Source of the DNA: Nakamurella flavida
GTDB taxonomy: Bacteria > Actinomycetota > Actinomycetes > Mycobacteriales > Nakamurellaceae
Direction of reading: 5' to 3'
DNA length: 64,000 nucleotides
Assembly: GCF_030811475.1 (NCBI RefSeq)
Contig: NZ_JAUSQV010000001.1
Span: 248,001-312,000, forward strand
The notes under the pieces are model-generated. The model saw only the letters and a list, made by a program, of their open reading frames with translations, did not search any database and had not been told where the DNA came from. Shown piece after piece: positions 1-64,000 of the stretch (the first letter of the stretch is position 1; every line of letters starts with the position of its first letter). The position numbers and the translations under genes are program-made.

Positions 1-1236
1 CGGGTCGGCGATGAGCTTGACGAAACCGGTCTCGTCCTCGCGGGCCCACCCGGCGGCGATGTGCCCGTACCGGTGCTGCGCGACGACGAAGTCCTGACCG
101 TTCTCCACCAGCTCGCCCTGCGTGCACCCGACCGAGGCGATCTGCGGGTGGGTGAACACCGCCGCCGGCACGAACCGGTGGTCCGTGGCGACGAGCTTCT
201 CCGGGTGGGCCAGGTTGTGCCGCACGGTGCGCGCCTCGGCGTTGGCGACGTGCTTGAGCGGGTAGTGCGAGCTCACGTCGCCCAGCGCCCAGATGTCCGT
301 GACGCCCGTGCGCTGGTACTCGTCGACGACGATGCGGCCGGCCTTGTCCATCGCGACGCCGGTGCGATCCAGATCGAGTCGGTCGCCGTTGGGGGTGCGG
401 CCGGTGGCGATGAGGAGTTGATCGGCCTGCACGGTGTCCGTGCCGTCCGGACCGTCCAGGTGCACGAGCTGACCGCCGCCGGGGGCCGCCTCCACCGCGG
501 TCACGGTGGTGCGGGTGCGCACGTCGTACCGGTGTCGGGCCACCGCGGTGTAGGCGACGGAGATGTCCGCGTCGTGGTGACCGAGCAGGTGCGGGCCTCG
601 GGCGATCTGCGTGACCCGGGTGCCGAAGGAGGCGAACACGTGGGCGAACTCGGCGGCGATGTAGCCACCGCCGACGATCACGATGGACGCCGGGAGATCG
701 TCGATCCGCATGATCGTGTCCGAGGTGTGGAACACCACGCCGTTCTCGCCCGGTTCGCCCGGGCGGTCGCCCAGACCCGGGAACGGCGGCACGGTGGCCC
801 GGGACCCGGCGCCGATGACGACCCGGTCGGCGGTGAACTCGGCGGTGCCGCCGTCGTGCAGGTCGACCGTGAGCTGCTTGTCGCCGGTGAAGCGGCCGTG
901 GCCGGCGAACACCGTGACGTTGGGGTTCCGGTCACCGGTGCGGTACTCGCGGCCGCCGGCCTCGATGCTGTCGATGCGACCGAAGATGCGGTCCCGCAGG
1001 CCCGGCCAGTCGACCGTCGGGGTGGGGCCGGTAAGATTGAGCGGACCGGCCGTGGTGACCGCCTCCGCGATGTCCGCCGGGTACACGAACATCTTGGTGG
1101 GGATGCACCCGACGTTCAGGCAGGTCCCACCGAAGAGTCCGGACTCGACCACCGCGATGTTCCAGTGGTCGAACTCCGGGCCGGGGATGCTGTTGGCCGA
1201 ACCGGTGCCGATGATGACGAGATCGAAGTTGCGCAC
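1..1236 (-). CDS. mtr: Mycothione reductase, C-terminus off the window
   Basis: NADPH- and FAD-dependent enzyme that reduces mycothiol disulfide in the cytoplasm, the actinobacterial counterpart of glutathione reductase. Read on the minus strand, 412 residues are present (family about 460); the C-terminal dimer domain with the catalytic His lies outside. Visible are the N-terminal FAD motif IIGTGSAN (residues 8-15), the redox-active CLNVGC (Cys39/Cys44) followed by IPTKM, a second nucleotide motif IVIVGGGYIAAEF near residue 170 and the ALGDVSS flavin motif near 330. The GTG start is chosen because a TAACCT -10 box lies six bases upstream, so the message is probably leaderless. IPTKMFVYPAD after the cysteines fits Mtr better than lipoamide dehydrogenase. 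The identity is firm and the missing end is only the window edge. Confidence 0.93.
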   Translation of the reverse strand, partial: MRNFDLVIIGTGSANSIPGPEFDHWNIAVVESGLFGGTCLNVGCIPTKMFVYPADIAEAVTTAGPLNLTGPTPTVDWPGLRDRIFGRIDSIEAGGREYRTGDRNPNVTVFAGHGRFTGDKQLTVDLHDGGTAEFTADRVVIGAGSRATVPPFPGLGDRPGEPGENGVVFHTSDTIMRIDDLPASIVIVGGGYIAAEFAHVFASFGTRVTQIARGPHLLGHHDADISVAYTAVARHRYDVRTRTTVTAVEAAPGGGQLVHLDGPDGTDTVQADQLLIATGRTPNGDRLDLDRTGVAMDKAGRIVVDEYQRTGVTDIWALGDVSSHYPLKHVANAEARTVRHNLAHPEKLVATDHRFVPAAVFTHPQIASVGCTQGELVENGQDFVVAQHRYGHIAAGWAREDETGFVKLIADP

Positions 1237-1242
1237 CGGACC

Positions 1243-1248
1243 AGGTTA
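1243..1248 (-). promoter_or_regulatory. -10 box of mtr
   Basis: TAACCT (TANNNT class) ends six bases before the GTG of mtr, which puts the transcription start at or next to the start codon. No Shine-Dalgarno sequence is visible. Confidence 0.5.
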
Positions 1249-1261
1249 ACCACGCCCGTCC

Positions 1262-2395
1262 TCACCTCCCGGTGGGCCGGGCGAGCGTGAGCAGCCGCTC
1301 GGCCAGCAACGGCCCGTCGGCACCGTCGACCCCCCGCCGGGCGAAGAACCCGGCGACGTTGGCGCAGTCGCGCCGCAGGAAGGTCGGGCCCCCCGGATTC
1401 GCCACCAGGTCGACCACCTGGGGCAGGTCGATCAGCACCGCCTCCCCGTCGGCGACCAGGATGTTGTACGGCGACAGGTCGCCGTGCGCGAGCCCGCACT
1501 CGGCCATCACGATCAACGACCCGACCAGGGAGTCCCACAGCGCGGTGAACCCCGCGGTGTCGTCGTCCCAGGTGGCCAGACGCGGAGCCGCCGCCCCGCC
1601 GGGCGTCCCCACGAACTCCATCATCAGTTCGGTGCCGATGAGCTGCACCGGGTAGGGCACCCGACATCCCGCCGACCACAGGGTGCCCAGGGCGGCGAAC
1701 TCCGCGGCCGACCATCGGGCGGACAGCAGGTCACGGCCGAACGCCGTCCGGGCGGCCATCGCCCGGGACTCCCGCGACCGCCGGGTGCGGCGGCCCTCCA
1801 GGTAGCCGGCGTCCCGGTGGAACAACCGGTGCTCGGCGCTGCGGTACTCCTTGACCGCGAGCAGGCAGCCGGGCTCGCCCGGCACCGACCGGTCGAGCAG
1901 GCCGACGTCGGCCTCCTTCCCGGTCTTCAGGACACCCAGCGGGGTGTCCCGGGCGGCCAGCGAGGTCACCAGCCATGCGGGTGCCGGACCCGGTCCGTGG
2001 GTGGCGATGTCGTAGCTGGACAGCGCGGACTCTGCCGGAGGTCCGCCCGCCGTCCCGCCCCGCCCGTCCGGGCTGTCCGGGTCCGGGTGACCGTCGCGGT
2101 CGGCGTCGCGGCGGCCGGACGCGCCCTCGCGGACCAGGTGGGCGGTCCCGGACCGGCGGGCCCTGCTCGACCGGCGCATCCGCCGGTCGGCATCCGGGTC
2201 GTCGATCTCGTCGATCTCGTCGTGGTCGTCACCGGGGTCCCGGTACTCGCGGGCGCGGGGGTCCGCCAGGTCGGGGCCGTCGGTGTGGGTGTCGGTGTCA
2301 TGGGCGACATCGGTGGGGGCGGGTGGCCCTTCCTGGGCGCATCGCAGTGCGGCGGTGAGGATCTCGGAACGGCTGGAGGTGAAGTGCAGGGGCAC
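1262..2395 (-). CDS. RIO1-family atypical serine kinase
   Basis: Predicted protein kinase of the RIO family. The C-terminal 230 residues carry the RIO signatures: the flexible-loop/ATP-binding KTGKEADV (about residues 156-163), an invariant-Lys strand LLAVKEY, the catalytic HGDLSPYN (about 304-311, Asp306) and the metal-binding LIDLPQ (Asp323). The first 140 residues are charged and rich in Asp/Arg and look disordered. The start is uncertain: GTG at 2395 has a GAAAGG six bases upstream and gives 377 residues; ATG at 2182 would give 306 residues but without a ribosome site; ATG at 2578 extends into apparently non-coding sequence. RIO kinases act in ribosome maturation in archaea and eukaryotes; the bacterial role is unsettled. 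It converges on nothing and shares no operon. Confidence 0.8.
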   Translation of the reverse strand: MPLHFTSSRSEILTAALRCAQEGPPAPTDVAHDTDTHTDGPDLADPRAREYRDPGDDHDEIDEIDDPDADRRMRRSSRARRSGTAHLVREGASGRRDADRDGHPDPDSPDGRGGTAGGPPAESALSSYDIATHGPGPAPAWLVTSLAARDTPLGVLKTGKEADVGLLDRSVPGEPGCLLAVKEYRSAEHRLFHRDAGYLEGRRTRRSRESRAMAARTAFGRDLLSARWSAAEFAALGTLWSAGCRVPYPVQLIGTELMMEFVGTPGGAAAPRLATWDDDTAGFTALWDSLVGSLIVMAECGLAHGDLSPYNILVADGEAVLIDLPQVVDLVANPGGPTFLRRDCANVAGFFARRGVDGADGPLLAERLLTLARPTGR

Positions 2396-2742
2396 GACGG
2401 GCCTTTCGGCAGGCCTCTCGTCGGGACCGCGGTGGGTCAGTCCGACGAGCGGTGGGGGAGGGTGCGGGCGCGGCGGCCGGAACGGGCCGGCCGAGGTGCA
2501 GCGGCGATCGACATGGCTGTCCTCCTCCCTCCGCCCGGCACGGTGCGCGCCGGGGTGCCCATCGGGCTCGTCGAGCATGGGCCGGTCCGCGGGCCGCCCG
2601 CAACGGGTTTTCCTCCCGGCCCCCCTGCACCCCGCCTGCCCGCGGTGCCGGCCCGGAGGAGTCCGGGAGGTGCGGGCGGAGGACGGGCGAGGAGGCGGTA
2701 ATCCGATGGAGGCACGCCGCTGCGCTCGATACGGTCGGGGGC
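2396..2742. other. Divergent intergenic region, kinase/acetyltransferase
   Basis: About 350 bases between two divergent genes. I see no conserved protein in any frame; open frames here are shadows of GC-rich sequence. The only signal I can point to is the -10 box next to the acetyltransferase start. The upstream part could code for an N-terminal extension of the kinase if translation began at ATG 2578. Confidence 0.4.
2730..2735 (+). promoter_or_regulatory. -10 box of double-GNAT gene
   Basis: TACGGT ends seven bases before the ATG, giving a likely leaderless transcript. No Shine-Dalgarno sequence lies in between. Confidence 0.45.
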
Positions 2743-3792
2743 ATGTCCCTCCCGGTGTCTCCCGCCCGCCCCGCCACCGCCGCGCTGCCCGACGGTCTCC
2801 CGTCGTCCTGGACGGTGCGCCCGCTGGAGACGGTCGACGCCGCGGCCGTGGCCGGCCTGCTCACCGCCGAGGAACGTGCCCATCCGGCCGACTTCCACGT
2901 CGACGCCGACGAGGTCACCGAGACGTTCACCAGCCCGATGGTCGACCTGGCGAACGGCACGGTGGGCGTCTTCGACGGCCCGGAGCTCGTCGCGTACGGC
3001 GTCGTGCAGGTGGTGACCCCGTCCGGATCGGCTGCCCGCACCTGGATGGCCTACCTGGACGGAGCCGTGCATCCCGACCACGAACGCCGGGGCCTGGGCC
3101 GGTGGATCGTCGACGAATCCGTCCGGAGCGCCCGGGCACTGCGGGACGCGACCGCGCCGACCCTCGTCGGCGAGGTCAAGATCGGGCTGCCCGTCGAACG
3201 CCCCGGGGTGGCCGCCCTGGTCGCCGACCGTGGTTTCGAGGTGTGGCGGTGGTTCACCGAGATGCGGGTGGAGCTCGACGATGCCACCGCTCGGCCCGCC
3301 GTTCCCGACGTCCCGGGACATGTCGTCCGCCCGTACCGTTCCGCCGACGAGGATGCCGTCCGACTGGTGTCCAACGAGGCCTTCGGCGACCACTGGGGTT
3401 CGGTGCCGATGGACGCGGAGACCTGGCGGAGTCGCTACCCCGGGTCGGCCACCTTCCGGCCGGACGTCAGCGTGGTGGCGACGACCGACGACGGGCGGAT
3501 CGTCGGGTTCGTCCTGGTCGCCGAGTACGACGCGGAGACCGTCGAACGGGGCTTCCGCACGGCGTACCTCTCCCGGATCGGGACGGCCCGCGCTCACCGC
3601 GGGCTGGGTCTGGCCTCGCTGATGGTGCAGCGGGTGCTGCCGATCCTGGCGGCGGCCGGGTACCGCCGGGCCGATCTGGACGTCGATTCCGACTCGCCCA
3701 CCGGTGCCGGTCGCATCTACGCCCGGGTGGGCTTCGGGCCGGTCAAACAGCACTCGGTCGCGGGCCTGCGCCTGCCGCCGACCGACTCCTGA
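2743..3792 (+). CDS. Tandem-GNAT acetyltransferase
   Basis: 349 residues forming two GNAT folds in one chain. The N-terminal copy (about 20-175) has a degenerate acetyl-CoA loop after HPDHERRGLGRW (Arg/Gly-x-Gly near 110), and the C-terminal copy (about 190-345) has the clearer pyrophosphate loop RIGTARAHRGLGLASLM near residue 287 and a terminal segment AGRIYARVGFGPV typical of GNATs. Double-GNAT proteins of this length include mycothiol synthase (MshD) and antibiotic acetyltransferases. The proximity of mtr makes a mycothiol link tempting, but MshD-specific residues were not recognised, so the substrate is left open. The ATG is fixed by the -10 box seven bases upstream. Confidence 0.82.
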   Translation: MSLPVSPARPATAALPDGLPSSWTVRPLETVDAAAVAGLLTAEERAHPADFHVDADEVTETFTSPMVDLANGTVGVFDGPELVAYGVVQVVTPSGSAARTWMAYLDGAVHPDHERRGLGRWIVDESVRSARALRDATAPTLVGEVKIGLPVERPGVAALVADRGFEVWRWFTEMRVELDDATARPAVPDVPGHVVRPYRSADEDAVRLVSNEAFGDHWGSVPMDAETWRSRYPGSATFRPDVSVVATTDDGRIVGFVLVAEYDAETVERGFRTAYLSRIGTARAHRGLGLASLMVQRVLPILAAAGYRRADLDVDSDSPTGAGRIYARVGFGPVKQHSVAGLRLPPTDS

Positions 3793-3832
3793 GTACCCGA
3801 GGCGGCAGCGGCCCCGCCTCGGCGTCCCCATC

Positions 3833-3912
3833 GGGTGTCGATCATGACGATGCCGTTGTCCGCTGCGGCGTGTCGTGGAGGACACGCCGCGCGACGGTCA
3901 TGATCGACACCC
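3833..3912. repeat. Nested perfect inverted repeat ahead of proS
   Basis: Outer arms of 16 bases (GGGTGTCGATCATGAC at 3833-3848 and its exact complement at 3897-3912) enclose a second perfect hairpin, GCGGCGTGTC (3865-3874) against GACACGCCGC (3881-3890) with a six-base loop. The whole can fold into a long interrupted cruciform. It has no T-run, so it is not a classical terminator; it resembles a REP-like or miniature palindromic element. Only one copy was noticed in the window. Confidence 0.7.
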
Positions 3913-4053
3913 GGTCGTGGCGCGCGCACGCCGGCGGCGGCCGCGACATGCGACGTCGACCCGCGCACTAGGGTTGACCCCGCGACGGACCGGGCCACCC
4001 CGGCTCGCCCCACCGCCCCGATCCACCGCCCCGATCCATCAGGAGTCCGTGTC

Positions 4054-5832
4054 GTGATCACCCGGCTGTCCACCCTGTTCCTGCGCACCCTGCGGGAGGA
4101 TCCGGCCGACGCCGAGGTGCCCAGTCACCGACTGCTGGTCCGCGCCGGGTACGTCCGCCGCGCCGCCCCGGGCATCTACACGTGGTTGCCGCTGGGCCTG
4201 AAGGTGCTGCGCAACGTGGAGACCGTGGTGCGCGAGGAGATGGACGCCATCGGTGCCCAGGAGGTGCACTTCCCGGCCCTGCTGCCCCGCGAGCCCTACG
4301 AGGCCACCGGCCGCTGGACCGAGTACGGCGACAACCTGTTCCGCCTGAAGGACCGCAAGGGCGGTGACTATCTGCTGGGACCCACCCACGAGGAGATGTT
4401 CACCCTGCTGGTCAAGGACATCACCAGCTCCTACAAGGGCCTGCCGATCTCGCTGTACCAGATCCAGACCAAGTACCGGGACGAGGCACGACCCCGCGCC
4501 GGCATCCTGCGCGGCCGCGAGTTCGTCATGAAGGACAGCTACTCCTTCGACATCGACGAGGCCGGGCTGCAGGCGTCCTACGACCGGCACCGCGCCGCCT
4601 ATGTGCGCATCTTCGACCGCCTGGGCCTGAAGTACGTGATCGTCTCGGCGATGTCGGGGGCCATGGGCGGCAGCGCCTCAGAGGAGTTCCTGGCCGACAG
4701 CGAGGTGGGTGAGGACACCTACGTCCGGTCGCCCGGTGGATACGCGGCCAACGTGGAGGCCGTGCAGACGCCTGCCCCGCCGGCCCGCCCGATCGACGGG
4801 CTCCCCGCCGCGCACGTCGAGGACACCCCGGACACCCCGACCATCGCGACCCTGGTGGCCGTGGCCAACGAGCGGTACCCGCGCGAGCCCGCCTTCACCG
4901 GCGCGGACACCCTGAAGAACGTGCTGGTCGTCCTGCGGCACCCGGACGGCACCCGTGAGCCCCTGGCCGTCGGGCTGCCCGGCGACCGGGAGGTCGATCT
5001 GAAGCGGCTGGAGGCGCAGGTCGCGCCGGCCGAGGTGGAGCCCTTCGGTGACGAGGACTTCGCCCGGCACCCGCTCCTGGTCAAGGGCTACATCGGCCCC
5101 GGCGTGCTCGGGGAGGCGGCCGCATCGGGCATCCGTTACCTGCTCGACCCCCGCGTGGTGCCCGGCACCGTCTGGATCACCGGCGCCGATGTCCGTGGTC
5201 GGCACGTGTTCGACCTGGTCGCCGGGCGGGACTTCACCGGCGACGGCACCCTGGACGTCGCCGAGATCGTCGAGGGCGACCCGTCGCCGGACGGGTCGGG
5301 TCCGCTGACGCTGGCCCGTGGCATCGAGATGGGCCACATCTTCCAGCTGGGTCGCAAGTACGCCGACGCCCTGGGCTGCCAGGTGCTCGACGCCAACGGC
5401 AAGCTGGTCACCGTGACCATGGGGTCCTACGGCATCGGCGTCTCCCGGGCGGTGGCGGCCATCGCGGAGAACAGCCACGACGACCGCGGGCTGATCTGGC
5501 CCCGGGAGATCGCACCGGCCGACGTGCACCTGGTCATCGCCGGCAAGGGGCCCGAGATCGCCGGTGCCGCCGAGGATCTCGCCGAGGCCCTCGACGCGGT
5601 GGGGGTGCGGGTGATGCTGGACGACCGCAACGCCTCGCCCGGGGTCAAGTTCGCCGACGCGGAGCTCATCGGTGTACCGACCGTGGTCGTGGTCGGTCGC
5701 GGCGTGAGCACCGGGGTCATCGAACTGCGCGACCGGGCCACGGGTGAGAAGACGGAACTGGCGTTGGCCGAGGCCGCCGGGCAGATCGTCACGGTCGTCC
5801 GCACCGGCCACCTGCGACCCGACGGAGCCTGA
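4054..5832 (+). CDS. proS: Prolyl-tRNA synthetase
   Basis: Class II aminoacyl-tRNA synthetase that charges tRNA-Pro with proline in the cytoplasm. At 592 residues it is the bacterial long form: class II core with motif 1 ([12 protein letters not shown], about 45-56), motif 2 region [15 protein letters not shown] (about 148-162), the inserted editing domain between motifs 2 and 3 (about 225-400), motif 3 [13 protein letters not shown] (about 459-471) and the C-terminal anticodon-binding domain. The GTG start has AGGAG eight bases upstream. In mycobacteria cysG lies close to proS; here cysG sits 52 kb away in the nitrate cluster. A TAGGGT at 3969-3974 could be its -10 box. Confidence 0.97.
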
Positions 5833-5857
5833 CCCGGTCGGGCCGGCCGGGGGGTCA
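5830..5857. terminator. Hairpin shared by convergent proS and DUF4439 genes
   Basis: TGACCCGG at 5830-5837 pairs with CCGG...GGGTCA ending at 5857, with the stop codons of both convergent genes inside the two arms. No T-run follows, as is usual in GC-rich actinobacteria. It can serve both directions. Confidence 0.5.
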
Positions 5858-6409
5858 GCCCTGGCCGGGGAAGGGCACGGTGCTCGGCACCGTGCCGGCC
5901 AGCACCTTCCACTGGGCCAGGCGGACGGCGGCGTCGGACAGCCCGGCCAGCGCGAACCCGCGGAGCTCGGCCTGGTCGGTGGACCCGATGACCACCCGCC
6001 AGGCTGCGGCGCAGTCGAACTCGATGTCCTGGGCCAGCACCCGGGCGCCGGCCACGTCCGTCACGGGGGTCGCCGGCTGATAGGCCGCGGCGTTGCCCAC
6101 CGGGGTGGCGCCGCCCTGCGTCAGTCGTTCCTCGGTCAGGTCCCGGCGGTTGCGGTGCCCCTGCAGGATCTGCAACGTGGTGGTCAGTTCGTTCTGGTCC
6201 TGGGGGTGGGCGGCCACCAGGCCGTAGGAGTAGACGGCAGCCTGTTCGGCGCCGAGAGCGCCCTGCAGGGCATCGATCTCGTCCTGACCCAGGGGTCCGG
6301 CGGCCACGGTCGGGGTCGGGGTGCCGACCGCCCCGGTCGGCGAGTCGACGTTCTCCGGCGGGGCGGTGGAGGTGCCGGGGTCACCGGCCGGCGTGCTCGG
6401 GGCGGTCAT
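5855..6409 (-). CDS. Ferritin-like DUF4439 protein
   Basis: 184 residues. After about 45 residues rich in Thr/Pro comes an all-helical DUF4439 domain (about 46-184), a ferritin-like four-helix fold seen in actinobacteria; QGALGAEQAAVYSYGLVAAH is the first helix with the Glu and Tyr typical of the family, and the last helix carries LAGLSDAAVRLAQWK. Whether it binds iron is not known. The ATG overlaps the stop of the upstream lipoprotein gene by ATGA, so the two are coupled. In Mycobacterium a similar pair sits between proS and rimP, as I recall (Rv2844-Rv2843 region), which supports an ancestral arrangement. Confidence 0.75.
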   Translation of the reverse strand: MTAPSTPAGDPGTSTAPPENVDSPTGAVGTPTPTVAAGPLGQDEIDALQGALGAEQAAVYSYGLVAAHPQDQNELTTTLQILQGHRNRRDLTEERLTQGGATPVGNAAAYQPATPVTDVAGARVLAQDIEFDCAAAWRVVIGSTDQAELRGFALAGLSDAAVRLAQWKVLAGTVPSTVPFPGQG

Positions 6410-6921
6410 GCCAGCACCGCCCGATGACTGGCCAGGCAGGCCGCGATCGAACCCAGCAACGCGCCGCGGTACCGCGACACCGTCGTCATGGCGTCGGTGA
6501 ACTGGACCTGGGCGGTGGCGGCGTCCCCGCGGAGGGTGGAGATGATCGCCGCCGGATCCTCCGGGAGACGGAGATCGGCCGAGCCGCTGTCCGGCGCGGG
6601 GGGACTGGTGGTGCCGGCCACGCGATCGACTTCCTGGGTCAACGCATCGAGATGGGCCTGGCGATCGTCGCGCAGGGGGGTCAACCGGGCCGCGTCGTCC
6701 GGGACGGCTGCGATGGCCGCGGTCAGGCGGAGCAGGTGCAACCGGGTCGTCGCGACGAGACCGGGCAGCGGATCGGCGGCCGGGGCCGCCTGCGCGGTGA
6801 CCGTCGTCGTCGTCTGCGTGCCGGACAGGGCGTCGCACCCTGCGACGCCGACCACGGCGAGGGCGCCGGCTCCGGCGAGCAGGGCACGCCGGCTGATCGA
6901 CGTCGGGGGAGGGCTGAACAC
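6406..6921 (-). CDS. Tat-like lipoprotein of unknown function
   Basis: 171 residues. N-terminus has SRR followed by a hydrophobic stretch and the lipobox VAGC (Cys29), so it should be exported, perhaps by the Tat route, and lipid-anchored outside the membrane. The mature part is helical with a Ser/Pro-rich linker near residues 100-118 and no motif I recognise. It precedes the DUF4439 gene with a four-base overlap, and the two probably form an envelope complex. The GTG start has a CATGAT hexamer six bases upstream that could act as a -10 box. Confidence 0.65.
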   Translation of the reverse strand: MFSPPPTSISRRALLAGAGALAVVGVAGCDALSGTQTTTTVTAQAAPAADPLPGLVATTRLHLLRLTAAIAAVPDDAARLTPLRDDRQAHLDALTQEVDRVAGTTSPPAPDSGSADLRLPEDPAAIISTLRGDAATAQVQFTDAMTTVSRYRGALLGSIAACLASHRAVLA

Positions 6922-7067
6922 CGACCCATCATGTCAGGTGGGTCCGGTCCCACCGGGGTCCTGCCCGCCGTGGGCCGCCCGCGGGTCGTGGTCGATCAAG
7001 CACCCGCGGGTACGCCCGGCCGGCCGGGCGCGGTGACCGTCGACGCCGGGACCCTCGCCGCGGGCGA

Positions 7068-7095
7068 TCGACCGACCGGGCACGGCGGATAGGAT
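7068..7095 (+). promoter_or_regulatory. Promoter of the rimP-nusA operon
   Basis: TCGACC (7068-7073) and TAGGAT (7090-7095) with a 16-base spacer form a plausible housekeeping promoter. It would give a leader of about 70 bases before rimP, ending in AGAAGGAG eight bases from the start codon. Confidence 0.45.
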
Positions 7096-7172
7096 CTGCG
7101 GGCTGCGCGGCACCAGGACCGCGGGCGACGAACGACCGGCGCCCCGCCGGACAACTTCAGAAGGAGTGGACC

Positions 7173-7889
7173 ATGGCTGCCAGGACAGGGACCAACGACA
7201 CCCGCCTGCGGGAGATCGTGACGCAGGTCAGCGAACGGGCGGGCTTCGATCTGGAGGACCTCACGGTCATCGCCGCGGGCCGACGCCGCCTGGTGCGGGT
7301 GGTGATCGACGGCGACGACGGGGTCGGTCTGGACGCCGCGGCCGAGGTCAGCCGGGCCATCTCCGCCGTGCTCGACGAGGACGAGGCGAACGACCCCACC
7401 GGGTCCGCGCCCTACACGCTCGAGGTCACCAGCCCCGGCATCGGCCGGCCGCTGACCGCCCCCCGGCACTTCCGCCGGGCCCGCACCCGCCTGCTGAGCA
7501 TCACCCGCACCGACGGCAGCACCCTGCAGGGGCGCGTCGCCGGCGCCGACGACGAGGTCGTCCACCTGCTCACCGGCCGCACCGGCCTGGACCCGCTGAC
7601 GGTCCCGCTCGCCGACATCGGTCGCGCCGTCGTCGAGGTCGAGTTCTCCCCGTTGCCGGCCGCCGTCGCCCAGGCCCTGGGCGTGACGCCGGCCGACCCG
7701 GTCGACCTCACCGACGATCCCGACGGTGACCTGGACGACGACCTGGACGACGACGCCGACGGCGATGACGCGGACGACGAGGCCGACGACGACGAGCCGG
7801 TCGGCGGGCTCGATGACGGGGCCGCGGACCTGGAGCCCACGCAGACCGTCCCCGCCGGGACGCCCGACCAGCAGGAGCAGACCCGATGA
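7173..7889 (+). CDS. rimP: Ribosome maturation factor RimP, with acidic tail
   Basis: Cytoplasmic assembly factor of the 30S subunit. The first 175 residues are the two RimP domains: [23 protein letters not shown] at the start, the family signature [14 protein letters not shown] (about 85-98) and a C-terminal Sm-like barrel. Unlike the usual 150-180 residues, the protein continues to 238 with a tail from about 176 made almost only of Asp/Glu/Gly ([21 protein letters not shown] within it). AGAAGGAG lies upstream of the ATG. The stop overlaps nusA by ATGA, the conserved rimP-nusA coupling. RbfA in the same operon region has a comparable tail. Confidence 0.95.
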
Positions 7890-8899
7890 ACGTGGACATC
7901 ACCGCCCTGCGGGCGGTCGAGAAGGAGAAGGGCATCGGCTTCGAGTCGTTGCTCGAGACGCTGGAGACGGCCCTGCTGTCCGCCTACCGGCACACCGAGG
8001 GGCACGCCGCCCACGCCCGGGTGGAGGTGGACCGACGCACCGGCGAGATCCGGGTGCTGGCCCGGGAGACCGCGGAGCTCGACCGCACCGAACCGGGCGC
8101 ACGGACCACCGAGTGGGACGACACCCCCGACGACTTCGGCCGGATCGCCGCGACCACCGCCCGGCAGGTCATCCTGCAGCGGCTGCGCGACGTGGAGAAC
8201 GAGCGCACGTTCGGGGACTTCGCGGGTCGGGAGAACGACCTCATCACCGGGACGATCACCACCGACGGCAAGCTCAACGCCCGCGGCGTCGTGGTGGTCA
8301 GCCTGGGTGACGTCGAGGGCCTCATCCCGTCCGGCGAGCAGGTGCCGGGCGAGAGCTACGTCCACGGACAGCGCCTCCGGTGTTACGTGGTCGCGGTGAC
8401 CCGGGGTCCCCGGGGTCCGCAGATCACCCTGTCCCGCACCCACCCCAACCTGGTGCGCAAACTGTTCGCGTTGGAGGTGCCGGAGATCGCCGACGGCAGC
8501 GTGGAGATCACCGCCGTGGCCCGGGAGGCCGGGCACCGGTCCAAGATCTCGGTCCGGCCGATGGTCGCCGGGGTCAACGCCAAGGGTGCGTGCATCGGGC
8601 CCATGGGGTCGCGGGTGCGCGCGGTGATGAGCGAGCTGAACGGCGAGAAGATCGACATCATCGACTGGGACGAGGACCCGGCGACGTTCGTCGGCAACGC
8701 CCTGTCGCCCGCCCGGGCGCTGTCGGTGACCGTGGTCGATCTGGCCACCCGGGCGGCCCGCGTGGTGGTCCCGGACTACCAGCTGTCCCTGGCCATCGGC
8801 AAGGAGGGGCAGAACGCCCGCCTCGCCGCCCGGCTCACCGGATGGCGCATCGACATCCGCAGCGACGCGGTCCCGGTGGAGCAGGACGGGGAGTCCTGA
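7886..8899 (+). CDS. nusA: Transcription termination/antitermination factor NusA
   Basis: RNA polymerase-binding elongation factor that modulates pausing, termination and antitermination. 337 residues, the short actinobacterial form: N-terminal polymerase-binding domain (1-125), S1 domain (about 130-200, [23 protein letters not shown]), KH1 (about 225-275, with [15 protein letters not shown]) and KH2 (about 285-335, [23 protein letters not shown]). It lacks the C-terminal acidic repeats of E. coli NusA. Translationally coupled to rimP by a four-base overlap. Confidence 0.97.
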
Positions 8900-8923
8900 C
8901 CGGCATCACCGCCCGTGAGGCGG

Positions 8924-8929
8924 TAGACT
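8924..8929 (+). promoter_or_regulatory. Possible -10 box of ylxR-infB
   Basis: TAGACT lies five bases before the GTG of ylxR, which would allow a leaderless internal transcript for ylxR-infB. Spacing is slightly shorter than the other examples in this window. Confidence 0.3.
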
Positions 8930-8934
8930 CGACC

Positions 8935-9354
8935 GTGGTCCGTTCGCGTTCCTCAGCATCCCGCTCCGTCCCCGCGCCCCGCGCGGCCGTCGTCAGGTCC
9001 TCGGACCCGGCGCCGGTCGTCCCGCAGGGCCCGGTCCGGACGTGCGTGGGATGTCGGAAGCGCGAGGCGGCCGACGATCTGCTCCGTGTCGTCGTGGCGG
9101 ACGGGAACCTGGTTCCCGATCTGCGGCAACGTCTTCCGGGGAGGGGAGCCTGGCTCCACCCCGCCCGACGGTGTTACGACCTCGCGGAGCACCGTCGTGC
9201 GTTCGGACGGGCACTGAAGGTGTCCGTCCCGCTCGACAGCAGCAGGGTCCGCTCCCTCCTCCCCGAGGAGGACGGCGGACCTCGGACGCCCCCCGCGAAG
9301 GGTGGGGGACGCCGGTCCTCAGAGAGCAGGTCGACCGTCGTGAGCAAGCCGTGA
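8935..9354 (+). CDS. ylxR: YlxR (DUF448) RNA-binding protein
   Basis: Small basic protein of the nusA-infB operon with the DUF448/YlxR fold; it is thought to bind RNA and, in Bacillus and others, nucleic acid or RNase P. 139 residues if GTG 8935 is used. The conserved core starts at [10 protein letters not shown] (Cys pair near 36-39) and continues through [29 protein letters not shown]. The N-terminal 30 residues and the C-terminal Gly/Arg/Ser-rich end are unlike the compact family and could be disordered. The start is uncertain; no ribosome site is clear. Confidence 0.85.
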
Positions 9355-9434
9355 AGCTCCACCCATGAGTGTCATCCGGCATCACTAACGAGGTCGCGCG
9401 GGTTCTGCCGCCCGGCCTCACCGTAAGGAGAGCA

Positions 9435-12422
9435 GTGGCAGGCAAGGCCCGAGTACATGAGCTCGCGAAAGAGCTCGGCAAGACCAGCAAGGAAATCATG
9501 GCGAAGCTCACCGATCTCGGTGAGTTCGTCAAGTCCCCGTCCTCGACCATCGAGGCTCCCGTCGTCCGCAAGCTCCGCGACGCCTACCCGGCCGGCGGCA
9601 CCCCCGCCCGATCCGGTGGCGGCAACGGCGCGGCGAACGGCACGAGCAACGGATCCGGTGCCGCGACACCCGGCCGGGTGAGCACTCCCGGCCAGCCCTC
9701 CGGCATGCGTCCGGGCGCCCCCGGTCGGCCCAGTGCCCCGGCGCGTCCGGCCGCACCGGCACCCGTGCAACCCACGGAGTCGTCGGCCCCGGCCGCCGCC
9801 GCGGTCGCACCCGCGGCCCCGGCGATCCAGCAGCCGGCCGCGGAATCCCCGCGACCGTCGCAGACCCAGGCCCCGGCGTTCACCGGTGCCCCGGCGCCCA
9901 GCCGCCCGAGCCCGGCCCGACCGGCCCCGGCTCCCCGCCAGGCCCCCGTCGTCGCCGAACCGGTCGTCCAGGCTCCGGCCGTCCAGGCTCCGGCCCAGCC
10001 GGAACCCGCTCAGCAGGCGCCCGCCGCTCAGGCGCCGGCCGCCCAGGCGCCCGCTGCCGAGGCGGCCCGACCGGCTCGTCCGGTCGGTGGCGTCCCCGGT
10101 GCCCCGCGCCCCCCGCGTATGGGCAACAACCCCTTCAGCTCCGGCGGTGCCCGCACGGCACCGGCACGTCCCGGCGGCGCCGGTGGCGTCCCCGGAGCTC
10201 CGCGTCCCCCGGCAGCCCGTCCGGGCGGAGCCCCCGGTGCCGGCGGTCCCCGCCCGGCACCCGGTGCCCGTCCCGGCGGTGTGCCCGGTGCGGCCCCCCG
10301 TCCGGGTGCGCCCGGTGGTCGTCCCGGCATGCCCGGCGGCGGCGCACGTCCGGCGCCCGGTGGCGGTGGCGGTGGCTACCGCGGTCCCGGTGGTCCGGGC
10401 GGTGCCCCGGCCGGTGCCGGCGGCGGATACCGCAGCGGCCCGCCGACCGGTGGCGGTGGCCGTCCCGGTGGCGGTGGCGGACGTGGTCGCGGCAGTGCCG
10501 CGCCCGGTGCGTTCGGTCGTCAGGGTGGTCCGGCGCGCAAGGGACGCAAGTCCAAGAAGCAGCGTCGGCAGGAATTCGACAACATGCAGGCCCCGTCGAT
10601 CGGTGGTGTGACGCTGCCCCGCGGCAACGGCGCCACCGTCCGGCTGGCCCGCGGGTCGTCGCTCTCCGACTTCGCCGACAAGATCGACGCCAACCCGGCC
10701 TCGATGGTCCAGGCGCTGTTCCACCTGGGCGAGATGGTGACCGCGACGCAGTCGGTCTCCGACGACATCCTGGAGCTGCTCGGCTCCGAGATGGGCTACG
10801 AGGTCCTGATCGTCTCCCCGGACGACGAGGACCGCGAGCTGCTGGAGACCTACCACCTGACCTACGGCGAGAACGAGGGCGGCGAGGAGGAACTCGTCAT
10901 CCGCCCGCCGGTGGTCACCGTCATGGGTCACGTCGACCACGGCAAGACCAAGCTGCTGGACGCGATCCGCAGCACCAACGTGGTCGACCGCGAGGCCGGC
11001 GGCATCACCCAGCACATCGGCGCCTACCAGGTGGCGACCCACCTGAACGACGTCGAGCGGCTGATCACCTTCATCGACACCCCGGGTCACGAGGCGTTCA
11101 CCGCCATGCGTGCCCGCGGTTCGCAGTCCACCGACATCGTGGTGCTGGTCGTGGCGGCGGACGACGGCGTCATGCCGCAGACCGTCGAGGCGATCAACCA
11201 CGCCAAGGCGGCCGAGGTGCCGATCGTGGTGGCGATCAACAAGATCGACAAGGAGGGGGCCAACCCCGACAAGATCCGCCAGCAGCTCACCGAGTACGGG
11301 CTGGTCGCCGAGGAGTACGGCGGCGACACCATGTTCGTGGAGATCTCGGCGCGGGCGCGGACCAACATCGACGGGCTCCTCGAGGCCGTCCTGCTGACCG
11401 CGGACGCGGCCCTGGATCTGCGGGCGAACCCCGACATGGAGGCGCAGGGCGTCACCATCGAGGCCCATCTGGACCGCGGTCGCGGCCCGGTGGCCACGGT
11501 GCTGGTGCAGCGCGGCACGCTCCGCGTCGGTGATTCGATCGTCTCCGGCAACGCCTACGGGCGGGTCCGGGCCATGCTGGGCGACCACGGGGAGAACGTC
11601 TCCGAGGCCACCCCGGCGCGGCCCGTGCAGGTGCTCGGGTTCACCTCGGTGCCCGGCGCCGGCGACTCGTTCATGGTCGTCGAGGAGGATCGCGTCGCCC
11701 GGCAGATCGCCCAGAGCCGGCAGGCCCGGGCCCGCAAGGCCCAGGTCGCCAACCGTCGCCGGATCTCGCTCGAGGACCTGGGTGCGGCCCTGGCCGAGAA
11801 CAAGATCCAGCAGCTCACGCTGATCATCAAGGGCGACAACTCCGGCACCGTGGAGGCGCTGGAGGACTCGCTGCTGAAGCTCGACGTGGGCGAGGAGGTC
11901 GACCTGCGGGTCGTCCACCGCGGGGTCGGCGGCATCACCCAGGACGACATCAACCTCGCCGTCATCACCGACGCGATCGTGATCGGCTTCAACGTGAAGC
12001 CGGTCCGGGGCGTGCAGGAGATGGCGGACCGCGAGGGCGTGGACATCCGGTACTACACGGTGATCTACCAGGCCATCGACGAGGTCGAAGCCGCTCTCAA
12101 GGGCATGCTCAAGCCCGAGTTCGAAGAGGTCGCGATGGGTTCCGCGGAGATCCGGGAGATCTTCCGGTCCTCCAAGTTCGGCAACATCGCGGGTTGCATC
12201 GTGCGGAACGGCGAGATCCGGCGCAACGCCCGGGCCCGCCTGCTCCGCAACGGTGTGGTCATCAACGATCACCTCACCATCGATTCGCTCAAGCGGTTCA
12301 AGGACGACGCCGTGGAGGTCCGCGAGGGCTTCGAGTGCGGTATCGGCCTCGGCAGCTGGAACAACATCGAGATCGAGGACACGATCGAGACGTACGAGGT
12401 CCGCGAGAAGCCCCGGAGCTGA
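9435..12422 (+). CDS. infB: Translation initiation factor IF-2
   Basis: GTPase that places fMet-tRNA on the 30S subunit and promotes subunit joining. 995 residues. [24 protein letters not shown] at the start is the IF2N domain; GTG 9435 with AAGGAG just upstream is chosen because it begins exactly there. Residues about 55-380 are low complexity, first Pro/Ala-rich with PAPA/QAPA repeats, then Gly/Arg/Pro-rich with GGGGRGRG runs, then a basic [10 protein letters not shown]. The G domain has G1 GHVDHGKT (498-505), G3 DTPGH (548) and G4 NKID (602), followed by domains II, III and the C-terminal fMet-tRNA-binding domain IV. The long N-terminus is usual in actinobacteria though this one is on the long side. 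Confidence 0.98.
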
Positions 12423-12502
12423 TCGCGTACCGGGAACGGCGGTCGGACCCTGCGGGGTCCGGCCGCCTTCCCCGTCCGTCCGCCAACGGCCAGGAGGTCT
12501 CC

Positions 12503-12808
12503 GTGTTCGTCGGTGTGCTCGAATGCGACGTCCTGGTGTCTCCGGCCGAGCCGGTGCACTCTCTCAAGCACAAGCGGGCGGTCATCCGCCCGGTGATCGT
12601 CAAGCTGCGCCGCCTCGAGGTGGCGGTCACCGAGGCCGGTGACCCGGACCGGTTGGCTCGCGCGCTCATCGGCGTGGCCACGGTGTCCGGCTCGGTGGAT
12701 CAGGTGCACCGGGTGCTGGACACCTGCGAACGCCAGGTCGCCGGCGAGGTGGAGCTGCAGATGCTCTCCACCCGCCGGCGGATCATCGGCGAGCAGGACG
12801 AGGACTGA
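12503..12808 (+). CDS. ylxP: YlxP family (DUF503) protein
   Basis: 101 residues, DUF503, a ferredoxin-like fold protein commonly found between infB and rbfA. Sequence FVGVLECDVLVSPAEPVHSLKHKRAVIRPVIVKLRR is the family's N-terminal signature (LK-KR motif at residues 22-26). Related to a ribosome-associated protein in firmicutes; molecular function is not settled. GTG start with AGGAGG five bases upstream, the best ribosome site of the operon. Confidence 0.9.
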   Translation: MFVGVLECDVLVSPAEPVHSLKHKRAVIRPVIVKLRRLEVAVTEAGDPDRLARALIGVATVSGSVDQVHRVLDTCERQVAGEVELQMLSTRRRIIGEQDED

Positions 12809-12956
12809 CCGAGCTGCGACGTGGCTCGGACCGTGCCCACGGGCACCTTCGAGGCCGACCGGTCGGACCCGGCCCGGACCGGACGCAGAACGCACCCATC
12901 ACTGATGCAGGACCCGGGACCCCCGTCGGAACCGGACGAACGGAACGAGGAACGAG

Positions 12957-13607
12957 ATGGTCGATTCAGCACGGGCCCGGCGGCTCTCCAAGCGCATCGT
13001 GGCCATCGTGGCGACGGAACTCGAGCACCAGGTCAAGGATCCGCGACTGGCCATGCTCACCGTCACCGGGGCCACCGTCACCCCCGATCTCCGGGACGCC
13101 GTCGTCTACTACACGGTGTACGGCGACGACGACGACGTCCAGGCCACCGGACTCGCCCTGGCCAGTGCCACCGGTGTCCTCCGCACCGCCGTGGGCCGCC
13201 AGACCGGCATCAAGTTCACCCCGACACTGTCGTTCAAGCTCGACGCCGTCCCCGAGAACGCCTCCCGTATCGACGATCTGCTCGCCGCCGCCCAGGCGGC
13301 CGACGCGGCCGTCGCCCAGCAGGCCGCCTCGGCGCAGTACGCCGGGGAACCCGACCCCTACCGCGTGCCCCGGGTCGAACCGGAGGACGAGGACGACTCC
13401 GACGAGGGCGATCCGTCCGACGAGGCCGACACCGATCCGGGCGACACCGATTTGGACGACACCGATCCGGGCGACACCGATCTGGACGACACCGGTCTGG
13501 ACGACGCCGGTGGCGAAGGGACTCGGGAGCGCGGTGAACCGGACGGTCGTTCCGCTCGGGGATCCGTCACGGGCGTCGGCTCGCCCGCCGGTCCCGACCG
13601 GAACTGA
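12957..13607 (+). CDS. rbfA: Ribosome-binding factor A, with Asp-rich tail
   Basis: Cold-shock associated 30S maturation factor binding 16S rRNA near its 5' helix. The KH-like core occupies residues 1-115 (ARARRLSKRIVAIVATELE at the start, DAVVYYTVYG near 42, AVGRQTGIKFTPTLSFKLD near 78-96). The family is about 120-160 residues; here 216, with an acidic tail from about 135 that includes two perfect 10-residue repeats with pattern D-x-D-P-G-D-T-D-L-D. GAGG lies 8-10 bases before the ATG. Confidence 0.95.
   Translation: MVDSARARRLSKRIVAIVATELEHQVKDPRLAMLTVTGATVTPDLRDAVVYYTVYGDDDDVQATGLALASATGVLRTAVGRQTGIKFTPTLSFKLDAVPENASRIDDLLAAAQAADAAVAQQAASAQYAGEPDPYRVPRVEPEDEDDSDEGDPSDEADTDPGDTDLDDTDPGDTDLDDTGLDDAGGEGTRERGEPDGRSARGSVTGVGSPAGPDRN
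13431..13505 (+). repeat. 30-bp tandem repeat in the rbfA tail
   Basis: Two 30-base units (13431-13460, 13461-13490) differ at one base (TTG/CTG), followed by a half unit (13491-13505). They encode the Asp-rich tail of RbfA and could change copy number by slippage in frame. Confidence 0.85.
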
Positions 13608-14212
13608 CACCCGGGAGTATCGCCCGGGGCGTGCCGGCAGTTCGGAGGCCTGCCCCGACCCTCGCGGACGGACCCGGGGGCGCCGGCCTGGACACGATCC
13701 GATCCGTCCGGCTGACTCGGCGTCCAGGCAATCACTCTGCGCCGGCGACCATCACTGTCCGAGTCGGTCGGCCGGCCCATCGTCGAGCCTCACCCAGGGT
13801 CAGCTCAACTTCACTCTCTCGGGTGGCAACCGGGGGACAACTGCCCTGAGTGTCCGATACATCCGGTTCGCTCCGTCGGTCGGCGCACTTCGAGAGGCGC
13901 AGAAGTGCAGGCGGGCTCCTCCGGAGGGAGGGGATCCTCGCAACGTGGCCGGGCTCGTCGCGTCGACGGGTCCACCGAGCTCGTCGCCGCGGCCTGCCCG
14001 GTCCGTGGCTCACCCGTAGTCTCGACGCGGTCGGCGTCGGGGTGACAGCATCACGATCCGATCACGACGACACCGCCCGCCCCCGGCACCGGCTGCGCCG
14101 GATCGGGACGGGTGGGTCCGGTCCACACGCACCCCGGGCGGGGACGGGTCACCGCCCGTGGAGCAAGGCGCAGTACCGACGTAGACACCGAGACACCAGT
14201 CCTGGAGGTGAC
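13608..14212. other. Long gap between rbfA and the DHH gene
   Basis: About 600 bases in a position where most actinobacteria have few. Open frames cross it but none resembles a protein I know, and their composition is that of frame shadows. No tRNA cloverleaf, T-loop consensus or strong terminator was seen. A ribosome site GGAGG at 14204-14208 serves the next gene. It may be a decayed gene or a long untranslated region. Confidence 0.4.
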
Positions 14213-15283
14213 GTGACCGACGCCCGTATCGCGTCCGCACGGATGCGCGGCCCGCACACCCGCCGCTCGGCCGGGCCGGACAGCACCCGGCGAGGTCTGC
14301 GGCCGGTCGTCCCCGCGGTCCCGCACTCGGACCTGGATCGCGCGGTCGATCTGCTGGCCACGGCGTCCTCCGTGGTGCTGCTCGCGCACGTGAACCCGGA
14401 CGCCGACGCGTTGGGTAGTGCGCTGGCCCTCGGGCTCGGGTTGCGACGGCGGGGGGTGCAGGTCTGGGTGTCGTTCGGCGAGCCTCGAGCCGTCCCCGAG
14501 TCCCTGCGCGAACTGCCGGGCCAGCACCTGGTCGTGGCCGCCGCCGATCTGCCGCCCCAGCCCGATCTGCTGGTCACCCTCGACGTGGGTTCCACCGACC
14601 GGCTGGGTTCCACGGCCGCTCTGCTGAGCACGGCGCGCACCAGTCTCGTCGTGGACCACCACGCCTCGAACACCCGGTTCGGGCAGCACCACCTGATCGA
14701 CACCGACGCGGAGGCCACCGTCGTGCTGGTGACCCGACTGCTCGACGGTCTCGGCATCGGGATCGACCGGGACATCGCCGCCAACCTGTACGCCGGACTG
14801 GCCACCGACACGGTGGCGTTCCGTTTCGCCTCGGCCTCGGCCCACCTCCTGGCCGCCCGGTTGCTGGACGCCGGCGTCTGCCCGGCCGAACTGATGCGCC
14901 CGATCACCGACACCCACCCCTTCGGCTGGCTGGGGATGCTGTCCACCGTTCTCGGCCGGGCCGAACTCGACCGCGCGGCCGCTCACGGCGCCGGGCTGGT
15001 TCATCTGGCCATCGAGTCCCGTGACTGGGCACATCTCCGCCAGGAGGAGCTCGACCCGGTGATCGACATCCTGCGGACCTCGAAGGAGGCCGCCGTGGCC
15101 GCGGTGGCCAAGCAGACCGCACCGGGGGAGTGGCAGGTGTCGCTGCGCTCCCGTGACGGGATCGACGTGGCCGCCGTGGCCGGGTCGCTCGGCGGCGGCG
15201 GACATCCCCGGGCGGCGGGGTTCACCCATCACGGCGAGCCCGCGGCGGCCTTCGCCGCCATCACCGAGATCCTCGACCGCTGA
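14213..15283 (+). CDS. DHH/DHHA1 phosphoesterase, NrnA type
   Basis: Bifunctional family that hydrolyses oligoribonucleotides (nanoRNase) and, in relatives, 3'-phosphoadenosine 5'-phosphate or c-di-AMP/pApA. 356 residues. DHH domain: LLAHVNPDADALGSALAL (about 61-78; Asp/His metal ligands), a central TLDVGSTDRLG, and the namesake VDHHASN (near residue 147). DHHA1 domain ends with SLGGGGHPRAAGF (about 324-336), the substrate-binding glycine loop. The GTG has GGAGG five bases upstream. The place next to rbfA matches the mycobacterial orthologue (Rv2837c), which cleaves c-di-AMP and nanoRNA, so this is the likely role. Confidence 0.92.
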   Translation: MTDARIASARMRGPHTRRSAGPDSTRRGLRPVVPAVPHSDLDRAVDLLATASSVVLLAHVNPDADALGSALALGLGLRRRGVQVWVSFGEPRAVPESLRELPGQHLVVAAADLPPQPDLLVTLDVGSTDRLGSTAALLSTARTSLVVDHHASNTRFGQHHLIDTDAEATVVLVTRLLDGLGIGIDRDIAANLYAGLATDTVAFRFASASAHLLAARLLDAGVCPAELMRPITDTHPFGWLGMLSTVLGRAELDRAAAHGAGLVHLAIESRDWAHLRQEELDPVIDILRTSKEAAVAAVAKQTAPGEWQVSLRSRDGIDVAAVAGSLGGGGHPRAAGFTHHGEPAAAFAAITEILDR

Positions 15284-15295
15284 GAGCCGGCCGTT

Positions 15296-15441
15296 GATCG
15301 CTCACCGCTGACCGCCGCCGACCGGACGGCGAGCGGCAGCGCCCTGCGGCTGCCGTCTGCCATCGGTCGCGGCCGGCGCCGAGCAGGAGGCCCGGTGTCG
15401 GACCGGCCGGTGCCCTGCGACAGTCCGGCCGGTGAGCGATC
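15296..15441. repeat. Long-range inverted repeat before the GntR gene
   Basis: GATCGCTCACCG (15296-15307) and its exact complement (15430-15441) flank about 120 bases that contain a further small hairpin GGCAGC/GCTGCC. The left arm lies just after the DHH gene stop. It may be a transcription-end structure or a remnant palindromic element. Confidence 0.45.
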
Positions 15442-15513
15442 GCCCTGTCGGGACGCATCTCACGCGCCTCGGGGTTGGCCGACGGCGGAGCACCCTGCCA
15501 GGATAGATACATC

Positions 15514-16209
15514 ATGGATGCAACCGCCTCCCGATCGGCCGCCGATCGGGTCCACGCCCACGTCCGCGACGGGATCCTGACCCGTCGCTACCCGGACAAC
15601 ACCCTGCTCTCCGAGGGCGGACTGGCCCTGGAGACCTCGGTGTCCCGCACACCGGTCCGCGAGGCCCTGCTCCGCCTCGAGGCGGAGGGCATGATCACCC
15701 TGCTGCCCAAGCGCGGGGCGCTGGTCCAGCCGGTGTCGGCCCAGGAAGCCCGGGACGTGCTGGCCACCCGCCGGCTCGTCGAGGTGCACTGTGCGCTCGC
15801 CGTGATCGCGGCCGGCCGGGGCGCCGATCTGGCCCGCTCGCTGCAGGTGCCGCTGGCCGCGCTGCGGAAGGCGGCGGCCGACGGGGACATGACGGCCTAC
15901 GTCACCGCCGACCGGGACTTCCACGCGACCGTCGTGGCCGCGGACGGCAACATGATCCTGCAGCGGCTCTACGGCTCGCTGCGCGACCGCCAGCTGCGGA
16001 TGGGGACGGCCAACCTGCTGGACCGGTCCGGGCGGCCGGACGAGACCCGCCTGGCCTCCACCTGTGCCGACCACGAGGCGATCGCCGCGGCCATCGGTGC
16101 GGGGGATGCCGACCTCACCCGCCGACTGACCGTCGAGCATCTCGCCACCGCCGAGCGCCGCCTCCTCGGCGCCGGGGCCGGCGGATCCGCCGCGGGCGGT
16201 GCCGCATGA
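15514..16209 (+). CDS. GntR/FadR-family regulator
   Basis: 231 residues. N-terminal winged helix (about 1-70) with the GntR signature LSEGGLALETSVSRTPVREALLRLEAEGMITLLPKRGALV in overlapping order (Ser-Arg-Thr-Pro-Val-Arg-Glu-Ala at about 45-52), then an FCD all-helical ligand domain (about 80-215) with the metal-site-like pattern D-x3-H (DRDFHATVV, near 131) and later HEAIAAAI. It should act as a ligand-responsive repressor. Its stop overlaps the ATG of the MFS gene (ATGA), so the transporter is the natural target. ATG chosen after AGGATAG; a longer reading from 15475 adds residues without family support. Confidence 0.88.
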   Translation: MDATASRSAADRVHAHVRDGILTRRYPDNTLLSEGGLALETSVSRTPVREALLRLEAEGMITLLPKRGALVQPVSAQEARDVLATRRLVEVHCALAVIAAGRGADLARSLQVPLAALRKAAADGDMTAYVTADRDFHATVVAADGNMILQRLYGSLRDRQLRMGTANLLDRSGRPDETRLASTCADHEAIAAAIGAGDADLTRRLTVEHLATAERRLLGAGAGGSAAGGAA

Positions 16210-17669
16210 CGCCCGGGTCGGCATCGCCGGCGGACCCTCGACGTCTGCGGCTGCCCCGGGTGACCGGGCTGCCCTGGGTGATCTGGGGAGTCGGCGCGGG
16301 GGTCTACTTCCTCGCCGTGTTCAACCGGACGTCCCTGGGCGTGGCCGGGCCGATGGCCGCGGACCGGCTCCACGTGGGCGCGGCGGCGCTGGGCACCTTC
16401 GTCGTGCTGCAGCTGGCCGTCTACGCGGTCATGCAGATCCCCACCGGGATCCTGGTCGACCGGTACGGCGCACGTCGGATGCTGCTGGCCGCGACCCTGG
16501 TCATGGGGACGGCCCAGCTCCTGTTCGCGGTGGTCGACTCGTACGTGCCGGCCCTGCTGGCCCGGGGCCTGCTCGGCATGGGCGACGCGATGACCTACAT
16601 CTCCGTGCTGCGCCTGGTCGCCGGCTGGTTCCCGGCCCGCCGCTACCCGACCCAGGCGGTGTTCACCGGCCTGGTCGGCATGGCCGGCAACGTCGTCGCC
16701 ACCGTTCCGCTCACCGGCATGCTGCACGGGTGGGGCTGGGGCCCGACCTTCGCCCTGGCCGGAGGGTTGTCGCTGGCCTACTCGGTGCTGCTGCTCCGGC
16801 CGGCGACGGCCGCGCCGTTCCGGGAGCGGGACGAGCGGGCCGCGGCGGGGCCGGTGCAGGGGGCCCGCGTGTGGACCGAGGTCAAACTGGCCTGGCAGCT
16901 GCCGTCCGGGCGGTTGGGGTTCTGGGTCCACCTGACGACGATGGCCTGCCCGACCACGTTCGGCGTGCTGTGGGGCTACCCGTACCTGACCCAGGGGTTG
17001 GGGTACGCGCCCTCGACGGCCGCCGGGATGTTGTTGGCGTTCGTGCTGGGCGGCGTGGCCGCGAGCCTGGTCATCGGGCCCACGGTGGCCCGGCGGCCGG
17101 TCGTGCGCATCCCCATCGCGGTGTCGGTGAGTCTGCTGTGCCTGGTCGGCTGGATCACCCTGATCGCCTGGCCGGGCGGGCGGCCGCCGACCGCGCTGGT
17201 CGTCGCGGTCGTCATCGCCCTGTCCATCGGTGGCCCGGCCTCCTCGGTGGGCTTCCTGCTGGCCCGCGACTACAACCCCCGGCACCGCATCTCCACCGCG
17301 ACCGGGCTGGTCAACGTGGGCGGGTTCGCCGGGGCCGTGCTGTCGGTGTACCTGGTCGGCCAGATCCTCGATCTGGTCGACGGTGGCGGCGACACCCACT
17401 CGCTGGCCGCGTTCCGCTGGGCCTTCGGGGTCTTCGTCGTGGTGACGGTGCTCGGGCTGCTCCGGCTGCTGACCTGGTGGCGGCGGACGCGGGCCGCGGT
17501 GCTGCTCGCCGACGCGCGGGGCGAGTCGGTACCGTTCTCGATCTCCCCGCACCGGGGCGATCTGGTCGACGAGGAGATGCTGGCCGTGGAAGCTGCCGCC
17601 GCGGAACGCGACCGCCGGCTCGTGGAGGACATGGGCGACCCGCTCTGGGTTCCCCGGGTGCCCCGATGA
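16206..17669 (+). CDS. MFS transporter, uptake type
   Basis: 487 residues with twelve predicted membrane segments (first about 24-44). Between segments 2 and 3 the MFS signature reads GILVDRYGARRML. Segment 5 region GLVGMAGNVVATVPL is typical of the family that includes NarK- and sugar-phosphate-like porters. A cytoplasmic C-terminal tail of about 45 residues is charged. Substrate unknown; the coupled GntR regulator suggests a carbon source. It is coupled at both ends: ATGA with the regulator upstream and ATGA with truB downstream, so transcription of truB may depend on this pair. Confidence 0.85.
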   Translation: MTPGSASPADPRRLRLPRVTGLPWVIWGVGAGVYFLAVFNRTSLGVAGPMAADRLHVGAAALGTFVVLQLAVYAVMQIPTGILVDRYGARRMLLAATLVMGTAQLLFAVVDSYVPALLARGLLGMGDAMTYISVLRLVAGWFPARRYPTQAVFTGLVGMAGNVVATVPLTGMLHGWGWGPTFALAGGLSLAYSVLLLRPATAAPFRERDERAAAGPVQGARVWTEVKLAWQLPSGRLGFWVHLTTMACPTTFGVLWGYPYLTQGLGYAPSTAAGMLLAFVLGGVAASLVIGPTVARRPVVRIPIAVSVSLLCLVGWITLIAWPGGRPPTALVVAVVIALSIGGPASSVGFLLARDYNPRHRISTATGLVNVGGFAGAVLSVYLVGQILDLVDGGGDTHSLAAFRWAFGVFVVVTVLGLLRLLTWWRRTRAAVLLADARGESVPFSISPHRGDLVDEEMLAVEAAAAERDRRLVEDMGDPLWVPRVPR

Positions 17670-18691
17670 CCGGCGCCGACGGCTCCTCCGCCCGGGCGGC
17701 CCAGGCGTCACGGACGGCTCGGGCGCCGCGGACCGACCGACCCCCGCGCCGCCCGCCGGTGCCGCTGCCTCCGGGGGGCGGGCTGCTGCTGGTGGACAAG
17801 CCCACCACCTGGACCTCGCACGACGTGGTCGGCCGGGTCCGGGGTCTGCTGCGCACCCGCAAGGTCGGTCACGCCGGCACGCTGGATCCGCTGGCCACCG
17901 GATTGCTGGTCATCGCCGTCGACCGGTCGACCAAGCTGCTCGGACACCTGGCGCTGACCGACAAGACCTACTCGGCGACCATCCGGCTCGGCGCGTCGAC
18001 CACCACCGACGACAGCGACGGGGAGATCGTCGCCGAGGCGGCCGCCTCCGCGGTCGCCGCGCTGGACACCGCGGGCGTCCGGGCCGCCATCGGGCCGCTC
18101 ACCGGTGACCTGCTGCAGGTACCGAGCTCGGTGTCCGCGATCAAGGTCGACGGCCGGCGCGCCTACCAGCGCGTCCGGGACGGCGAGGCGGTCGAACTGG
18201 CGGCGCGGCCCGTCACCGTGTCCCGGTTCGCGTTGCTGGCCGAGCACCACGACGGGGACGGACATCTGGACCTGGAGGTCGAGGTGGACTGCACCACCGG
18301 GACCTACATCCGGGCGCTGGCCCGCGATCTCGGGGCCGCCCTCGGGGTGGGCGGTCACCTGACCCGGCTGAGGCGGACCCGAGTGGGCCCGTTCTCGCTG
18401 GACGGCGCGCTGACCCTGCCCGTCGCCGGTCCCGACGGCGACGCGCCCGACGCCGGCGATCGGGTGGCCGCCGAGCTGCTGGCCGCCGCCGACGCCGTCC
18501 GGCTCGCCTTCGCCACCCGGACGGTGTCGGCCGAGGAGGCCACCGATCTGGGCCACGGCCGCAGCGTCCCGGCCGCCGGCCTGCCCGGTGTCGTCGGGGT
18601 CTTCCGGGCGGGGGACGACGCCCTGATCGCCCTGGTCCGGGAGGACGCCGGTCGGGCCCGCTCGGTCCTGGGCTGGCAGACCGCCGGCTGA
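17666..18691 (+). CDS. truB: tRNA pseudouridine-55 synthase
   Basis: Makes pseudouridine 55 in the T-loop of tRNAs. 341 residues. After a basic, Pro-rich N-terminal extension of about 35 residues comes GLLLVDKPTTWTSHDVV, the catalytic motif GHAGTLDPLATGLL with Asp74, KTYSATIRLG, and VDCTTGTYIRALARDLG; a C-terminal PUA-like domain follows. ATG chosen for the overlap with the MFS stop (ATGA). In relatives truB follows rbfA and the DHH gene; here the GntR-MFS pair is inserted between them. Confidence 0.96.
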   Translation: MTGADGSSARAAQASRTARAPRTDRPPRRPPVPLPPGGGLLLVDKPTTWTSHDVVGRVRGLLRTRKVGHAGTLDPLATGLLVIAVDRSTKLLGHLALTDKTYSATIRLGASTTTDDSDGEIVAEAAASAVAALDTAGVRAAIGPLTGDLLQVPSSVSAIKVDGRRAYQRVRDGEAVELAARPVTVSRFALLAEHHDGDGHLDLEVEVDCTTGTYIRALARDLGAALGVGGHLTRLRRTRVGPFSLDGALTLPVAGPDGDAPDAGDRVAAELLAAADAVRLAFATRTVSAEEATDLGHGRSVPAAGLPGVVGVFRAGDDALIALVREDAGRARSVLGWQTAG

Positions 18692-18837
18692 TCCCCGACC
18701 ACCGGTCGCCGATCGAACCCGATGCGGCGCAGCGGATCCGGCCCGGGTGCCCCGTGAGGGCCCGGTGACCACCCGTCGGGGGCCACCGCCCCGTCGTGGC
18801 AGGCTGGTCGCAGTGTCCCGATGATCGAGGAGCAGGT

Positions 18838-19797
18838 GTGGAGCGTTGGCGCGGGTTGGAGGAGATCCCGGCGGGCTGGGGGCGGTGCGTCCTGACCGTG
18901 GGGATGTTCGACGGGGTGCACCGCGGGCACCAGGCGCTCATCGCGGATGCGGTGGCCTCCGCCCGTGAGCTGGGCCTGCCCACCGTGGTGATGACGTTCG
19001 ACCCGCACCCGGCCGAGGTCGTCCGACCGGGAAATCACCCGGCGATGCTGGCCACCCTGCGCCGCCGGGCCGAGCTGATCGCCGAGCTCGGCGTCGACGC
19101 GTTCCTGGTCGTGCCGTTCACCCCCGCCCTGGCTGCCGTTCCGGCCGAGACGTTCGTCCACGACATCGTGGTCGACCGGTTGCACGCGGCCCTGGTGGTG
19201 GTGGGGGAGAACTTCCGGTTCGGTCACCGCGGAGCCGGTTCGGTGCGCACGCTGCAGGAGCTGGGCCCGCGGTGGGGCTTCGCCGCCCGCGGGTTCGACC
19301 TGGTGGCCGCCCAGGACGCCGCGGGGCGGGCGGACGAGGTGGTCGTGTCCTCCACGTACGTGCGGGCCTGCGTCGACGCCGGCGACGTCCGGGCGGCGGC
19401 CGGGGCGTTGGGCCGGCACCACCGGGTGGAGGGTTTCGTCGTCCACGGGGAGGGACGGGGCGGCAGCGAACTCGGGTACCCGACGGCCAATCTCGACATG
19501 GAACCGCACACCGCCGTCCCGGCCGACGGCATCTACGCCGGCTGGTTCGTGCTGGGCAGCCGCCGGTCACCCACGGCCATCTCCATCGGCACCAACCCCA
19601 CCTTCTCCGGGAAGGTCCGCACCGTGGAGGCCTTCGTCATCGACGAGGGCGGCAACTTCTACGGGCGTCGGGTCGCGCTGGAGTTCGTGGAACGGCTCCG
19701 GCCCACCTGGCGGTTCGACTCCGTCGAGGCCCTGATCGCCCAGATCGACCTGGACGTCGCCCGGACCCGCGAGGTCCTGGCCGCCGAGACGACCTGA
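18838..19797 (+). CDS. ribF: Bifunctional riboflavin kinase/FAD synthetase
   Basis: Turns riboflavin into FMN and then FAD. 319 residues. N-terminal nucleotidyl-transferase domain with [15 protein letters not shown] (about 20-34; the G-x-F-D-G-x-H-x-G-H motif), FDPHP near 57, and [14 protein letters not shown] near 169; C-terminal riboflavin kinase barrel with [16 protein letters not shown] (PTAN at about 220-223) and the base-binding Glu in [10 protein letters not shown] near 265. GTG start with GAGGAGCAGG just upstream. Conserved truB-ribF-rpsO order. Confidence 0.96.
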
Positions 19798-19857
19798 TCG
19801 TCGCGCACGGTGGGTGCCGAGCCGCGGGGGGTCGCGGACCCGCAGGTCGCGCGCTGG

Positions 19858-19863
19858 TAACAT
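19858..19863 (+). promoter_or_regulatory. Candidate -10 box of rpsO
   Basis: TAACAT in the gap between ribF and rpsO would give a leader of about 100 bases. No good -35 element is visible 16-18 bases upstream. Confidence 0.35.
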
Positions 19864-19970
19864 CGAGTCGTGGGTCCGGCTGCAGTCCGTGGCGGCCGGT
19901 ACCGTCATCCCCCCGGTCACGACACCGGAGCGGGCAGCACACGGACGGATACACCGAGGAGTACAGCACC

Positions 19971-20240
19971 ATGGCGTTGAGCACTGAGCAGAAGAAGGAC
20001 ATCCTCGCGGAGTACGCCACGCACGAGGGCGACACCGGTTCGGCCGAGGCCCAGGTGGCCATGCTGACCAAGCGCATCCAGGATCTCACCGAGCACCTCA
20101 AGATGCACAAGCACGATCACCACTCCCGCCGTGGGCTGATGGCCCTCGTCGGGCGTCGTCGCCGGCTCCTGCGTTACCTGCAGACCGTCGACATCACCCG
20201 TTACCGCACGCTGATCGAGCGGCTCGGGCTGCGTCGCTAG
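19971..20240 (+). CDS. rpsO: 30S ribosomal protein S15
   Basis: Primary binder of the central domain of 16S rRNA. 89 residues, exactly the family length, with [24 protein letters not shown] at the start, the rRNA-binding [20 protein letters not shown] (about 46-65) and the conserved C-terminus. GAGGAG nine bases before the ATG. It is followed by a strong hairpin and a 516-base gap before pnp, as in the rpsO-pnp arrangement of many bacteria. Confidence 0.99.
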
Positions 20241-20756
20241 TTCCACCGTCAGGGGAGTGCCCACCGGGCCTCCCCTGAGGTGTTTCCGGGAGCCGTCCCA
20301 CGGGCGGCCCCGGAGGCACCGTCACGTCGGCCGCAGGCAGTGGCCGACGCCCGCACCACGATCCGGGGTCCGATCCCGGGCCGGCCGTCACGGCCGGACG
20401 AGGCCCGGACGATCCGGGGCACCACCGCCGGCCGGCACCGAACGCCGCCGGCGTCACAACTGAAGACCGTCACGACACCACCGCACGGCACGCGCCGTCG
20501 CCCGTGCCCGTCCGGCGAACCCGGGTCGGTTTTCGGTAGTGGCCGTCGGAACACCTCGTTCGCACCCTCGTGCCCCGCAGGTTCCGACAGCTTCGATCGA
20601 AGGCCGGCAACATCGTTCGCGGACCCGCCACGGCGGCTCGCGACCCGATTCCCGGAGCATCCGGGGGCGGGTCCATCGAGCGCGGCGCCCGGTGCGCCCC
20701 TCGGCGCACACGTCCCGTCCCGGTGTGTCGTGGCCTTCCCCAGCACAAGGAGACAC
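20241..20756. other. rpsO-pnp intergenic leader
   Basis: 516 bases. It begins with the rpsO hairpin, continues with a second stem (20279-20323), and ends with AAGGAG five bases before pnp. An open frame in phase with pnp spans much of it but has no resemblance to PNPase, whose N-terminus begins at the ATG after AAGGAG. In Streptomyces and E. coli the corresponding region carries pnp promoters and a hairpin used for autoregulation by RNase cleavage; the same is likely here. Confidence 0.5.
20249..20278 (+). terminator. rpsO hairpin
   Basis: TCAGGGGAG (20249-20257) pairs with CTCCCCTGA (20270-20278), and GCCC/GGGC extends the stem to 13 pairs with one bulge and a three-base loop. GGTGTTT follows. 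It probably terminates or processes rpsO message, with partial read-through to pnp. Confidence 0.75.
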
Positions 20757-23000
20757 ATGTCCGATCCCACCGCCACGAGCGCCACCGCTGTCCTGGACAA
20801 CGGCTCGTTCGGCACCCGCACCATCCGCTTCGAGTCCGGTCGGCTGGCCCAGCAGGCCGCCGGCAGCGTCGTCGCGTACCTCGACGAGGACACCATGCTG
20901 CTGTCGGCGACCACCGCCAGCAAGCACCCCAAGGAGCACTTCGACTTCTTCCCCCTGACGATCGACGTCGAGGAGCGGATGTACGCCGCCGGTCGCATCC
21001 CCGGCTCGTTCTTCCGTCGTGAGGGCCGCCCGTCCGAGGACGCGATCCTCACCTGCCGGCTCATCGACCGCCCGCTGCGCCCCACCTTCGTCGACGGTCT
21101 GCGCAACGAGATCCAGGTCGTGGTCACCGTTCTCGCGCTGAACCCGGACGTGCTCTACGACGTCCTGGCCATCAACGCCGCGTCCGCGTCGACCACCATC
21201 TCCGGTCTGCCCTTCGACGGCCCGGTCGCCGGCGTCCGCGTCGCGCTGATCGACGGCCAGTGGGTGGCCTTCCCGCGCCACTCCGAGCTGGAGCGCGCCA
21301 CCTTCGACATGGTCGTCGCCGGTCGCACCGTCAACGTCGGCACCGCCGCCGAGGACGTCGCGATCATGATGGTCGAGGCCGAGGCCACCGAGCGCACCAT
21401 CGAGCTCGTCAACGGCGGCGCCACCGCGCCGACCGAGGAGGTCGTGGCCGCCGGCCTCGAGGCCGCCAAGCCGTTCCTGGCCCAGCTGTGCCGCGCGCAG
21501 TCCGAGCTGGCCGCCCAGTCGACCCCGGTCGCCCGGGAGTTCCCGGTCTTCCCGGCCTACCAGTCCGACGTCTTCGACGCCGTGTCCGCGGCTGCCTCCG
21601 ACGACCTGGCCCAGGCGCTGACCATCGCCGGCAAGCAGGAGCGCGAGGCCCGCACCGACGAGATCAAGCAGGCCCTGCTGGATCAGATCGGCGAGCAGTT
21701 CGCCGGTCGCACCGGCGAGATCGGCAACGCCTACCGCTCGCTGACCAAGAAGCTGGTCCGCCAGCGCGTGCTACGCGACAAGGTTCGCATCGACGGTCGT
21801 GGCCTCACCGACATCCGCACCCTGGGTGCCGAGGTCGGCTACGTCCCGCGCGTGCACGGCAGCGCGATCTTCGAGCGTGGCGAGACCCAGATCATGGGCG
21901 TCACCACCCTGAACATGCTGCGCATGGAGCAGCAGCTCGACACGCTGAACCCCGAGTCGCGCAAGCGCTACATGCACAACTACAACTTCCCGCCGTACTC
22001 CACCGGCGAGACCGGCCGCGTGGGTTCGCCCAAGCGCCGCGAGATCGGCCACGGCGCGCTGGCCGAGCGGGCCCTGGTGCCCGTGCTGCCCTCCCGCGAG
22101 GAGTTCCCCTACGCCATCCGGCAGGTCTCCGAGGCGCTGGGCTCCAACGGCTCCACCTCGATGGGCTCGGTCTGCGCCTCGACCATGTCGCTGCTGAACG
22201 CCGGTGTGCCGCTGAAGGCCTCCGTCGCCGGTATCGCCATGGGCCTGGTCAGTGACGTCGTCACCGGCGAGGACGGCACGGAGAGCACGCACTACGTCGC
22301 GCTCACCGACATCCTGGGCGCCGAGGACGCGTTCGGCGACATGGACTTCAAGGTCGCCGGCACCCGTACCTTCGTCACCGCCCTGCAGCTGGACACCAAG
22401 CTCAGCGGCATCCCGTCCGACGTCCTCAAGGCCGCGCTGGTGCAGGCCCGGGACGCCCGGTTCGCCATCCTGGACGTGCTGAACGAGGCGATCGACGAGC
22501 CCGACGAGATGAGCCCGTTCGCGCCGCGGATCACGACCATCAAGGTCCCGGTGGACAAGATCGGCGAGGTCATCGGGCCGAAGGGCAAGATGATCAACTC
22601 GATCACCGAGGAGACCGGCGCGGACATCGCCATCGAGGACGACGGCACCATCTTCGTCTCCGGTGTCGACGCGCAGGCCGTCCAGGCGGCGATCGACACG
22701 ATCAACGCGATCGCCAACCCGCAGCTGCCCAAGGTCGGCGAGCGGTTCCTGGGCACGGTCGTCAAGACCACCGCCTTCGGTGCCTTCGTCTCGCTGCTGC
22801 CGGGCCGTGACGGCCTGGTGCACATCTCCAAGCTCGGCCAGGGCAAGCGCGTGAACAAGGTCGAGGACGTCGTCAACGTCGGCGACAAGCTGCAGGTCGA
22901 GATCGCCGAGATCGACGCCCGCGGCAAGATCAGCCTCGTGCCGGTGGCTGCCGCCGACGCGTCGGCCAACGGTGCGGCCTCGGCCCCGGCCCAGGTCTGA
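20757..23000 (+). CDS. pnp: Polyribonucleotide nucleotidyltransferase (PNPase)
   Basis: Phosphorolytic 3'-5' exoribonuclease of mRNA decay; in actinobacteria also able to polymerise RNA tails. 747 residues with two RNase PH domains (about 15-150 and 330-555) joined by a helical linker, then KH (about 590-655, [15 protein letters not shown]) and S1 (about 660-735, [33 protein letters not shown]). [28 protein letters not shown] and [19 protein letters not shown] carry conserved catalytic residues (Asp pair in the latter). AAGGAG precedes the ATG. Confidence 0.98.
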
Positions 23001-23019
23001 TCATCACCCACACCCGCTG

Positions 23020-23051
23020 CGGCCGGGATCATCTCGCGATGATCCCGGCCG
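23020..23051 (+). terminator. Terminator-like hairpin after pnp
   Basis: A perfect 13-bp stem, CGGCCGGGATCAT against ATGATCCCGGCCG, with loop CTCGCG, 20 bases after the pnp stop. No T-run. The peptidase gene starts 59 bases further, so the stem may protect pnp message or attenuate. Confidence 0.7.
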
Positions 23052-23109
23052 TTCCGGTCTCCGGGGTCCTCCGCCCCCGGTGCCGGGTGAGTTCCGAGAG
23101 GTCTGGGCG

Positions 23110-24468
23110 ATGAGCGCAGCCACCGCGTCGCGCCCGCCGCGTCGACCCGCCGTCCGTACCCGTGTGCTGGAGCGGGGCGAGGGCGGCAGCACGATCACCC
23201 TGTCCACCCTGCCCGAGGGACTGCGGGTGGTCACCGAGGCGGTACCCGGGGCCCGCAGCGCATCGGTGGGGGTGTGGGTCGGCGTCGGCAGTGTCGACGA
23301 GACCCCGCGCCTGGCCGGGGCGTCGCACTACCTGGAGCACGTCCTGTTCAAGGGCACCCGCAGCCGCAGCGGGCCGGAGATCGCCGAGCTGGTCGACGCC
23401 GTCGGCGGTGAGCTCAACGCCTTCACCTCGCACGAGTACACCTGTTACTACGCACGGGTTCTCGCCGAACAGGCCGCGATGGCCGTCGGGGTGGTGTGCG
23501 ACGTGGTGCTCGACGCGGTGGTCGCGGCGCCGGACGTGGACACCGAACGCCAGGTGATCCTCGAGGAGATCGCCATGCGCGACGACGATCCCGAGGACAC
23601 CCTGGCCGATGCCTTCGCGGCGGGGGTGTTCGCCGGCCACCCGGTGGCCCAGCCGGTCATCGGCTCGGTGGACACCATCTCGGCCATGACCCGCGGTCAG
23701 GTCGCCGGGTACTACCGCCGGCGGTACTCCCCGGAACGGATGGTCGTCTCGGTGGCCGGGGGCGTGGACCACGCCGAGGTCATGCACTGGGTCCGGACGG
23801 CGTTCGCCGGCCGCCTCGGTGAGCCCCGTCCGCCGCGTCCGCCGCGCACCGGTTCCGGGCGACTGGGCCGGGTCCGTCCGCTGGCCGTGGTCGAGCGGGA
23901 CACCGAGCAGGCCCACCTGTGCGTCGGGGTGCGGTCCCTCCCGCGGGATGACCCCGACCGGGCCGCCCTCGAGGTGCTGAGCACCGCCCTCGGCGGCGGG
24001 ATGAGCTCCCGGTTGTTCCGGACCATCCGGGAGGAACGCGGCCTGGCCTATTCCTGCTACGCCGGGACCTCCGCCTACGCCGACGTCGGCTCCTTCTCGG
24101 TGTACGCGGGCTGCCAGCCGGAGAACCTCGGTGAGGTCGCCGGTCTGGTGCGCCGCGAGCTCGACGACCTCGCCGGGGGCGGCATCACCGATGCCGAGGT
24201 CCGGCGGGCCAAGGGCCAGCTGGCCGGGTCGCTCGTGCTCGGCCTGGAGGATCCGGAATCCCGGATGAGCCGGATCGGTCGCACGATCCTGACCCGGCCC
24301 GACCACCGCTCGGTCGACCGGTCGCTGGCCGAGATCGCCGCGGTCACCCCGGGTCAGGTCACCGCCGTGGCGGCCCGGTTGCTGACCGGGCACCGGTCCG
24401 CCGTCGTGGTCGGCCCCTACGCCGGAACCGACGACCTGCCCGGAGCGGTGGCCGAGCTGGTGCGCTGA
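23110..24468 (+). CDS. M16-family zinc peptidase
   Basis: 452 residues. Inverted zinc motif H-Y-L-E-H at 73-77 (His73, His77, with Glu76 catalytic) and the distal Glu in VILEEIAMRDDDPED near 152. The second half is the inactive M16 domain, with GGGMSSRLFRTIREERGLAYS (about 297-317). This is the processing-peptidase-like orthologue found after pnp in mycobacteria (PepR, Rv2782c). Substrates are not established. ATG follows GAGAGG. Confidence 0.92.
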   Translation: MSAATASRPPRRPAVRTRVLERGEGGSTITLSTLPEGLRVVTEAVPGARSASVGVWVGVGSVDETPRLAGASHYLEHVLFKGTRSRSGPEIAELVDAVGGELNAFTSHEYTCYYARVLAEQAAMAVGVVCDVVLDAVVAAPDVDTERQVILEEIAMRDDDPEDTLADAFAAGVFAGHPVAQPVIGSVDTISAMTRGQVAGYYRRRYSPERMVVSVAGGVDHAEVMHWVRTAFAGRLGEPRPPRPPRTGSGRLGRVRPLAVVERDTEQAHLCVGVRSLPRDDPDRAALEVLSTALGGGMSSRLFRTIREERGLAYSCYAGTSAYADVGSFSVYAGCQPENLGEVAGLVRRELDDLAGGGITDAEVRRAKGQLAGSLVLGLEDPESRMSRIGRTILTRPDHRSVDRSLAEIAAVTPGQVTAVAARLLTGHRSAVVVGPYAGTDDLPGAVAELVR

Positions 24469-24548
24469 CCCCGCCCGATCGGCACCCCGTCCCACCCGCC
24501 CCGATCCAGCCCGACGCAGCAGCAGGCCCCAGCGCCCAGGAGGCAGCC

Positions 24549-25325
24549 ATGTCCGACCCCAGCAAGGCCGTTCCCGGGCATCTCCGGGTCGGCGTCATCG
24601 GTGCCCGCGGTCGGATGGGCGCCCAGACCTGTCAGGCCGTGCAGGACGCCGGGGATCTCGAGCTGGTCGCCGAGGTCGGCGGGCGCGCGTCGCTGACGCC
24701 GTTGGTCGAGGCCGGTGTGCAGGTGGCCGTCGAGTTCACCCACCCCGATGTGGTCATGGACAATCTGCGCTTCTGCCTGGAGAACGGGATCGACGTGGTC
24801 ACCGGGACGTCCGGGCTGCTCGGCCCCCGGCTGGAGGTCGTCCGGGGCTGGTTGGCCGACCATCCCGAGCGATCCGTGGTCGTGGCACCGAACTTCGCCG
24901 TGGGTGCCGTGCTGACGGCTCGGTTCGCCCGGCAGGCCGCCCGCTTCTTCGAGTCCGTCGAGGTCATCGAACGGCACCACGCCGGCAAGATCGACGCCCC
25001 GTCCTTCACGGCCATCTCCGCGGCCCGGGAGATCGCCCGCGCCCGCGCCGACGCCGGTCTCGGCCCCGTGCCCGACGCCACCACCTCCGATCCGGACGGT
25101 GCCCGCGGCGCCGACGTCGACGGCATCGCCGTCCACGCCGTCCGCATGCCGGGGATGGTGGCCCACCTCGAGGTCGTGCTGGGCAGCAGCGGAGAGACGC
25201 TGACCCTGCGCCACGACTCCCTGCACCGGTCCTCGTTCATGCCCGGCGTACTGCTGGCGGTGCGGGCCACCACCCGTCGCCCGGGTCTGACCGTCGGGCT
25301 CGAGTCCCTGCTGGAGTTGGACTGA
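24549..25325 (+). CDS. dapB: 4-hydroxy-tetrahydrodipicolinate reductase
   Basis: NAD(P)H-dependent second step of the diaminopimelate/lysine pathway, working after DapA, whose gene is 18 kb downstream. 258 residues. Rossmann motif VGVIGARGRMG (14-24), VEFTHPDVV (61-69), GTSGL, APNFAVGA, and catalytic ERHHAGKIDAPS (His143, His144, Lys147). The next residues are F153-T154 where the family normally has Gly-Thr that hold the substrate carboxylate; the reading is clear in the DNA (TCC TTC ACG). Strong AGGAGG six to seven bases before the ATG. Confidence 0.94.
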   Translation: MSDPSKAVPGHLRVGVIGARGRMGAQTCQAVQDAGDLELVAEVGGRASLTPLVEAGVQVAVEFTHPDVVMDNLRFCLENGIDVVTGTSGLLGPRLEVVRGWLADHPERSVVVAPNFAVGAVLTARFARQAARFFESVEVIERHHAGKIDAPSFTAISAAREIARARADAGLGPVPDATTSDPDGARGADVDGIAVHAVRMPGMVAHLEVVLGSSGETLTLRHDSLHRSSFMPGVLLAVRATTRRPGLTVGLESLLELD

Positions 25326-25326
25326 C

Positions 25327-25782
25327 ATGCGGGCACGTTGGGTCGTCGCCGTGCTCGTCGCGGTGCTGGCCGTCTACTTCTACCTGATCAGCCGCACCTC
25401 ACTGGACATGATCGGCTCCGGCCGTCCGGTCGCCGTCGGCCTGGGCATCGGCATCCTCCTCCTGCCGATCATCGGTGCCGTGCTGGTGGTCTTCGAGCTC
25501 CGGTTCGGCTTCCGCACCCAGCACCTGGCCCGCCGGTTGCTGGCCGAGGATGCCATGCCGGAGGAGCCGCAGCTGCCGGTGCGCCCCTCCGGGCGGGTCG
25601 AGCGGGAAGCGGCGGACGCCTACTTCGAGAGCGTCCGCACCGAGGTCGAGGCGACCCCGGAGGACTGGCGCGGCTGGTACAAACTCTCCGTCGCCTACAA
25701 CCTGTCCGGCGATCGCAAGCGGGCCCGGGAGGCCATGCGTCGGTCCATCGCCCTGGAGGGCGAGGAGCGGACCGCCGGTTGA
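25327..25782 (+). CDS. Two-TM protein with TPR-like tail
   Basis: 151 residues, starting two bases after the dapB stop and probably coupled. Two hydrophobic segments (about 5-22 and 37-58), then a cytoplasmic part with Pro/Arg-rich linker and one TPR-like helix pair (AADAYFESVRTEVEATPEDWRGWYKLSVAYNLSGDRKRAREAMRRSIAL, about 95-145 in pieces) whose W/Y-L-x-x-A-Y-x-x-x-G-D spacing matches TPR. I know similar unnamed proteins next to dapB in actinobacteria. Function unknown. Confidence 0.7.
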   Translation: MRARWVVAVLVAVLAVYFYLISRTSLDMIGSGRPVAVGLGIGILLLPIIGAVLVVFELRFGFRTQHLARRLLAEDAMPEEPQLPVRPSGRVEREAADAYFESVRTEVEATPEDWRGWYKLSVAYNLSGDRKRAREAMRRSIALEGEERTAG

Positions 25783-25791
25783 TCCGGGCGG

Positions 25792-26370
25792 TCAGGTGGC
25801 CGCCGGTCCGTCGGGACGAGCGATGAGCAGGGCCTCGATCCGGGCCAGTCGCTCGGTCAGCGCCTGTACGTCGGCCTGCGTGGCCGCCTGGTCCGCCGGC
25901 CGGATGTCCAGCACCAACTGACCGCCCGGTTCCATCACCCCGGACCACACCTGGTCGGTGGTGTCCCCGTTCTGCACCCGCACGGCGTGATCGAGTTCGG
26001 CGTGCCGGATGCCGAGCCGCCGCAGCGCCTCCTCGTCCACCCGGCCCTCCCGGACCACGACGGTGGGCCGGCCCTCGACGAGGTGGCGGAACCGCTTGTC
26101 GCGGTAGGCCAGCCGATCGACCGCCTGGTTGACCACCACCAGGGTCACCGCCCCGATCACCCCACCCAGCAGCGAGTCGTCGTCGCCGATGATGGCGTTC
26201 TGCACGACGTTGGAGAGCAGGAACATCACCACGAAGTCCATCGTGTTCATGCTCGAGATCGCGGTCTTCCCGATGATCCGGAAGATGACCACGATGAGCG
26301 CGTAGACCAGGACGGTCCGCAGGATCTTGTCCAGGACGGGGATCTGGACGGTCAACAGTTCATGCCACAC
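25792..26370 (-). CDS. DUF421 / YetF-family membrane protein
   Basis: 192 residues. Three predicted membrane helices (about 12-38, 48-62, 66-85) are followed by a soluble DUF421 domain with the family motif VEGRPTVVVREGRVDEEALRRLGI (about 98-121 in pieces) and a C-terminal coiled segment that may be a short coiled coil (ADVQALTERLARIEALL). YetF/YcaP proteins are envelope proteins of unknown activity, in Bacillus linked to spores. It lies downstream of the VOC gene on the same strand, 75 bases apart, so could be co-transcribed. Confidence 0.82.
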   Translation of the reverse strand: MWHELLTVQIPVLDKILRTVLVYALIVVIFRIIGKTAISSMNTMDFVVMFLLSNVVQNAIIGDDDSLLGGVIGAVTLVVVNQAVDRLAYRDKRFRHLVEGRPTVVVREGRVDEEALRRLGIRHAELDHAVRVQNGDTTDQVWSGVMEPGGQLVLDIRPADQAATQADVQALTERLARIEALLIARPDGPAAT

Positions 26371-26445
26371 GAAGGCTCCCAGGATGACGGGGCCGCAGCC
26401 GGCCCCCGGCGATCATCCACCGCCCCGTGTGCGGTCGCCCGGTGG

Positions 26446-27393
26446 CTACGCGTCGACGGCGCTGATCTCCAGCAGGGAGTTCCACGGGTCGAGCAGCCGC
26501 AGGGTGCGGCCGTCGTCCTGGAAGTCGACCGCCCGCGCGGACAGTCGCGCCCCCAGCTGCTGCAGATCGGCGCGGCCGGGGACGGTGATCGACACCTGCC
26601 CCAGGCCGATGGTCGCCGCCCGCGGTCCCGCGCCGGCGCTCTCCCACGTGTTCATCCCCATGTGGTGGTGGTACCCACCGGCGGAGACGAACAGTGCGGT
26701 GCCCAGATCCGCGGTGATCGCGAAACCCAGGGTCCCGACGTAGAAGTCGCGCGCGGTCGGGATGTCCCCGACCTTGAGGTGGACGTGGCCGACCTCGGCG
26801 TCGCCGGCGGTCGGGGCGATCGGGTGGTCCCGCTCGAGATGGGTCGACAGGAACGCCCGCGGGTCGAGGGGCAGCGAGGCCATCCGCACCCGTCCGCCGT
26901 CCCACTGCCACTGCGCCCGTGGGCGGTCCCAGTACAGCTCGATGCCGTTGCCCTCCGGGTCGGTGAAGTAGAAGGCCTGGGAGACCAGGTGATCGGCCGA
27001 ACCGACGTACACCGACAGCGGATGCGCGGCGGCGGAGGCGACGGCCCGCGCCAGGGCGGGCCGGTCGGTGAAGAGCAGGGCGGTGTGGAACAGGCCGGCC
27101 TGGCCGGCCCGCGGCGTGGGCAGGTCCGGGGTGTGGGTCAGCACGACCAGGGGCACGGCGCCCCGACCCAGCACCACCACGCCGCGGCCGGGAGCGCCGA
27201 CATCGGTCCGCCGGACGCCGTTGTCGAGTTCGACCAGCCCGAGCGCGTCGCGGTAGTAGCCGGACATGCGCGCCAGATCGGCGACGTGCAGGGTGACCGC
27301 GTCCATCGCCGTGGCTGCGGGCAGCAGCGTTGCGGCGGAGTCGACGGACGCGGACGCGGTCGTGGTGGGGGAGATCGTGCTGGGGGAGGTCAT
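26446..27393 (-). CDS. VOC-family dioxygenase, CatE-like
   Basis: 315 residues with two vicinal-oxygen-chelate modules (about 28-150 and 175-310). Metal-ligand candidates are His in VTLHVADL (about 36), FHTALLF, ELYWDRP with Glu at about 153, and in the second module HVHLKVGD and YHHHMGMNTW. This arrangement matches Bacillus CatE-type catechol-2,3-dioxygenases and related quinone-detoxifying enzymes. ATG follows GGGGGAG-like sequence. Upstream, 27493-27514, is a near-perfect palindrome of the kind used by MarR-type regulators that answer quinones or oxidants; the regulator itself is not in the window. Confidence 0.85.
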   Translation of the reverse strand: MTSPSTISPTTTASASVDSAATLLPAATAMDAVTLHVADLARMSGYYRDALGLVELDNGVRRTDVGAPGRGVVVLGRGAVPLVVLTHTPDLPTPRAGQAGLFHTALLFTDRPALARAVASAAAHPLSVYVGSADHLVSQAFYFTDPEGNGIELYWDRPRAQWQWDGGRVRMASLPLDPRAFLSTHLERDHPIAPTAGDAEVGHVHLKVGDIPTARDFYVGTLGFAITADLGTALFVSAGGYHHHMGMNTWESAGAGPRAATIGLGQVSITVPGRADLQQLGARLSARAVDFQDDGRTLRLLDPWNSLLEISAVDA

Positions 27394-27492
27394 GTGGATC
27401 CGTTCGCGAGAACCTGCGGCGACCGGGTCCCTCAGGGTCGGAAGCCGTCGCCGTCGGTGCCGTTCGGGCGCCGTGACACCAGTCTCCCGCTA

Positions 27493-27514
27493 AATAGTTG
27501 AGACGTCAAGTATT
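27493..27514 (-). promoter_or_regulatory. Palindromic operator upstream of the VOC gene
   Basis: Arms AATAGTTGA and TCAAGTATT (eight of nine positions symmetric) around GACG, in the only AT-rich stretch nearby. Lies about 100 bases before the VOC start codon. Size and TTGA/TCAA core are like MarR, HxlR and TetR operators. GATAAT on the minus strand beside it could be a -10 box. Confidence 0.6.
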
Positions 27515-27537
27515 ATCGCGGCTCACGACCGAAGGCC

Positions 27538-28059
27538 TCACCACACGGTGAAGGCGAGCCCGCCGCCGTACCGGACCTCGACCAGGGGACGGCCGTCGGC
27601 GTCCAGGGCCCGGGTGGTGCCGTCCGCCGTCCACCCCGCCGCCGCCAGGAAGGTCGCGCTGACCACGTCCCGGGCGGGGATCCACCAGCGGCCGCGCACC
27701 GCGCCCCGCCCGGCCAGCAGTCGGCCCGTCTCGGCGAGCAGCCGTCCGCCGTGGCCGCGTCGACCCCAGCGCGGCAGCACGCCCAGCACCTCGATCTCCC
27801 CGGTGTCGGGATCCGCCGGATCGGTGCGGCCGGTGGCCAGGCCGACCGGGGTGGCCCCCTCCAGGGCGAGCAGGACGACGTCGCCGGCGTCGATCTTGTC
27901 GCGCCACGCCTGCCGGTGGGGCGACGGGTCCGCGGCGAGGCCGCTCAGCAGGGCCGCGGGCAGCAGGTCGGCGAAGGCCGTCCGCCAGATCTCGATCTGC
28001 AGGTCGGACAGCGCGACGGCGTCCGCTCGTCCGGCCGCGCGCACGGTGGCCAGCGCCAT
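27538..28059 (-). CDS. GNAT-family N-acetyltransferase
   Basis: 173 residues, single GNAT domain. LQIEIWRTAFADLLPAALL near the start is the common GNAT alpha1 segment for sugar/antibiotic-type acetyltransferases; the acetyl-CoA loop is VLGVLPRWGRRGHGGRLLAETGRLL (about 93-117) with Arg-Gly-x-Gly-Gly; the C-terminal strand ends GLAFTVW. ATG with GAGGAGGGG four bases upstream; a longer reading to 28164 has no ribosome site. Divergent from the glycosylase gene with 96 bases between. Substrate unknown. Confidence 0.82.
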   Translation of the reverse strand: MALATVRAAGRADAVALSDLQIEIWRTAFADLLPAALLSGLAADPSPHRQAWRDKIDAGDVVLLALEGATPVGLATGRTDPADPDTGEIEVLGVLPRWGRRGHGGRLLAETGRLLAGRGAVRGRWWIPARDVVSATFLAAAGWTADGTTRALDADGRPLVEVRYGGGLAFTVW

Positions 28060-28155
28060 GCACCCCTCCTCGGGTCGTGCCTTCCGCATTGCTTCCGGCG
28101 TTCCGTCCCGGCTCGGGGTGGTGTCCGGGCCGGGTTGTCGGACCTGCCTGGCACC

Positions 28156-29436
28156 ATGCCACACATGGTCATCGGCGCCGGCGGAACCAGCGGTCGGGGG
28201 AGCGGTCCGTCACGGACCCTGTCCGCCGCGCAGGCGCGCCGGATCGCCGTGGCCGCGCAGCAGCTGGATCGGCCGCCGTCGCCCGGCCCGCGGGACCGGG
28301 GGCATCTGCGTCGGGTGGTCCAGGCCCTGGGCCTGCTGCAGATCGACTCGGTCAACGTGCTGGCCCGGGCCCATCTGCTCACCCTGCACGCCCGCCTCGG
28401 TGACTACCCGGTGGAGCTGCTCGACTCCCTGGTCTGGCCGAAGCGGGCGGCCGACCGCGTCCTGGTCGAGACCTGGGCGCACGAGGCGTCGATGGTGCCC
28501 GTCGAGCTGTACCCGTTGCTGCGGTGGCCGCGCCGGCACTGGAGCTCGACCTCGGCGGAGCGCTACCGGACTGACCACGCCGCCCTGCTCACCGCCGTCC
28601 TCGAGGTGGTGCGGGACATCGGCCCGGCCACGTCGGGGCAGATCGAGGCCGCCCTGGGCGCGCGGAAGAAGTCGATCAGCGGCTGGTGGGAGTGGTCGGA
28701 GACCAAGCGGGCCTGCGAGGCGCTGTTCAGCCTCGGCGAGATCGGCACGGCCCACCGGGTGGGCTTCGAGCGGTACTACGACCTGATCGAACGGGTCCTG
28801 CCGGCCGCGGTCCTCGCCATGGAGGTACCGGAGCCCGCGGACGCGCAGCGGGTCCTCGTCGAGCGCGCCGCCCGCGCCCACGGGGTCGGCACGGTGGGGG
28901 ATCTCGCCGACTACTTCCGCATGGGGGTGGCGCCCACCCGCCTGGCCGTCCGGGATCTGGTCGAGGACGGCGTGCTCCTCCCGGTCGAGGTGCAGGGCTG
29001 GCGGCAGCCGGGCTATCTGCACCGCGACGCCCGGGTGCCGCGAGCGACGGCCGGGGCGGCCCTGCTGTGCCCGTTCGACCCGCTGGTCTGGGAACGCGAC
29101 CGCACCGAACGCATCTTCGACTTCCACTACCGCATCGAGATCTACACCCCGGCCGCCCGTCGGATCTTCGGGTACTACGTGCTCCCCCTGCTGGTCGGCG
29201 ACCGGATCGCCGGACGGCTCGATCTGAAGGCCGATCGGTCCGGCGGTCGGCTGCTCGTGCAGGCCGCATGGTGCGAACCGGGGCAGGATCCCGTGGCGGC
29301 CGCGGCCGCGGCCGCGGCCGCCGGGCGGCTGGCAGTGATGGCGCAATGGCTCGGGCTGGCCGCCGTCGAGGTCGCTCCCCGCGGGAACCTGGCGGCGGAC
29401 CTGGACCGCGAGGTGAGGGTGGTCACGAACGGGTAA
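28156..29436 (+). CDS. YcaQ/AlkX-type winged-helix DNA glycosylase
   Basis: 426 residues of the HTH_42 superfamily: three tandem winged helices and a beta-barrel. LGLLQIDSVNVLARAHLL (about 58-75) holds the catalytic Q-hydrophobic-D motif (Gln62, Asp64) characteristic of the E. coli YcaQ (AlkX) group, which unhooks interstrand crosslinks, rather than the QxQ of the antibiotic self-resistance AlkZ group. Later conserved pieces are SGWWEWSETKRACEALFSLGEI and CPFDPLVWERDRTERIFDFHYRIEIY. Two ATGs nine bases apart (28156, 28165) are both possible. Likely acts in base excision repair of bulky or crosslinked alkyl lesions. Confidence 0.88.
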   Translation: MPHMVIGAGGTSGRGSGPSRTLSAAQARRIAVAAQQLDRPPSPGPRDRGHLRRVVQALGLLQIDSVNVLARAHLLTLHARLGDYPVELLDSLVWPKRAADRVLVETWAHEASMVPVELYPLLRWPRRHWSSTSAERYRTDHAALLTAVLEVVRDIGPATSGQIEAALGARKKSISGWWEWSETKRACEALFSLGEIGTAHRVGFERYYDLIERVLPAAVLAMEVPEPADAQRVLVERAARAHGVGTVGDLADYFRMGVAPTRLAVRDLVEDGVLLPVEVQGWRQPGYLHRDARVPRATAGAALLCPFDPLVWERDRTERIFDFHYRIEIYTPAARRIFGYYVLPLLVGDRIAGRLDLKADRSGGRLLVQAAWCEPGQDPVAAAAAAAAAGRLAVMAQWLGLAAVEVAPRGNLAADLDREVRVVTNG

Positions 29437-29464
29437 CCTTTCGTGGCTCTGGGGCGTCATACCG

Positions 29465-29504
29465 GGTGAGAGCAGGGAGCAGGACTCCTGCGCCCACCTC
29501 TCAC
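29465..29504 (+). ncRNA. Structured leader of the small-protein gene
   Basis: GTGAGAG (29466-29472) pairs with CTCTCAC (29498-29504) around an inner near-perfect hairpin GCAGGA/TCCTGC (29479-29484, 29486-29491). A TAACCT overlapping the preceding stop codon (29432-29437) could start a leader of about 110 bases. It does not match a riboswitch class I know. Confidence 0.35.
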
Positions 29505-29556
29505 GAGGTCAGCAACGAAGCGGCCACCATCCGATTCGACGCTGGAGGTAGCACCC

Positions 29557-29667
29557 ATGAACGAGATCACCGAGATGTACCGGGCCGATCGCGCCTACAC
29601 CCTGACGGTGGCCACGATGGCCCTCGTCGCCGCCCTGCTGGGCACGGCCTTCCTCATCTTCGCCTGA
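29557..29667 (+). CDS. 36-residue single-pass membrane protein
   Basis: Short open frame too small for routine calling: MNEITEMYRADRAYTLTV then a single hydrophobic helix (about residues 16-35, ALVAALLGTAFLIF) and a stop. GGAGG lies seven bases before the ATG, and a strong terminator follows 35 bases after the stop, so the gene is a self-contained transcription unit. The N-terminal 15 residues are charged and should face the cytoplasm. No homologue is recognised; small helices of this kind often modify a transporter or sensor kinase. Confidence 0.6.
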   Translation: MNEITEMYRADRAYTLTVATMALVAALLGTAFLIFA

Positions 29668-29701
29668 TCCGCCCTGCTGCTGCAGTACGCCAGCAGCGCC
29701 T

Positions 29702-29753
29702 GACCGAGCCCCGGTCCGCCCCCGCATTGCGGGAGGTGGGTCGGGGCTCGGTC
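29702..29753 (+). terminator. Terminator after the small membrane protein gene
   Basis: A perfect 12-bp stem, GACCGAGCCCCG (29702-29713) against CGGGGCTCGGTC (29742-29753), with a 28-base loop that itself contains CCCGC/GCGGG. GC-rich, no T-run. Confidence 0.75.
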
Positions 29754-29863
29754 CGTTCGGGCCGTCGCGTCGGGTCGGCGCACCGCCCCGACCCGACGTG
29801 GTCGGTGCCGGTCGGCGGGGAGCAGACGGTCCGGCGCGGTCCCTCCGGGTAGGGGTCGGCCGG

Positions 29864-29869
29864 TAATCT
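29864..29869 (+). promoter_or_regulatory. -10 box of the GGT-like gene
   Basis: TAATCT ends six bases before the GTG, consistent with a leaderless transcript; there is no Shine-Dalgarno sequence. Confidence 0.5.
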
Positions 29870-29875
29870 TCGTCG

Positions 29876-31288
29876 GTGAGTTCACTGCCCGCCGGGGTCG
29901 CCGCCGGTCATCCGTCCACCGCGGCCGTCGGACTCACCGTCCTGTCGGCCGGCGGGTCCGCCGCGGACGCCGCCGCCGCGATGGTGTTGGCCGGGTGCGC
30001 GGCCGAGACCCTGTTCACCGGGCTCGGTGGCGGCGGCTTCGCCACCGTGTTCGAGGCGTCGACCGGGACCGTCCACGGACTGGACTTCTTCGTCGCCGTC
30101 CCCGGACTGGACGGCACGCTCCCCGGCCCCTCGCACGACATCGCCGTGGCCTTCGGCGGGGTGTCGGTGCCGTACGCGATCGGCGGGCCCAGTGTGGCCG
30201 TGCCCGGTACCCCGCTCGGCGTCGCCGAGCTGCACCGCCGGTTCGGACGGTTGGACTGGGCCGAGATCGTCCGTCCGGCCAGGGATCTCGCCGAGGCCGG
30301 GGCGGCGTTCCCGCAGCAGCACGCCGATCTGCTGCCCGACGTCGCCGCGGCCATGGTCATCGGCGCCGGAGTGGGGGTCTACACCCGTCCCGACGGCGTG
30401 GGCGGTCGGCGCCATCTGCAGGGCGGCGAACTGCTGCTGCACGAGGGTCTGGCCGACACCATGGACGACCTGCTGCACGAGGGCCCGGAGGTGCTGACCA
30501 CCGGTCGCCGCGGCCGCGCGCTGGTCGACGCCGTCCGCGCCGACGGGGGAGCGATGTCCCCGGACGACATGGCGGCCTACCGGGTCGCGGATCTGACGCT
30601 GCGCACCGTGCCGTTCGGACCGGCGGAGGTCAGGGTGCGCGGCAACGACCTCGACGCCTTCGCCGACACCCTCCTCGCCCTGGACGTCGACGCGGTCCGC
30701 GCGGGCGGGGTTCCGCGGGCGCTGGCCCTGGTCGATGCCCTGCGCGCACCCACCCGTCGCTCGGAGACCACCAGCCTGGTGGCGGTGGACCCGGACGGGA
30801 ACGCCTGCGCGGTGACCCATTCCCTCGGGTTGGGGTCAGGGGTGTGGACCGGTGGCGTGCACGGGAACTCCATGCTGGGCGAGGGCGAACTGCTGCGCGG
30901 CATCCTGGTGCCCGGCGACCGGATGCCGTCGATGATGGTGCCCCACGTCGTCACGGATGCCGTCTCGGGTGGCCTGCTCGCCGCCGGTGGCGCCGCCGGC
31001 GGCAGCCGGATCCGCAGCAGCCTGCTGCAGGTGCTGGCCGGGATGCTGCTGGAGCAGCGGGGGACGGCTGCGTCGGTGGCCGCCCCTCGGCTCGCCGCCG
31101 CGCCCGGCCTGGTGCATCTGGAGCCTGGCTTCGGCCCGGGTGTCGCCGCGACCCTGTCGGCCCGGGGCGAGCAGGTCCTCGAATGGCCCGGTCAGCGGCC
31201 GTTCTTCGGTGGCGTCGCGATGATCGGGCGCGACGGCGCCGCCGCCGACCCCCGGCGCGGCGGCACGGCCCTGCTGCTGGCCGACTGA
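29876..31288 (+). CDS. Gamma-glutamyltranspeptidase-like Ntn hydrolase
   Basis: 470 residues, about 100 fewer than classical GGT and without a signal peptide, so probably cytoplasmic. GHPSTAAVGLTVLSAGGSAADAAAAMVLA is the family's N-terminal region; TGLGGGGFATVFEASTG follows. The autocatalytic cleavage site is SETTSLVAVDPDGNACAVTHSLG with nucleophile Thr298 (T-T-S instead of the usual T-T-H). GVHGNSMLGEG and MPSMMVPHVV are the downstream glycine/serine loop, and AAGGAAGGSRI the C-terminal motif. The middle of the large-subunit half is shortened. It may act on gamma-glutamyl or mycothiol-type substrates, but this is inference. Confidence 0.8.
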   Translation: MSSLPAGVAAGHPSTAAVGLTVLSAGGSAADAAAAMVLAGCAAETLFTGLGGGGFATVFEASTGTVHGLDFFVAVPGLDGTLPGPSHDIAVAFGGVSVPYAIGGPSVAVPGTPLGVAELHRRFGRLDWAEIVRPARDLAEAGAAFPQQHADLLPDVAAAMVIGAGVGVYTRPDGVGGRRHLQGGELLLHEGLADTMDDLLHEGPEVLTTGRRGRALVDAVRADGGAMSPDDMAAYRVADLTLRTVPFGPAEVRVRGNDLDAFADTLLALDVDAVRAGGVPRALALVDALRAPTRRSETTSLVAVDPDGNACAVTHSLGLGSGVWTGGVHGNSMLGEGELLRGILVPGDRMPSMMVPHVVTDAVSGGLLAAGGAAGGSRIRSSLLQVLAGMLLEQRGTAASVAAPRLAAAPGLVHLEPGFGPGVAATLSARGEQVLEWPGQRPFFGGVAMIGRDGAAADPRRGGTALLLAD

Positions 31289-31296
31289 TACGGCGC

Positions 31297-31317
31297 GGGG
31301 TCCGGTGACCGGGTCCC
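31297..31317. terminator. Bidirectional hairpin between convergent genes
   Basis: GGGGTCCGG (31297-31305) and CCGGGTCCC (31309-31317) form nine pairs, two of them G-T, around loop TGA, in the 51-base gap between the convergent GGT-like and DUF4097 genes. Confidence 0.6.
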
Positions 31318-31339
31318 ACCAGGCCTCGTGCCGTCGGTC

Positions 31340-32242
31340 TCAGGCGGGCACGGAGCTGCGTACCCGGATGTCGCCGGACGTGCTGGTCACCGCGATCGAC
31401 GCGGGGGAGCTGCTGTCCGGGGCCTCCGGGGTGATCTCCAGATCGCTGCCGGCCGTCCCGGAAGCGGTGTGCAGGGTCAGGGCAGCCGCGGTTCCGGGAT
31501 GAACTCCGACGACGACATCACCGCTGACCGAGGTGATCTCGACCCCGCCGCCGATCAGATCGGCCACGGTGACCCGTCCGGACACGCTGCGCACCGAGGT
31601 GGGTGCCTGCACGGTGGTGAGCCGGACCGCCCCGGAGGTGGTGGCCACCGTGGCGTCGTGCTGCACGCTGCCCACGGTGATGTCACCGGACGCCGTCCGG
31701 ATGTCGATCTGCTCGCCGGTGGAGCCGACGGTCACCGCGCCGGAGGCCGTCGAGGCGGCCAGCGACCCGTTCGCCTCCTGCAGGACGACGGTGCCGGAGG
31801 CGGTGCGCGCGTCCACGTGGTGGGCGGGACCGTGCACGGTCAGATCGGCGGCCTGTGACTGGACGCGGACGTCCGAGCCGGCCGGGGCGGTGACGACGAC
31901 CGAGAACGCGGAGCGCCAGCTGGTCCGCGCCGGGTCGGTGTCGACGACCAACCGGGCCCTGCCGGCGGGCCGCTCGGTGGTGGACCGGTCGGCAGTGGTG
32001 TCGGCGGTCGGGTCGGTGCGGCCCGGGCGGGCGGGGATGAGTTCGACCCGGGGCAGCGGTTCGTCGCCGTCCCGGTTCACGCCCGCCGACCGCAGGACGC
32101 CGTCCAGGAAGGACATCGCACCGCCCGTCGCCGGTCCCACCTCGACGGTGGTGGTGTGCGTGTCGGTGAGGTCGATGCGGATGTCGCCCGCGGCGTTGCG
32201 GACCTCGACGACGATGGGCTCGGGGGTCAGGAAGGTGTCCAT
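31340..32242 (-). CDS. DUF4097 beta-strand repeat protein
   Basis: 300 residues with no signal peptide or membrane helix. The C-terminal 190 residues are a repetitive parallel beta-helix typical of DUF4097: repeats of the pattern TASGxVxVxS/T (for example RTASGTVVL, STASGAVTV, RTASGDITV, ATTSGAVRL, SVSGRVTV, SVSGDVVV) about 18-20 residues apart. ATG is preceded by GAGGAG. It lies 74 bases downstream of the ribbon-helix-helix gene on the same strand, a pairing common in actinobacteria. The family is often annotated as an adhesin- or anti-sigma-linked protein, but no activity is established. Confidence 0.82.
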   Translation of the reverse strand: MDTFLTPEPIVVEVRNAAGDIRIDLTDTHTTTVEVGPATGGAMSFLDGVLRSAGVNRDGDEPLPRVELIPARPGRTDPTADTTADRSTTERPAGRARLVVDTDPARTSWRSAFSVVVTAPAGSDVRVQSQAADLTVHGPAHHVDARTASGTVVLQEANGSLAASTASGAVTVGSTGEQIDIRTASGDITVGSVQHDATVATTSGAVRLTTVQAPTSVRSVSGRVTVADLIGGGVEITSVSGDVVVGVHPGTAAALTLHTASGTAGSDLEITPEAPDSSSPASIAVTSTSGDIRVRSSVPA

Positions 32243-32316
32243 GGGTCTCCTCGGGGAAGCGGGTGGGCGGCTGAGGGTGTCGGCTGCGCGCGGTCGTGGC
32301 GTGCCGGTCGGCCCGA

Positions 32317-32874
32317 TCAGCCCTGGACGAACCCGGTGACGGTGCTGCCGCCCGGCCTGGTGGCCGAGTGCTCGCGGTGGCCCTTCCCGGGCACCGCGGA
32401 ACGCACCGAGTCGGCGACGGCGCGGGAGATGTAGGTGTTGAGGGAGACGCCCTGGTCACCCGCGGCCCGTTCGGCCTGGGACTTGAGCTCCTGGAACAGG
32501 CGCACCGTGGTCCGTGACAGTTCGCCTCCGACGTCCTGCAGGTGGCGGCGCAGTTCGTCGGGGGAGGTGGGCGTCCCGTCCGCCTCCACCCCGGTGGGGG
32601 TGTCGGCGCCGGGGCCGCCCGGGCCGGCGACCGGATGGTCGGTGATGCGGACCCGGACGTTGCGTCCGTCCAGGTGCAGGTCCACGGTCCGGCCGTGCAG
32701 CTCGCCGGTGACCTCGGCGGCCAGGTCGGACAGGGCGTTCATCAGCGCGAGGCGGGCGGCGGGTTCGATGGCGCCGGCGAGCAGGGTCGCCGCCCGCCGG
32801 GTGTCCTCGTCGCCGACGGCCGCGGCGGACAGCAGATCTTCACGGAGGGAACTCACGTACGGGGTCAGGTCCAT
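32317..32874 (-). CDS. HicB-like ribbon-helix-helix DNA-binding protein
   Basis: 185 residues. N-terminal helical half MDLTPYVSSLREDLLSAA...ARLALMNALSDLAAEVT (1-60) and VDLHLDGRNVRVRI belong to the actinobacterial HicB-family antitoxin group; the last 50 residues are a ribbon-helix-helix: RTTVRLFQELKSQAERAA as strand and helix, GVSLNTYISRAVADSV as second helix. No HicA toxin gene accompanies it; the partner is DUF4097. The ATG lies inside the first of six phased TGACGTCA-like octamers, strongly suggesting autorepression. No Shine-Dalgarno sequence is seen. In the operator, see the array entry at 32874-32958. Confidence 0.8.
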   Translation of the reverse strand: MDLTPYVSSLREDLLSAAAVGDEDTRRAATLLAGAIEPAARLALMNALSDLAAEVTGELHGRTVDLHLDGRNVRVRITDHPVAGPGGPGADTPTGVEADGTPTSPDELRRHLQDVGGELSRTTVRLFQELKSQAERAAGDQGVSLNTYISRAVADSVRSAVPGKGHREHSATRPGGSTVTGFVQG

Positions 32875-32958
32875 GACATCAGTGTGACACCAGAGATGAC
32901 GTCACTCAAGAGATTTGTGACGTCAGTTTGACGCCACATGGCCCACGCAGTGACGTCA
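32874..32958 (-). promoter_or_regulatory. Phased TGACGTCA operator array
   Basis: Octamers at 32874 (TGACATCA), 32885 (TGACACCA), 32897 (TGACGTCA), 32918 (TGACGTCA), 32929 (TGACGCCA) and 32951 (TGACGTCA). Three are perfect palindromes, the others differ at one or two positions. Offsets are 0, 11, 23, 44, 55 and 77 bases, that is multiples of one helical turn, so all sites face the same side of the DNA. They cover the start codon and promoter region of the ribbon-helix-helix gene, the likely binding protein. Confidence 0.75.
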
Positions 32959-33196
32959 CAGGCTTCTCCCACCGTGCGAAGGCGTCAGTGCGGGTGGGGA
33001 CCTCGACGGCGGCCGTTCCGCGGGCCGCGGTGGTCGCGCACATTCGGGTGGCCACCGTGCGGTGCCCATGGCGTCCCGATACCGGGCCCCGCTCGACACC
33101 CGCGCCGGTCGGCCCACCCGACACGTGCCGGAGCACCCGGCCGACCCGCCACAGCGGCGACCGGAGGGCATTGACCCGGTGTGAGAGGGTCGCCGG

Positions 33197-33958
33197 GTGA
33201 GCGCCCCCGAGTCCCCGTCCGCGCCTGGGGTGCAGTTGATCGGCCGGACGGAATTCCTCCCGCCGGCGGACGTGCCGTGGCAGACCGATGCCGACGGTGG
33301 CCAGGCGCTCGCCGAGTTCGCCGGCCGCGCCTGCTACCGGTCGTGGTCCAAGGCGGTGCCGGCCACCGCGACCAACGCCGGCTACCTCGAGCACATCCTG
33401 CAGGTCGGTCATCTATCGGTGCTCGAGCACAGCTCGGCCACGTTCTACCTGACGGGCATCTCCCGGTCGGTGTCCCACGAGCTGGTCCGTCACCGGCACT
33501 TCTCGTTCTCGCAGCTCTCGCCGCGGTTCACCCCGGCGGGCGGGCCGGGGGTGGTGGAGCCGGCCGTCATCGCCGCCGATCCCGCACTGCACGAACGCTT
33601 CTCGACCGCCGTGCAGGCCGCGGCGCAGGCCCACGCCGACATCCTTCGACTGCTGGACGAGGCGGCGGTCGATGCGCCCGACGGCGCGCTGGCCCGCAAG
33701 CAGGCGCGGCAGGCCGCCCGGGGCGTGCTCCCGGCGGCGTCCCGGACGGACCTGGTGATGACCGGCAACCTGCGCGCCTGGCGTCATCTCATCGGCACCC
33801 GGGCCACGGAGGCGGCCGATGTCGAGATCCGGTCCCTGGCCGTCGCCGTGTTGGAGCAGCTGCAGGCCCTCGCCCCGCATGCGTTCGCCGACTTCCGGAT
33901 CAGCGACCTCCCCGACGGGACGCGGCTCGCCGCGTCGCCACTGGTCGGCGAGGGCTGA
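33197..33958 (+). CDS. thyX: Flavin-dependent thymidylate synthase
   Basis: Makes dTMP from dUMP with methylene-tetrahydrofolate, NADPH and FAD. 253 residues. ThyX signature RHRHFSFSQLSPR at 98-110, with the FAD-binding RHR and catalytic Ser, in the form seen in mycobacteria; LEHSSATFYLTG just before it; and the dUMP-binding ARGVLPAA and MTGNLRAWRHLIGTR (about 178-192). GTG start with GAGGGT seven bases upstream (weak). In relatives thyX is followed directly by dapA; here eight genes, 9 kb, separate them. Confidence 0.97.
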   Translation: MSAPESPSAPGVQLIGRTEFLPPADVPWQTDADGGQALAEFAGRACYRSWSKAVPATATNAGYLEHILQVGHLSVLEHSSATFYLTGISRSVSHELVRHRHFSFSQLSPRFTPAGGPGVVEPAVIAADPALHERFSTAVQAAAQAHADILRLLDEAAVDAPDGALARKQARQAARGVLPAASRTDLVMTGNLRAWRHLIGTRATEAADVEIRSLAVAVLEQLQALAPHAFADFRISDLPDGTRLAASPLVGEG

Positions 33959-33976
33959 TCCACGGGTCCTCGTGGA
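33959..33976. terminator. Small hairpin after thyX
   Basis: TCCACG and CGTGGA with a six-base loop in the 29-base gap between convergent genes. Short; a weak candidate. Confidence 0.3.
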
Positions 33977-33987
33977 GCGGACGGGCC

Positions 33988-34572
33988 TCAGTCCGGCACC
34001 ACCTCGGTGACCTGGAACATCCGCCCCTGCTGACAGAACGACATCCCGCCCTCGACGAACTGCCCGCGGACCTGCACGGGGTCGTCGCCGCCCTGGGCAA
34101 GCAGCTCCGCCGAGGGCAGGCCGACGAGGTTCGCCAGCACGCCGCCGTCAGCGGTGAGCACGACGCACCCGGACTCCACGCCGGGCCCGATCGTGCCGGT
34201 GAGCGTCTGCTCCGCTGCGCCGGGCCCGGCCGGGAGAGAGACCGAGACGGATGGCGACGGCACGATGCTCGGTCCGGCGGGATCCGTCGTCCCCGCACCG
34301 GAGGACGCACCTGAGGACGGGGCCGTGGTAAGGATCGGGGAGGTCGGGGCCGGGTTCGACGGATCGCTGCTGGACGGTGCGGCCGAGGATGTCGTGGTCG
34401 GGGCGGTGGCCGCGCCCGATCCGGCGTCGGTGGACCCGCACGCGGTCAGCACCAGGGCGAGCACCGTCGCGAGGAGGGCCGCCCCGAAGGCTCCTGCGCC
34501 GGTGCGGTCCGGACCCGGTGCCGGGGACGCGGGGTCGCGCAGGGGCCGGGTCCGTGTCGTCGTCCAGGTCAT
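33988..34572 (-). CDS. Lipoprotein with Ser/Thr/Pro linker
   Basis: 194 residues. Basic N-terminus, hydrophobic stretch (about 27-43) and lipobox LTAC (Cys45), so exported and lipid anchored. Residues 50-115 are a disordered Ser/Thr/Pro/Ala linker. The C-terminal 75 residues form a small domain with TLTGTIGPGVESGCVVLTADGGVLANLVG...VQVRGQFVEGGMSFCQQGRMFQVTEVV, a beta-rich OB-like pattern with two cysteines. Function unknown. Confidence 0.65.
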   Translation of the reverse strand: MTWTTTRTRPLRDPASPAPGPDRTGAGAFGAALLATVLALVLTACGSTDAGSGAATAPTTTSSAAPSSSDPSNPAPTSPILTTAPSSGASSGAGTTDPAGPSIVPSPSVSVSLPAGPGAAEQTLTGTIGPGVESGCVVLTADGGVLANLVGLPSAELLAQGGDDPVQVRGQFVEGGMSFCQQGRMFQVTEVVPD

Positions 34573-34642
34573 CGCGTACTCCGATCTGTGGTCGTGCGGT
34601 CGAGTGTCGCCGACCCGGGTGTCGTGCCGGGACTCCGGAAAC

Positions 34643-34683
34643 GGGCAGACGCCCCGCCCCTGGAGGGGACGGGGCGTCTGCCC
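34643..34683 (-). terminator. Strong terminator of the subtilase gene
   Basis: A perfect 14-bp stem, GGGCAGACGCCCCG (34643-34656) with CGGGGCGTCTGCCC (34670-34683), loop of 13 bases containing CCCC/GGGG, 30 bases beyond the subtilase stop. A second small hairpin GCCTGCGCAGGC lies between. Confidence 0.8.
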
Positions 34684-34715
34684 GATCGGTTGCCCGCCTG
34701 CGCAGGCGGCCGGTG

Positions 34716-37700
34716 TCAGCCGCGGAGGCTGACCACCTGGCCCTTGGTTCCGTTCAGCCCGTGCAGGTGGATGACGAGCGCCTGCGCGGCGCCGGTCCCG
34801 CCACGGGTGTACGGGATGGCGGTGTTGCTGTTGTCGAAGTACAGCGGGTCGGAGACCTGGACGGCCGGGGTCGCGACATCGAACGGGATCATCGGGGTGC
34901 TGTCGATGTCGCCCAGGTTGTACGGGGCGAGCCCGCTCTGGGTGCCCACCGAGTAGCTGATCGGGAAGCTGGTGTCCGCCGGCGTGATGCCGAGGAACGC
35001 CGGGTTCACCGGGATGAGGATCGTGTTGGTGTCGAACACGTTCGTGTCCACGTCGCCGAACTGGAAGTTCACCGGCTGGACGTCGAGGGTGTCCCCGGTG
35101 GCCAGGTCGGCCAGGATCGCGACGAGCACGTCGGTGCCGGTCAGGTTCTGCACCTGGGACCGCAGGTCCGGGGTGCCGTCACCGTTCACGTCGATGTCGA
35201 CGTAGGGGTACGTGGTGTTGCCGACGGTCGCCCATCGGCTCCACGTGGTGGCACCGAACCACACGCTGCCGGTGGCCACGGTGCCGTCCGGGCCCTTGGT
35301 CGCGCCGGCCCCGACGTAGTGCAGGTCGCCGGCCAGGGTGGAGGCGTTGTAGGTGCACCCGGTGGTGATCGTCGCCGAGCAGATCGGCGCCCGGGGGCTG
35401 TCGTAACCCATGGTCATGACCGAGACCATGGAGTTGAACGACGAGCTGGACGGGGCCTGGCTGACGCCACGACCGGCGATGCGCAGCGCGCGGGAGGTCC
35501 CGTAGGCCGAGTCGTAGGCCCGGGTCAGCGAGGCGGGCTTCGCCGCACCGTAGACCGGCACCCGCAGAGCGGACTGATCGCCCGCGGGCTTGACCAGCAG
35601 GAGACCCGAGGCGGCGGACACGAACTGCCGCGGCACATCCAGCTGCAGGGCCTCCATCGTGGGATCGATGACCTTGCGCAGCTGCGCGGGCGACACCGTC
35701 ATGGTGACGGTGGCGGTGACGGACCCGCCGGCGGGCACGGTGGCGGTGGTCGGGGAGACGCTGTACGCGACGCCCGGCTGCGGGGTGATCTCGTCGTAGG
35801 ACATCGCCACGTCGGCGGCGGCCGATCCGGTGTTCTGGACGGTCACCGTGCGGGTGCGCGTCACGGTGTCGGCGGAGACGGGGGCCTCGACGACGCCGAA
35901 GGAGGCGCTGACGCCCCCGGAGACGTTGGTGGAGAAGGCGAGCAGCGGGGTGGTGACGGCGGCGAGCGCATCGACGCGCCCGGTGCCGACCCGGTTCGGG
36001 CCGTAGCGGAGACCGCTGCGGTCGGTGCCGGTGAACAGGTCGTTGTCGGCGGTGTTCATGACCGCCGCCTTGACCTGCTCGACGCTCCAGGCCGGGTGGG
36101 CGGCCCGCACCAGCGCGGCGATGCCGGCGGTGTGCGGAGAGGCCATCGAGGTGCCGGAGAGCACGGCCGCGTCGTCCCCGGAGCCGATGCCGGCGGAGGC
36201 GATGGTGTCACCGGGGGCGGCGACATCGGGCTTGACCACGCCCAGCGAGCCGTGCGAGCTGCGCGAGGTGAACGACGAGATCGTGTCGGTGATGGAGTCG
36301 TCGTAGGTCGGCAGGCTGCGGGCGAGCTCACCGGAGAAGGTGATCTGCAGGGTGCCGGCCACGGCCGCCGGGGCGAGCGCGGCGGTGGAGGCCGAGGTCA
36401 GCTGGACGACCGGGATGACCGGGCTTCCGGTGATGCCGGCGCCGAACACGACCAGGTCGGAGGTGAACAGGGCACCGATGGCGCCGGCGGCGGCGACGTT
36501 GGCGGAACGGGCGCCGGAGCCACAGGCCCGGGTGGCGTCGTTGTCGTCCCACTGCAGCCAGGCGATCTTGCCGGCGACGAGCGCGGCGTCCTCGGGGGAC
36601 AGCGCGGTGCAACCGTCCGCGTTGGCGGCGCTGAGCGGGGTGACCGTGCCGGACACGTCCGGTGCGGACGCCCACGGGTAGGCGACGGAGAACTGGCCGC
36701 CGGCGACACCGGCGACATCGGCCGGGGCGTCGACGCGGACGCCGTCCCGGAGCTGGAAGGAGTCCACCGTGCTGGCCACGGCGATGCTGCGCACCGCGTT
36801 GCCCGGGGAACCGCCGGAATCGGTCAGATCGCCGGAGTTGCCGGCGGACAGGACCGGGATGACGCCGTAGTAGGCGAGCTTGTTGATCAGCAGGTTGTCC
36901 GGGTCGTCCACCACGCCGTAGTCACTGCCCAGGGACAGGTTGATGACGTCCAGGTGGTCGGAGAAGTCGCCGTCCGCGTTCGGGTCCAGGGCCCAGTCGA
37001 GGGCGACCATGGTGGCGTTGGTGCTGCCCTCGCAGCCGAACACCTTCAGCGCGTAGAGATCGGCCAGCGGCGCGGTGCCGGGGCCGATGCGCATCGCGTT
37101 GAGCTCGTCACCGGTGAGCGACGGGTAGTCGCCGGTGAAGGTGCTGCCGTCCGCGTTCACGCCGAAACCGGCTGCGGTGCCGGCGACATGGGTGCCGTGG
37201 CCCTCGCAGTCGATCGGGTTCGGGTCGGGGATCGGGGTGGAATCGGCCTCGACGTTCGCGTTGTAGGCGTCGCCCACGAAGTCGTAGCCACCGACGACCT
37301 TGGCGGTCGGGGTGAACGGTCCGGCCTCGTCGGCGGAGGCGGCCTCGAAGGCCTCGACGGTGCCCGGTCCACCGAAATCGGCGTGCGTGTAGTCGATGCC
37401 GGTGTCGATGATGCCGACGCTGACGTTCTTGCCGGTCTGCCCGGTGTCCTGCCACGTCTTCAGTGTCTGGGTGAGCTGGACGGCGTTGGAGTTCATCAGC
37501 TTCTTGGGCACCAACGGGGTGATCTTGGCGACGTCGTCCCGCTCGGCCAACGCGGCCAGGGCGGCCGGGGTGGTCCGGATGGCCACGCCGGGAACGGCGT
37601 TGGTGATGGTGAAGAGCTCCTCGGCGGCGGCATCGGTGGCCATGGCCTCGTCGACCACGGCGTCCGTGGTGCCCTCGACCTCGCTGGTGCGGGCCTGGGC

Positions 37701-38012
37701 CGCGGCCTGGGCGGCCGGGGTCCCGGCGCCGGCGGCGAGGGTCTCGGCGCTCGCGTCGGCCGCGCCCTGTCCGGTGAACTGCACGAAGACCGCCTGGCTG
37801 GCCCCGGAGGTCAGGTCGACCTGCTCGCTGAGCTTGCCCGTGGAGGGGGTGCCGGCCGCATCGGCCAGCGGAACCGGCTGCGCCGCCGGGGGGAGGGGAG
37901 CGGCCGGAGCGGCTGCGGAGGTGTTCACCCCCGTCACCGAGAGGGTGATGGCGGTGGCTCCCGCCAACGTCACCGCCATGAGCCGTCGCCGTGCCGTGCG
38001 AGGTGATCGCAT
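34716..38012 (-). CDS. Secreted S8 subtilisin-like protease
   Basis: Large extracellular serine protease, 1098 residues. Signal peptide about 1-35 (basic MRSPRTARRR, hydrophobic core, then AAAPA). An I9-type propeptide region covers about 60-165. Catalytic triad: Asp203 (GIIDTGIDYTH), His272 (GHGTHVAG) and Ser622 (SGTSMASPH); oxyanion Asn in SAGNSG near 392. A protease-associated domain is inserted at about 455-560. C-terminal 420 residues are beta-rich, with a fibronectin-like segment and DVNGDGTPD (EF-like, about 945). The ATG at 38012 has AGGA five bases upstream; an ATG 63 bases earlier is less likely. Convergent with none, divergent from DUF485. Confidence 0.93.
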   Translation of the reverse strand: MRSPRTARRRLMAVTLAGATAITLSVTGVNTSAAAPAAPLPPAAQPVPLADAAGTPSTGKLSEQVDLTSGASQAVFVQFTGQGAADASAETLAAGAGTPAAQAAAQARTSEVEGTTDAVVDEAMATDAAAEELFTITNAVPGVAIRTTPAALAALAERDDVAKITPLVPKKLMNSNAVQLTQTLKTWQDTGQTGKNVSVGIIDTGIDYTHADFGGPGTVEAFEAASADEAGPFTPTAKVVGGYDFVGDAYNANVEADSTPIPDPNPIDCEGHGTHVAGTAAGFGVNADGSTFTGDYPSLTGDELNAMRIGPGTAPLADLYALKVFGCEGSTNATMVALDWALDPNADGDFSDHLDVINLSLGSDYGVVDDPDNLLINKLAYYGVIPVLSAGNSGDLTDSGGSPGNAVRSIAVASTVDSFQLRDGVRVDAPADVAGVAGGQFSVAYPWASAPDVSGTVTPLSAANADGCTALSPEDAALVAGKIAWLQWDDNDATRACGSGARSANVAAAGAIGALFTSDLVVFGAGITGSPVIPVVQLTSASTAALAPAAVAGTLQITFSGELARSLPTYDDSITDTISSFTSRSSHGSLGVVKPDVAAPGDTIASAGIGSGDDAAVLSGTSMASPHTAGIAALVRAAHPAWSVEQVKAAVMNTADNDLFTGTDRSGLRYGPNRVGTGRVDALAAVTTPLLAFSTNVSGGVSASFGVVEAPVSADTVTRTRTVTVQNTGSAAADVAMSYDEITPQPGVAYSVSPTTATVPAGGSVTATVTMTVSPAQLRKVIDPTMEALQLDVPRQFVSAASGLLLVKPAGDQSALRVPVYGAAKPASLTRAYDSAYGTSRALRIAGRGVSQAPSSSSFNSMVSVMTMGYDSPRAPICSATITTGCTYNASTLAGDLHYVGAGATKGPDGTVATGSVWFGATTWSRWATVGNTTYPYVDIDVNGDGTPDLRSQVQNLTGTDVLVAILADLATGDTLDVQPVNFQFGDVDTNVFDTNTILIPVNPAFLGITPADTSFPISYSVGTQSGLAPYNLGDIDSTPMIPFDVATPAVQVSDPLYFDNSNTAIPYTRGGTGAAQALVIHLHGLNGTKGQVVSLRG

Positions 38013-38353
38013 CCGCAGTCCTGTCTTCGCGTGGGTGGGGGCCCCGGACGGGCGTGCTGTGGTGACAGCGAACACTCAGGCCGGTCACACGAAAACCTAA
38101 CCCGACCCACCGACAGAGGCCACCCTCGGGGGTGATGAATCTCCCCCGACGGGTGACGGTCGAGGGACGTCCGGTCGCTTCCGAGCCCTTGCACCGCGTG
38201 TTCTCCTGCCGCCGTCCCACGTCGGAGGAGATGCGGTGCCCGGCGTCACCCGCCCGGTTTCCCGACCCGGCGGCCACGGGGATCCGCGGTGCGTCGACTG
38301 GTGGGTCGGTCGCGAGCGGCCTAGCGTGACGGGCGTCACGGTCGAGGGTGCGC
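38013..38353. other. Divergent promoter region, subtilase/symporter
   Basis: 341 bases. On the minus strand a TAGGTT (38094-38099) may be the subtilase -10 box. A hairpin with arms CGGGGG/CCCCCG lies near 38125-38155. On the plus strand TAGCGT with an overlapping palindrome precedes the DUF485 gene. No coding sequence recognised. Confidence 0.45.
38322..38340 (+). promoter_or_regulatory. -10 box with overlapping palindrome before DUF485-symporter
   Basis: TAGCGT (38322-38327) overlaps the inverted repeat CGTGAC-GGGC-GTCACG (38325-38340). A protein bound to the palindrome would block the promoter of the acetate uptake pair. Confidence 0.4.
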
Positions 38354-38812
38354 ATGTCGAACGACCCACCTCACGGCCGGACGGCGCCACCCATCGCCCC
38401 CGGAGGTTCCATGGCCCCCCCGTCCTCCCCACCACCGGAATCCGGCGGCGCACATCGCCCCGGGTCCGCCGGTTCCGACTCACCCAGGTCGTCCCCGGCG
38501 GTCGGTCCGCCCTGGGAGGAGCTCCAGGACAGTGCGCAGTTCGCCGATCTCCGGCGCGCCGTGCGCTCGTTCATCTTCCCGCTGACGGTCGCCTTCCTCG
38601 TCTGGTACCTGACGTACGTGCTGTGTGCCGCCTACGCCCGCGGCTTCATGGACACCCCGGTGTTCGGGAACGTCAACGTGGGGTTGATCTTCGGCCTGCT
38701 CCAGTTCGTCTCGACCTTCGGCATCGCGCTGGCCTATTCCCGGCACGCCGACCGCCGGATCGACCCGCTGGCCGACCGCATGCGCGCCGAGATCGAGGAG
38801 GCCGCCCGATGA
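38354..38812 (+). CDS. DUF485 membrane protein, YjcH type
   Basis: 152 residues. A Pro/Ser-rich cytoplasmic N-terminus of about 60 residues is followed by the DUF485 domain: DLRRAVRSFIFPLTVAFLVWYLTYVLCAAYARGFMDTPVFGNVNVGLIFGLLQFVSTFGIALAYSRHADRR in overlapping order, with two membrane helices. In E. coli and Bacillus this protein (YjcH) accompanies the acetate permease ActP. The ATG has GAGG six bases upstream, and the stop overlaps the symporter ATG. Confidence 0.88.
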   Translation: MSNDPPHGRTAPPIAPGGSMAPPSSPPPESGGAHRPGSAGSDSPRSSPAVGPPWEELQDSAQFADLRRAVRSFIFPLTVAFLVWYLTYVLCAAYARGFMDTPVFGNVNVGLIFGLLQFVSTFGIALAYSRHADRRIDPLADRMRAEIEEAAR

Positions 38813-40518
38813 ACGCCGCCGGGACCGGTGCCCTCTCCACCACCACGACGGCGCTGGCCGCCCCCGGCACCGACACCTCCCACCAGGGGCTGACGATCAC
38901 GCTGTTCGCCGTCTTCGTGGCGGCGACGATCGGCATCACCATCTGGGCGAGCCGGCAGACCCGGACGGCGGCCGACTTCTACGCCGGCGGGCGGTCCTTC
39001 ACCGGATTCCAGAACGGTCTGGCCATCGGCGGGGACTACATGTCCGCGGCCTCGTTCCTGGGCATCGCCGGCATCATCTCCCTCTACGGGTACGACGGGT
39101 TCCTCTACTCCATCGGCTTCCTGGTCGCCTGGTTGGTCGCCCTGCTGCTCGTCGCCGAGCTGATGCGCAACACCGGCAAGTACACGATGGCCGACGTCCT
39201 GTCGTTCCGGATGCGTCAGCGGCCGGTGCGGACCGCCGCGTCGATCTCCACCGTGGTCGTGTCGATCTTCTACCTGCTCGCCCAGATGGTCGGCGCGGGC
39301 ACCCTGGTCTCGTTGCTGCTCGGGATCTCCTCGCCGGCGGCCAAGAACTGGACCGTGGCCGGTGTCGGCCTGCTGATGATCATCTACGTGGTCTTCGGCG
39401 GGATGAAGGGCACCACCTGGGTGCAGATCGTCAAGGCCTGTCTGCTGATCACCGGCGCCGGCGTGATGACCTTCTGGGTGCTGGCCAAATACGGGTTCAA
39501 CGTCTCCTCGCTGCTGGGCGCGGCGGCCGACAACTCCGGCAAGGAGGGTTTTCTCGAGCCGGGGCTGTACTACGGCAAGGAGACCGCGGACGCGACGGCG
39601 ACGCTGTTCTCCAAACTGGACTTCATCTCCCTGGGCATCGCCCTGGTGCTCGGCACCGCCGGCCTGCCGCACATCCTGGTCCGCTTCTACACGGTCCCGG
39701 ACTCCAAGGCCGCGCGGAAATCGGTGAACTGGGCGATCGGCATCATCGGCGTCTTCTACCTGATGACGCTGATCATCGGCTTCGGCGCTGCCGCCCTGCT
39801 GACCCAGAAGGAGATCGTCGAACGGAATCCCGCCGGCAACACCGCGGCGCCGCAACTGGCCGAGGCCCTCGGCGGCGTGGGGACCGGACTCGGGGCGGTG
39901 ATGCTGTCGGTCATCGCGGCGGTGGCGTTCGCGACGATCCTGGCCGTCGTCGCCGGCCTGACCTTGGCCTCGTCGGCCTCGCTGGCCCACGATCTCTACG
40001 CCGGGGTCCTCCGACCCGGGCGGACGACGGGCAAGCAGGAGGTCCGGGTCGGTCGGATCTCGGCCGTGGTCATCGGCGCGGTGGCCATCGCGCTGGCCAT
40101 TCCCGCGCAGGGTCTGAATGTCGCCTTCCTGGTGGCCATCGCGTTCGCGATCGCCGCGTCGGCCAATCTGCCGTCGATCCTGCTGTCGTTGTTCTGGAAG
40201 CGGTTCAACACCCGCGGGGCGACCTGGGGGATCTACGGCGGGTTGGGGTCGGCGCTCCTGCTGCTGGTGTTCTCGCCGAACGTGTCCGGCAAGCCCGTCA
40301 ACCCGACCACCGGTAAGTCGCCCAGCCTGATCAGCGACCCCGGCGTCGACTTCTCCTGGTTCCCGCTGGACAACCCCGGACTCGTCTCCATCCCCCTCGG
40401 ATTCTTCTTCGCCTGGCTCGGCACGGTGACCAGCCGGGAATGGAACAAGGCCAAGTGGGCGGAGATGGAAATGCGCTCGCTGACCGGTGCCGGCGCCGAG
40501 AAGGCGGAGGAGCACTGA
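38809..40518 (+). CDS. actP: Sodium:solute symporter, acetate permease type
   Basis: 569 residues, SSS family with about 13 membrane helices. DFYAGGRSFTGFQNGLAIGGDYMSAASFLGIAGIISLYGYDG (about 49-90 in pieces) is the family's N-terminal signature; GTAGLPHILVRFYTV (about 283-297) and SASLAHDLYAG (about 388-398) are SSS landmarks that fit ActP/MctC carriers of acetate, propionate or pyruvate. It is coupled to the DUF485 gene by ATGA overlap. A strong terminator follows. Confidence 0.88.
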   Translation: MNAAGTGALSTTTTALAAPGTDTSHQGLTITLFAVFVAATIGITIWASRQTRTAADFYAGGRSFTGFQNGLAIGGDYMSAASFLGIAGIISLYGYDGFLYSIGFLVAWLVALLLVAELMRNTGKYTMADVLSFRMRQRPVRTAASISTVVVSIFYLLAQMVGAGTLVSLLLGISSPAAKNWTVAGVGLLMIIYVVFGGMKGTTWVQIVKACLLITGAGVMTFWVLAKYGFNVSSLLGAAADNSGKEGFLEPGLYYGKETADATATLFSKLDFISLGIALVLGTAGLPHILVRFYTVPDSKAARKSVNWAIGIIGVFYLMTLIIGFGAAALLTQKEIVERNPAGNTAAPQLAEALGGVGTGLGAVMLSVIAAVAFATILAVVAGLTLASSASLAHDLYAGVLRPGRTTGKQEVRVGRISAVVIGAVAIALAIPAQGLNVAFLVAIAFAIAASANLPSILLSLFWKRFNTRGATWGIYGGLGSALLLLVFSPNVSGKPVNPTTGKSPSLISDPGVDFSWFPLDNPGLVSIPLGFFFAWLGTVTSREWNKAKWAEMEMRSLTGAGAEKAEEH

Positions 40519-40559
40519 CGGTCCGGAACGGATCGGGGACTGACGCGGAAGGGACCGGG

Positions 40560-40588
40560 GAACCGGCCGGGGCACACCCGGCCGGTTC
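40560..40588 (+). terminator. Terminator of the DUF485-actP operon
   Basis: GAACCGGCCGGG (40560-40571) pairs with CCCGGCCGGTTC (40577-40588) around GCACA, and TTCGTTGT follows, the closest to a classical intrinsic terminator in the window. Confidence 0.88.
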
Positions 40589-40699
40589 TTCGTTGTCCAG
40601 GCCCTGTCAGGCATCCGGGGCTTCGCCTCGAAGGGCGCTCGATGTCGTCCGGGCCGAAAGCTCAGGAAAACTCGGCGACACGCCCCGTCATGCTCCTCA

Positions 40700-40731
40700 G
40701 TAACACTGTTCACAGGATTCACATGCGTAAC
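40700..40731 (+). promoter_or_regulatory. Four pentamers at exact 9-bp period (MtrA-like site)
   Basis: GTAAC (40700), TTCAC (40709), TTCAC (40718) and GTAAC (40727), each separated by four bases, all fit KTMAC. Direct repeats of GTNAC-like pentamers at about this spacing are bound by MtrA response regulators of Mycobacterium, Corynebacterium and Streptomyces, which control cell-wall genes. The array precedes a secreted protein and a sortase, a fitting regulon. Confidence 0.6.
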
Positions 40732-40743
40732 CTCCGACCCAGT

Positions 40744-40761
40744 CCGGCGGCAAGACGCCGG
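40744..40761 (+). other. Hairpin in the leader of the secreted-protein gene
   Basis: CCGGCG and CGCCGG with loop GCAAGA, ending about 12 bases before the ribosome site GGGAGGGG. Confidence 0.45.
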
Positions 40762-40783
40762 TGATCCTTATGGGAGGGGAACT

Positions 40784-41404
40784 GTGCGTACTCGTGGATT
40801 CCTGGCTCGATCGGTGGCAGCCACCGGTCTGGCCCTCGCGCTGGCAGCCGCCGCGCCGCTGGCCGCCTCGGCCGAACCGACTTCGACGGCTCTGCCGTCG
40901 CCGGACTGTGCCATTCCGAGCTTGACCGCCGTGCCGACCGATCTGGCCCCGGGCACGGTCGTCACCGTCTCCGGTCAGAACTTCTCCGGCTGCGCGACGA
41001 CCGACGGCACCGCTCCGACGCCGGAGATCCCGGTCAAGGTCGGTGTGCTGACCGCCGAGGACGAGATGGGTGACCTGCTCGCCGAGACCACCACCGCGGC
41101 CGACGGCTCCTTCACCGTGCAGATCACCATCCCGGCCGTGAGCACGGCCGAGGACCAGATCGCGATCGGGGCGCAGTCCGAGGACCCGGCCACCGGGCTC
41201 GTGTACTTCTTCGCCCTGCCGCTGTCCTACACCGGCCCGACCGCCACCCCCACCGCCGTCCCGGCCGGTGTGGGCGATCTCGCCGCCAGCGCGAGCGACG
41301 GCGAGAAGGGCATGCTCATCGGCCTCGGCGCCGCGGGCTTCCTGCTCGTCGCCGGCGGTGCCACCGTTGCGGTGCGTCGCCGCGAGCACGCGCAGCAGCA
41401 CTGA
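40784..41404 (+). CDS. Secreted Ig-like protein with C-terminal anchor
   Basis: 206 residues. Signal peptide 1-31 (RTRGFLARSVAATGLALALAAAAPLAASA, cut near AEP). Residues 45-150 are an IPT/TIG-like beta domain: LTAVPTDLAPGTVVTVSGQNFSGC with a Cys pair, DGSFTVQITIPA near 110. The C-terminus is a hydrophobic helix followed by RRREHAQQH (about 175-206), the layout of a cell-wall sorting signal, but no LPxTG-type motif precedes it (VPAGVGDLAASASDGEKG instead). GTG with GGGAGGGG five bases upstream. The next gene is a sortase; a hairpin lies between, so co-transcription is partial at best. Confidence 0.75.
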   Translation: MRTRGFLARSVAATGLALALAAAAPLAASAEPTSTALPSPDCAIPSLTAVPTDLAPGTVVTVSGQNFSGCATTDGTAPTPEIPVKVGVLTAEDEMGDLLAETTTAADGSFTVQITIPAVSTAEDQIAIGAQSEDPATGLVYFFALPLSYTGPTATPTAVPAGVGDLAASASDGEKGMLIGLGAAGFLLVAGGATVAVRRREHAQQH

Positions 41405-41410
41405 TTGACT

Positions 41411-41440
41411 CCCTGCGGGGGCCGTGCGGCCCCCGCAGGG
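41411..41440 (+). terminator. Hairpin between secreted protein and sortase genes
   Basis: A perfect 13-bp stem CCCTGCGGGGGCC/GGCCCCCGCAGGG with loop GTGC, starting seven bases after the stop. No T-run. Confidence 0.75.
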
Positions 41441-41448
41441 AAGCATCG

Positions 41449-41470
41449 GCCCGCCTGGAGCCAGGCGGGC
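41449..41470 (+). other. Second hairpin before the sortase gene
   Basis: GCCCGCCTGG and CCAGGCGGGC separated by AG, directly after the terminator and 22 bases before the sortase start. Two stems in a row may tune the ratio of the two genes. Confidence 0.5.
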
Positions 41471-41492
41471 GGCGAGTGGAGGACGATCGGAC

Positions 41493-42377
41493 GTGGCAGC
41501 CCCCCGGGTGCGTCGGCGCGGGCTGACCCAGCGCGATCGCCTCACCCTGACGATCATGACCCTGGGCACCGCCCTGCTGGTCACCGCGATGGTCCTGTTC
41601 AACGGACTGACGCCGGCCCCCACCGAGTTCGGCTCGGTCTCCGCGGCCGCCGCGCCGGCGGCATCGTCCGAATCCCCCCAGGGCACTGTTCCGGCCCGGA
41701 CGAGCGCACCCGGTTCGGTGGCCGCCGTCGCGGCCCCGGCCAGCACCGTCCCTCCGGCACCGGCCACTGCCTCCGCCGCCACCGACAGTTCGCCGGCCGT
41801 GAGCCCCGCCGTGACCGACGTACCGGCGGCCTCGCCGAGTGAGACGCCCGCGACCACGGAACCGTCCCCGGCCGCCCCCACTCCGGCTCCGGCCGCCTCC
41901 ACGCCCGTGGCGACGACCCCAGCCGGGCCGAGAGCCGCTGTCGCGCAATCCATCTCGATCCCCTCGCTCGGCGTCACCGCGCCCGTGCTGCCGGTGGGCA
42001 GCACGGACGGAGTGGTCGATCCGCCGGAGGATCCGGCCCAGGTCGGCTTCTACACCGGCAGCGTGCTGCCCGGTTCTCCTGCCGGGAGCACCGTGCTGGT
42101 CGGCCACGTCAACTACGCCAACGTGCCCGGCGCCCTCATCGGCCTGACGAAGGTGAACGAGGGTGACACCGTCCAGGTGGCGACCCTCGGCGGTCGCACC
42201 GTGGAGTACCGCATCACCGCGCGGGAGGTGTTCGAGAAGGCCGAGGGGCTGCCCGCCGATCTGTTCGTGACCCACGGCCCGGCCCGGTTGGTCCTCATCA
42301 CCTGCGGCGGCCCGTTCGACACCGTGGCCCAGCGTTACGAGGACAACGTCGTGGTGGTCGCCACTCCGGTGGTCTGA
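41493..42377 (+). CDS. Class E/F-type sortase
   Basis: Membrane-anchored cysteine transpeptidase or hydrolase of surface proteins. 294 residues: basic N-terminus, one signal-anchor helix (about 22-42), a long Ala/Ser/Thr/Pro linker (about 45-150), and a sortase domain with catalytic His205 (VLVGHVNY), Cys271 (LITCGG) and Arg281 (QRYEDNVVV). The single N-terminal anchor and short domain point to class E/F; the usual partner motif would be LAxTG or LPxTG, not found in the protein encoded just upstream. GTG with GGAGG ten bases upstream. Confidence 0.88.
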   Translation: MAAPRVRRRGLTQRDRLTLTIMTLGTALLVTAMVLFNGLTPAPTEFGSVSAAAAPAASSESPQGTVPARTSAPGSVAAVAAPASTVPPAPATASAATDSSPAVSPAVTDVPAASPSETPATTEPSPAAPTPAPAASTPVATTPAGPRAAVAQSISIPSLGVTAPVLPVGSTDGVVDPPEDPAQVGFYTGSVLPGSPAGSTVLVGHVNYANVPGALIGLTKVNEGDTVQVATLGGRTVEYRITAREVFEKAEGLPADLFVTHGPARLVLITCGGPFDTVAQRYEDNVVVVATPVV

Positions 42378-42397
42378 CCCGTCGACACCCCTCGGTC

Positions 42398-42446
42398 GCC
42401 CGGCCCCGCTCCGTCGGCACCGAACCGACCCCGGGGTGGGCCGGGC
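42398..42446 (+). terminator. Terminator-like stem after the sortase gene
   Basis: GCCCGGCCC (42398-42406) pairs with GGGCCGGGC (42438-42446) over a 31-base loop; the right arm abuts the -10 box of the next gene. Confidence 0.45.
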
Positions 42447-42452
42447 TAGATT
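42447..42452 (+). promoter_or_regulatory. -10 box of the TIGR03085 gene
   Basis: TAGATT ends seven bases before the ATG with no ribosome site; leaderless transcript likely. Confidence 0.6.
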
Positions 42453-42459
42453 CGCAACC

Positions 42460-43089
42460 ATGACCCTCGCGCAGTCCGAACGTTCCGCCCTGGCCGACCT
42501 CTTCCTCGAGCTCGGTCCGGACGCGCCGACCCTGGACGAGGGCTGGACCACCGCTGACCTGGCCGCCCACCTGCTGGTGCGCGAGCGTCGGCCGGACGGG
42601 GCCCTGGGCACCCTGCTCCCCCCGCTGTCCGGGTGGACGGACAAGGTCATGGCCGGGTACACCGCGCAGCCGTGGGCCCACCTGGTCGAGCTGTACCGCT
42701 CGGGACCCCCGGCCTGGAACCCGATGGGCTGGGGGAAGATCGACCAGCTGGCGAACTCGGCCGAGATGTTCATCCACCACGAGGACGCCCGCCGCGGCGC
42801 ACCGGGGTGGGAACCCCGCGTCCTGGGCCAGGCCGAGACCGCCGAGCTGCGCGGGATCCTGAGCTCGTTCGTCGTCAAGCAGATGGTGCGCAAGGCTCCG
42901 ATCGGGGTGCGTGCGGACACCGGGGGTGGCCCGGTGGTGACCCTGAAGAGTGGCGAACCGTCGGTGACGATGACCGGCGCGCCCGGCGAGATCCTGCTCT
43001 GGCTCTCCGGTCGCGACGCCTGTCGGGTCGAGCTCACGGGCGCGGATGCCGACGTCGCGGCGCTCCGGCGGCTGAACCGGTCGATGTAG
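42460..43089 (+). CDS. TIGR03085 / maleylpyruvate isomerase-like protein
   Basis: 209 residues of the DinB/mycothiol-dependent maleylpyruvate isomerase fold, TIGR03085 group. N-terminus TLAQSERSALADLFLELGPDAPTLDEGWTTADLAAHLLVRERRPDGALG (in pieces) with His36 as a metal-ligand candidate; EMFIHHEDARRGAPGW (about 106-121) supplies further His residues. Members are thought to bind metal and some use mycothiol; the reaction is unknown here. It stands 29 bases before dapA with its own -10 box. Confidence 0.82.
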   Translation: MTLAQSERSALADLFLELGPDAPTLDEGWTTADLAAHLLVRERRPDGALGTLLPPLSGWTDKVMAGYTAQPWAHLVELYRSGPPAWNPMGWGKIDQLANSAEMFIHHEDARRGAPGWEPRVLGQAETAELRGILSSFVVKQMVRKAPIGVRADTGGGPVVTLKSGEPSVTMTGAPGEILLWLSGRDACRVELTGADADVAALRRLNRSM

Positions 43090-43105
43090 GGCGGTGCCCG
43101 GGCGG

Positions 43106-43111
43106 TAGGTT
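43106..43111 (+). promoter_or_regulatory. -10 box of dapA
   Basis: TAGGTT ends seven bases before the ATG of dapA; no Shine-Dalgarno, leaderless transcript likely. Confidence 0.6.
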
Positions 43112-43118
43112 TGCCGCT

Positions 43119-44042
43119 ATGACTGCGCTCATCGCCGGACCGTCCGGCCGCGAGGGACGTCCCTTCGGCACCGTGCTGGCCGCGATGGTCACCCCGTTCA
43201 CCGCTGCGGGCGATCTCGACCTCGACGCCACCTCCGCCCTGGCCGAACGCCTCGTCGACGAGGGCAACGACGGCCTGGTCGTCAACGGCACGACCGGCGA
43301 GTCCCCGACGACGAGCGACGACGAGAAGCAACGGGTCGTCCGGGCCGTCGTCGAGGCGGTGGGGGACCGGGCCACGGTGGTCACCGGAGTCGGCACGTCG
43401 GACACGGCGCACTCGATCCGCCTGGCCCGGCAGGCCGAGGCGGCCGGCGCCCACGGCGCGCTCGTGGTGACGCCGTACTACTCGCGCCCGCAGCAGCAGG
43501 GCCTGCTCGCCCACTTCGCGGCCGTCGCCGACGCGACCGAGTTGCCGATCATGCTGTACGACATCCCCGCCCGGTCGGTGGTGGCCATCGAGCCGGACAC
43601 CCTGCTCCGCCTGGCCGAACACCCGCGGATCACCGCGGTGAAGGACGCCAAGGGAGATCTGTACGCCGGTTCGCGGGTGATCGCCGGGTCGGACCTGGCC
43701 TACTACTCGGGCGACGACCCGCTCACGCTGCCCTGGTTGAGCGTCGGCGGGGTCGGGATCGTCAGCATCATCTCCCACGTCGTGGGACCGCACGTCCGGG
43801 CCATGGTGGAGGCCACCGAGCGCGGCGACTACGTCCGGGCCCGCGCCATCCACGAAGCACTGCTCCCCGCGCACGTCGCGATGGGGCGTTGCGGCGGCGG
43901 GGCCGGCCTGGTCTTCGCCAAGGCCGCCCTGCGCCTGCGGGGGTTCGGCGTCGGGGATCCCCGGCTGCCGCAGATCCCCGCCACCCATGAACAGACCGAG
44001 GCTATCGCCCGGGACCTCGATGAGATCGGACCCTTGAGATGA
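43119..44042 (+). CDS. dapA: 4-hydroxy-tetrahydrodipicolinate synthase
   Basis: First committed step of lysine/diaminopimelate synthesis: condenses pyruvate with aspartate semialdehyde. 307 residues, TIM barrel. NGTTGESPTTSDDEK (56-70) holds the Thr pair, VTPYYSRPQQQG the dimer Tyr, LYDIPARS the catalytic Tyr and Arg, and TAVKDAKGD the Schiff-base Lys (about 175). Stop overlaps the RNase J start (ATGA), the conserved dapA-rnj coupling. The start is set by the -10 box seven bases away. Confidence 0.96.
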   Translation: MTALIAGPSGREGRPFGTVLAAMVTPFTAAGDLDLDATSALAERLVDEGNDGLVVNGTTGESPTTSDDEKQRVVRAVVEAVGDRATVVTGVGTSDTAHSIRLARQAEAAGAHGALVVTPYYSRPQQQGLLAHFAAVADATELPIMLYDIPARSVVAIEPDTLLRLAEHPRITAVKDAKGDLYAGSRVIAGSDLAYYSGDDPLTLPWLSVGGVGIVSIISHVVGPHVRAMVEATERGDYVRARAIHEALLPAHVAMGRCGGGAGLVFAKAALRLRGFGVGDPRLPQIPATHEQTEAIARDLDEIGPLR

Positions 44043-45796
44043 GTTCAACCGGACCGGGCGACCGGTCGTACGGCGGCGGCGACCGAGGGGACCGCGGTGG
44101 CCGCGGGGGCGATCGCCCGGCCCGCGCCCCGCTGGCCCCGCCCCGCCTGCCCAAGGGTGCGCTGCGCATGGTCGCGCTGGGCGGCATCGGCGAGATCGGC
44201 CGCAACATGACCGTCTACGAGTACGACGGCCGGCTGCTGATCGTCGACTGCGGGGTGCTGTTCCCCGAGGACGCGCAGCCCGGGGTCGACCTGATCCTGC
44301 CCGACCTCCGCCTGGTGGAGAACCGCGTCGACGACATCGACGCGGTGGTCATCACGCACGGCCACGAGGACCACATCGGGGCCCTGCCGTGGCTGCTGCG
44401 ACTGCGCAAGGACCTCCCGGTCATCGGGGCTCGCTTCTCCCTCGCCCTGATCGCCGCGAAGTGCCGCGAGCACCACATCACCCCGAAGCTGGAGGTGGTG
44501 AAGGAGGGCGAGCGACGGTCGGTCGGCGCCTGGGACCTCGAGTTCTTCGCGGTCAACCACTCCATCCCGGACGCCCTGGCCGTGGCCATCCGCACCCCGG
44601 CCGGCACCGTCCTGCACACCGGCGACATCAAGCTCGATCAGCTCCCGCTCGACGGCCGCCTGACCGACCTGGGCGGCTTCGCCCGGCTCGGTGAGGAGGG
44701 CGTGGATCTGTTCTGCGTCGACTCCACCAACGCCGAGGTCCCCGGGTTCGTCGCCCCCGAGCGCGACATCGGGCCGGTGCTCGACTCGTTCATCGCCAAG
44801 GCCCGGCAGCGGGTCATCGTGGCCTCGTTCGCCTCGCACGTGCACCGGGTCCAGCAGATGCTGGACGCGGCGGAGGCCCATCACCGCAAGGTCGCCTTCG
44901 TCGGCCGGTCGATGGTGCGGAACATGCAGATCGCCCAGGAACTGGGCCTGCTGACGGTGCCGGACGGTCTGGTCCGCTCGTTGGACAAGGTGCTGGAGCT
45001 GCCGCCGGAGCAGGTGCTGCTCATCTCCACCGGGTCGCAGGGCGAGCCGCTGTCCGCGCTGTCCCGGATGTCGCGCGGCGAGCACCGCCAGGTCAACCTC
45101 ATCCAGGGCGACACCGTCATCCTGGCCAGCTCGATGATCCCGGGCAACGAGACCAGCGTCTTCACCGTGATCAACGAGCTCGCCCGGGTGGGCGTGACCG
45201 TCGTCCACCAGGGCGTGGCCAAGGTGCACGTGTCCGGCCACGCCTCGGCCGGCGAGCTGCTCTTCATGTACAACGCGGTCAAGCCGAAGAACGTCATCCC
45301 GGTGCACGGCGAATGGCGCCACCTGCGCGCGCAGGCGAAACTGGCCGTGCTGACCGGGGTTCCGTCCGACCGGGTCATCCTGGCGCCGGACGGCACCGTC
45401 GTCGACCTCATCGACGGCCGCGCCCGGATCTCCGGCCACATCCCCGTCGGCATGGTCTACGTGGACGGCAACGCCGTCGGCGATGTCGGGGAGACCACCC
45501 TGTCCGACCGGCTCGTGCTCGGTGAGGGCGGCTTCATCTCCATCACGGTGGCCATCGACTCGCACACCGGACGGGCCGTCGGCGCGCCGACGATCGCCGG
45601 CCGCGGGTTCTCCGACGATCCGAACGCGTTGGACGCGGTCGTCCCCATCGTCGAGGCGGAGCTCGCCCGCAGCGAGGCCGACGGGATCACCGATCCGCAC
45701 CGCATCGCCCAGTCCGTGCGCCGCGTGGTCGGCCGGTGGGTCGGCGACGTCTACCGTCGCCGCCCGATGATCGTGCCGACCGTGCTGGCCGTCTGA
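44039..45796 (+). CDS. rnj: Ribonuclease J
   Basis: Zinc-dependent 5'-3' exo- and endoribonuclease of the beta-CASP metallo-lactamase family, for rRNA and mRNA maturation. 585 residues. The first 35 are Gly/Arg/Asp-rich (RGDRGGRGGDRP) and probably disordered; then GGIGEIGRNM, HGHEDH (His107-His112), VNHSIPDA, HTGDIKLD, and beta-CASP motifs ISTGSQGEP (about 324-332) and KVHVSGHAS (about 396-404). Coupled to dapA. Confidence 0.97.
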   Translation: MSSTGPGDRSYGGGDRGDRGGRGGDRPARAPLAPPRLPKGALRMVALGGIGEIGRNMTVYEYDGRLLIVDCGVLFPEDAQPGVDLILPDLRLVENRVDDIDAVVITHGHEDHIGALPWLLRLRKDLPVIGARFSLALIAAKCREHHITPKLEVVKEGERRSVGAWDLEFFAVNHSIPDALAVAIRTPAGTVLHTGDIKLDQLPLDGRLTDLGGFARLGEEGVDLFCVDSTNAEVPGFVAPERDIGPVLDSFIAKARQRVIVASFASHVHRVQQMLDAAEAHHRKVAFVGRSMVRNMQIAQELGLLTVPDGLVRSLDKVLELPPEQVLLISTGSQGEPLSALSRMSRGEHRQVNLIQGDTVILASSMIPGNETSVFTVINELARVGVTVVHQGVAKVHVSGHASAGELLFMYNAVKPKNVIPVHGEWRHLRAQAKLAVLTGVPSDRVILAPDGTVVDLIDGRARISGHIPVGMVYVDGNAVGDVGETTLSDRLVLGEGGFISITVAIDSHTGRAVGAPTIAGRGFSDDPNALDAVVPIVEAELARSEADGITDPHRIAQSVRRVVGRWVGDVYRRRPMIVPTVLAV

Positions 45797-45797
45797 G

Positions 45798-46190
45798 ATG
45801 ACGACGGCGGACCGGTCGGCCTCGGACGTCCCGCACGGGTCCGACGAGAGCCAGGGGCTGCTCTACCACTGCGCCACCCAGGCGCAGTGGGCCGATCTGC
45901 AACGGGACGGCGAATCCCGGGTCTCCACCCGGGGTCGCACCCTCGAGCAGGAGGGTTTCATCCACTGCAGCTACGCCGGGCAGGTCGCCGGTGTGCTCGA
46001 GCGCTACTACGCCGACGTGGACGAGCCGATGCTGCTGCTGCGCGTCGATCCGGCCCTGGTCGGCGCGGAGGTCGTGGTGGAGAACGGATTTCCGCACGTC
46101 TACGGCCCGCTGCCCCTGGTCGCCGTGTTCGACACCGTCCCGTTGACTCGCGGCGAACAGGGTTGGGAGCTCCCACTCGCCCCCGAGTGA
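45798..46190 (+). CDS. DUF952 family protein
   Basis: 130 residues; begins one base after the rnj stop and is likely coupled. The DUF952 core starts at LLYHCATQAQWADLQRDGE and runs through EGFIHCSYAGQVAGVLERYYADVDEPMLLLRVDPALV, with FPHVYGPLPLVAVFDTVPL at the end; FIHCS is the family's active-site-like motif, related to an ADP-ribosyl-handling fold. Function not known. Confidence 0.88.
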   Translation: MTTADRSASDVPHGSDESQGLLYHCATQAQWADLQRDGESRVSTRGRTLEQEGFIHCSYAGQVAGVLERYYADVDEPMLLLRVDPALVGAEVVVENGFPHVYGPLPLVAVFDTVPLTRGEQGWELPLAPE

Positions 46191-46421
46191 GCGCTCCCGC
46201 CTCTGTTCGCGGATGTCCTCTGCCGCCCGCACCCCTGGCTCATCCCTCGCACCCACATCCGGTACCGGGAAGAGCCGGGGGTGTGTGCGTTCCGCCCCGG
46301 CACGGGCGGGGTACTCCCGAGGGGGCGGGTCAGCCGTGGGGAGCTTCCGGCCGCCCGATCACGAACCGGCCGCCACGTCCCCGATCCGCGCCACCACCAC
46401 CTGCACCGAGGAGATCCATCC

Positions 46422-47435
46422 ATGACTCTGGAACACCGCACCTTCGGACGACTCAAGCTGACCGGGGCGGCCCACGCCTCGGCCTCGGTGGTGGGCCTGG
46501 GCTGCTGGCAGCTCGGCGCCGACTGGGGTGAGGTCAGCGAGGACGACGCCCTGGCCGTCCTGCGGGCCGCCCACGACAGCGGCGTGACGTTCTTCGACAC
46601 CGCCGATGTCTACGGCGACGGCCGCAGCGAGAAGCTCATCGCCCGGTTCCGGGCCGAGCTCGGGGACGCCGCGGCCGGGATCATGGTCGCCACCAAGGTC
46701 GGTCGGCGCGCCGACCCGTTCGTCGCGGAGACCTACTCCGAGGAGAACCTGCGGGCCTGGGTGGACCGCAGCCGCACCAACCTGCAGACCGACACCCTCG
46801 ACCTCGTCCAATTGCACTGCCCGCCGCCGGCCGTCTACGACATGGACCCGGTGTTCGACACCCTGGCCGAGCTCCGTCAGGAGAACGTCGTGGCCGGATT
46901 CGGGGTGTCGGTGGAGACCACCGCGGAGGCGTTGACGGCCATCGCCCGGCCCGGGGTGGTCAGCGTGCAGATCATCCTCAACGCCTTCCGGCTCAAGCCG
47001 CTCGACGAGGTGCTCCCCGCCGCGATGGAGGCCGGCGTCGGCATCATCGCCCGCGTGCCGCTGGCCAGTGGGCTGCTGTCCGGGAAGTACACCGCCGACA
47101 CGACGTTCGACGAGAACGACCACCGCAACTACAACCGCGACGGGGCCGCGTTCGACGTGGGCGAGACCTTCTCCGGCGTCGACTTCGCCACCGGACTGGC
47201 CGCCGTCGACGAGCTGAGAGCCGATCTGCCCCAGGATGTTCCGCTGCCGCAGGCTGCGCTGCGTTGGATCATCGACCAGCCCGGCGTCACCACCGTGATC
47301 CCCGGGGCCCGCAACGCCGACCAGGCCCGGCGCAACGCCGCGGCGGGGGAGTCCACGCTGCCCGCCGGGTTCGCCGACACCGTGCGCCGGGTCTACGACG
47401 CGCGTATCCGGGAGAGCGTCCACACCCGCTGGTGA
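46422..47435 (+). CDS. Aldo/keto reductase
   Basis: NADPH-dependent oxidoreductase, TIM barrel, 337 residues. Catalytic tetrad visible as Asp/Tyr in FFDTADVYGDGRSE (about 58-71), Lys in MVATKVG (about 93), His in LVQLHCPPP (about 130). The C-terminal IPGARNADQARRN motif (about 288-300) binds the cofactor phosphate. ATG has GAGGAG eight bases upstream. Stands alone after a 231-base gap; substrate unknown. Confidence 0.92.
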   Translation: MTLEHRTFGRLKLTGAAHASASVVGLGCWQLGADWGEVSEDDALAVLRAAHDSGVTFFDTADVYGDGRSEKLIARFRAELGDAAAGIMVATKVGRRADPFVAETYSEENLRAWVDRSRTNLQTDTLDLVQLHCPPPAVYDMDPVFDTLAELRQENVVAGFGVSVETTAEALTAIARPGVVSVQIILNAFRLKPLDEVLPAAMEAGVGIIARVPLASGLLSGKYTADTTFDENDHRNYNRDGAAFDVGETFSGVDFATGLAAVDELRADLPQDVPLPQAALRWIIDQPGVTTVIPGARNADQARRNAAAGESTLPAGFADTVRRVYDARIRESVHTRW

Positions 47436-47436
47436 T

Positions 47437-47477
47437 CCCGGCGGGCCGGCGCTCCGCGCATCACGGCTCCCGCCGGG
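47437..47477. terminator. Stem between convergent AKR and TIMP-like genes
   Basis: CCCGGCGGG (47437-47445) pairs with CCCGCCGGG (47469-47477); the right arm lies in the last codons of the convergent gene. Loop of 23 bases, so a moderate candidate. Confidence 0.45.
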
Positions 47478-48075
47478 AGCGTCGGTTCAGGGCGAGGACG
47501 CCGGACCCGAGCACCGCGGCCACCAACGCCGCGACGACGGCGATTCGGGGTCCCGTCCACGAACCGGAGTCCGCGTCCTCCTGCGCCCGTTCGGTGGCCG
47601 CCCGGGCGTCGAACACGCTCTGCATGTCGTCCGCCGGCGGCTCGGCCGGGCCGAGGGCGGCCAGGTCGGTCGCAGCCACGGCGGCCAGGGGCGCGGTGCC
47701 GCTGCACAGGTGGGTGCTGATCCGACCGTCGGCGATCGTGCCGAGCACCAGGTACGGCCGGCCGGCGCGCAGGGCGATGCCGCAGGAGGCCTCGGACAGC
47801 GCCGAGTCGACCTCGACCGTGGCGGTGACCGGACCCCGGTGGACCGCGTCGACGCTGAACGACCAGTGCACCGGGGCGTCGGAGGACTGCAGGCCGTCGA
47901 CCGGGAGCGGGACGTCCGCGGCGGTGGGGGTGCCGGTGAAGATGATGTCGGCCCTGGCCTGCTGGGCCGAGAACGGTTCGTTCGTGCAGCTGCACGCCGC
48001 GGCGGTCCCCGGGACCAGGAGGGTCACCGACCCGGCCAGGATCGCGCCGATCATCAGGAGGACCAGACGCCTCAT
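47461..48075 (-). CDS. Secreted TIMP/NTR-like protein with C-terminal anchor
   Basis: 204 residues. Signal peptide cut near AAA-CSC, giving a mature N-terminus of Cys-Ser-Cys, the hallmark of the netrin/TIMP-like domain in bacterial exported proteins (ACSCTNEPFSAQQARADIIFTGTPT). Further Cys residues (SEASCGIAL, ISTHLCSGT) can form the two disulfides. The C-terminus has one membrane helix (about 174-195) and RRSRREP inside. Role unknown. The preceding 225 bases hold a nine-pair hairpin (48102-48126) but no gene. Confidence 0.75.
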   Translation of the reverse strand: MRRLVLLMIGAILAGSVTLLVPGTAAACSCTNEPFSAQQARADIIFTGTPTAADVPLPVDGLQSSDAPVHWSFSVDAVHRGPVTATVEVDSALSEASCGIALRAGRPYLVLGTIADGRISTHLCSGTAPLAAVAATDLAALGPAEPPADDMQSVFDARAATERAQEDADSGSWTGPRIAVVAALVAAVLGSGVLALNRRSRREP

Positions 48076-48300
48076 CGGTTCCTCCGTTCCGCGTCGGCGC
48101 TCCTGTCCGGTTCCGCTCCGGACAGGGTGGGCGCACCGTCGTGCCGGGTGATCCGGCCGGCCCGTCCCGCACCATCGTGGGAGACGGGTCGGTTGCCGGC
48201 CACTCCAGGGATGACCGGCAGATCCCCCGCCGGGAGGACGGAAGGCGGCGCCGAGAGGTTGCCGGGCGGCGACGGGGGGAGTCGCCGCCCCGGCGTGACC

Positions 48301-49434
48301 TCAGTACCGGCCGCTGGACGCGACCTCCGGGTCGAAGGCCAGTCGGTAGCCGCGCTTGACCACGGTCTGGATGATGCGGGGCTCGCCGAGGGCGGTTCGC
48401 AGTCGGCCGATGGCCACCTCGATGGCGTGGTCGTCGGCGGATCCGCCGGGGAGGACGGCGGACAGCTCGGCCCGGGTGTGCACCTGGCCGGGGTGTTCGA
48501 CGAGGGAGCGCAGCAGGGCCATGCCGCTGGGCCCGGGGCTGACGAAGCGGTCGTCGATCAACACACCGGTGCCCCGCAGCTCGAGCGTGTGCCCGGCGGC
48601 AACGACCCGACGGGCGAACCGGGCGGGGACCTGCACGGAGATCTCCCGGACCATCGCGCCCAGCCGGGACCGGTTGGGCTGCACCACGGGGATGCCGGCG
48701 CGGTCCAGCGGGGCGGCCGTGACCGGCCCCACCGCCACCGCCAGCACCTCGGAGTGCAGGGCGTCCCGGACCTGATCGCCCAGGCCGAGCTCGTCGGCGA
48801 TCTGCAGGAAGCTCACCGCGGCCGGCGCGCTGGTGAAGGTGAGTGCCTGCATCTCCCGCGCGGCGACCTGCTGGCAGAGCTTCACCAGGGGGGCGGTGTC
48901 GACCGGCAACGTCCAGCGGTAGACCTGGATCTGCTCGACGGTGGCGCCCGCCTCGTGCAGCACGTCCACCATGTCCGGCAGCGGTTCACCGTGCAGCTGG
49001 ATGGCCACCCGCCGGCCCTGCAGGTCCATGGTCAGCAGTCGTTCCAGCACCTCGGTGGACGACTCGGACTCCGGCGACCACTCGCCGAACAGGCCGGCCG
49101 CGTGCATCGCCCCGACCACCTTCGGGCCACGGGCGAGAAGGGTCGCCCGCTTCAGCACGTCCAGCAGGCCCTCGCCGAGGCCCCAGCCGTCGGCCGCCTC
49201 GATCCACCCGCGGAAACCGATGCCCGTCGTGGCGACCACGATGTCCGGCGGCGCGTCCACGCAGGCCTGGGTGGCCCGGCGGAGTTCGTCGTCGTTCTCC
49301 AGCGGCACGATGCGGATGGCGGGGCCGTAGAGCACGGTCGCCCCGCGGCGGGCCAACGCGGCCCCGAACTCCTCCCGCCGGCGGGCGGCGGTGATGCCGA
49401 TGGTGAATCCCGCCAGGGAGCTGACGTCAGCCAC
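48301..49434 (-). CDS. nnaR: HemD-like winged-helix nitrate regulator (NnaR type)
   Basis: 377 residues: an N-terminal uroporphyrinogen-III synthase-like domain (about 5-265; FTIGITAARRREEFGAALARRGATVLYGPAIRIVPL and QALTFTSAPAAVSFL) joined to a C-terminal OmpR/PhoB-type winged helix (about 275-370; LVEHPGQVHTRAELSAVL...HAIEVAIGRLRTALGEPRIIQTVVKRGYRL). This is the architecture of NnaR in Streptomyces and Mycobacterium, which activates nitrate/nitrite assimilation with GlnR. The gene is divergent from the nitrate reductase operon. A receiver-like role for the HemD half, sensing a tetrapyrrole, is a hypothesis. GTG with GAGG six bases upstream. Confidence 0.88.
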   Translation of the reverse strand: MADVSSLAGFTIGITAARRREEFGAALARRGATVLYGPAIRIVPLENDDELRRATQACVDAPPDIVVATTGIGFRGWIEAADGWGLGEGLLDVLKRATLLARGPKVVGAMHAAGLFGEWSPESESSTEVLERLLTMDLQGRRVAIQLHGEPLPDMVDVLHEAGATVEQIQVYRWTLPVDTAPLVKLCQQVAAREMQALTFTSAPAAVSFLQIADELGLGDQVRDALHSEVLAVAVGPVTAAPLDRAGIPVVQPNRSRLGAMVREISVQVPARFARRVVAAGHTLELRGTGVLIDDRFVSPGPSGMALLRSLVEHPGQVHTRAELSAVLPGGSADDHAIEVAIGRLRTALGEPRIIQTVVKRGYRLAFDPEVASSGRY

Positions 49435-49862
49435 GACGGACCTCGGGCTGGAGCTGGGTCGGCATGAACGGAAGTATCCCCATCCCATGTTTCCGGCGTG
49501 GGTCCTCGGCCCCGGGGCACGGGCTGTCCCGCTCCCTACCCCGGGCGACCACCGGATCTGCCGACCACCGGAACGCTGCCGGCGGTACCTCACAGCGACG
49601 GACCGTCGCCCTGTGCGCAGATCGGTACCAACGGGTAACGCGGGCGCAACCAGCGCCCGAGGGCGGGCGGACACCATGGGACCACTCCACCGGGTGATGG
49701 CTGCCCGGGGGGACACGGCGGTCCGGGCGGTCCGGCAGCCGTGGGCGCCGCCCCGACCGCCACGGCCCGACGGAGTCGCCGTGTCCACCCCCGATGTCCG
49801 CCGCTCGTCCCGTCCAGCCGCCGCCGCGCCCTGGGGGGCCGCACTCCGTGAGGGGGTCGCCC
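49435..49862. other. Divergent control region nnaR / nitrate operon
   Basis: 428 bases with no recognisable gene. It holds a direct repeat GACCACCGGA at 49547-49556 and 49563-49572 (16-bp period), a candidate NnaR site, and a GlnR-like box at 49635-49650. The ribosome site GAGGGGG precedes the nitrate reductase GTG. Confidence 0.5.
49635..49650 (+). promoter_or_regulatory. GlnR-like box
   Basis: GTAAC, six bases, then GCAAC: one mismatch from the actinobacterial GlnR half-site gTnAC-n6-GAAAC. It sits about 210 bases before the nitrate reductase start, as expected for nitrogen control. Confidence 0.5.
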
Positions 49863-52520
49863 GTGTCCGTCGCCCTGCCCCTTCCCACCCGCGGGGCGCC
49901 GTCCCCCGGGCGTGACATCCCGACCGACAGCCCGACCGACAGCCCGACCGACACCCATTGCCCCTACTGCTCGTTCCAGTGCGGCATCACCCTGGTGGCC
50001 GGCAGTCGTCCGGCCACCCTGCAGCCGCAGGAGGACTTCCCGACCAACCGCGGGGGACTGTGCTCCAAGGGGTGGAACGCCACCGAGCTGCTCGACCACC
50101 CCGACCGGCTGCTCACCCCGCTGGTCCGCGCCGTACCCGGCGATCGCTCCAGTGCGCTGCGCCCGGCCACCTGGGACGAGGCGCTGGGCCGCGTCGTCGA
50201 CGGGATCACCGCGAGTCAGCAGCGGTACGGGCGCGACTCGATCGGGGTGTTCGGCGGCGGTGGGCTGACCAACGAGAAGGCCTACAGCCTGGGCAAATTT
50301 GCGCGGGTCGCCCTGCGGACCGCGATGATCGACTACAACGGTCGGTTCTGCATGTCGTCCTCGGCCACCGCCGGGAACAAGGCGTTCGGGGTCGACCGGG
50401 GCATGCCGTTCCCGGTCTCCGACATCGGCGAGACTGCGGCCATCCTGCTCGTCGGGGCCAACCCGGCCGACACCATGCCGCCGGCCATGCAGTGGTTCGA
50501 CGCGGGACGCGCCGCGGGGGCGCAGCACATCGTGGTGGACCCCCGCCGCACCTCCACCGCCCAGGGCGCCTCGGTCCACCTGCGGCCCACCCCCGGCACC
50601 GATCTCGCCCTGGCCAACGGCCTCCTACACCTGGCCATCCGCGAGGGTTACGTCGACCAGGCCTACATCGACGCCCGCACCACGGGTTTCGCCGCCGTGC
50701 GGGCCGGTGTCCGGTCGTTCTGGCCCGACCGGGTCGAGCGCATCACCGGCATCGCCGTGGACGATCTGCGCCGCACCGTGCAGATCCTCGCCGAGGCTCC
50801 CTCGGCGATGATCCTCACCGCCCGCGGTGCCGAGCAGCACTCCAACGGCACCGACACCGCGCAGGCGTTCATCAACCTGGCCCTGGCGCTCGGTCTGCCC
50901 GGCAAGCCGTTCTCCGGGTACGGCACCATCACCGGTCAGGGCAACGGACAGGGCGGCCGGGAGCACGGCCAGAAGGCCGACCAGCTGCCCGGGTACCGGC
51001 GGTTGGACGACCCCGCCGCGCGCGCCCACGTCGCCGCCGTCTGGGGGATCGACCCGGCCGAGCTGCCCCGCCCCGGGAAGTCCGCGTTCGAGATGCTCGA
51101 CGCCATCGGCACTCCCGACGGCGTCCGGGTCCTGATGGTGATGGCGTCCAACCTCGTCGTCTCGGCCCCGGACGCCAACCGCGTCGCCGATCGCCTCGCC
51201 GCGTTGGACCTGCTCGTGGTGTCCGACATCTTCCTGTCCGAGACCGCGGCCCGCGCCGACGTCGTCCTGCCGACTGCCCAGTGGGCCGAGGAGGAGGGCA
51301 CGATGACCAACTTCGAGGGCCGGGTCATCCACCGCCGTCAGGCCCTGCCGCCGCCCGCCGGCGTGCTCGACGACCTGCAGCTGATGATCGAACTGGCCCG
51401 CCGGCTCGACCGCGGGCAGTACTTCTCCGCCGACCCGCGCACCGTGTTCGACGAACTGCGCCGGGCCAGCGCCGGTGGCATCGCCGACTACGCCGGCATC
51501 AGCTACGAGCGCATCGACGCCGAGCAGGGCGTGTTCTGGCCCTGCCCGACCGACGAGCACCCGGGCACACCGCGGATGTTCCTCGAGCGGTTCCCCACGC
51601 CGGACGGACGGGCCCGCTTCATCCGGGTCGAGCACCGTGACCCGGCCGAGATGCCCGATGCCGACTACCCCTTCGCGCTCACCACCGGGCGGCTGCTCAC
51701 CCAGTACCAGTCGGGCACGCAGACCCGGCGCAACAACGCCCGCATGGTGCCGGACCCGTGCGTGCAGCTGCACCCGGACCTCGCCCGCGGGCAGGGCATC
51801 GGGGCCGGCGACATCGTCGAGGTGCGCACCCGCCGCGGCGCCGCCCGGTTCCGGGCCCAGCTCGACGACGGCATCCGCCGCGACACCGTGTTCGTCCCGT
51901 TCCACTGGGGCGGCGCGTCCAACGCGAACACCCTGACCCTGGCCGCGCTCGACCCGTACTCGCGCATGCCCGAGTTCAAGGTGTGCGCGGCCGCCCTGGA
52001 GCGCGTCGGGGATTCCGACGACACGCACCTGCTGCAGCAGGTCCCCGAGCGGCCCGTCGCCGTCACCGCACGTCGGCCCACGCGACCCCCCTCCACCGCC
52101 GCCCGGGTCCGCTCCCCGTCCCGTCCGCAGAGCACATCGCCGATCACGTCCTCGACCAGCAAGGGAAGCCGCATGCACACCAAGAACCGTTTCCTGCAGG
52201 GCATCTACGCCTTCACCGGCCAGGGCATCGACAAGCCCGCCGTCCTGCACGCCGATCTGACCTACCTGGTCCCGGACGGGTCGGTGGCCCAGGCGTTGTA
52301 CTTCCGCGGCGGGAACACCTCCGACGAGCTGGTCGTCGCGGTACTCATGCGCGACGGCGTCCCGATGCGCTACTTCCCGATCGGTGCCAAGAGCGACGTG
52401 CACATCCCGCTGCGGGTGGTCGAGGACATGGAGGGCGGCACCGCCGTCGAGCTGTACCTGGCCGCGCCGGACGGCGTGAGCGGCACCGTCGTCCTCGATC
52501 TGGGTCTGGTCGAGGTCTGA
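49863..52520 (+). CDS. Assimilatory nitrate reductase fused to a C-terminal module
   Basis: Molybdopterin enzyme that reduces nitrate to nitrite in the cytoplasm. 885 residues. Asp/Pro/Thr repeats (P-T-D-S three times) precede the [4Fe-4S] motif Cys33-x2-Cys36-x3-Cys40 ... Cys67. Molybdopterin oxidoreductase domain about 75-560 (GGGGLTNEKAYSLGKFAR, NPADTMPPAMQW, AEEEGTMTNFEGR), and a C-terminal molydopterin dinucleotide-binding barrel about 600-725 (TTGRLLTQYQSGTQTRR). After a Ser/Thr/Pro/Arg linker (about 740-770) a distinct 115-residue module follows without a stop codon. GTG with GAGGGGG six bases upstream. Its stop overlaps the nirB start (TGATG). Electron donor would be ferredoxin or NirB-type reductase. 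Confidence 0.9.
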   Translation: MSVALPLPTRGAPSPGRDIPTDSPTDSPTDTHCPYCSFQCGITLVAGSRPATLQPQEDFPTNRGGLCSKGWNATELLDHPDRLLTPLVRAVPGDRSSALRPATWDEALGRVVDGITASQQRYGRDSIGVFGGGGLTNEKAYSLGKFARVALRTAMIDYNGRFCMSSSATAGNKAFGVDRGMPFPVSDIGETAAILLVGANPADTMPPAMQWFDAGRAAGAQHIVVDPRRTSTAQGASVHLRPTPGTDLALANGLLHLAIREGYVDQAYIDARTTGFAAVRAGVRSFWPDRVERITGIAVDDLRRTVQILAEAPSAMILTARGAEQHSNGTDTAQAFINLALALGLPGKPFSGYGTITGQGNGQGGREHGQKADQLPGYRRLDDPAARAHVAAVWGIDPAELPRPGKSAFEMLDAIGTPDGVRVLMVMASNLVVSAPDANRVADRLAALDLLVVSDIFLSETAARADVVLPTAQWAEEEGTMTNFEGRVIHRRQALPPPAGVLDDLQLMIELARRLDRGQYFSADPRTVFDELRRASAGGIADYAGISYERIDAEQGVFWPCPTDEHPGTPRMFLERFPTPDGRARFIRVEHRDPAEMPDADYPFALTTGRLLTQYQSGTQTRRNNARMVPDPCVQLHPDLARGQGIGAGDIVEVRTRRGAARFRAQLDDGIRRDTVFVPFHWGGASNANTLTLAALDPYSRMPEFKVCAAALERVGDSDDTHLLQQVPERPVAVTARRPTRPPSTAARVRSPSRPQSTSPITSSTSKGSRMHTKNRFLQGIYAFTGQGIDKPAVLHADLTYLVPDGSVAQALYFRGGNTSDELVVAVLMRDGVPMRYFPIGAKSDVHIPLRVVEDMEGGTAVELYLAAPDGVSGTVVLDLGLVEV
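49919..49954 (+). repeat. 12-bp tandem repeat
   Basis: Three units of CCCGACCGACAG (last base C in the third) encode the Pro-Thr-Asp-Ser repeats at the N-terminus of the nitrate reductase. Confidence 0.85.
52173..52520 (+). CDS. C-terminal module of nitrate reductase, possible separate small protein
   Basis: 115 residues from an internal ATG in the same frame as the nitrate reductase, with AAGGGAAG five bases upstream, so it could also be made separately. Sequence starts HTKNRFLQGIYAFTGQGIDKPAVL and is beta-rich: QALYFRGGNTSDELVVAVLMRDGVPMRYFPIG and MEGGTAVELYLAAPDGVSGTVVLDLGLVEV. I think homologues occur as a free-standing small gene next to nirB in other actinobacteria; function unknown, perhaps an assembly or electron-transfer partner of the reductase. 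Confidence 0.6.
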   Translation: MHTKNRFLQGIYAFTGQGIDKPAVLHADLTYLVPDGSVAQALYFRGGNTSDELVVAVLMRDGVPMRYFPIGAKSDVHIPLRVVEDMEGGTAVELYLAAPDGVSGTVVLDLGLVEV

Positions 52521-55036
52521 TGACGACGCTGCAGGAACGGCCGGACACCGACACGGAGCCGCTGGACACCCGCCGCCGGCTGGTGGTCATCGGCAACGGC
52601 ATGGCCGGGGCGCGCACCGTCGAGGAGATCCTGGAACGCGGAGAGGCACTGCAGTTCCGGATCACCATGTTCGGCGACGAGCCCTACGGCAACTACAACC
52701 GCATCATGCTGTCCCACGTCCTGTCCGGCGAGGAGACCGACGCCGACATCTTCCTCAACACGCTGCCCTGGTACGAGGAGAACCAGATCACCCTGCACGC
52801 CGGGGTGCGGGTCACCCGCGTCGACCGGTTCGCCAAGATCGTCTACGGCAGCGACGGCAGCGCCACCGACTACGACACCCTCATCTTCGCCACCGGCAGC
52901 TACTCGTTCATGCCGGCCATCGAGGGCCTGCGCACCGACGACGGCGAACTGCTGCCGGGGGTGTTCGCGTTCCGCACCATCGACGACACCCGTCGCATGG
53001 TCGAGTACGCCCAGCACGACGAGCACCGCCGCGCGGTGGTCATCGGCGGTGGACTGCTCGGCCTCGAGGCCGCGCGGGGTCTGCAGACCCACGGCCTGGT
53101 GGTCGACGTGGTGCACGCCGGGGCGCACCTGATGAACGCGCAGATGGGTCCGCAGGGCGGCGACATCCTGCGGCAGAGTGTCGAGAAGCTCGGCATCGAG
53201 GTGCACCTCAAGGCGCGCACCACCGCGATCATCGGCGAGGACCGGGTCCGCGGGGTGTGGCTGCTGGACCACCCGCAGCTCGAGTGCGACATGGTCGTCG
53301 TCGCCGCCGGCATCCGGCCCAACGTCGACGTCGCGCTGACCAGCGGGTTCACCGTCGAACGGGCCATCGTCGTCGACGACTACATGCGCACCGTGGACGA
53401 CCCCGACGTGTACGCGGTGGGGGAGTGCGTCCAGCACCGCGGCGAGGTGTACGGCCTGGTCGCCCCGCTGTGGGAACAGGCCGTCGTGCTCGCCGACCAG
53501 ATCACCGGCGTGGACACCAGCTCGGCCTACCTCGGCTCGCGCACCGCGACCAAGCTCAAGGTGGCCGGCGTCGAGGTCGCCTCCATGGGCGTGCTCGGCC
53601 CGGAGCGCGAGGGCGACGAGCACATCGTTTTCTCCGAGCCGACCAAGGGCATCTACAAGTCCATCGTCATCCGTGACGACAAGCTGGTCGGAGCAACGGT
53701 TCTCGGCGACACGTCCAAGGTCGCCTTCCTCATGCAGGCGTTCGACCGGGGGTTGCCGCTGCCCGACGAGCGCGTGGAGATGATGTTCAACCTGGGCAGT
53801 CCGACGGCTGAGGTCGGTGCGGCCGAGCTCGCCGACGACGCCCAGGTCTGCAACTGCAACGGCGTCACCAAGGGTCATCTGGTGGCGTGCGTGGAGAGCG
53901 GCGTCAAGTCCGTCGCCGGGGTGATGGACAAGACCCGCGCCGGCAAGGGCTGTGGTTCGTGCAAGACGATGGTCTGCCAGATCGTCGAGTGGGCCGCCGG
54001 CGGCGCCGTCGTCGAGGACCCGTCGGCGAACTGGTACGTGCCGGGGGTCCCGATGGACAAGCCGGCCCTGATGGTCGCCATCCGCGAGCAGGGTCTGCGC
54101 TCCGTCTCCTCGGTGTTCGCCGCCCTGGCCCCCGAGGGTGCCGAGGACGCGAAATCGAAGATGGGCCTGGCTTCGCTGCTCAAGATGATGTGGGCCGATC
54201 AGTACATCGACGAGAAGGACGCGAAGTTCATCAACGACCGCGTCCACGCCAACATCCAGAAGGACGGCACCTTCTCCGTGGTCCCGCAGATGAAGGGCGG
54301 GGTGACCACCCCCGATCAGCTGCGGCGGATCGCCGACGTGGCCGAGAAGTGGAACATCCCGCTGGTCAAGCTGACCGGTGGGCAGCGGATCGACCTGCTC
54401 GGCGTGCGCAAGGAGGACCTGCCGAAGGTCTGGGCCGATCTGGACATGCCGTCCGGGTACGCCTACGGCAAGAGCTTCCGCACCGTGAAGACGTGTGTGG
54501 GCAAGGACTTCTGCCGCTTCGGCGTCGGTGACTCCACCCAGCTGGGCATCGACATCGAGAGCCGGTTCCAGGGCATCGAGTCACCCGCCAAGCTCAAGCT
54601 CGCCGTCTCCGGGTGCCCCCGGAACTGCGCCGAGTCGCTGGTCAAGGACATCGGCATCGTGGCCATCGAGGGCGGGCGGTGGGAGGTCTACATCGGCGGC
54701 GCCGCGGGTGCGCACATCCGCAAGGGCGATCTGCTGGCCACCGTCGACGACCCCGAGACGGCCAAGACCCTCACCGGCCGGTTCATGCAGTACTACCGGG
54801 AGAACGCCAAGTGGCTCGAGCGCACCTACGCGTTCGTGCCGCGGGTGGGCCTGGACTTCCTCAAGGAGGTCATAGTGCAGGACAGCCTGGGCATCGCCGC
54901 CGATCTGGACGCCCGGATCCAGGAGGCGGTCGACGCGTACTCCGACCCGTGGAAGGAGGGGGCGGCCCCGGCCACCCCCGGTCAGTTCCGCTCCTCCCTC
55001 CCGCTCGAGGTCCTCCCGCAGGTGCCGGTCCGATGA
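52520..55036 (+). CDS. nirB: NADH-dependent nitrite reductase large subunit
   Basis: Reduces nitrite to ammonium with siroheme, FAD and Fe-S clusters. 838 residues in order: FAD/NAD(P) pyridine oxidoreductase (1-400; VVIGNGMAGARTVEE, IFATGSYSFMP, VIGGGLLGLEAARGL), a BFD-like [2Fe-2S] domain (about 437-485; CNCNGVTKG and GKGCGSCK), nitrite/sulfite reductase ferredoxin-like half-domain, then the siroheme/[4Fe-4S] site TCVGKDFCRFG and SGCPRNCAE (about 655-700). Overlaps the nitrate reductase stop by one base and the nirD start by ATGA. Confidence 0.96.
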   Translation: MTTLQERPDTDTEPLDTRRRLVVIGNGMAGARTVEEILERGEALQFRITMFGDEPYGNYNRIMLSHVLSGEETDADIFLNTLPWYEENQITLHAGVRVTRVDRFAKIVYGSDGSATDYDTLIFATGSYSFMPAIEGLRTDDGELLPGVFAFRTIDDTRRMVEYAQHDEHRRAVVIGGGLLGLEAARGLQTHGLVVDVVHAGAHLMNAQMGPQGGDILRQSVEKLGIEVHLKARTTAIIGEDRVRGVWLLDHPQLECDMVVVAAGIRPNVDVALTSGFTVERAIVVDDYMRTVDDPDVYAVGECVQHRGEVYGLVAPLWEQAVVLADQITGVDTSSAYLGSRTATKLKVAGVEVASMGVLGPEREGDEHIVFSEPTKGIYKSIVIRDDKLVGATVLGDTSKVAFLMQAFDRGLPLPDERVEMMFNLGSPTAEVGAAELADDAQVCNCNGVTKGHLVACVESGVKSVAGVMDKTRAGKGCGSCKTMVCQIVEWAAGGAVVEDPSANWYVPGVPMDKPALMVAIREQGLRSVSSVFAALAPEGAEDAKSKMGLASLLKMMWADQYIDEKDAKFINDRVHANIQKDGTFSVVPQMKGGVTTPDQLRRIADVAEKWNIPLVKLTGGQRIDLLGVRKEDLPKVWADLDMPSGYAYGKSFRTVKTCVGKDFCRFGVGDSTQLGIDIESRFQGIESPAKLKLAVSGCPRNCAESLVKDIGIVAIEGGRWEVYIGGAAGAHIRKGDLLATVDDPETAKTLTGRFMQYYRENAKWLERTYAFVPRVGLDFLKEVIVQDSLGIAADLDARIQEAVDAYSDPWKEGAAPATPGQFRSSLPLEVLPQVPVR

Positions 55037-55389
55037 GCACCCCACTCCTGAGCACGTCGAGCACCTCCGCCACCGCCGTCGGCACCGTCCACCGCCTGGG
55101 TTCCGTCGACCAGGTACCGGTCGGCGAAGGCCGCGCCTTCGCCGTGGACGGCCGGCAGATCGCCGTCTTCCGGCTGCGATCGGGCGCGGTGCACGCGGTG
55201 CAGGCCCGGTGCCCGCACAAGGGCGGTCCGCTGGCCGACGGGCAGATCGACGGGTCCATCGTGCTGTGCCCGCTGCACATGAACGCCTACGAACTGGCCA
55301 CCGGCTGCTCCACCACCGGTCAGCCGGCCCTGGCCGGCTACACCGTCGCCGTCGAGGACGGCGAGCTGGTTCTCACCGTCCCCGGCTGA
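55033..55389 (+). CDS. nirD: Nitrite reductase small subunit, Rieske type
   Basis: 118 residues. Rieske-fold partner of NirB. All four [2Fe-2S] ligands are present: Cys60-x-His62 (ARCPHKGGPL) and Cys79-x2-His82 (LCPLHMNAYEL). NirD of some bacteria has lost these ligands, so this one may carry a real cluster. Translationally coupled to nirB (ATGA). The N-terminal 17 residues are Ser/Thr-rich. Confidence 0.94.
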   Translation: MSTPLLSTSSTSATAVGTVHRLGSVDQVPVGEGRAFAVDGRQIAVFRLRSGAVHAVQARCPHKGGPLADGQIDGSIVLCPLHMNAYELATGCSTTGQPALAGYTVAVEDGELVLTVPG

Positions 55390-55597
55390 CCCCCCACCAC
55401 CTGCACCACGAGCACCGCCGCACCGCCGCACTGACGCCCCGGTGCCCCATCCGCCGCCCGCACCCGCCCCGGTGCGCCCCCGCCCGTCCTGGACCGCCGA
55501 TGACGCCGGACCGACCCCGCCCGCCGCGCCGCCCCCGGCGCCGGGCCCTGGCTCCCCAGCCCCGCCGCCCCGACGGCCATCCGGAACGGACCCCACG

Positions 55598-57001
55598 ATG
55601 AGCACACCTCCCGACACCTCCCGGGCCGGCGCCGCGCCGACCACCGCCACCCCGACCGCGCCCCCGTCCGGCCGGGGCTCGACCTGGATCGACGACTGGC
55701 GGCCCGAGGATCCGGTCTTCTGGGAGCAGACCGGGGCCAAGGTGGCCAAGCGCAACCTGCTGTTCTCCGTCATCTCCGAGCACATCGGGTTCTCGGTGTG
55801 GAGCATGTGGTCGGTCATCGTGCTGTTCCTCGGCCCGGTGTACGGCATCGACCCGGCGGGCAAGTTCCTGCTCACCGCGCTGCCGACCCTGCTCGGCGCC
55901 CTGCTCCGGCTGCCGTACACGTTCGCCGTCGCGACGTTCGGCGGCCGCAACTGGACCATCGTCAGCGCGCTGATGCTGCTGATCCCCACCATCGGCATCA
56001 TCGTCGTGCTCGAGCCCGGCGTCTCGTACACGACGCTGCTGATCGTGGCCTGCCTGGCCGGGGTGGGCGGCGGCAACTTCGCCTCCTCGATGACCAACAT
56101 CAATGCCTACTACCCGGCGCGGCTCAAGGGCTGGGCCCTCGGGATCAACGCCGGCGGCGGCAATCTCGGAGTGCCGGTCGTCCAGCTCCTCGGGCTGCTC
56201 ATCCTGGCCACCGTCGGTGCGACCAACCCGCGTCTGCTGGCCATCATCTACATCCCGCTGATCCTGCTGGCCGCACTGGGCGCCGCGCTCACGATGAACA
56301 ACCTCTCGCAGATGTCCAACAGCAAGCGGGCCATGCGGGACGTGGTGCGCGAGAAGCACACCTGGATCATCTCCCTGCTGTACATCGGCACCTTCGGGTC
56401 GTTCATCGGGTACAGCTTCGCCTTCGGCCAGGTTCTGCAGGTGCAGTTCGCCGACATCTTCTCCACCCCGGTCAAGGCCGCCTACCTCACGTTCATCGGT
56501 CCGTTGATCGGCTCGCTGATCCGTCCGGTCGGCGGCATGCTCGCCGACCGGCTCGGCGGTGCGAAGGTGTCCTTCGTCAACTTCATCGCGATGGCCCTGG
56601 GCGCCGCGGTGGTGCTGACCGCCTCGCTGATGCAGTCGCTGCCGCTCTACCTGGTCGGGTTCGTCATGCTGTTCACCTTCAGCGGCATCGGCAACGGCTC
56701 GGTCTACAAGATGATCCCGGCGATCTTCCGGTCCAAGTCGGGCTCCGAGATCATCGCCGGCGCCGAGCCCGCGGTGTCGATGGCCAAGTCCCAGCGGCTG
56801 TCCGGCGCCCTCATCGGCATCGCCGGTGCCATCGGCGCATTCGGCGGTGTGCTGGTCAACCTGGCCTTCCGGCAGTCGTTCCTCACCTACAAGACGGCCA
56901 CCGCCGCCTACGTCGTCTTCATCGCCTTCTACGCGGTCTGCATCGCCGTAACCTGGTACGTCTACCTGCGTTCGTCGAAGTCCAAGCTGGAAGGCGTCTG
57001 A
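55598..57001 (+). CDS. narK: NarK-type nitrate/nitrite transporter
   Basis: 467 residues, major facilitator with about 12 membrane helices, NNP family. LAGVGGGNFASSMTNINAYYPARLKGWALGINAGGGNLGV contains both halves of the nitrate signature (GGGNFASSM and NAGGGNLG, about 158-195). A Ser/Thr/Pro-rich N-terminus of about 35 residues precedes WIDDWRPEDPVFWEQTGAKVAKRNL. An ATG further upstream at 55442 is unlikely, since that segment is Pro-rich non-coding sequence. 208-base gap after nirD without clear terminator, five bases before cysG, so one operon. Imports nitrate or exports nitrite. Confidence 0.93.
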   Translation: MSTPPDTSRAGAAPTTATPTAPPSGRGSTWIDDWRPEDPVFWEQTGAKVAKRNLLFSVISEHIGFSVWSMWSVIVLFLGPVYGIDPAGKFLLTALPTLLGALLRLPYTFAVATFGGRNWTIVSALMLLIPTIGIIVVLEPGVSYTTLLIVACLAGVGGGNFASSMTNINAYYPARLKGWALGINAGGGNLGVPVVQLLGLLILATVGATNPRLLAIIYIPLILLAALGAALTMNNLSQMSNSKRAMRDVVREKHTWIISLLYIGTFGSFIGYSFAFGQVLQVQFADIFSTPVKAAYLTFIGPLIGSLIRPVGGMLADRLGGAKVSFVNFIAMALGAAVVLTASLMQSLPLYLVGFVMLFTFSGIGNGSVYKMIPAIFRSKSGSEIIAGAEPAVSMAKSQRLSGALIGIAGAIGAFGGVLVNLAFRQSFLTYKTATAAYVVFIAFYAVCIAVTWYVYLRSSKSKLEGV

Positions 57002-57006
57002 GGTCC

Positions 57007-58287
57007 GTGAGCTATCCGCTGCACTTGGACCTTGCTGGCCGCCCCGTGGTGGTGGTCGGCGGGGGACCGGTGGCCGCCCGTCGGGCCGCCGGCCTGGTCG
57101 CGGCGGGTGCCCTGGTGACCGTGGTCGCTCCGTACGCCTGCGAGGACGTGGTCGCCGCCGCGGACGCCGGAGACCTGGTCTGGCACGAACGGGAGTACCT
57201 CGCCGGGGACCTCGACGGGATGTGGCTCGCGGTCACCGCGACCGGTGACCCGGCGACCGACGAGGCCGTGGAACGGGCGGCCGACGCCCAGCGGACGTTC
57301 TGCGTGCGGTCCGACCGGGCCGACCGCGGATCCGCGGCCACCCCGGCCGTGCTCCGCCGCCCGGGCGTGACGGTCAGCATCGGGAGCGGGCCGATCGGCG
57401 GACCCGGGGACTCCGCGTCCGCCGGCCGGCAGGTCGACCCGCGGCGTACCCGGGCCGTCCGCGACGCCCTGGCCCTGGCCCTGGACTCCGGCGCCGTCCC
57501 GCTCCGGCGGCACCGCCCCGGGGTCGGCCGGGTCGTCGTGGTCGGCGGTGGCCCCGGTGATCCCGATCTGATGACGGTGCGCGCCCGGCGGGAACTCGCC
57601 GCCGCGGACGTCGTGGTGCACGACCGGTTGTCGCCGGTGTCGGTGCTCGCCGAGCTCGGCCCGGCCGTCCACGTCATCGACGTGGGCAAGACCCCCGGCC
57701 GACACCCGGTGCCGCAGGCCGAGATCAACGCGCTGTTGGTCGAGCACGCCCAGCTCGGCCGGCAGGTCGTGCGGCTCAAGGGCGGTGACCCGTTCGTCTT
57801 CGGCCGCGGGGCCGAGGAGGTCGACGCCTGCCGCCGGGCCGGGGTGCAGGTCGAGGTGGTCCCCGGGGTGTCCAGTGCGCTGGCCGTCCCGGCCGCCGCG
57901 GGCATCCCGGTCACCCACCGCGGGCTGGCCCGGCAGGTCACCATCCTCACCGGCCACGACGTCGACGGGTACGCCGACGCGGACTGGGCCCATCTGGCCC
58001 GCTCGGCCGGCACGCTCGTCGTGCTCATGGGGGTCGGCGCGTTGCCCGGGATCGCCGGCGAGCTCGTCGCGCACGGCCGCGACCGGCACACCCCGGTCGC
58101 CGTCGTCGAGCGGGGCTGCACCCCGGAGCAGCGGACGACCGTCGGCACCCTGGCCGACATCGGGGATCTGGTGCGCGCCCGCGGGGTGCGGTCTCCCGCG
58201 GTGATCGTCATCGGCCCGGTGGTCGCCCTGGCCGACCCCGCGGTGATCGCCGCGACGGCCGAGATGCCGCCCCTGACCGGGCGCTGA
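57007..58287 (+). CDS. cysG: Siroheme synthase CysG (dehydrogenase and methyltransferase)
   Basis: Makes siroheme, the cofactor of NirB, from uroporphyrinogen III. 426 residues: an N-terminal precorrin-2 dehydrogenase/ferrochelatase Rossmann domain (1-120; SYPLHLDLAGRPVVVVGGGPVAARRAAGL) and a C-terminal SAM-dependent uroporphyrinogen-III C-methyltransferase (about 178-420; VVVVGGGPGDPDLMTVRA, VVHDRLSPVSVL, LKGGDPFVFGRGAEE, VPGVSSALAVPAAAGIPVTHRG). The middle, about 125-175, is less conserved. GTG five bases after the narK stop. In mycobacteria cysG lies near proS instead. Confidence 0.95.
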   Translation: MSYPLHLDLAGRPVVVVGGGPVAARRAAGLVAAGALVTVVAPYACEDVVAAADAGDLVWHEREYLAGDLDGMWLAVTATGDPATDEAVERAADAQRTFCVRSDRADRGSAATPAVLRRPGVTVSIGSGPIGGPGDSASAGRQVDPRRTRAVRDALALALDSGAVPLRRHRPGVGRVVVVGGGPGDPDLMTVRARRELAAADVVVHDRLSPVSVLAELGPAVHVIDVGKTPGRHPVPQAEINALLVEHAQLGRQVVRLKGGDPFVFGRGAEEVDACRRAGVQVEVVPGVSSALAVPAAAGIPVTHRGLARQVTILTGHDVDGYADADWAHLARSAGTLVVLMGVGALPGIAGELVAHGRDRHTPVAVVERGCTPEQRTTVGTLADIGDLVRARGVRSPAVIVIGPVVALADPAVIAATAEMPPLTGR

Positions 58288-58329
58288 CCCGGGCCCACCC
58301 GCCCCGGCCGCAGCATGATCCGTCCCCAT

Positions 58330-58335
58330 TACCCT
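58330..58335 (+). promoter_or_regulatory. -10 box of the unknown gene before ftsK
   Basis: TACCCT ends six bases before the ATG, with no ribosome site; leaderless transcript likely. Confidence 0.4.
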
Positions 58336-58341
58336 CAGCCC

Positions 58342-59019
58342 ATGGCTCCGATCTCCGACCCCGCCGTGGTCGATCTGCTGTCCCGTGTCGACGCGTTGTG
58401 GGGGCCGGTGGTCCGCCGCCTCGGTCGGCCGCCGGAGGAGCTGCCGGCCGGACAGCGGGCGAAGTGGTGGGCCGACACCGTCTCCCGGTTCGCCGCGGTC
58501 GTGTCCGCCACCCCGCGGTTCGCCGGCAAGTTCGCCGATCTGCTCCCCCTGCAGGACGGGGTCGGCGCCGCCGTCCAGTCCCTGGTCGTCCTCGGGGTGG
58601 CCCACGAGCACGGCCTGACCGGTCCCACCGGGCGTGACCGTGCGGAGCGGGTCGCCCTGCTGGCGCAGGTCCTGCTGGACAAGCCGCTGACCGCCGACGA
58701 GGTGGAGTCGCTGCAGGGCAAGGGGCTCGGGGTGTACGTCGAGGAGGCCTTCGGGCCCGCGGAGGACCGGTCCGGGGCCTCGGGCGTGGTGAAGACGGTG
58801 CTGCGGGTGGCCGGGACGCTCGGCCGGGTCGGCGACCTGCTGGACGACCGACCGAAGGGCGGTCGCCTGGCCCGGTTGGTCTCGATCGTGCCGGTGGTGG
58901 GTGTCGTCGGCGGGTACCTCGCGGAGCACGAGGGACTCCGCAAGGCGGCCAAGGAGACCCAGCGTCGGCTCAAGGCGGACCCGCCGCGCGCGTCGGCCGC
59001 GCAGACCGTCGACGCCTGA
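58342..59019 (+). CDS. Unknown protein, helical, with one C-terminal hydrophobic segment
   Basis: 225 residues without a family I recognise. Sequence opens [46 protein letters not shown]; the first 110 residues look helical and soluble, a hydrophobic stretch ([16 protein letters not shown], about 185-200) precedes a basic tail. Lies just ahead of ftsK, 103 bases apart, with its own -10 box. Codon usage matches its neighbours, which argues for a real gene. Confidence 0.6.
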
Positions 59020-59109
59020 CGACGCCGATCCCGGGGCCGAACCGGGATGGGTGGGGGGAGGGGCTGCGACGGCCGGTGTGGCACACGGGGTCGATGGGAC
59101 TGCAGCGAC

Positions 59110-59115
59110 TAGCGT
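59110..59115 (+). promoter_or_regulatory. -10 box of ftsK
   Basis: TAGCGT ends seven bases before ATG 59123, whereas the alternative ATG at 59117 is too close. This supports a leaderless ftsK starting at 59123. Confidence 0.5.
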
Positions 59116-59122
59116 GATGGGC

Positions 59123-61951
59123 ATGGCCACCAAGAGCAGCGGTTCCGCCGTGTCCGCACGCGGACGCTCCGGGTCCGCGCCCCGACCACCCCGTACGCGC
59201 ACCGCCCCCGGCGGTACCGGTCGCAGCGGCTCGGCCGGGTCGTCCGGGCGTTCCACGGGCGCCCGTCCGGCGGCCGGCAAGACCAGGCCGAAGGCGTCCG
59301 GCGCCGCCCGGTCCGCCGCCCCCGCACCCCGACCGCCGCGCACCGGCCCCTCGCCGGTGGTGGTGGCCCTGCAGGCCATCGGTCGGGCGATCGCCGCCGT
59401 CTGGCGCACCCTGGCCCGCTGGGTCGGCGGCATGGTCCGCGCCGTCGGGCACGGCGCCGCCGGTGCGCGGGACATCGGTCCGGAACACCGCCGGGACGGG
59501 CTCGCGCTCGGTCTGCTGGCCGTCGCCGCGATCGTCGTCATCGGATCCTGGTTCGGCGCCGCCGGCCCCGTCGGGGAGCTGGCCGACGACGCGGTCCGCG
59601 TCTGGTTCGGCACCCCCGCGCTCGTGCTGCCGCTGGTCCTCGTCGCGGTGGCCGTCGTCCTGCTCCGCAACGCGCCGAACCCGCCCGAACGCCCCCGGCG
59701 CATCGTGGGCGCGGTCGCGCTGACCCTGGCCGTCACCGGCATCTTCCACGTGCTGCACGTCAACGGCCTGGCCGACCCCGCCCTGGACACGGTCGCGTTG
59801 CGCACCGATGCCGGCGGGACGGTGGGTTGGGTGATCGGTCAGCCGCTGTTCATCGGGATCACCACCGTCCCGGCGGTGCTGGTGCTCGTGCTGCTCGCCG
59901 TCTTCGGCGGCCTGCTCGTGGCCGGCATCCCGTTGCGGGACGTCCCCCGGCTCGTCGGGGACGGGATCGCCCACCTCCGTCGGCCGGCCGCCGACCATGC
60001 CGACGACGCCGACGGCGACGATGGAGTCGATCACGGGGACGACGGGTACGGGCCTGACGGGGACGAGTCGGCTCCGGCCGCCCGCACGGCCACCCGCCGT
60101 CCGCGCCGGTCCCGCGCCGTCCCGGCCACCGACGGATACGGGGACGATCAGGACGCCGAGCCGGTCGACACGGCACCCACCACGAGGATCCGCCGGCCCG
60201 CCCGCGGGTCGCAGGCCTGGTCGGCGCCCGAGGGGAGCGTCGACCCGGACTTCGATCCCCGGTACGAGGAGTCGGACGCCCCCGCGGCGTACGAGCCCCC
60301 GGCCGACCAGACCGCGACGCGGGCCATCCCGGTGGCCGCCGACGAACGCCCGACCACGGCCGTGGCCCGCCCCCGGGCCCGGGCGCTGACCCCGCCGGCG
60401 GCCGACCCGGCGCCGCCCGCGCAGCGCGAGGACCAGCTGACGCTGGACCGCGTCAACGTGGGTGCCTACCAGCTGCCCTCGCCGTCGCTGCTCAAGCTCG
60501 GCGCCCCGCCCAAGCAGCGGTCCTCGGCCAACGACGAGATGATCGAGCGCATCAACCTGGTGCTCGAGCAGTTCAACGTGGACGCCGCGGTCACCGGGTT
60601 CACCCGTGGACCCACCGTGACCCGCTACGAGGTCGAGCTCGGGCCCGGCGTCAAGGTCGAGAAGATCACCGCGTTGACCCGCAACATCGCCTACGCGGTG
60701 GCCACCGACAACGTCCGGCTGCTCGCCCCCATCCCGGGCAAGTCCGCCGTCGGCATCGAGGTCCCGAACAGCGACCGCGAGATGGTGCGCCTGGGCGACG
60801 TCCTCGCCGCACCGGACGCCCGCACCGATCAGCACCCGCTGGTCATCGGTCTGGGCAAGGACGTCGAGGGTGGGTTCGTCACCGCCAATCTGGCCAAGAC
60901 CCCGCACCTGCTGGTCGCCGGGGCCACCGGCTCGGGCAAGTCCAGCTTCGTCAACTCGATGCTGGTCTCGTTGCTGCAGCGGGCCAGCCCGGACGAGGTC
61001 CGGATGATCCTCATCGACCCGAAGATGGTCGAGCTGACGCCCTACGAGGGCATTCCGCACCTGATCACCCCGATCATCACCCAGCCCAAGAAGGCCGCCG
61101 CGGCCCTGGCCTGGCTGGTCGAGGAGATGGAGCAGCGCTACCAGGACATGCTGGCGCACGGGGTGCGGCACGTGGACGACTTCAACCGCAAGGTGCGTAC
61201 CGGGCAGATCACCACCCCGCCCGGGTCCGAGCGGGTCTACAAGCCCTACCCGTACATCCTCGGGATCATCGACGAGCTCGCCGACCTGATGATGACCGCC
61301 CCGCGGGACGTCGAGGACGCCATCGTCCGCATCACCCAGAAGGCCCGAGCCGCCGGTATCCACCTGGTGCTGGCCACCCAGCGGCCGTCGGTGGACGTGG
61401 TGACCGGTCTGATCAAGACGAACGTGCCGTCCCGGTTGGCCTTCGCCACGTCCTCGCTCACCGACTCCCGCGTCATCCTGGACCAGCCGGGCGCCGAGAA
61501 GTTGATCGGCATGGGCGACGGGCTGTACCTCCCGATGGGTGCGTCCAAGGCGGTCCGCATCCAGGGTGCGTACGTCTCGGACGAGGAGATCGCCGAGATC
61601 GTCGAGTTCACCAAGACGCAGGCGCAGCCGGAGTACGACGACCACGTCACCGCGCCCAAGGGTGACGCCGCCCGTGACGTCGACCCGGACATCGGTGCCG
61701 ATCTCGATCTGCTGCTCGCCGCGGTCGATCTGGTGGTCACCTCGCAGCTCGGGTCCACCTCGATGCTGCAGCGCAAGCTCCGGGTGGGCTTCGCCAAGGC
61801 CGGCCGACTGATGGACCTGATGGAGACCCGCGGCATCGTGGGCCCGTCCGAGGGATCCAAGGCGCGCGAGGTGCTCATCAACCCCGACGAACTGGACGAG
61901 GTGCTCGCCTCCCTGGCCGGTGTTCCGCCGGCGGTCCCGGACGAGATCTGA
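59123..61951 (+). CDS. ftsK: DNA translocase FtsK/SpoIIIE
   Basis: Septum-located ATP-driven translocase that clears chromosome DNA during division. 942 residues. Gly/Ser/Pro/Arg-rich N-terminus (1-80), four membrane helices (about 130-285), an acidic disordered linker (about 295-440), then the alpha/beta motor: [21 protein letters not shown], Walker A GATGSGKS (600-607), Walker B IDELADLM (about 715-722), [18 protein letters not shown]-like ATQRPS motif, and the DNA-orienting gamma winged helix at the end ([41 protein letters not shown]). Length is typical for actinobacteria. The start is set by the -10 box. Confidence 0.96.
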
Positions 61952-61968
61952 CCCGAGCGCCGACGGCC

Positions 61969-62003
61969 CCGGCCCCCAACCCGCCTCCGGGGATGGGGGC
62001 CGG
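61969..62003 (+). terminator. Terminator-like stem after ftsK
   Basis: CCGGCCCCC (61969-61977) pairs with GGGGGCCGG (61995-62003), 17-base loop, 18 bases past the ftsK stop. No T-run. Confidence 0.6.
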
Positions 62004-62173
62004 TGTCGTCGCGGACGGTCATCTCGCACCGAGGGACTGCGTTCGGTGCCCACCGTGCGCCGAACGAGTGAGGTGGTTGACCTCCGAGCCGGCCTCTTCC
62101 ACACTTCGCCCAGGTCAGACGGGTGGCTGCACGACCGGGATCCACGCCGTCGGGGTCAGGCGCGGGGGCGGCC

Positions 62174-62680
62174 ATGAACGAGAAGCACGAGGAGCTCGTC
62201 GCCGTGGGTCGAGCAAAGCTGTCATCCGCCAGCGGGTACTTCGCGGTGCAGACGGCGATGTTGGGCTATCTGCTCGATGTCGGGGCCGGGAAGCTCGGCG
62301 GCCGGGAGCGGAAGTTCGAGCCCTGGAAGTTCCTGAGCCATGGGACGAGTGTGGTCGGGTCCCTGCTCACCGCCGTCGCGGGCCTCGCCGTCCTGGCCAA
62401 GTGGTTTCCCGAGTCGTCCGCGCTCTTCTGGGTTCCGGGTGCCGTCGCTCTGGGCGCGGCCTTCCTGACCGCGGTCACCACCACCGTGAACCCGGGCCGT
62501 CGAGTGATCCGGGTCGGCGTCGAGCGGGCCCTGTGGCGCGAGTTCGTCCTCCGGGTCGTCAGCGTCATCGACCAGGGTGCTTCCGGAAGGCTGGATGCCC
62601 CCGGGCTCGATCGGGAGATCGCCGCACTGCGGGGGCGCTGCCGGGAGCTCGAGCTCGCCGACGCCGAACAGCGGGCGTAG
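62174..62680 (+). CDS. Two-TM protein, SLATT-like
   Basis: 168 residues. N-terminal amphipathic helix (about 1-40; KLSSASGYFAVQTAMLGYLLDVG), two membrane helices (about 57-80 and 86-104), then VNPGRRVIRVGVERALWREFVLRVVSVID and a C-terminal coiled segment EIAALRGRCRELELADAEQ. The order helix-TM-TM-NPxxR-W resembles the SLATT effector-pore fold (DUF4231-like), which in other bacteria is joined to nucleotide-sensing defence systems. No sensor gene is adjacent. Codon choice looks a little less extreme than its neighbours. The family call is tentative. Confidence 0.55.
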   Translation: MNEKHEELVAVGRAKLSSASGYFAVQTAMLGYLLDVGAGKLGGRERKFEPWKFLSHGTSVVGSLLTAVAGLAVLAKWFPESSALFWVPGAVALGAAFLTAVTTTVNPGRRVIRVGVERALWREFVLRVVSVIDQGASGRLDAPGLDREIAALRGRCRELELADAEQRA

Positions 62681-62748
62681 GACCCTCAGGCGACGGACTG
62701 GACGCCCGGCCCACGTGACTCGGCCGAGGCGGTTCGCGGTCGCGTCGC

Positions 62749-63708
62749 TCAGCCCAGGACGCCGGCCACCTGGGCCACGGCCCGGGTGAGCGTGGCGTGG
62801 CCGATGCGGGCGGCGTGTTCGACCCGGACGGGGTCGATGGTCAGGCCCTGCACACCCGCGTCCTCGCCGGGCGCCAGGGTGCGGAGGAACCGCCGGGCGC
62901 GATCGGGGTGCCGCGCGTCGTCCAGGACGTCCAGGATCGGGCGCAGCCGGCGGCCCTCCTGGGCCATGGCCCCCAGGCCCGGCGCCATCCGGTCCAGCGC
63001 CTGCGCCCACAGCGGAGCGCGCCGGACGGCGGCGATGCGCCGCAGGTGCGCGGCGGGCCGGTTCACCAGGGCCAGCACGTGCGTGCTGCCGTCGCGCAGC
63101 GCCCGCAGCACCGGGAGCGGTTCGGCCACCGAGCCGTCGATCCAGCGGCGCCCGTGCAGCTCGACCGCCCGGCCGGCCAGGAAGGGGATCGAGGACGTCG
63201 CGCGGAACGCCAGCTTCCACTCCGCGGGGCTGCCCGGCCGCAGCACGTGTCCGGTCAGGTCCGCCGCATCCGTCGCCACCACGTGCAGCGGGGTGGGCGT
63301 GCTGCCCAGCCGGTCCCAGGCCATCGGCTTGGCGTGCGTCAGGATGCGGTCGATCAGGTGGTCCAGGGACACCACCGGCCGACGGTCGCGCAGGCGCCGG
63401 GCGTCGATGAAGTCGCGGTCGGCCATGTCCTCGAAGAAGACCCGAGCCGTCCCCTCGCCGCCGCCCAGCACGACGGCGGCACCGATGTACGCACCGGCGG
63501 AACTGCCGTAGACGACGTCGAAGGTGTCGCACAGGCCGGCGTCGGACAGCGCGTGCGCCATCCCGGCCGCGTAGGCCCCGCGCATCCCGCCGCCCGCCAC
63601 GACCAACGCGATCCGGTGGCCGTCGTCGCGACTGCCGGTGTCCCGACGGTGCAGCAGGGCACGCAGCACCTCGTCGTCCCCGGGGAGCTCGGGGGCGGGA
63701 GCGGTCAC
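62749..63708 (-). CDS. Patatin-like phospholipase
   Basis: Predicted serine acyl hydrolase (lipase/esterase) with the Ser-Asp dyad. 319 residues. Oxyanion loop GGGMRG (39-44), nucleophile in GSSAG (Ser70, 68-72), and catalytic Asp191 in WIDGSVAEP. The C-terminal 100 residues are helical and basic. GTG has GAGGAG six bases upstream. Related proteins include RssA and PNPLA6-like bacterial patatins. Substrate not deducible. Convergent with the two-TM protein, divergent from the last gene. Confidence 0.9.
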   Translation of the reverse strand: MTAPAPELPGDDEVLRALLHRRDTGSRDDGHRIALVVAGGGMRGAYAAGMAHALSDAGLCDTFDVVYGSSAGAYIGAAVVLGGGEGTARVFFEDMADRDFIDARRLRDRRPVVSLDHLIDRILTHAKPMAWDRLGSTPTPLHVVATDAADLTGHVLRPGSPAEWKLAFRATSSIPFLAGRAVELHGRRWIDGSVAEPLPVLRALRDGSTHVLALVNRPAAHLRRIAAVRRAPLWAQALDRMAPGLGAMAQEGRRLRPILDVLDDARHPDRARRFLRTLAPGEDAGVQGLTIDPVRVEHAARIGHATLTRAVAQVAGVLG

Positions 63709-63863
63709 GGGAATCTCCTCGGGGCGGACGGAACGGGCGCACCGAGCATCGTCCCGGACGAGCCAGGATCCCACACCGCGCGACGCTCCGGGCGGGGGAC
63801 GATCACGCCGGCGCGGGACCTCGACAGCCCGCGACGGGGGCGTGGCGGCCCGAGGATGGACCG

Positions 63864-64000
63864 ATGACCCAGGAAGATCCGGAGACGGAACGCCTCTTCG
63901 CCCTGCTGGCCGAACTGGAGGCATCCTCCGGGGCCTCGTTCGGTGGCCTCGCCATGTCGGACGGCCGGACGTGGCTGGAGATCCGGCAAGCGCCGCCGGA
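63864..64000 (+). CDS. Start of an unknown gene, cut by the window
   Basis: Only 45 codons are present: MTQEDPETERLFALLAELEASS followed by GASFGGLAMSDGRTWLEIRQ. GAGG lies nine bases before the ATG. Too short to assign. Confidence 0.4.
   Translation, partial: MTQEDPETERLFALLAELEASSGASFGGLAMSDGRTWLEIRQAPP

Follow-up and report, generated by a model that had tools for sequence, protein, structure and literature searches.

MetJ, an autoregulatory ribbon-helix-helix (RHH) protein with S-adenosylmethionine as corepressor, binds as dimers to tandemly arranged 8-bp palindromes (met boxes, AGACGTCT) that have a GACGTC core and abut every 8 bp. The array described here, located in front of a HicB-like RHH gene in a 64 kb stretch of actinobacterial DNA (the window), shares with met boxes the 8-bp palindromes with a GACGTC core, the tandem arrangement and, as we propose, occupancy by RHH dimers and autoregulation. 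Unlike met boxes, its sites follow each other at a pitch of about 10.9 bp with N3/N4 gaps and skip the -35 box, and gapless tandem 8-bp boxes are absent. With Arc and Mnt (and AmrZ), the window protein has in common RHH sequence homology and the x-N/T/S-x-R beta-strand pattern. Arc dimers occupy adjacent major grooves (PMC12645479), but Arc is a small stand-alone RHH protein, whereas the window protein has a unique N-terminal domain of 80 residues and up to six sites. Its likeness to RHH antitoxins of the HicAB and FitAB type comprises the RHH fold, an operator over the start codon and the expected autoregulation; it differs from them in having no toxin gene beside it and a DUF4097 (Toastrack) protein as its partner.

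At the level of gene neighbourhoods, the operon very probably belongs to a class that has already been noticed: Ravi et al. 2024 give one sentence to a Toastrack-ABC operon of actinobacteria in which the regulator is an RHH protein (PMC11237479), and the RHH gene of the window likewise stands beside a Toastrack-domain gene in a member of the Actinobacteria. In the main text of that survey, no operator, promoter or specificity is described for these operons (PMC11237479), and our search of the open-access literature found no description of the operator of this RHH family. The operon class (from the neighbourhood survey) and RHH repressors with tandem palindromes, like MetJ or Arc, are already known. 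What appears to be new is the phased array in its extended form, the leaderless promoter interleaved with it and the code for specificity. Results of our analysis indicate, with a probability of roughly 0.87, that the HicB-like RHH protein uses the array as the operator for repression of its own gene, and it would thereby also repress the co-transcribed DUF4097 gene.

The RHH gene (32317-32874, minus strand, 185 aa) was assigned by its match to Pfam HicB, by its Arc/VapB26 profile match and by an AF2 model. Operator sites are numbered below on its coding (minus) strand, where +1 is the A of the start codon. The initial annotation had placed six octamers at 32874, 32885, 32897, 32918, 32929 and 32951, the first of them over the RHH gene's own start codon, and all these positions are correct. 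Site 1 (32874-32881; TGATGTCA on the minus strand) begins at -7 and ends on the A of the start codon; it is followed upstream by site 2 (32885-32892; TGGTGTCA on the minus strand, -18) and site 3 (32897-32904; TGACGTCA, -30), and then by the distal sites 4 (32918-32925; TGACGTCA, -51), 5 (32929-32936; TGGCGTCA on the minus strand, -62) and 6 (32951-32958; TGACGTCA, -84). A recount agrees with the earlier tally of three perfect octamers and three that miss by one or two bases: on forward reading, TGACGTCA is exact at 32897, 32918 and 32951, while TGACATCA at 32874, TGACACCA at 32885 and TGACGCCA at 32929 deviate from it at one, two and one positions, respectively. The degenerate octamer TGRYRYCA fits all six.

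TGRYRYCA occurs 14 times in the 64 kb window, six of these within 85 bp. In 20,000 dinucleotide shuffles of the region 32860-32970 (111 bp), the mean count was 0.12 and the maximum three, and no shuffle reached six. Octamers resembling TGACGTCA with at most one mismatch are not enriched in the window as a whole (20 found vs. 31 expected), and the signal is therefore purely a local cluster. The initial annotation had also described the sites as phased by one helical turn along one DNA face. The regular pitch holds, but a period of about 10.9 bp fits the distances between orthologue sites better than 10.5 bp (coherence 0.90 vs. 0.69), and the array thus follows one face of B-DNA closely but not perfectly.

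The proximal part of the array coincides with a predicted promoter on the minus strand. Its -35 hexamer, TTGAGT (32904-32909), overlaps site 3 by one base and is separated by a 17 bp spacer from the -10 hexamer, CACACT (32881-32886), which is built from the ends of sites 2 and 1. The window's own -10 hexamer is weak. In the alignment of orthologues, TTGac or TTGcg is found at -35 to -31 and CAtaaT (family consensus CATAAT) at -12 to -7; among 61 orthologues, the aligned -35 positions are T in 94-100%, T in 67-81% and G in 67-88%. Since the A at the second position of the -10 hexamer is the last base of site 2 and its final T the first base of site 1, the operator and the promoter are interleaved. 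No site lies at about -40, where room is left for the -35 box, and the register resumes upstream of it. A Shine-Dalgarno-like motif precedes one of 167 RHH-gene starts vs. 139 DUF4097 starts at the same loci, and from its near-absence at the former we infer a leaderless transcript that begins at the ATG. The array looks like a promoter with interleaved -35 and -10 boxes and a leaderless start.

The RHH gene is present in 60 of the 198 genomes of the class and in all 17 genomes of the family. It is also present in other classes of the phylum Actinomycetota, and a search with a Streptomyces-centred alignment as query found it in named Streptomyces, Kitasatospora and related genera. The initial annotation had made its proposal depend on the array being present in orthologous operons, and it is kept there: at least two sites were found in 159 and at least three in 125 of the 164 clear orthologues with enough flanking sequence. 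At 175 unique loci, an exact TGRYRYCA lies at -7 in 130, at -18 in 140 (and at -19 in 13 more) and at -29/-30 in 129, with further upstream sites around -51, -62, -72 and -83. The mean number of sites per orthologue is 3.1 between -90 and +1, as compared to 0.04 further upstream and 0.006 within the gene. The eight weak and distant homologues mostly lack the array, so that it marks this subfamily and is not shared by all RHH proteins whose N-terminus is similar.

The number of sites differs among loci, from two to six, and the distal sites are therefore not essential everywhere. This bears on the possibility that the protein is a dual regulator that, at low level, would activate by way of the distal sites and would repress only once all sites are filled, as a two-state switch. 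The position of the distal sites upstream of the -35 box in the same register would suit such a function, and AmrZ and NikR are examples of RHH proteins that both activate and repress (PMC3325190). However, the best-conserved sites are the proximal ones, over the -10 box and the start, while the distal ones are variable and missing at many loci, and we consider dual regulation unlikely in comparison with autorepression.

The RHH sequence signature is present in the C-terminal part of the protein (about residues 120-160), and the Pfam HicB match, above the cut-off (7.4e-5), covers only residues 123-152, that is, the RHH part. In a comparison of the family profile with PDB, Arc (E 9e-4), VapB26 (3e-3) and also Mnt were matched. 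As the window sequence 'SRTTVRLF' aligns with Arc 'MPQFNLRW', Arg121, Thr123 and Arg125 are the equivalents of Gln9, Asn11 and Arg13, the DNA-reading residues of Arc (PMC12645479). The AF2 model of the full-length monomer shows the RHH part as helices only, with the DNA-reading strand absent, which is likely an artefact of modelling a monomer. The N-terminal alpha-alpha-beta-beta domain (residues 1-80) is conserved and predicted as helix-long helix-strand-strand (pLDDT 88.6). It gave no Pfam match, no PDB match below E 1 and nothing significant in Foldseek, and so the partial RNase H fold of the HicB N-terminal domain was not recognised in it.

An unbiased search of the 198 genomes, on DNA alone, for three TGRYRYCA sites with N3/N4 gaps returned 32 places in 30 genomes, and the reversed pattern, used as a control, returned one. 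Twenty-eight of the 32 arrays end at the start codon of a hicB-like RHH gene; one of the 28 lies at a contig end, where the cut gene still encodes the expected N-terminus. Two arrays (G122:C17 and G176:C10) were discounted, as the matched sequence consists of repeats of a 12-bp unit. At another place (L115, G075:C355, 2454-2483), an additional three-site array lies directly after the stop codon of the upstream gene, about 520 bp upstream of the normal array of that genome, with which it shares the intergenic region. The genome of the window (4.32 Mb, one contig) carries a single RHH gene of this kind, and closely spaced site pairs cluster in it at the RHH locus only. With wide spacings, the own-genome search yielded no more hits away from this locus than its control, and further targets in this genome are rejected for now on that ground.

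The specificity of the sites provides another link to the RHH protein. Among 152 alignment columns, residue 123 is the top predictor of whether operator base 3 is A or G (adjusted R2 0.61, and 0.44 without Streptomyces; first either way), and it is not outstanding as a predictor of base 4. At equal GC, the fraction of G at base 3 is 0.29 with Thr, 0.34 with Ser and 0.81 with Asn. In independent contrasts the association ranked first of 305 residue traits (p = 5e-4). The position equivalent to residue 123 likewise bears on base choice in AmrZ (PMC3325190). As Asn123 has few independent origins with good support, with one such pair and five changes on the best tree, so that a sign test for them lacks power, the covariation that would tie the RHH protein to the TGRYRYCA sites is suggestive and not conclusive.

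Many families of regulators bind short palindromes, and another regulator, for example of TetR or MarR type, might control through them the operon or thyX (33197-33958, plus strand), which is divergent from the operon in the window and lies near it at 12 of 18 loci of the family. Such a regulator is very improbable: the array is locked to the start codon of the hicB-like gene, at more than 230 bp from the start of thyX, its base 3 covaries with a residue of the RHH beta-strand, and the same geometry is found at other RHH genes. Control by or of thyX was set aside, given that outside the genus the array accompanies the hicB-like gene and not thyX. The proposal of the initial annotation that the HicB-like protein is the ligand is strongly supported by the positional lock, the near-exclusive occurrence of three-site arrays at such genes and the covariation of residue 123 with base 3.

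Other RHH genes with this geometry include unrelated FitA-like and other antitoxin genes of the same genus, which carry at their own starts N3-spaced pairs of TG....CA with an 11-bp pitch, and the shared pitch makes the geometry look like a general RHH signature. These are pairs of the palindromes TGGCGCCA or TGATACCA at the start codons of small RHH antitoxin genes, FitA-like and others (L258, L259, L264, L266 and L260, L267, L271).

The second gene of the operon, encoding the DUF4097 protein (31340-32242, minus strand; Pfam DUF4097, 1.9e-14), has a homologue directly downstream of the RHH gene at 171 of 175 loci, and HicA was found nowhere in the whole genome by a search whose control detected HicA in 10 of 14 genomes; the pairing of HicB with DUF4097 and no HicA, as first read from the window, is thereby borne out. 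The Pfam HicB match and the operator geometry shared by the RHH antitoxins of the genus would also agree with a HicAB-like type II antitoxin, the array being ordinary DNA for toxin-antitoxin conditional cooperativity and DUF4097 an unrecognised toxin. We regard this as most improbable, as opposed to autorepression, in view of the lack of HicA in this genome and of the exporter gene present in three-gene operons. Moreover, DUF4097 is not a known toxin; it is a scaffold domain, Toastrack, with a link to envelope stress, for which Ravi et al. 2024 propose the role of a sub-membrane docking platform (PMC11237479). The earlier suggestion of a non-toxin regulatory pair seems to be essentially right as regards non-toxin autoregulation. 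On this evidence, the Pfam HicB label, an antitoxin family name, would usually be a mislabelling in this family of dedicated autorepressors.

In Streptomyces and relatives, the third gene of the operon encodes a DrrA-type ABC ATPase (56 of the 63 third ORFs picked; NCBIfam drrA 320.9 bits vs. a cut-off of 312.45). The lunaemycin gene cluster contains a 177-aa protein of unknown function beside a DUF4097 protein, as well as DrrA (PMC9866976). In the window operon, no ABC ATPase or permease gene was found, and the window thus represents the two-gene form of the operon. The DUF4097 gene is followed there by a convergent gamma-glutamyltranspeptidase-like gene (29876-31288, plus strand, 470 aa; 156 bits vs. 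the NCBIfam equivalog cut-off of 358).

From the array, its conservation, the promoter layout, the operon and the specificity covariation, all of which are read in the sequences, we infer binding, dimer occupancy and repression of the following form. Each RHH dimer would read one TGRYRYCA palindrome by its beta-ribbon (Arg121, Thr123 and Arg125). Dimers at -7, -18 and -30 would cover the -10 box, the transcription start, which would coincide with the start codon and give a leaderless mRNA, and the edge of the -35 box; with sites 1-3 filled, RNA polymerase would be excluded. Dimers at -51, -62 and -84, in the same helical register, would lengthen the array. Repression would cover the RHH gene and DUF4097 and, in Streptomyces and some other lineages, also the DrrA-type drug-export ABC transporter. 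The octamer TGRYRYCA, a pitch of 10.9 bp and a single beta-strand residue that sets base 3 would together form a readable operator code. With this code, binding sites and an exchange of specificity can be put to the test at once, and it may help to learn when Streptomyces switches on the DrrA-type exporter operon; the RHH family is present in very many actinomycete genomes.

The most economical reading would be a self-repressing operon with a link to envelope or drug stress, and we propose that an envelope or drug signal may relieve repression via the N-terminal domain and/or the Toastrack protein. A more speculative extension, possible though rather doubtful, is that the operon is in itself a widespread, so far unrecognised sensor of envelope and drug stress in actinomycetes: upon damage to the envelope or accumulation of a drug, the cytosolic Toastrack protein would capture the RHH repressor and empty the array, thereby inducing exporters in cis (in the DrrA operons) and, in some genomes, in trans (ABC, MFS and perhaps PspC-LiaF genes with the same sites).

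Several places away from hicB-like genes carry such sites. A gene for an MFS efflux-like transporter (L138, G010:C10, 3001-3035) has the remaining one of the 32 three-site arrays at its start codon and is a candidate trans target in a genome whose hicB-like gene is located elsewhere. In one genus mate, two different ABC transporter ATPase genes are preceded by arrays of TGACGTCA-like sites (L263, G211:C55, about 1979-2051; L283, G211:C170, about 2090-2119). The frequency of single site pairs is close to chance level. In another genus mate, a site pair upstream of a gene for a PspC protein with a LiaF-like C-terminal (Toastrack) part (L268, G212:C238, 2001-2019) possibly reflects a link to an envelope-stress regulon, or chance, and a PadR gene of the same genus mate also has a site pair in front of it.
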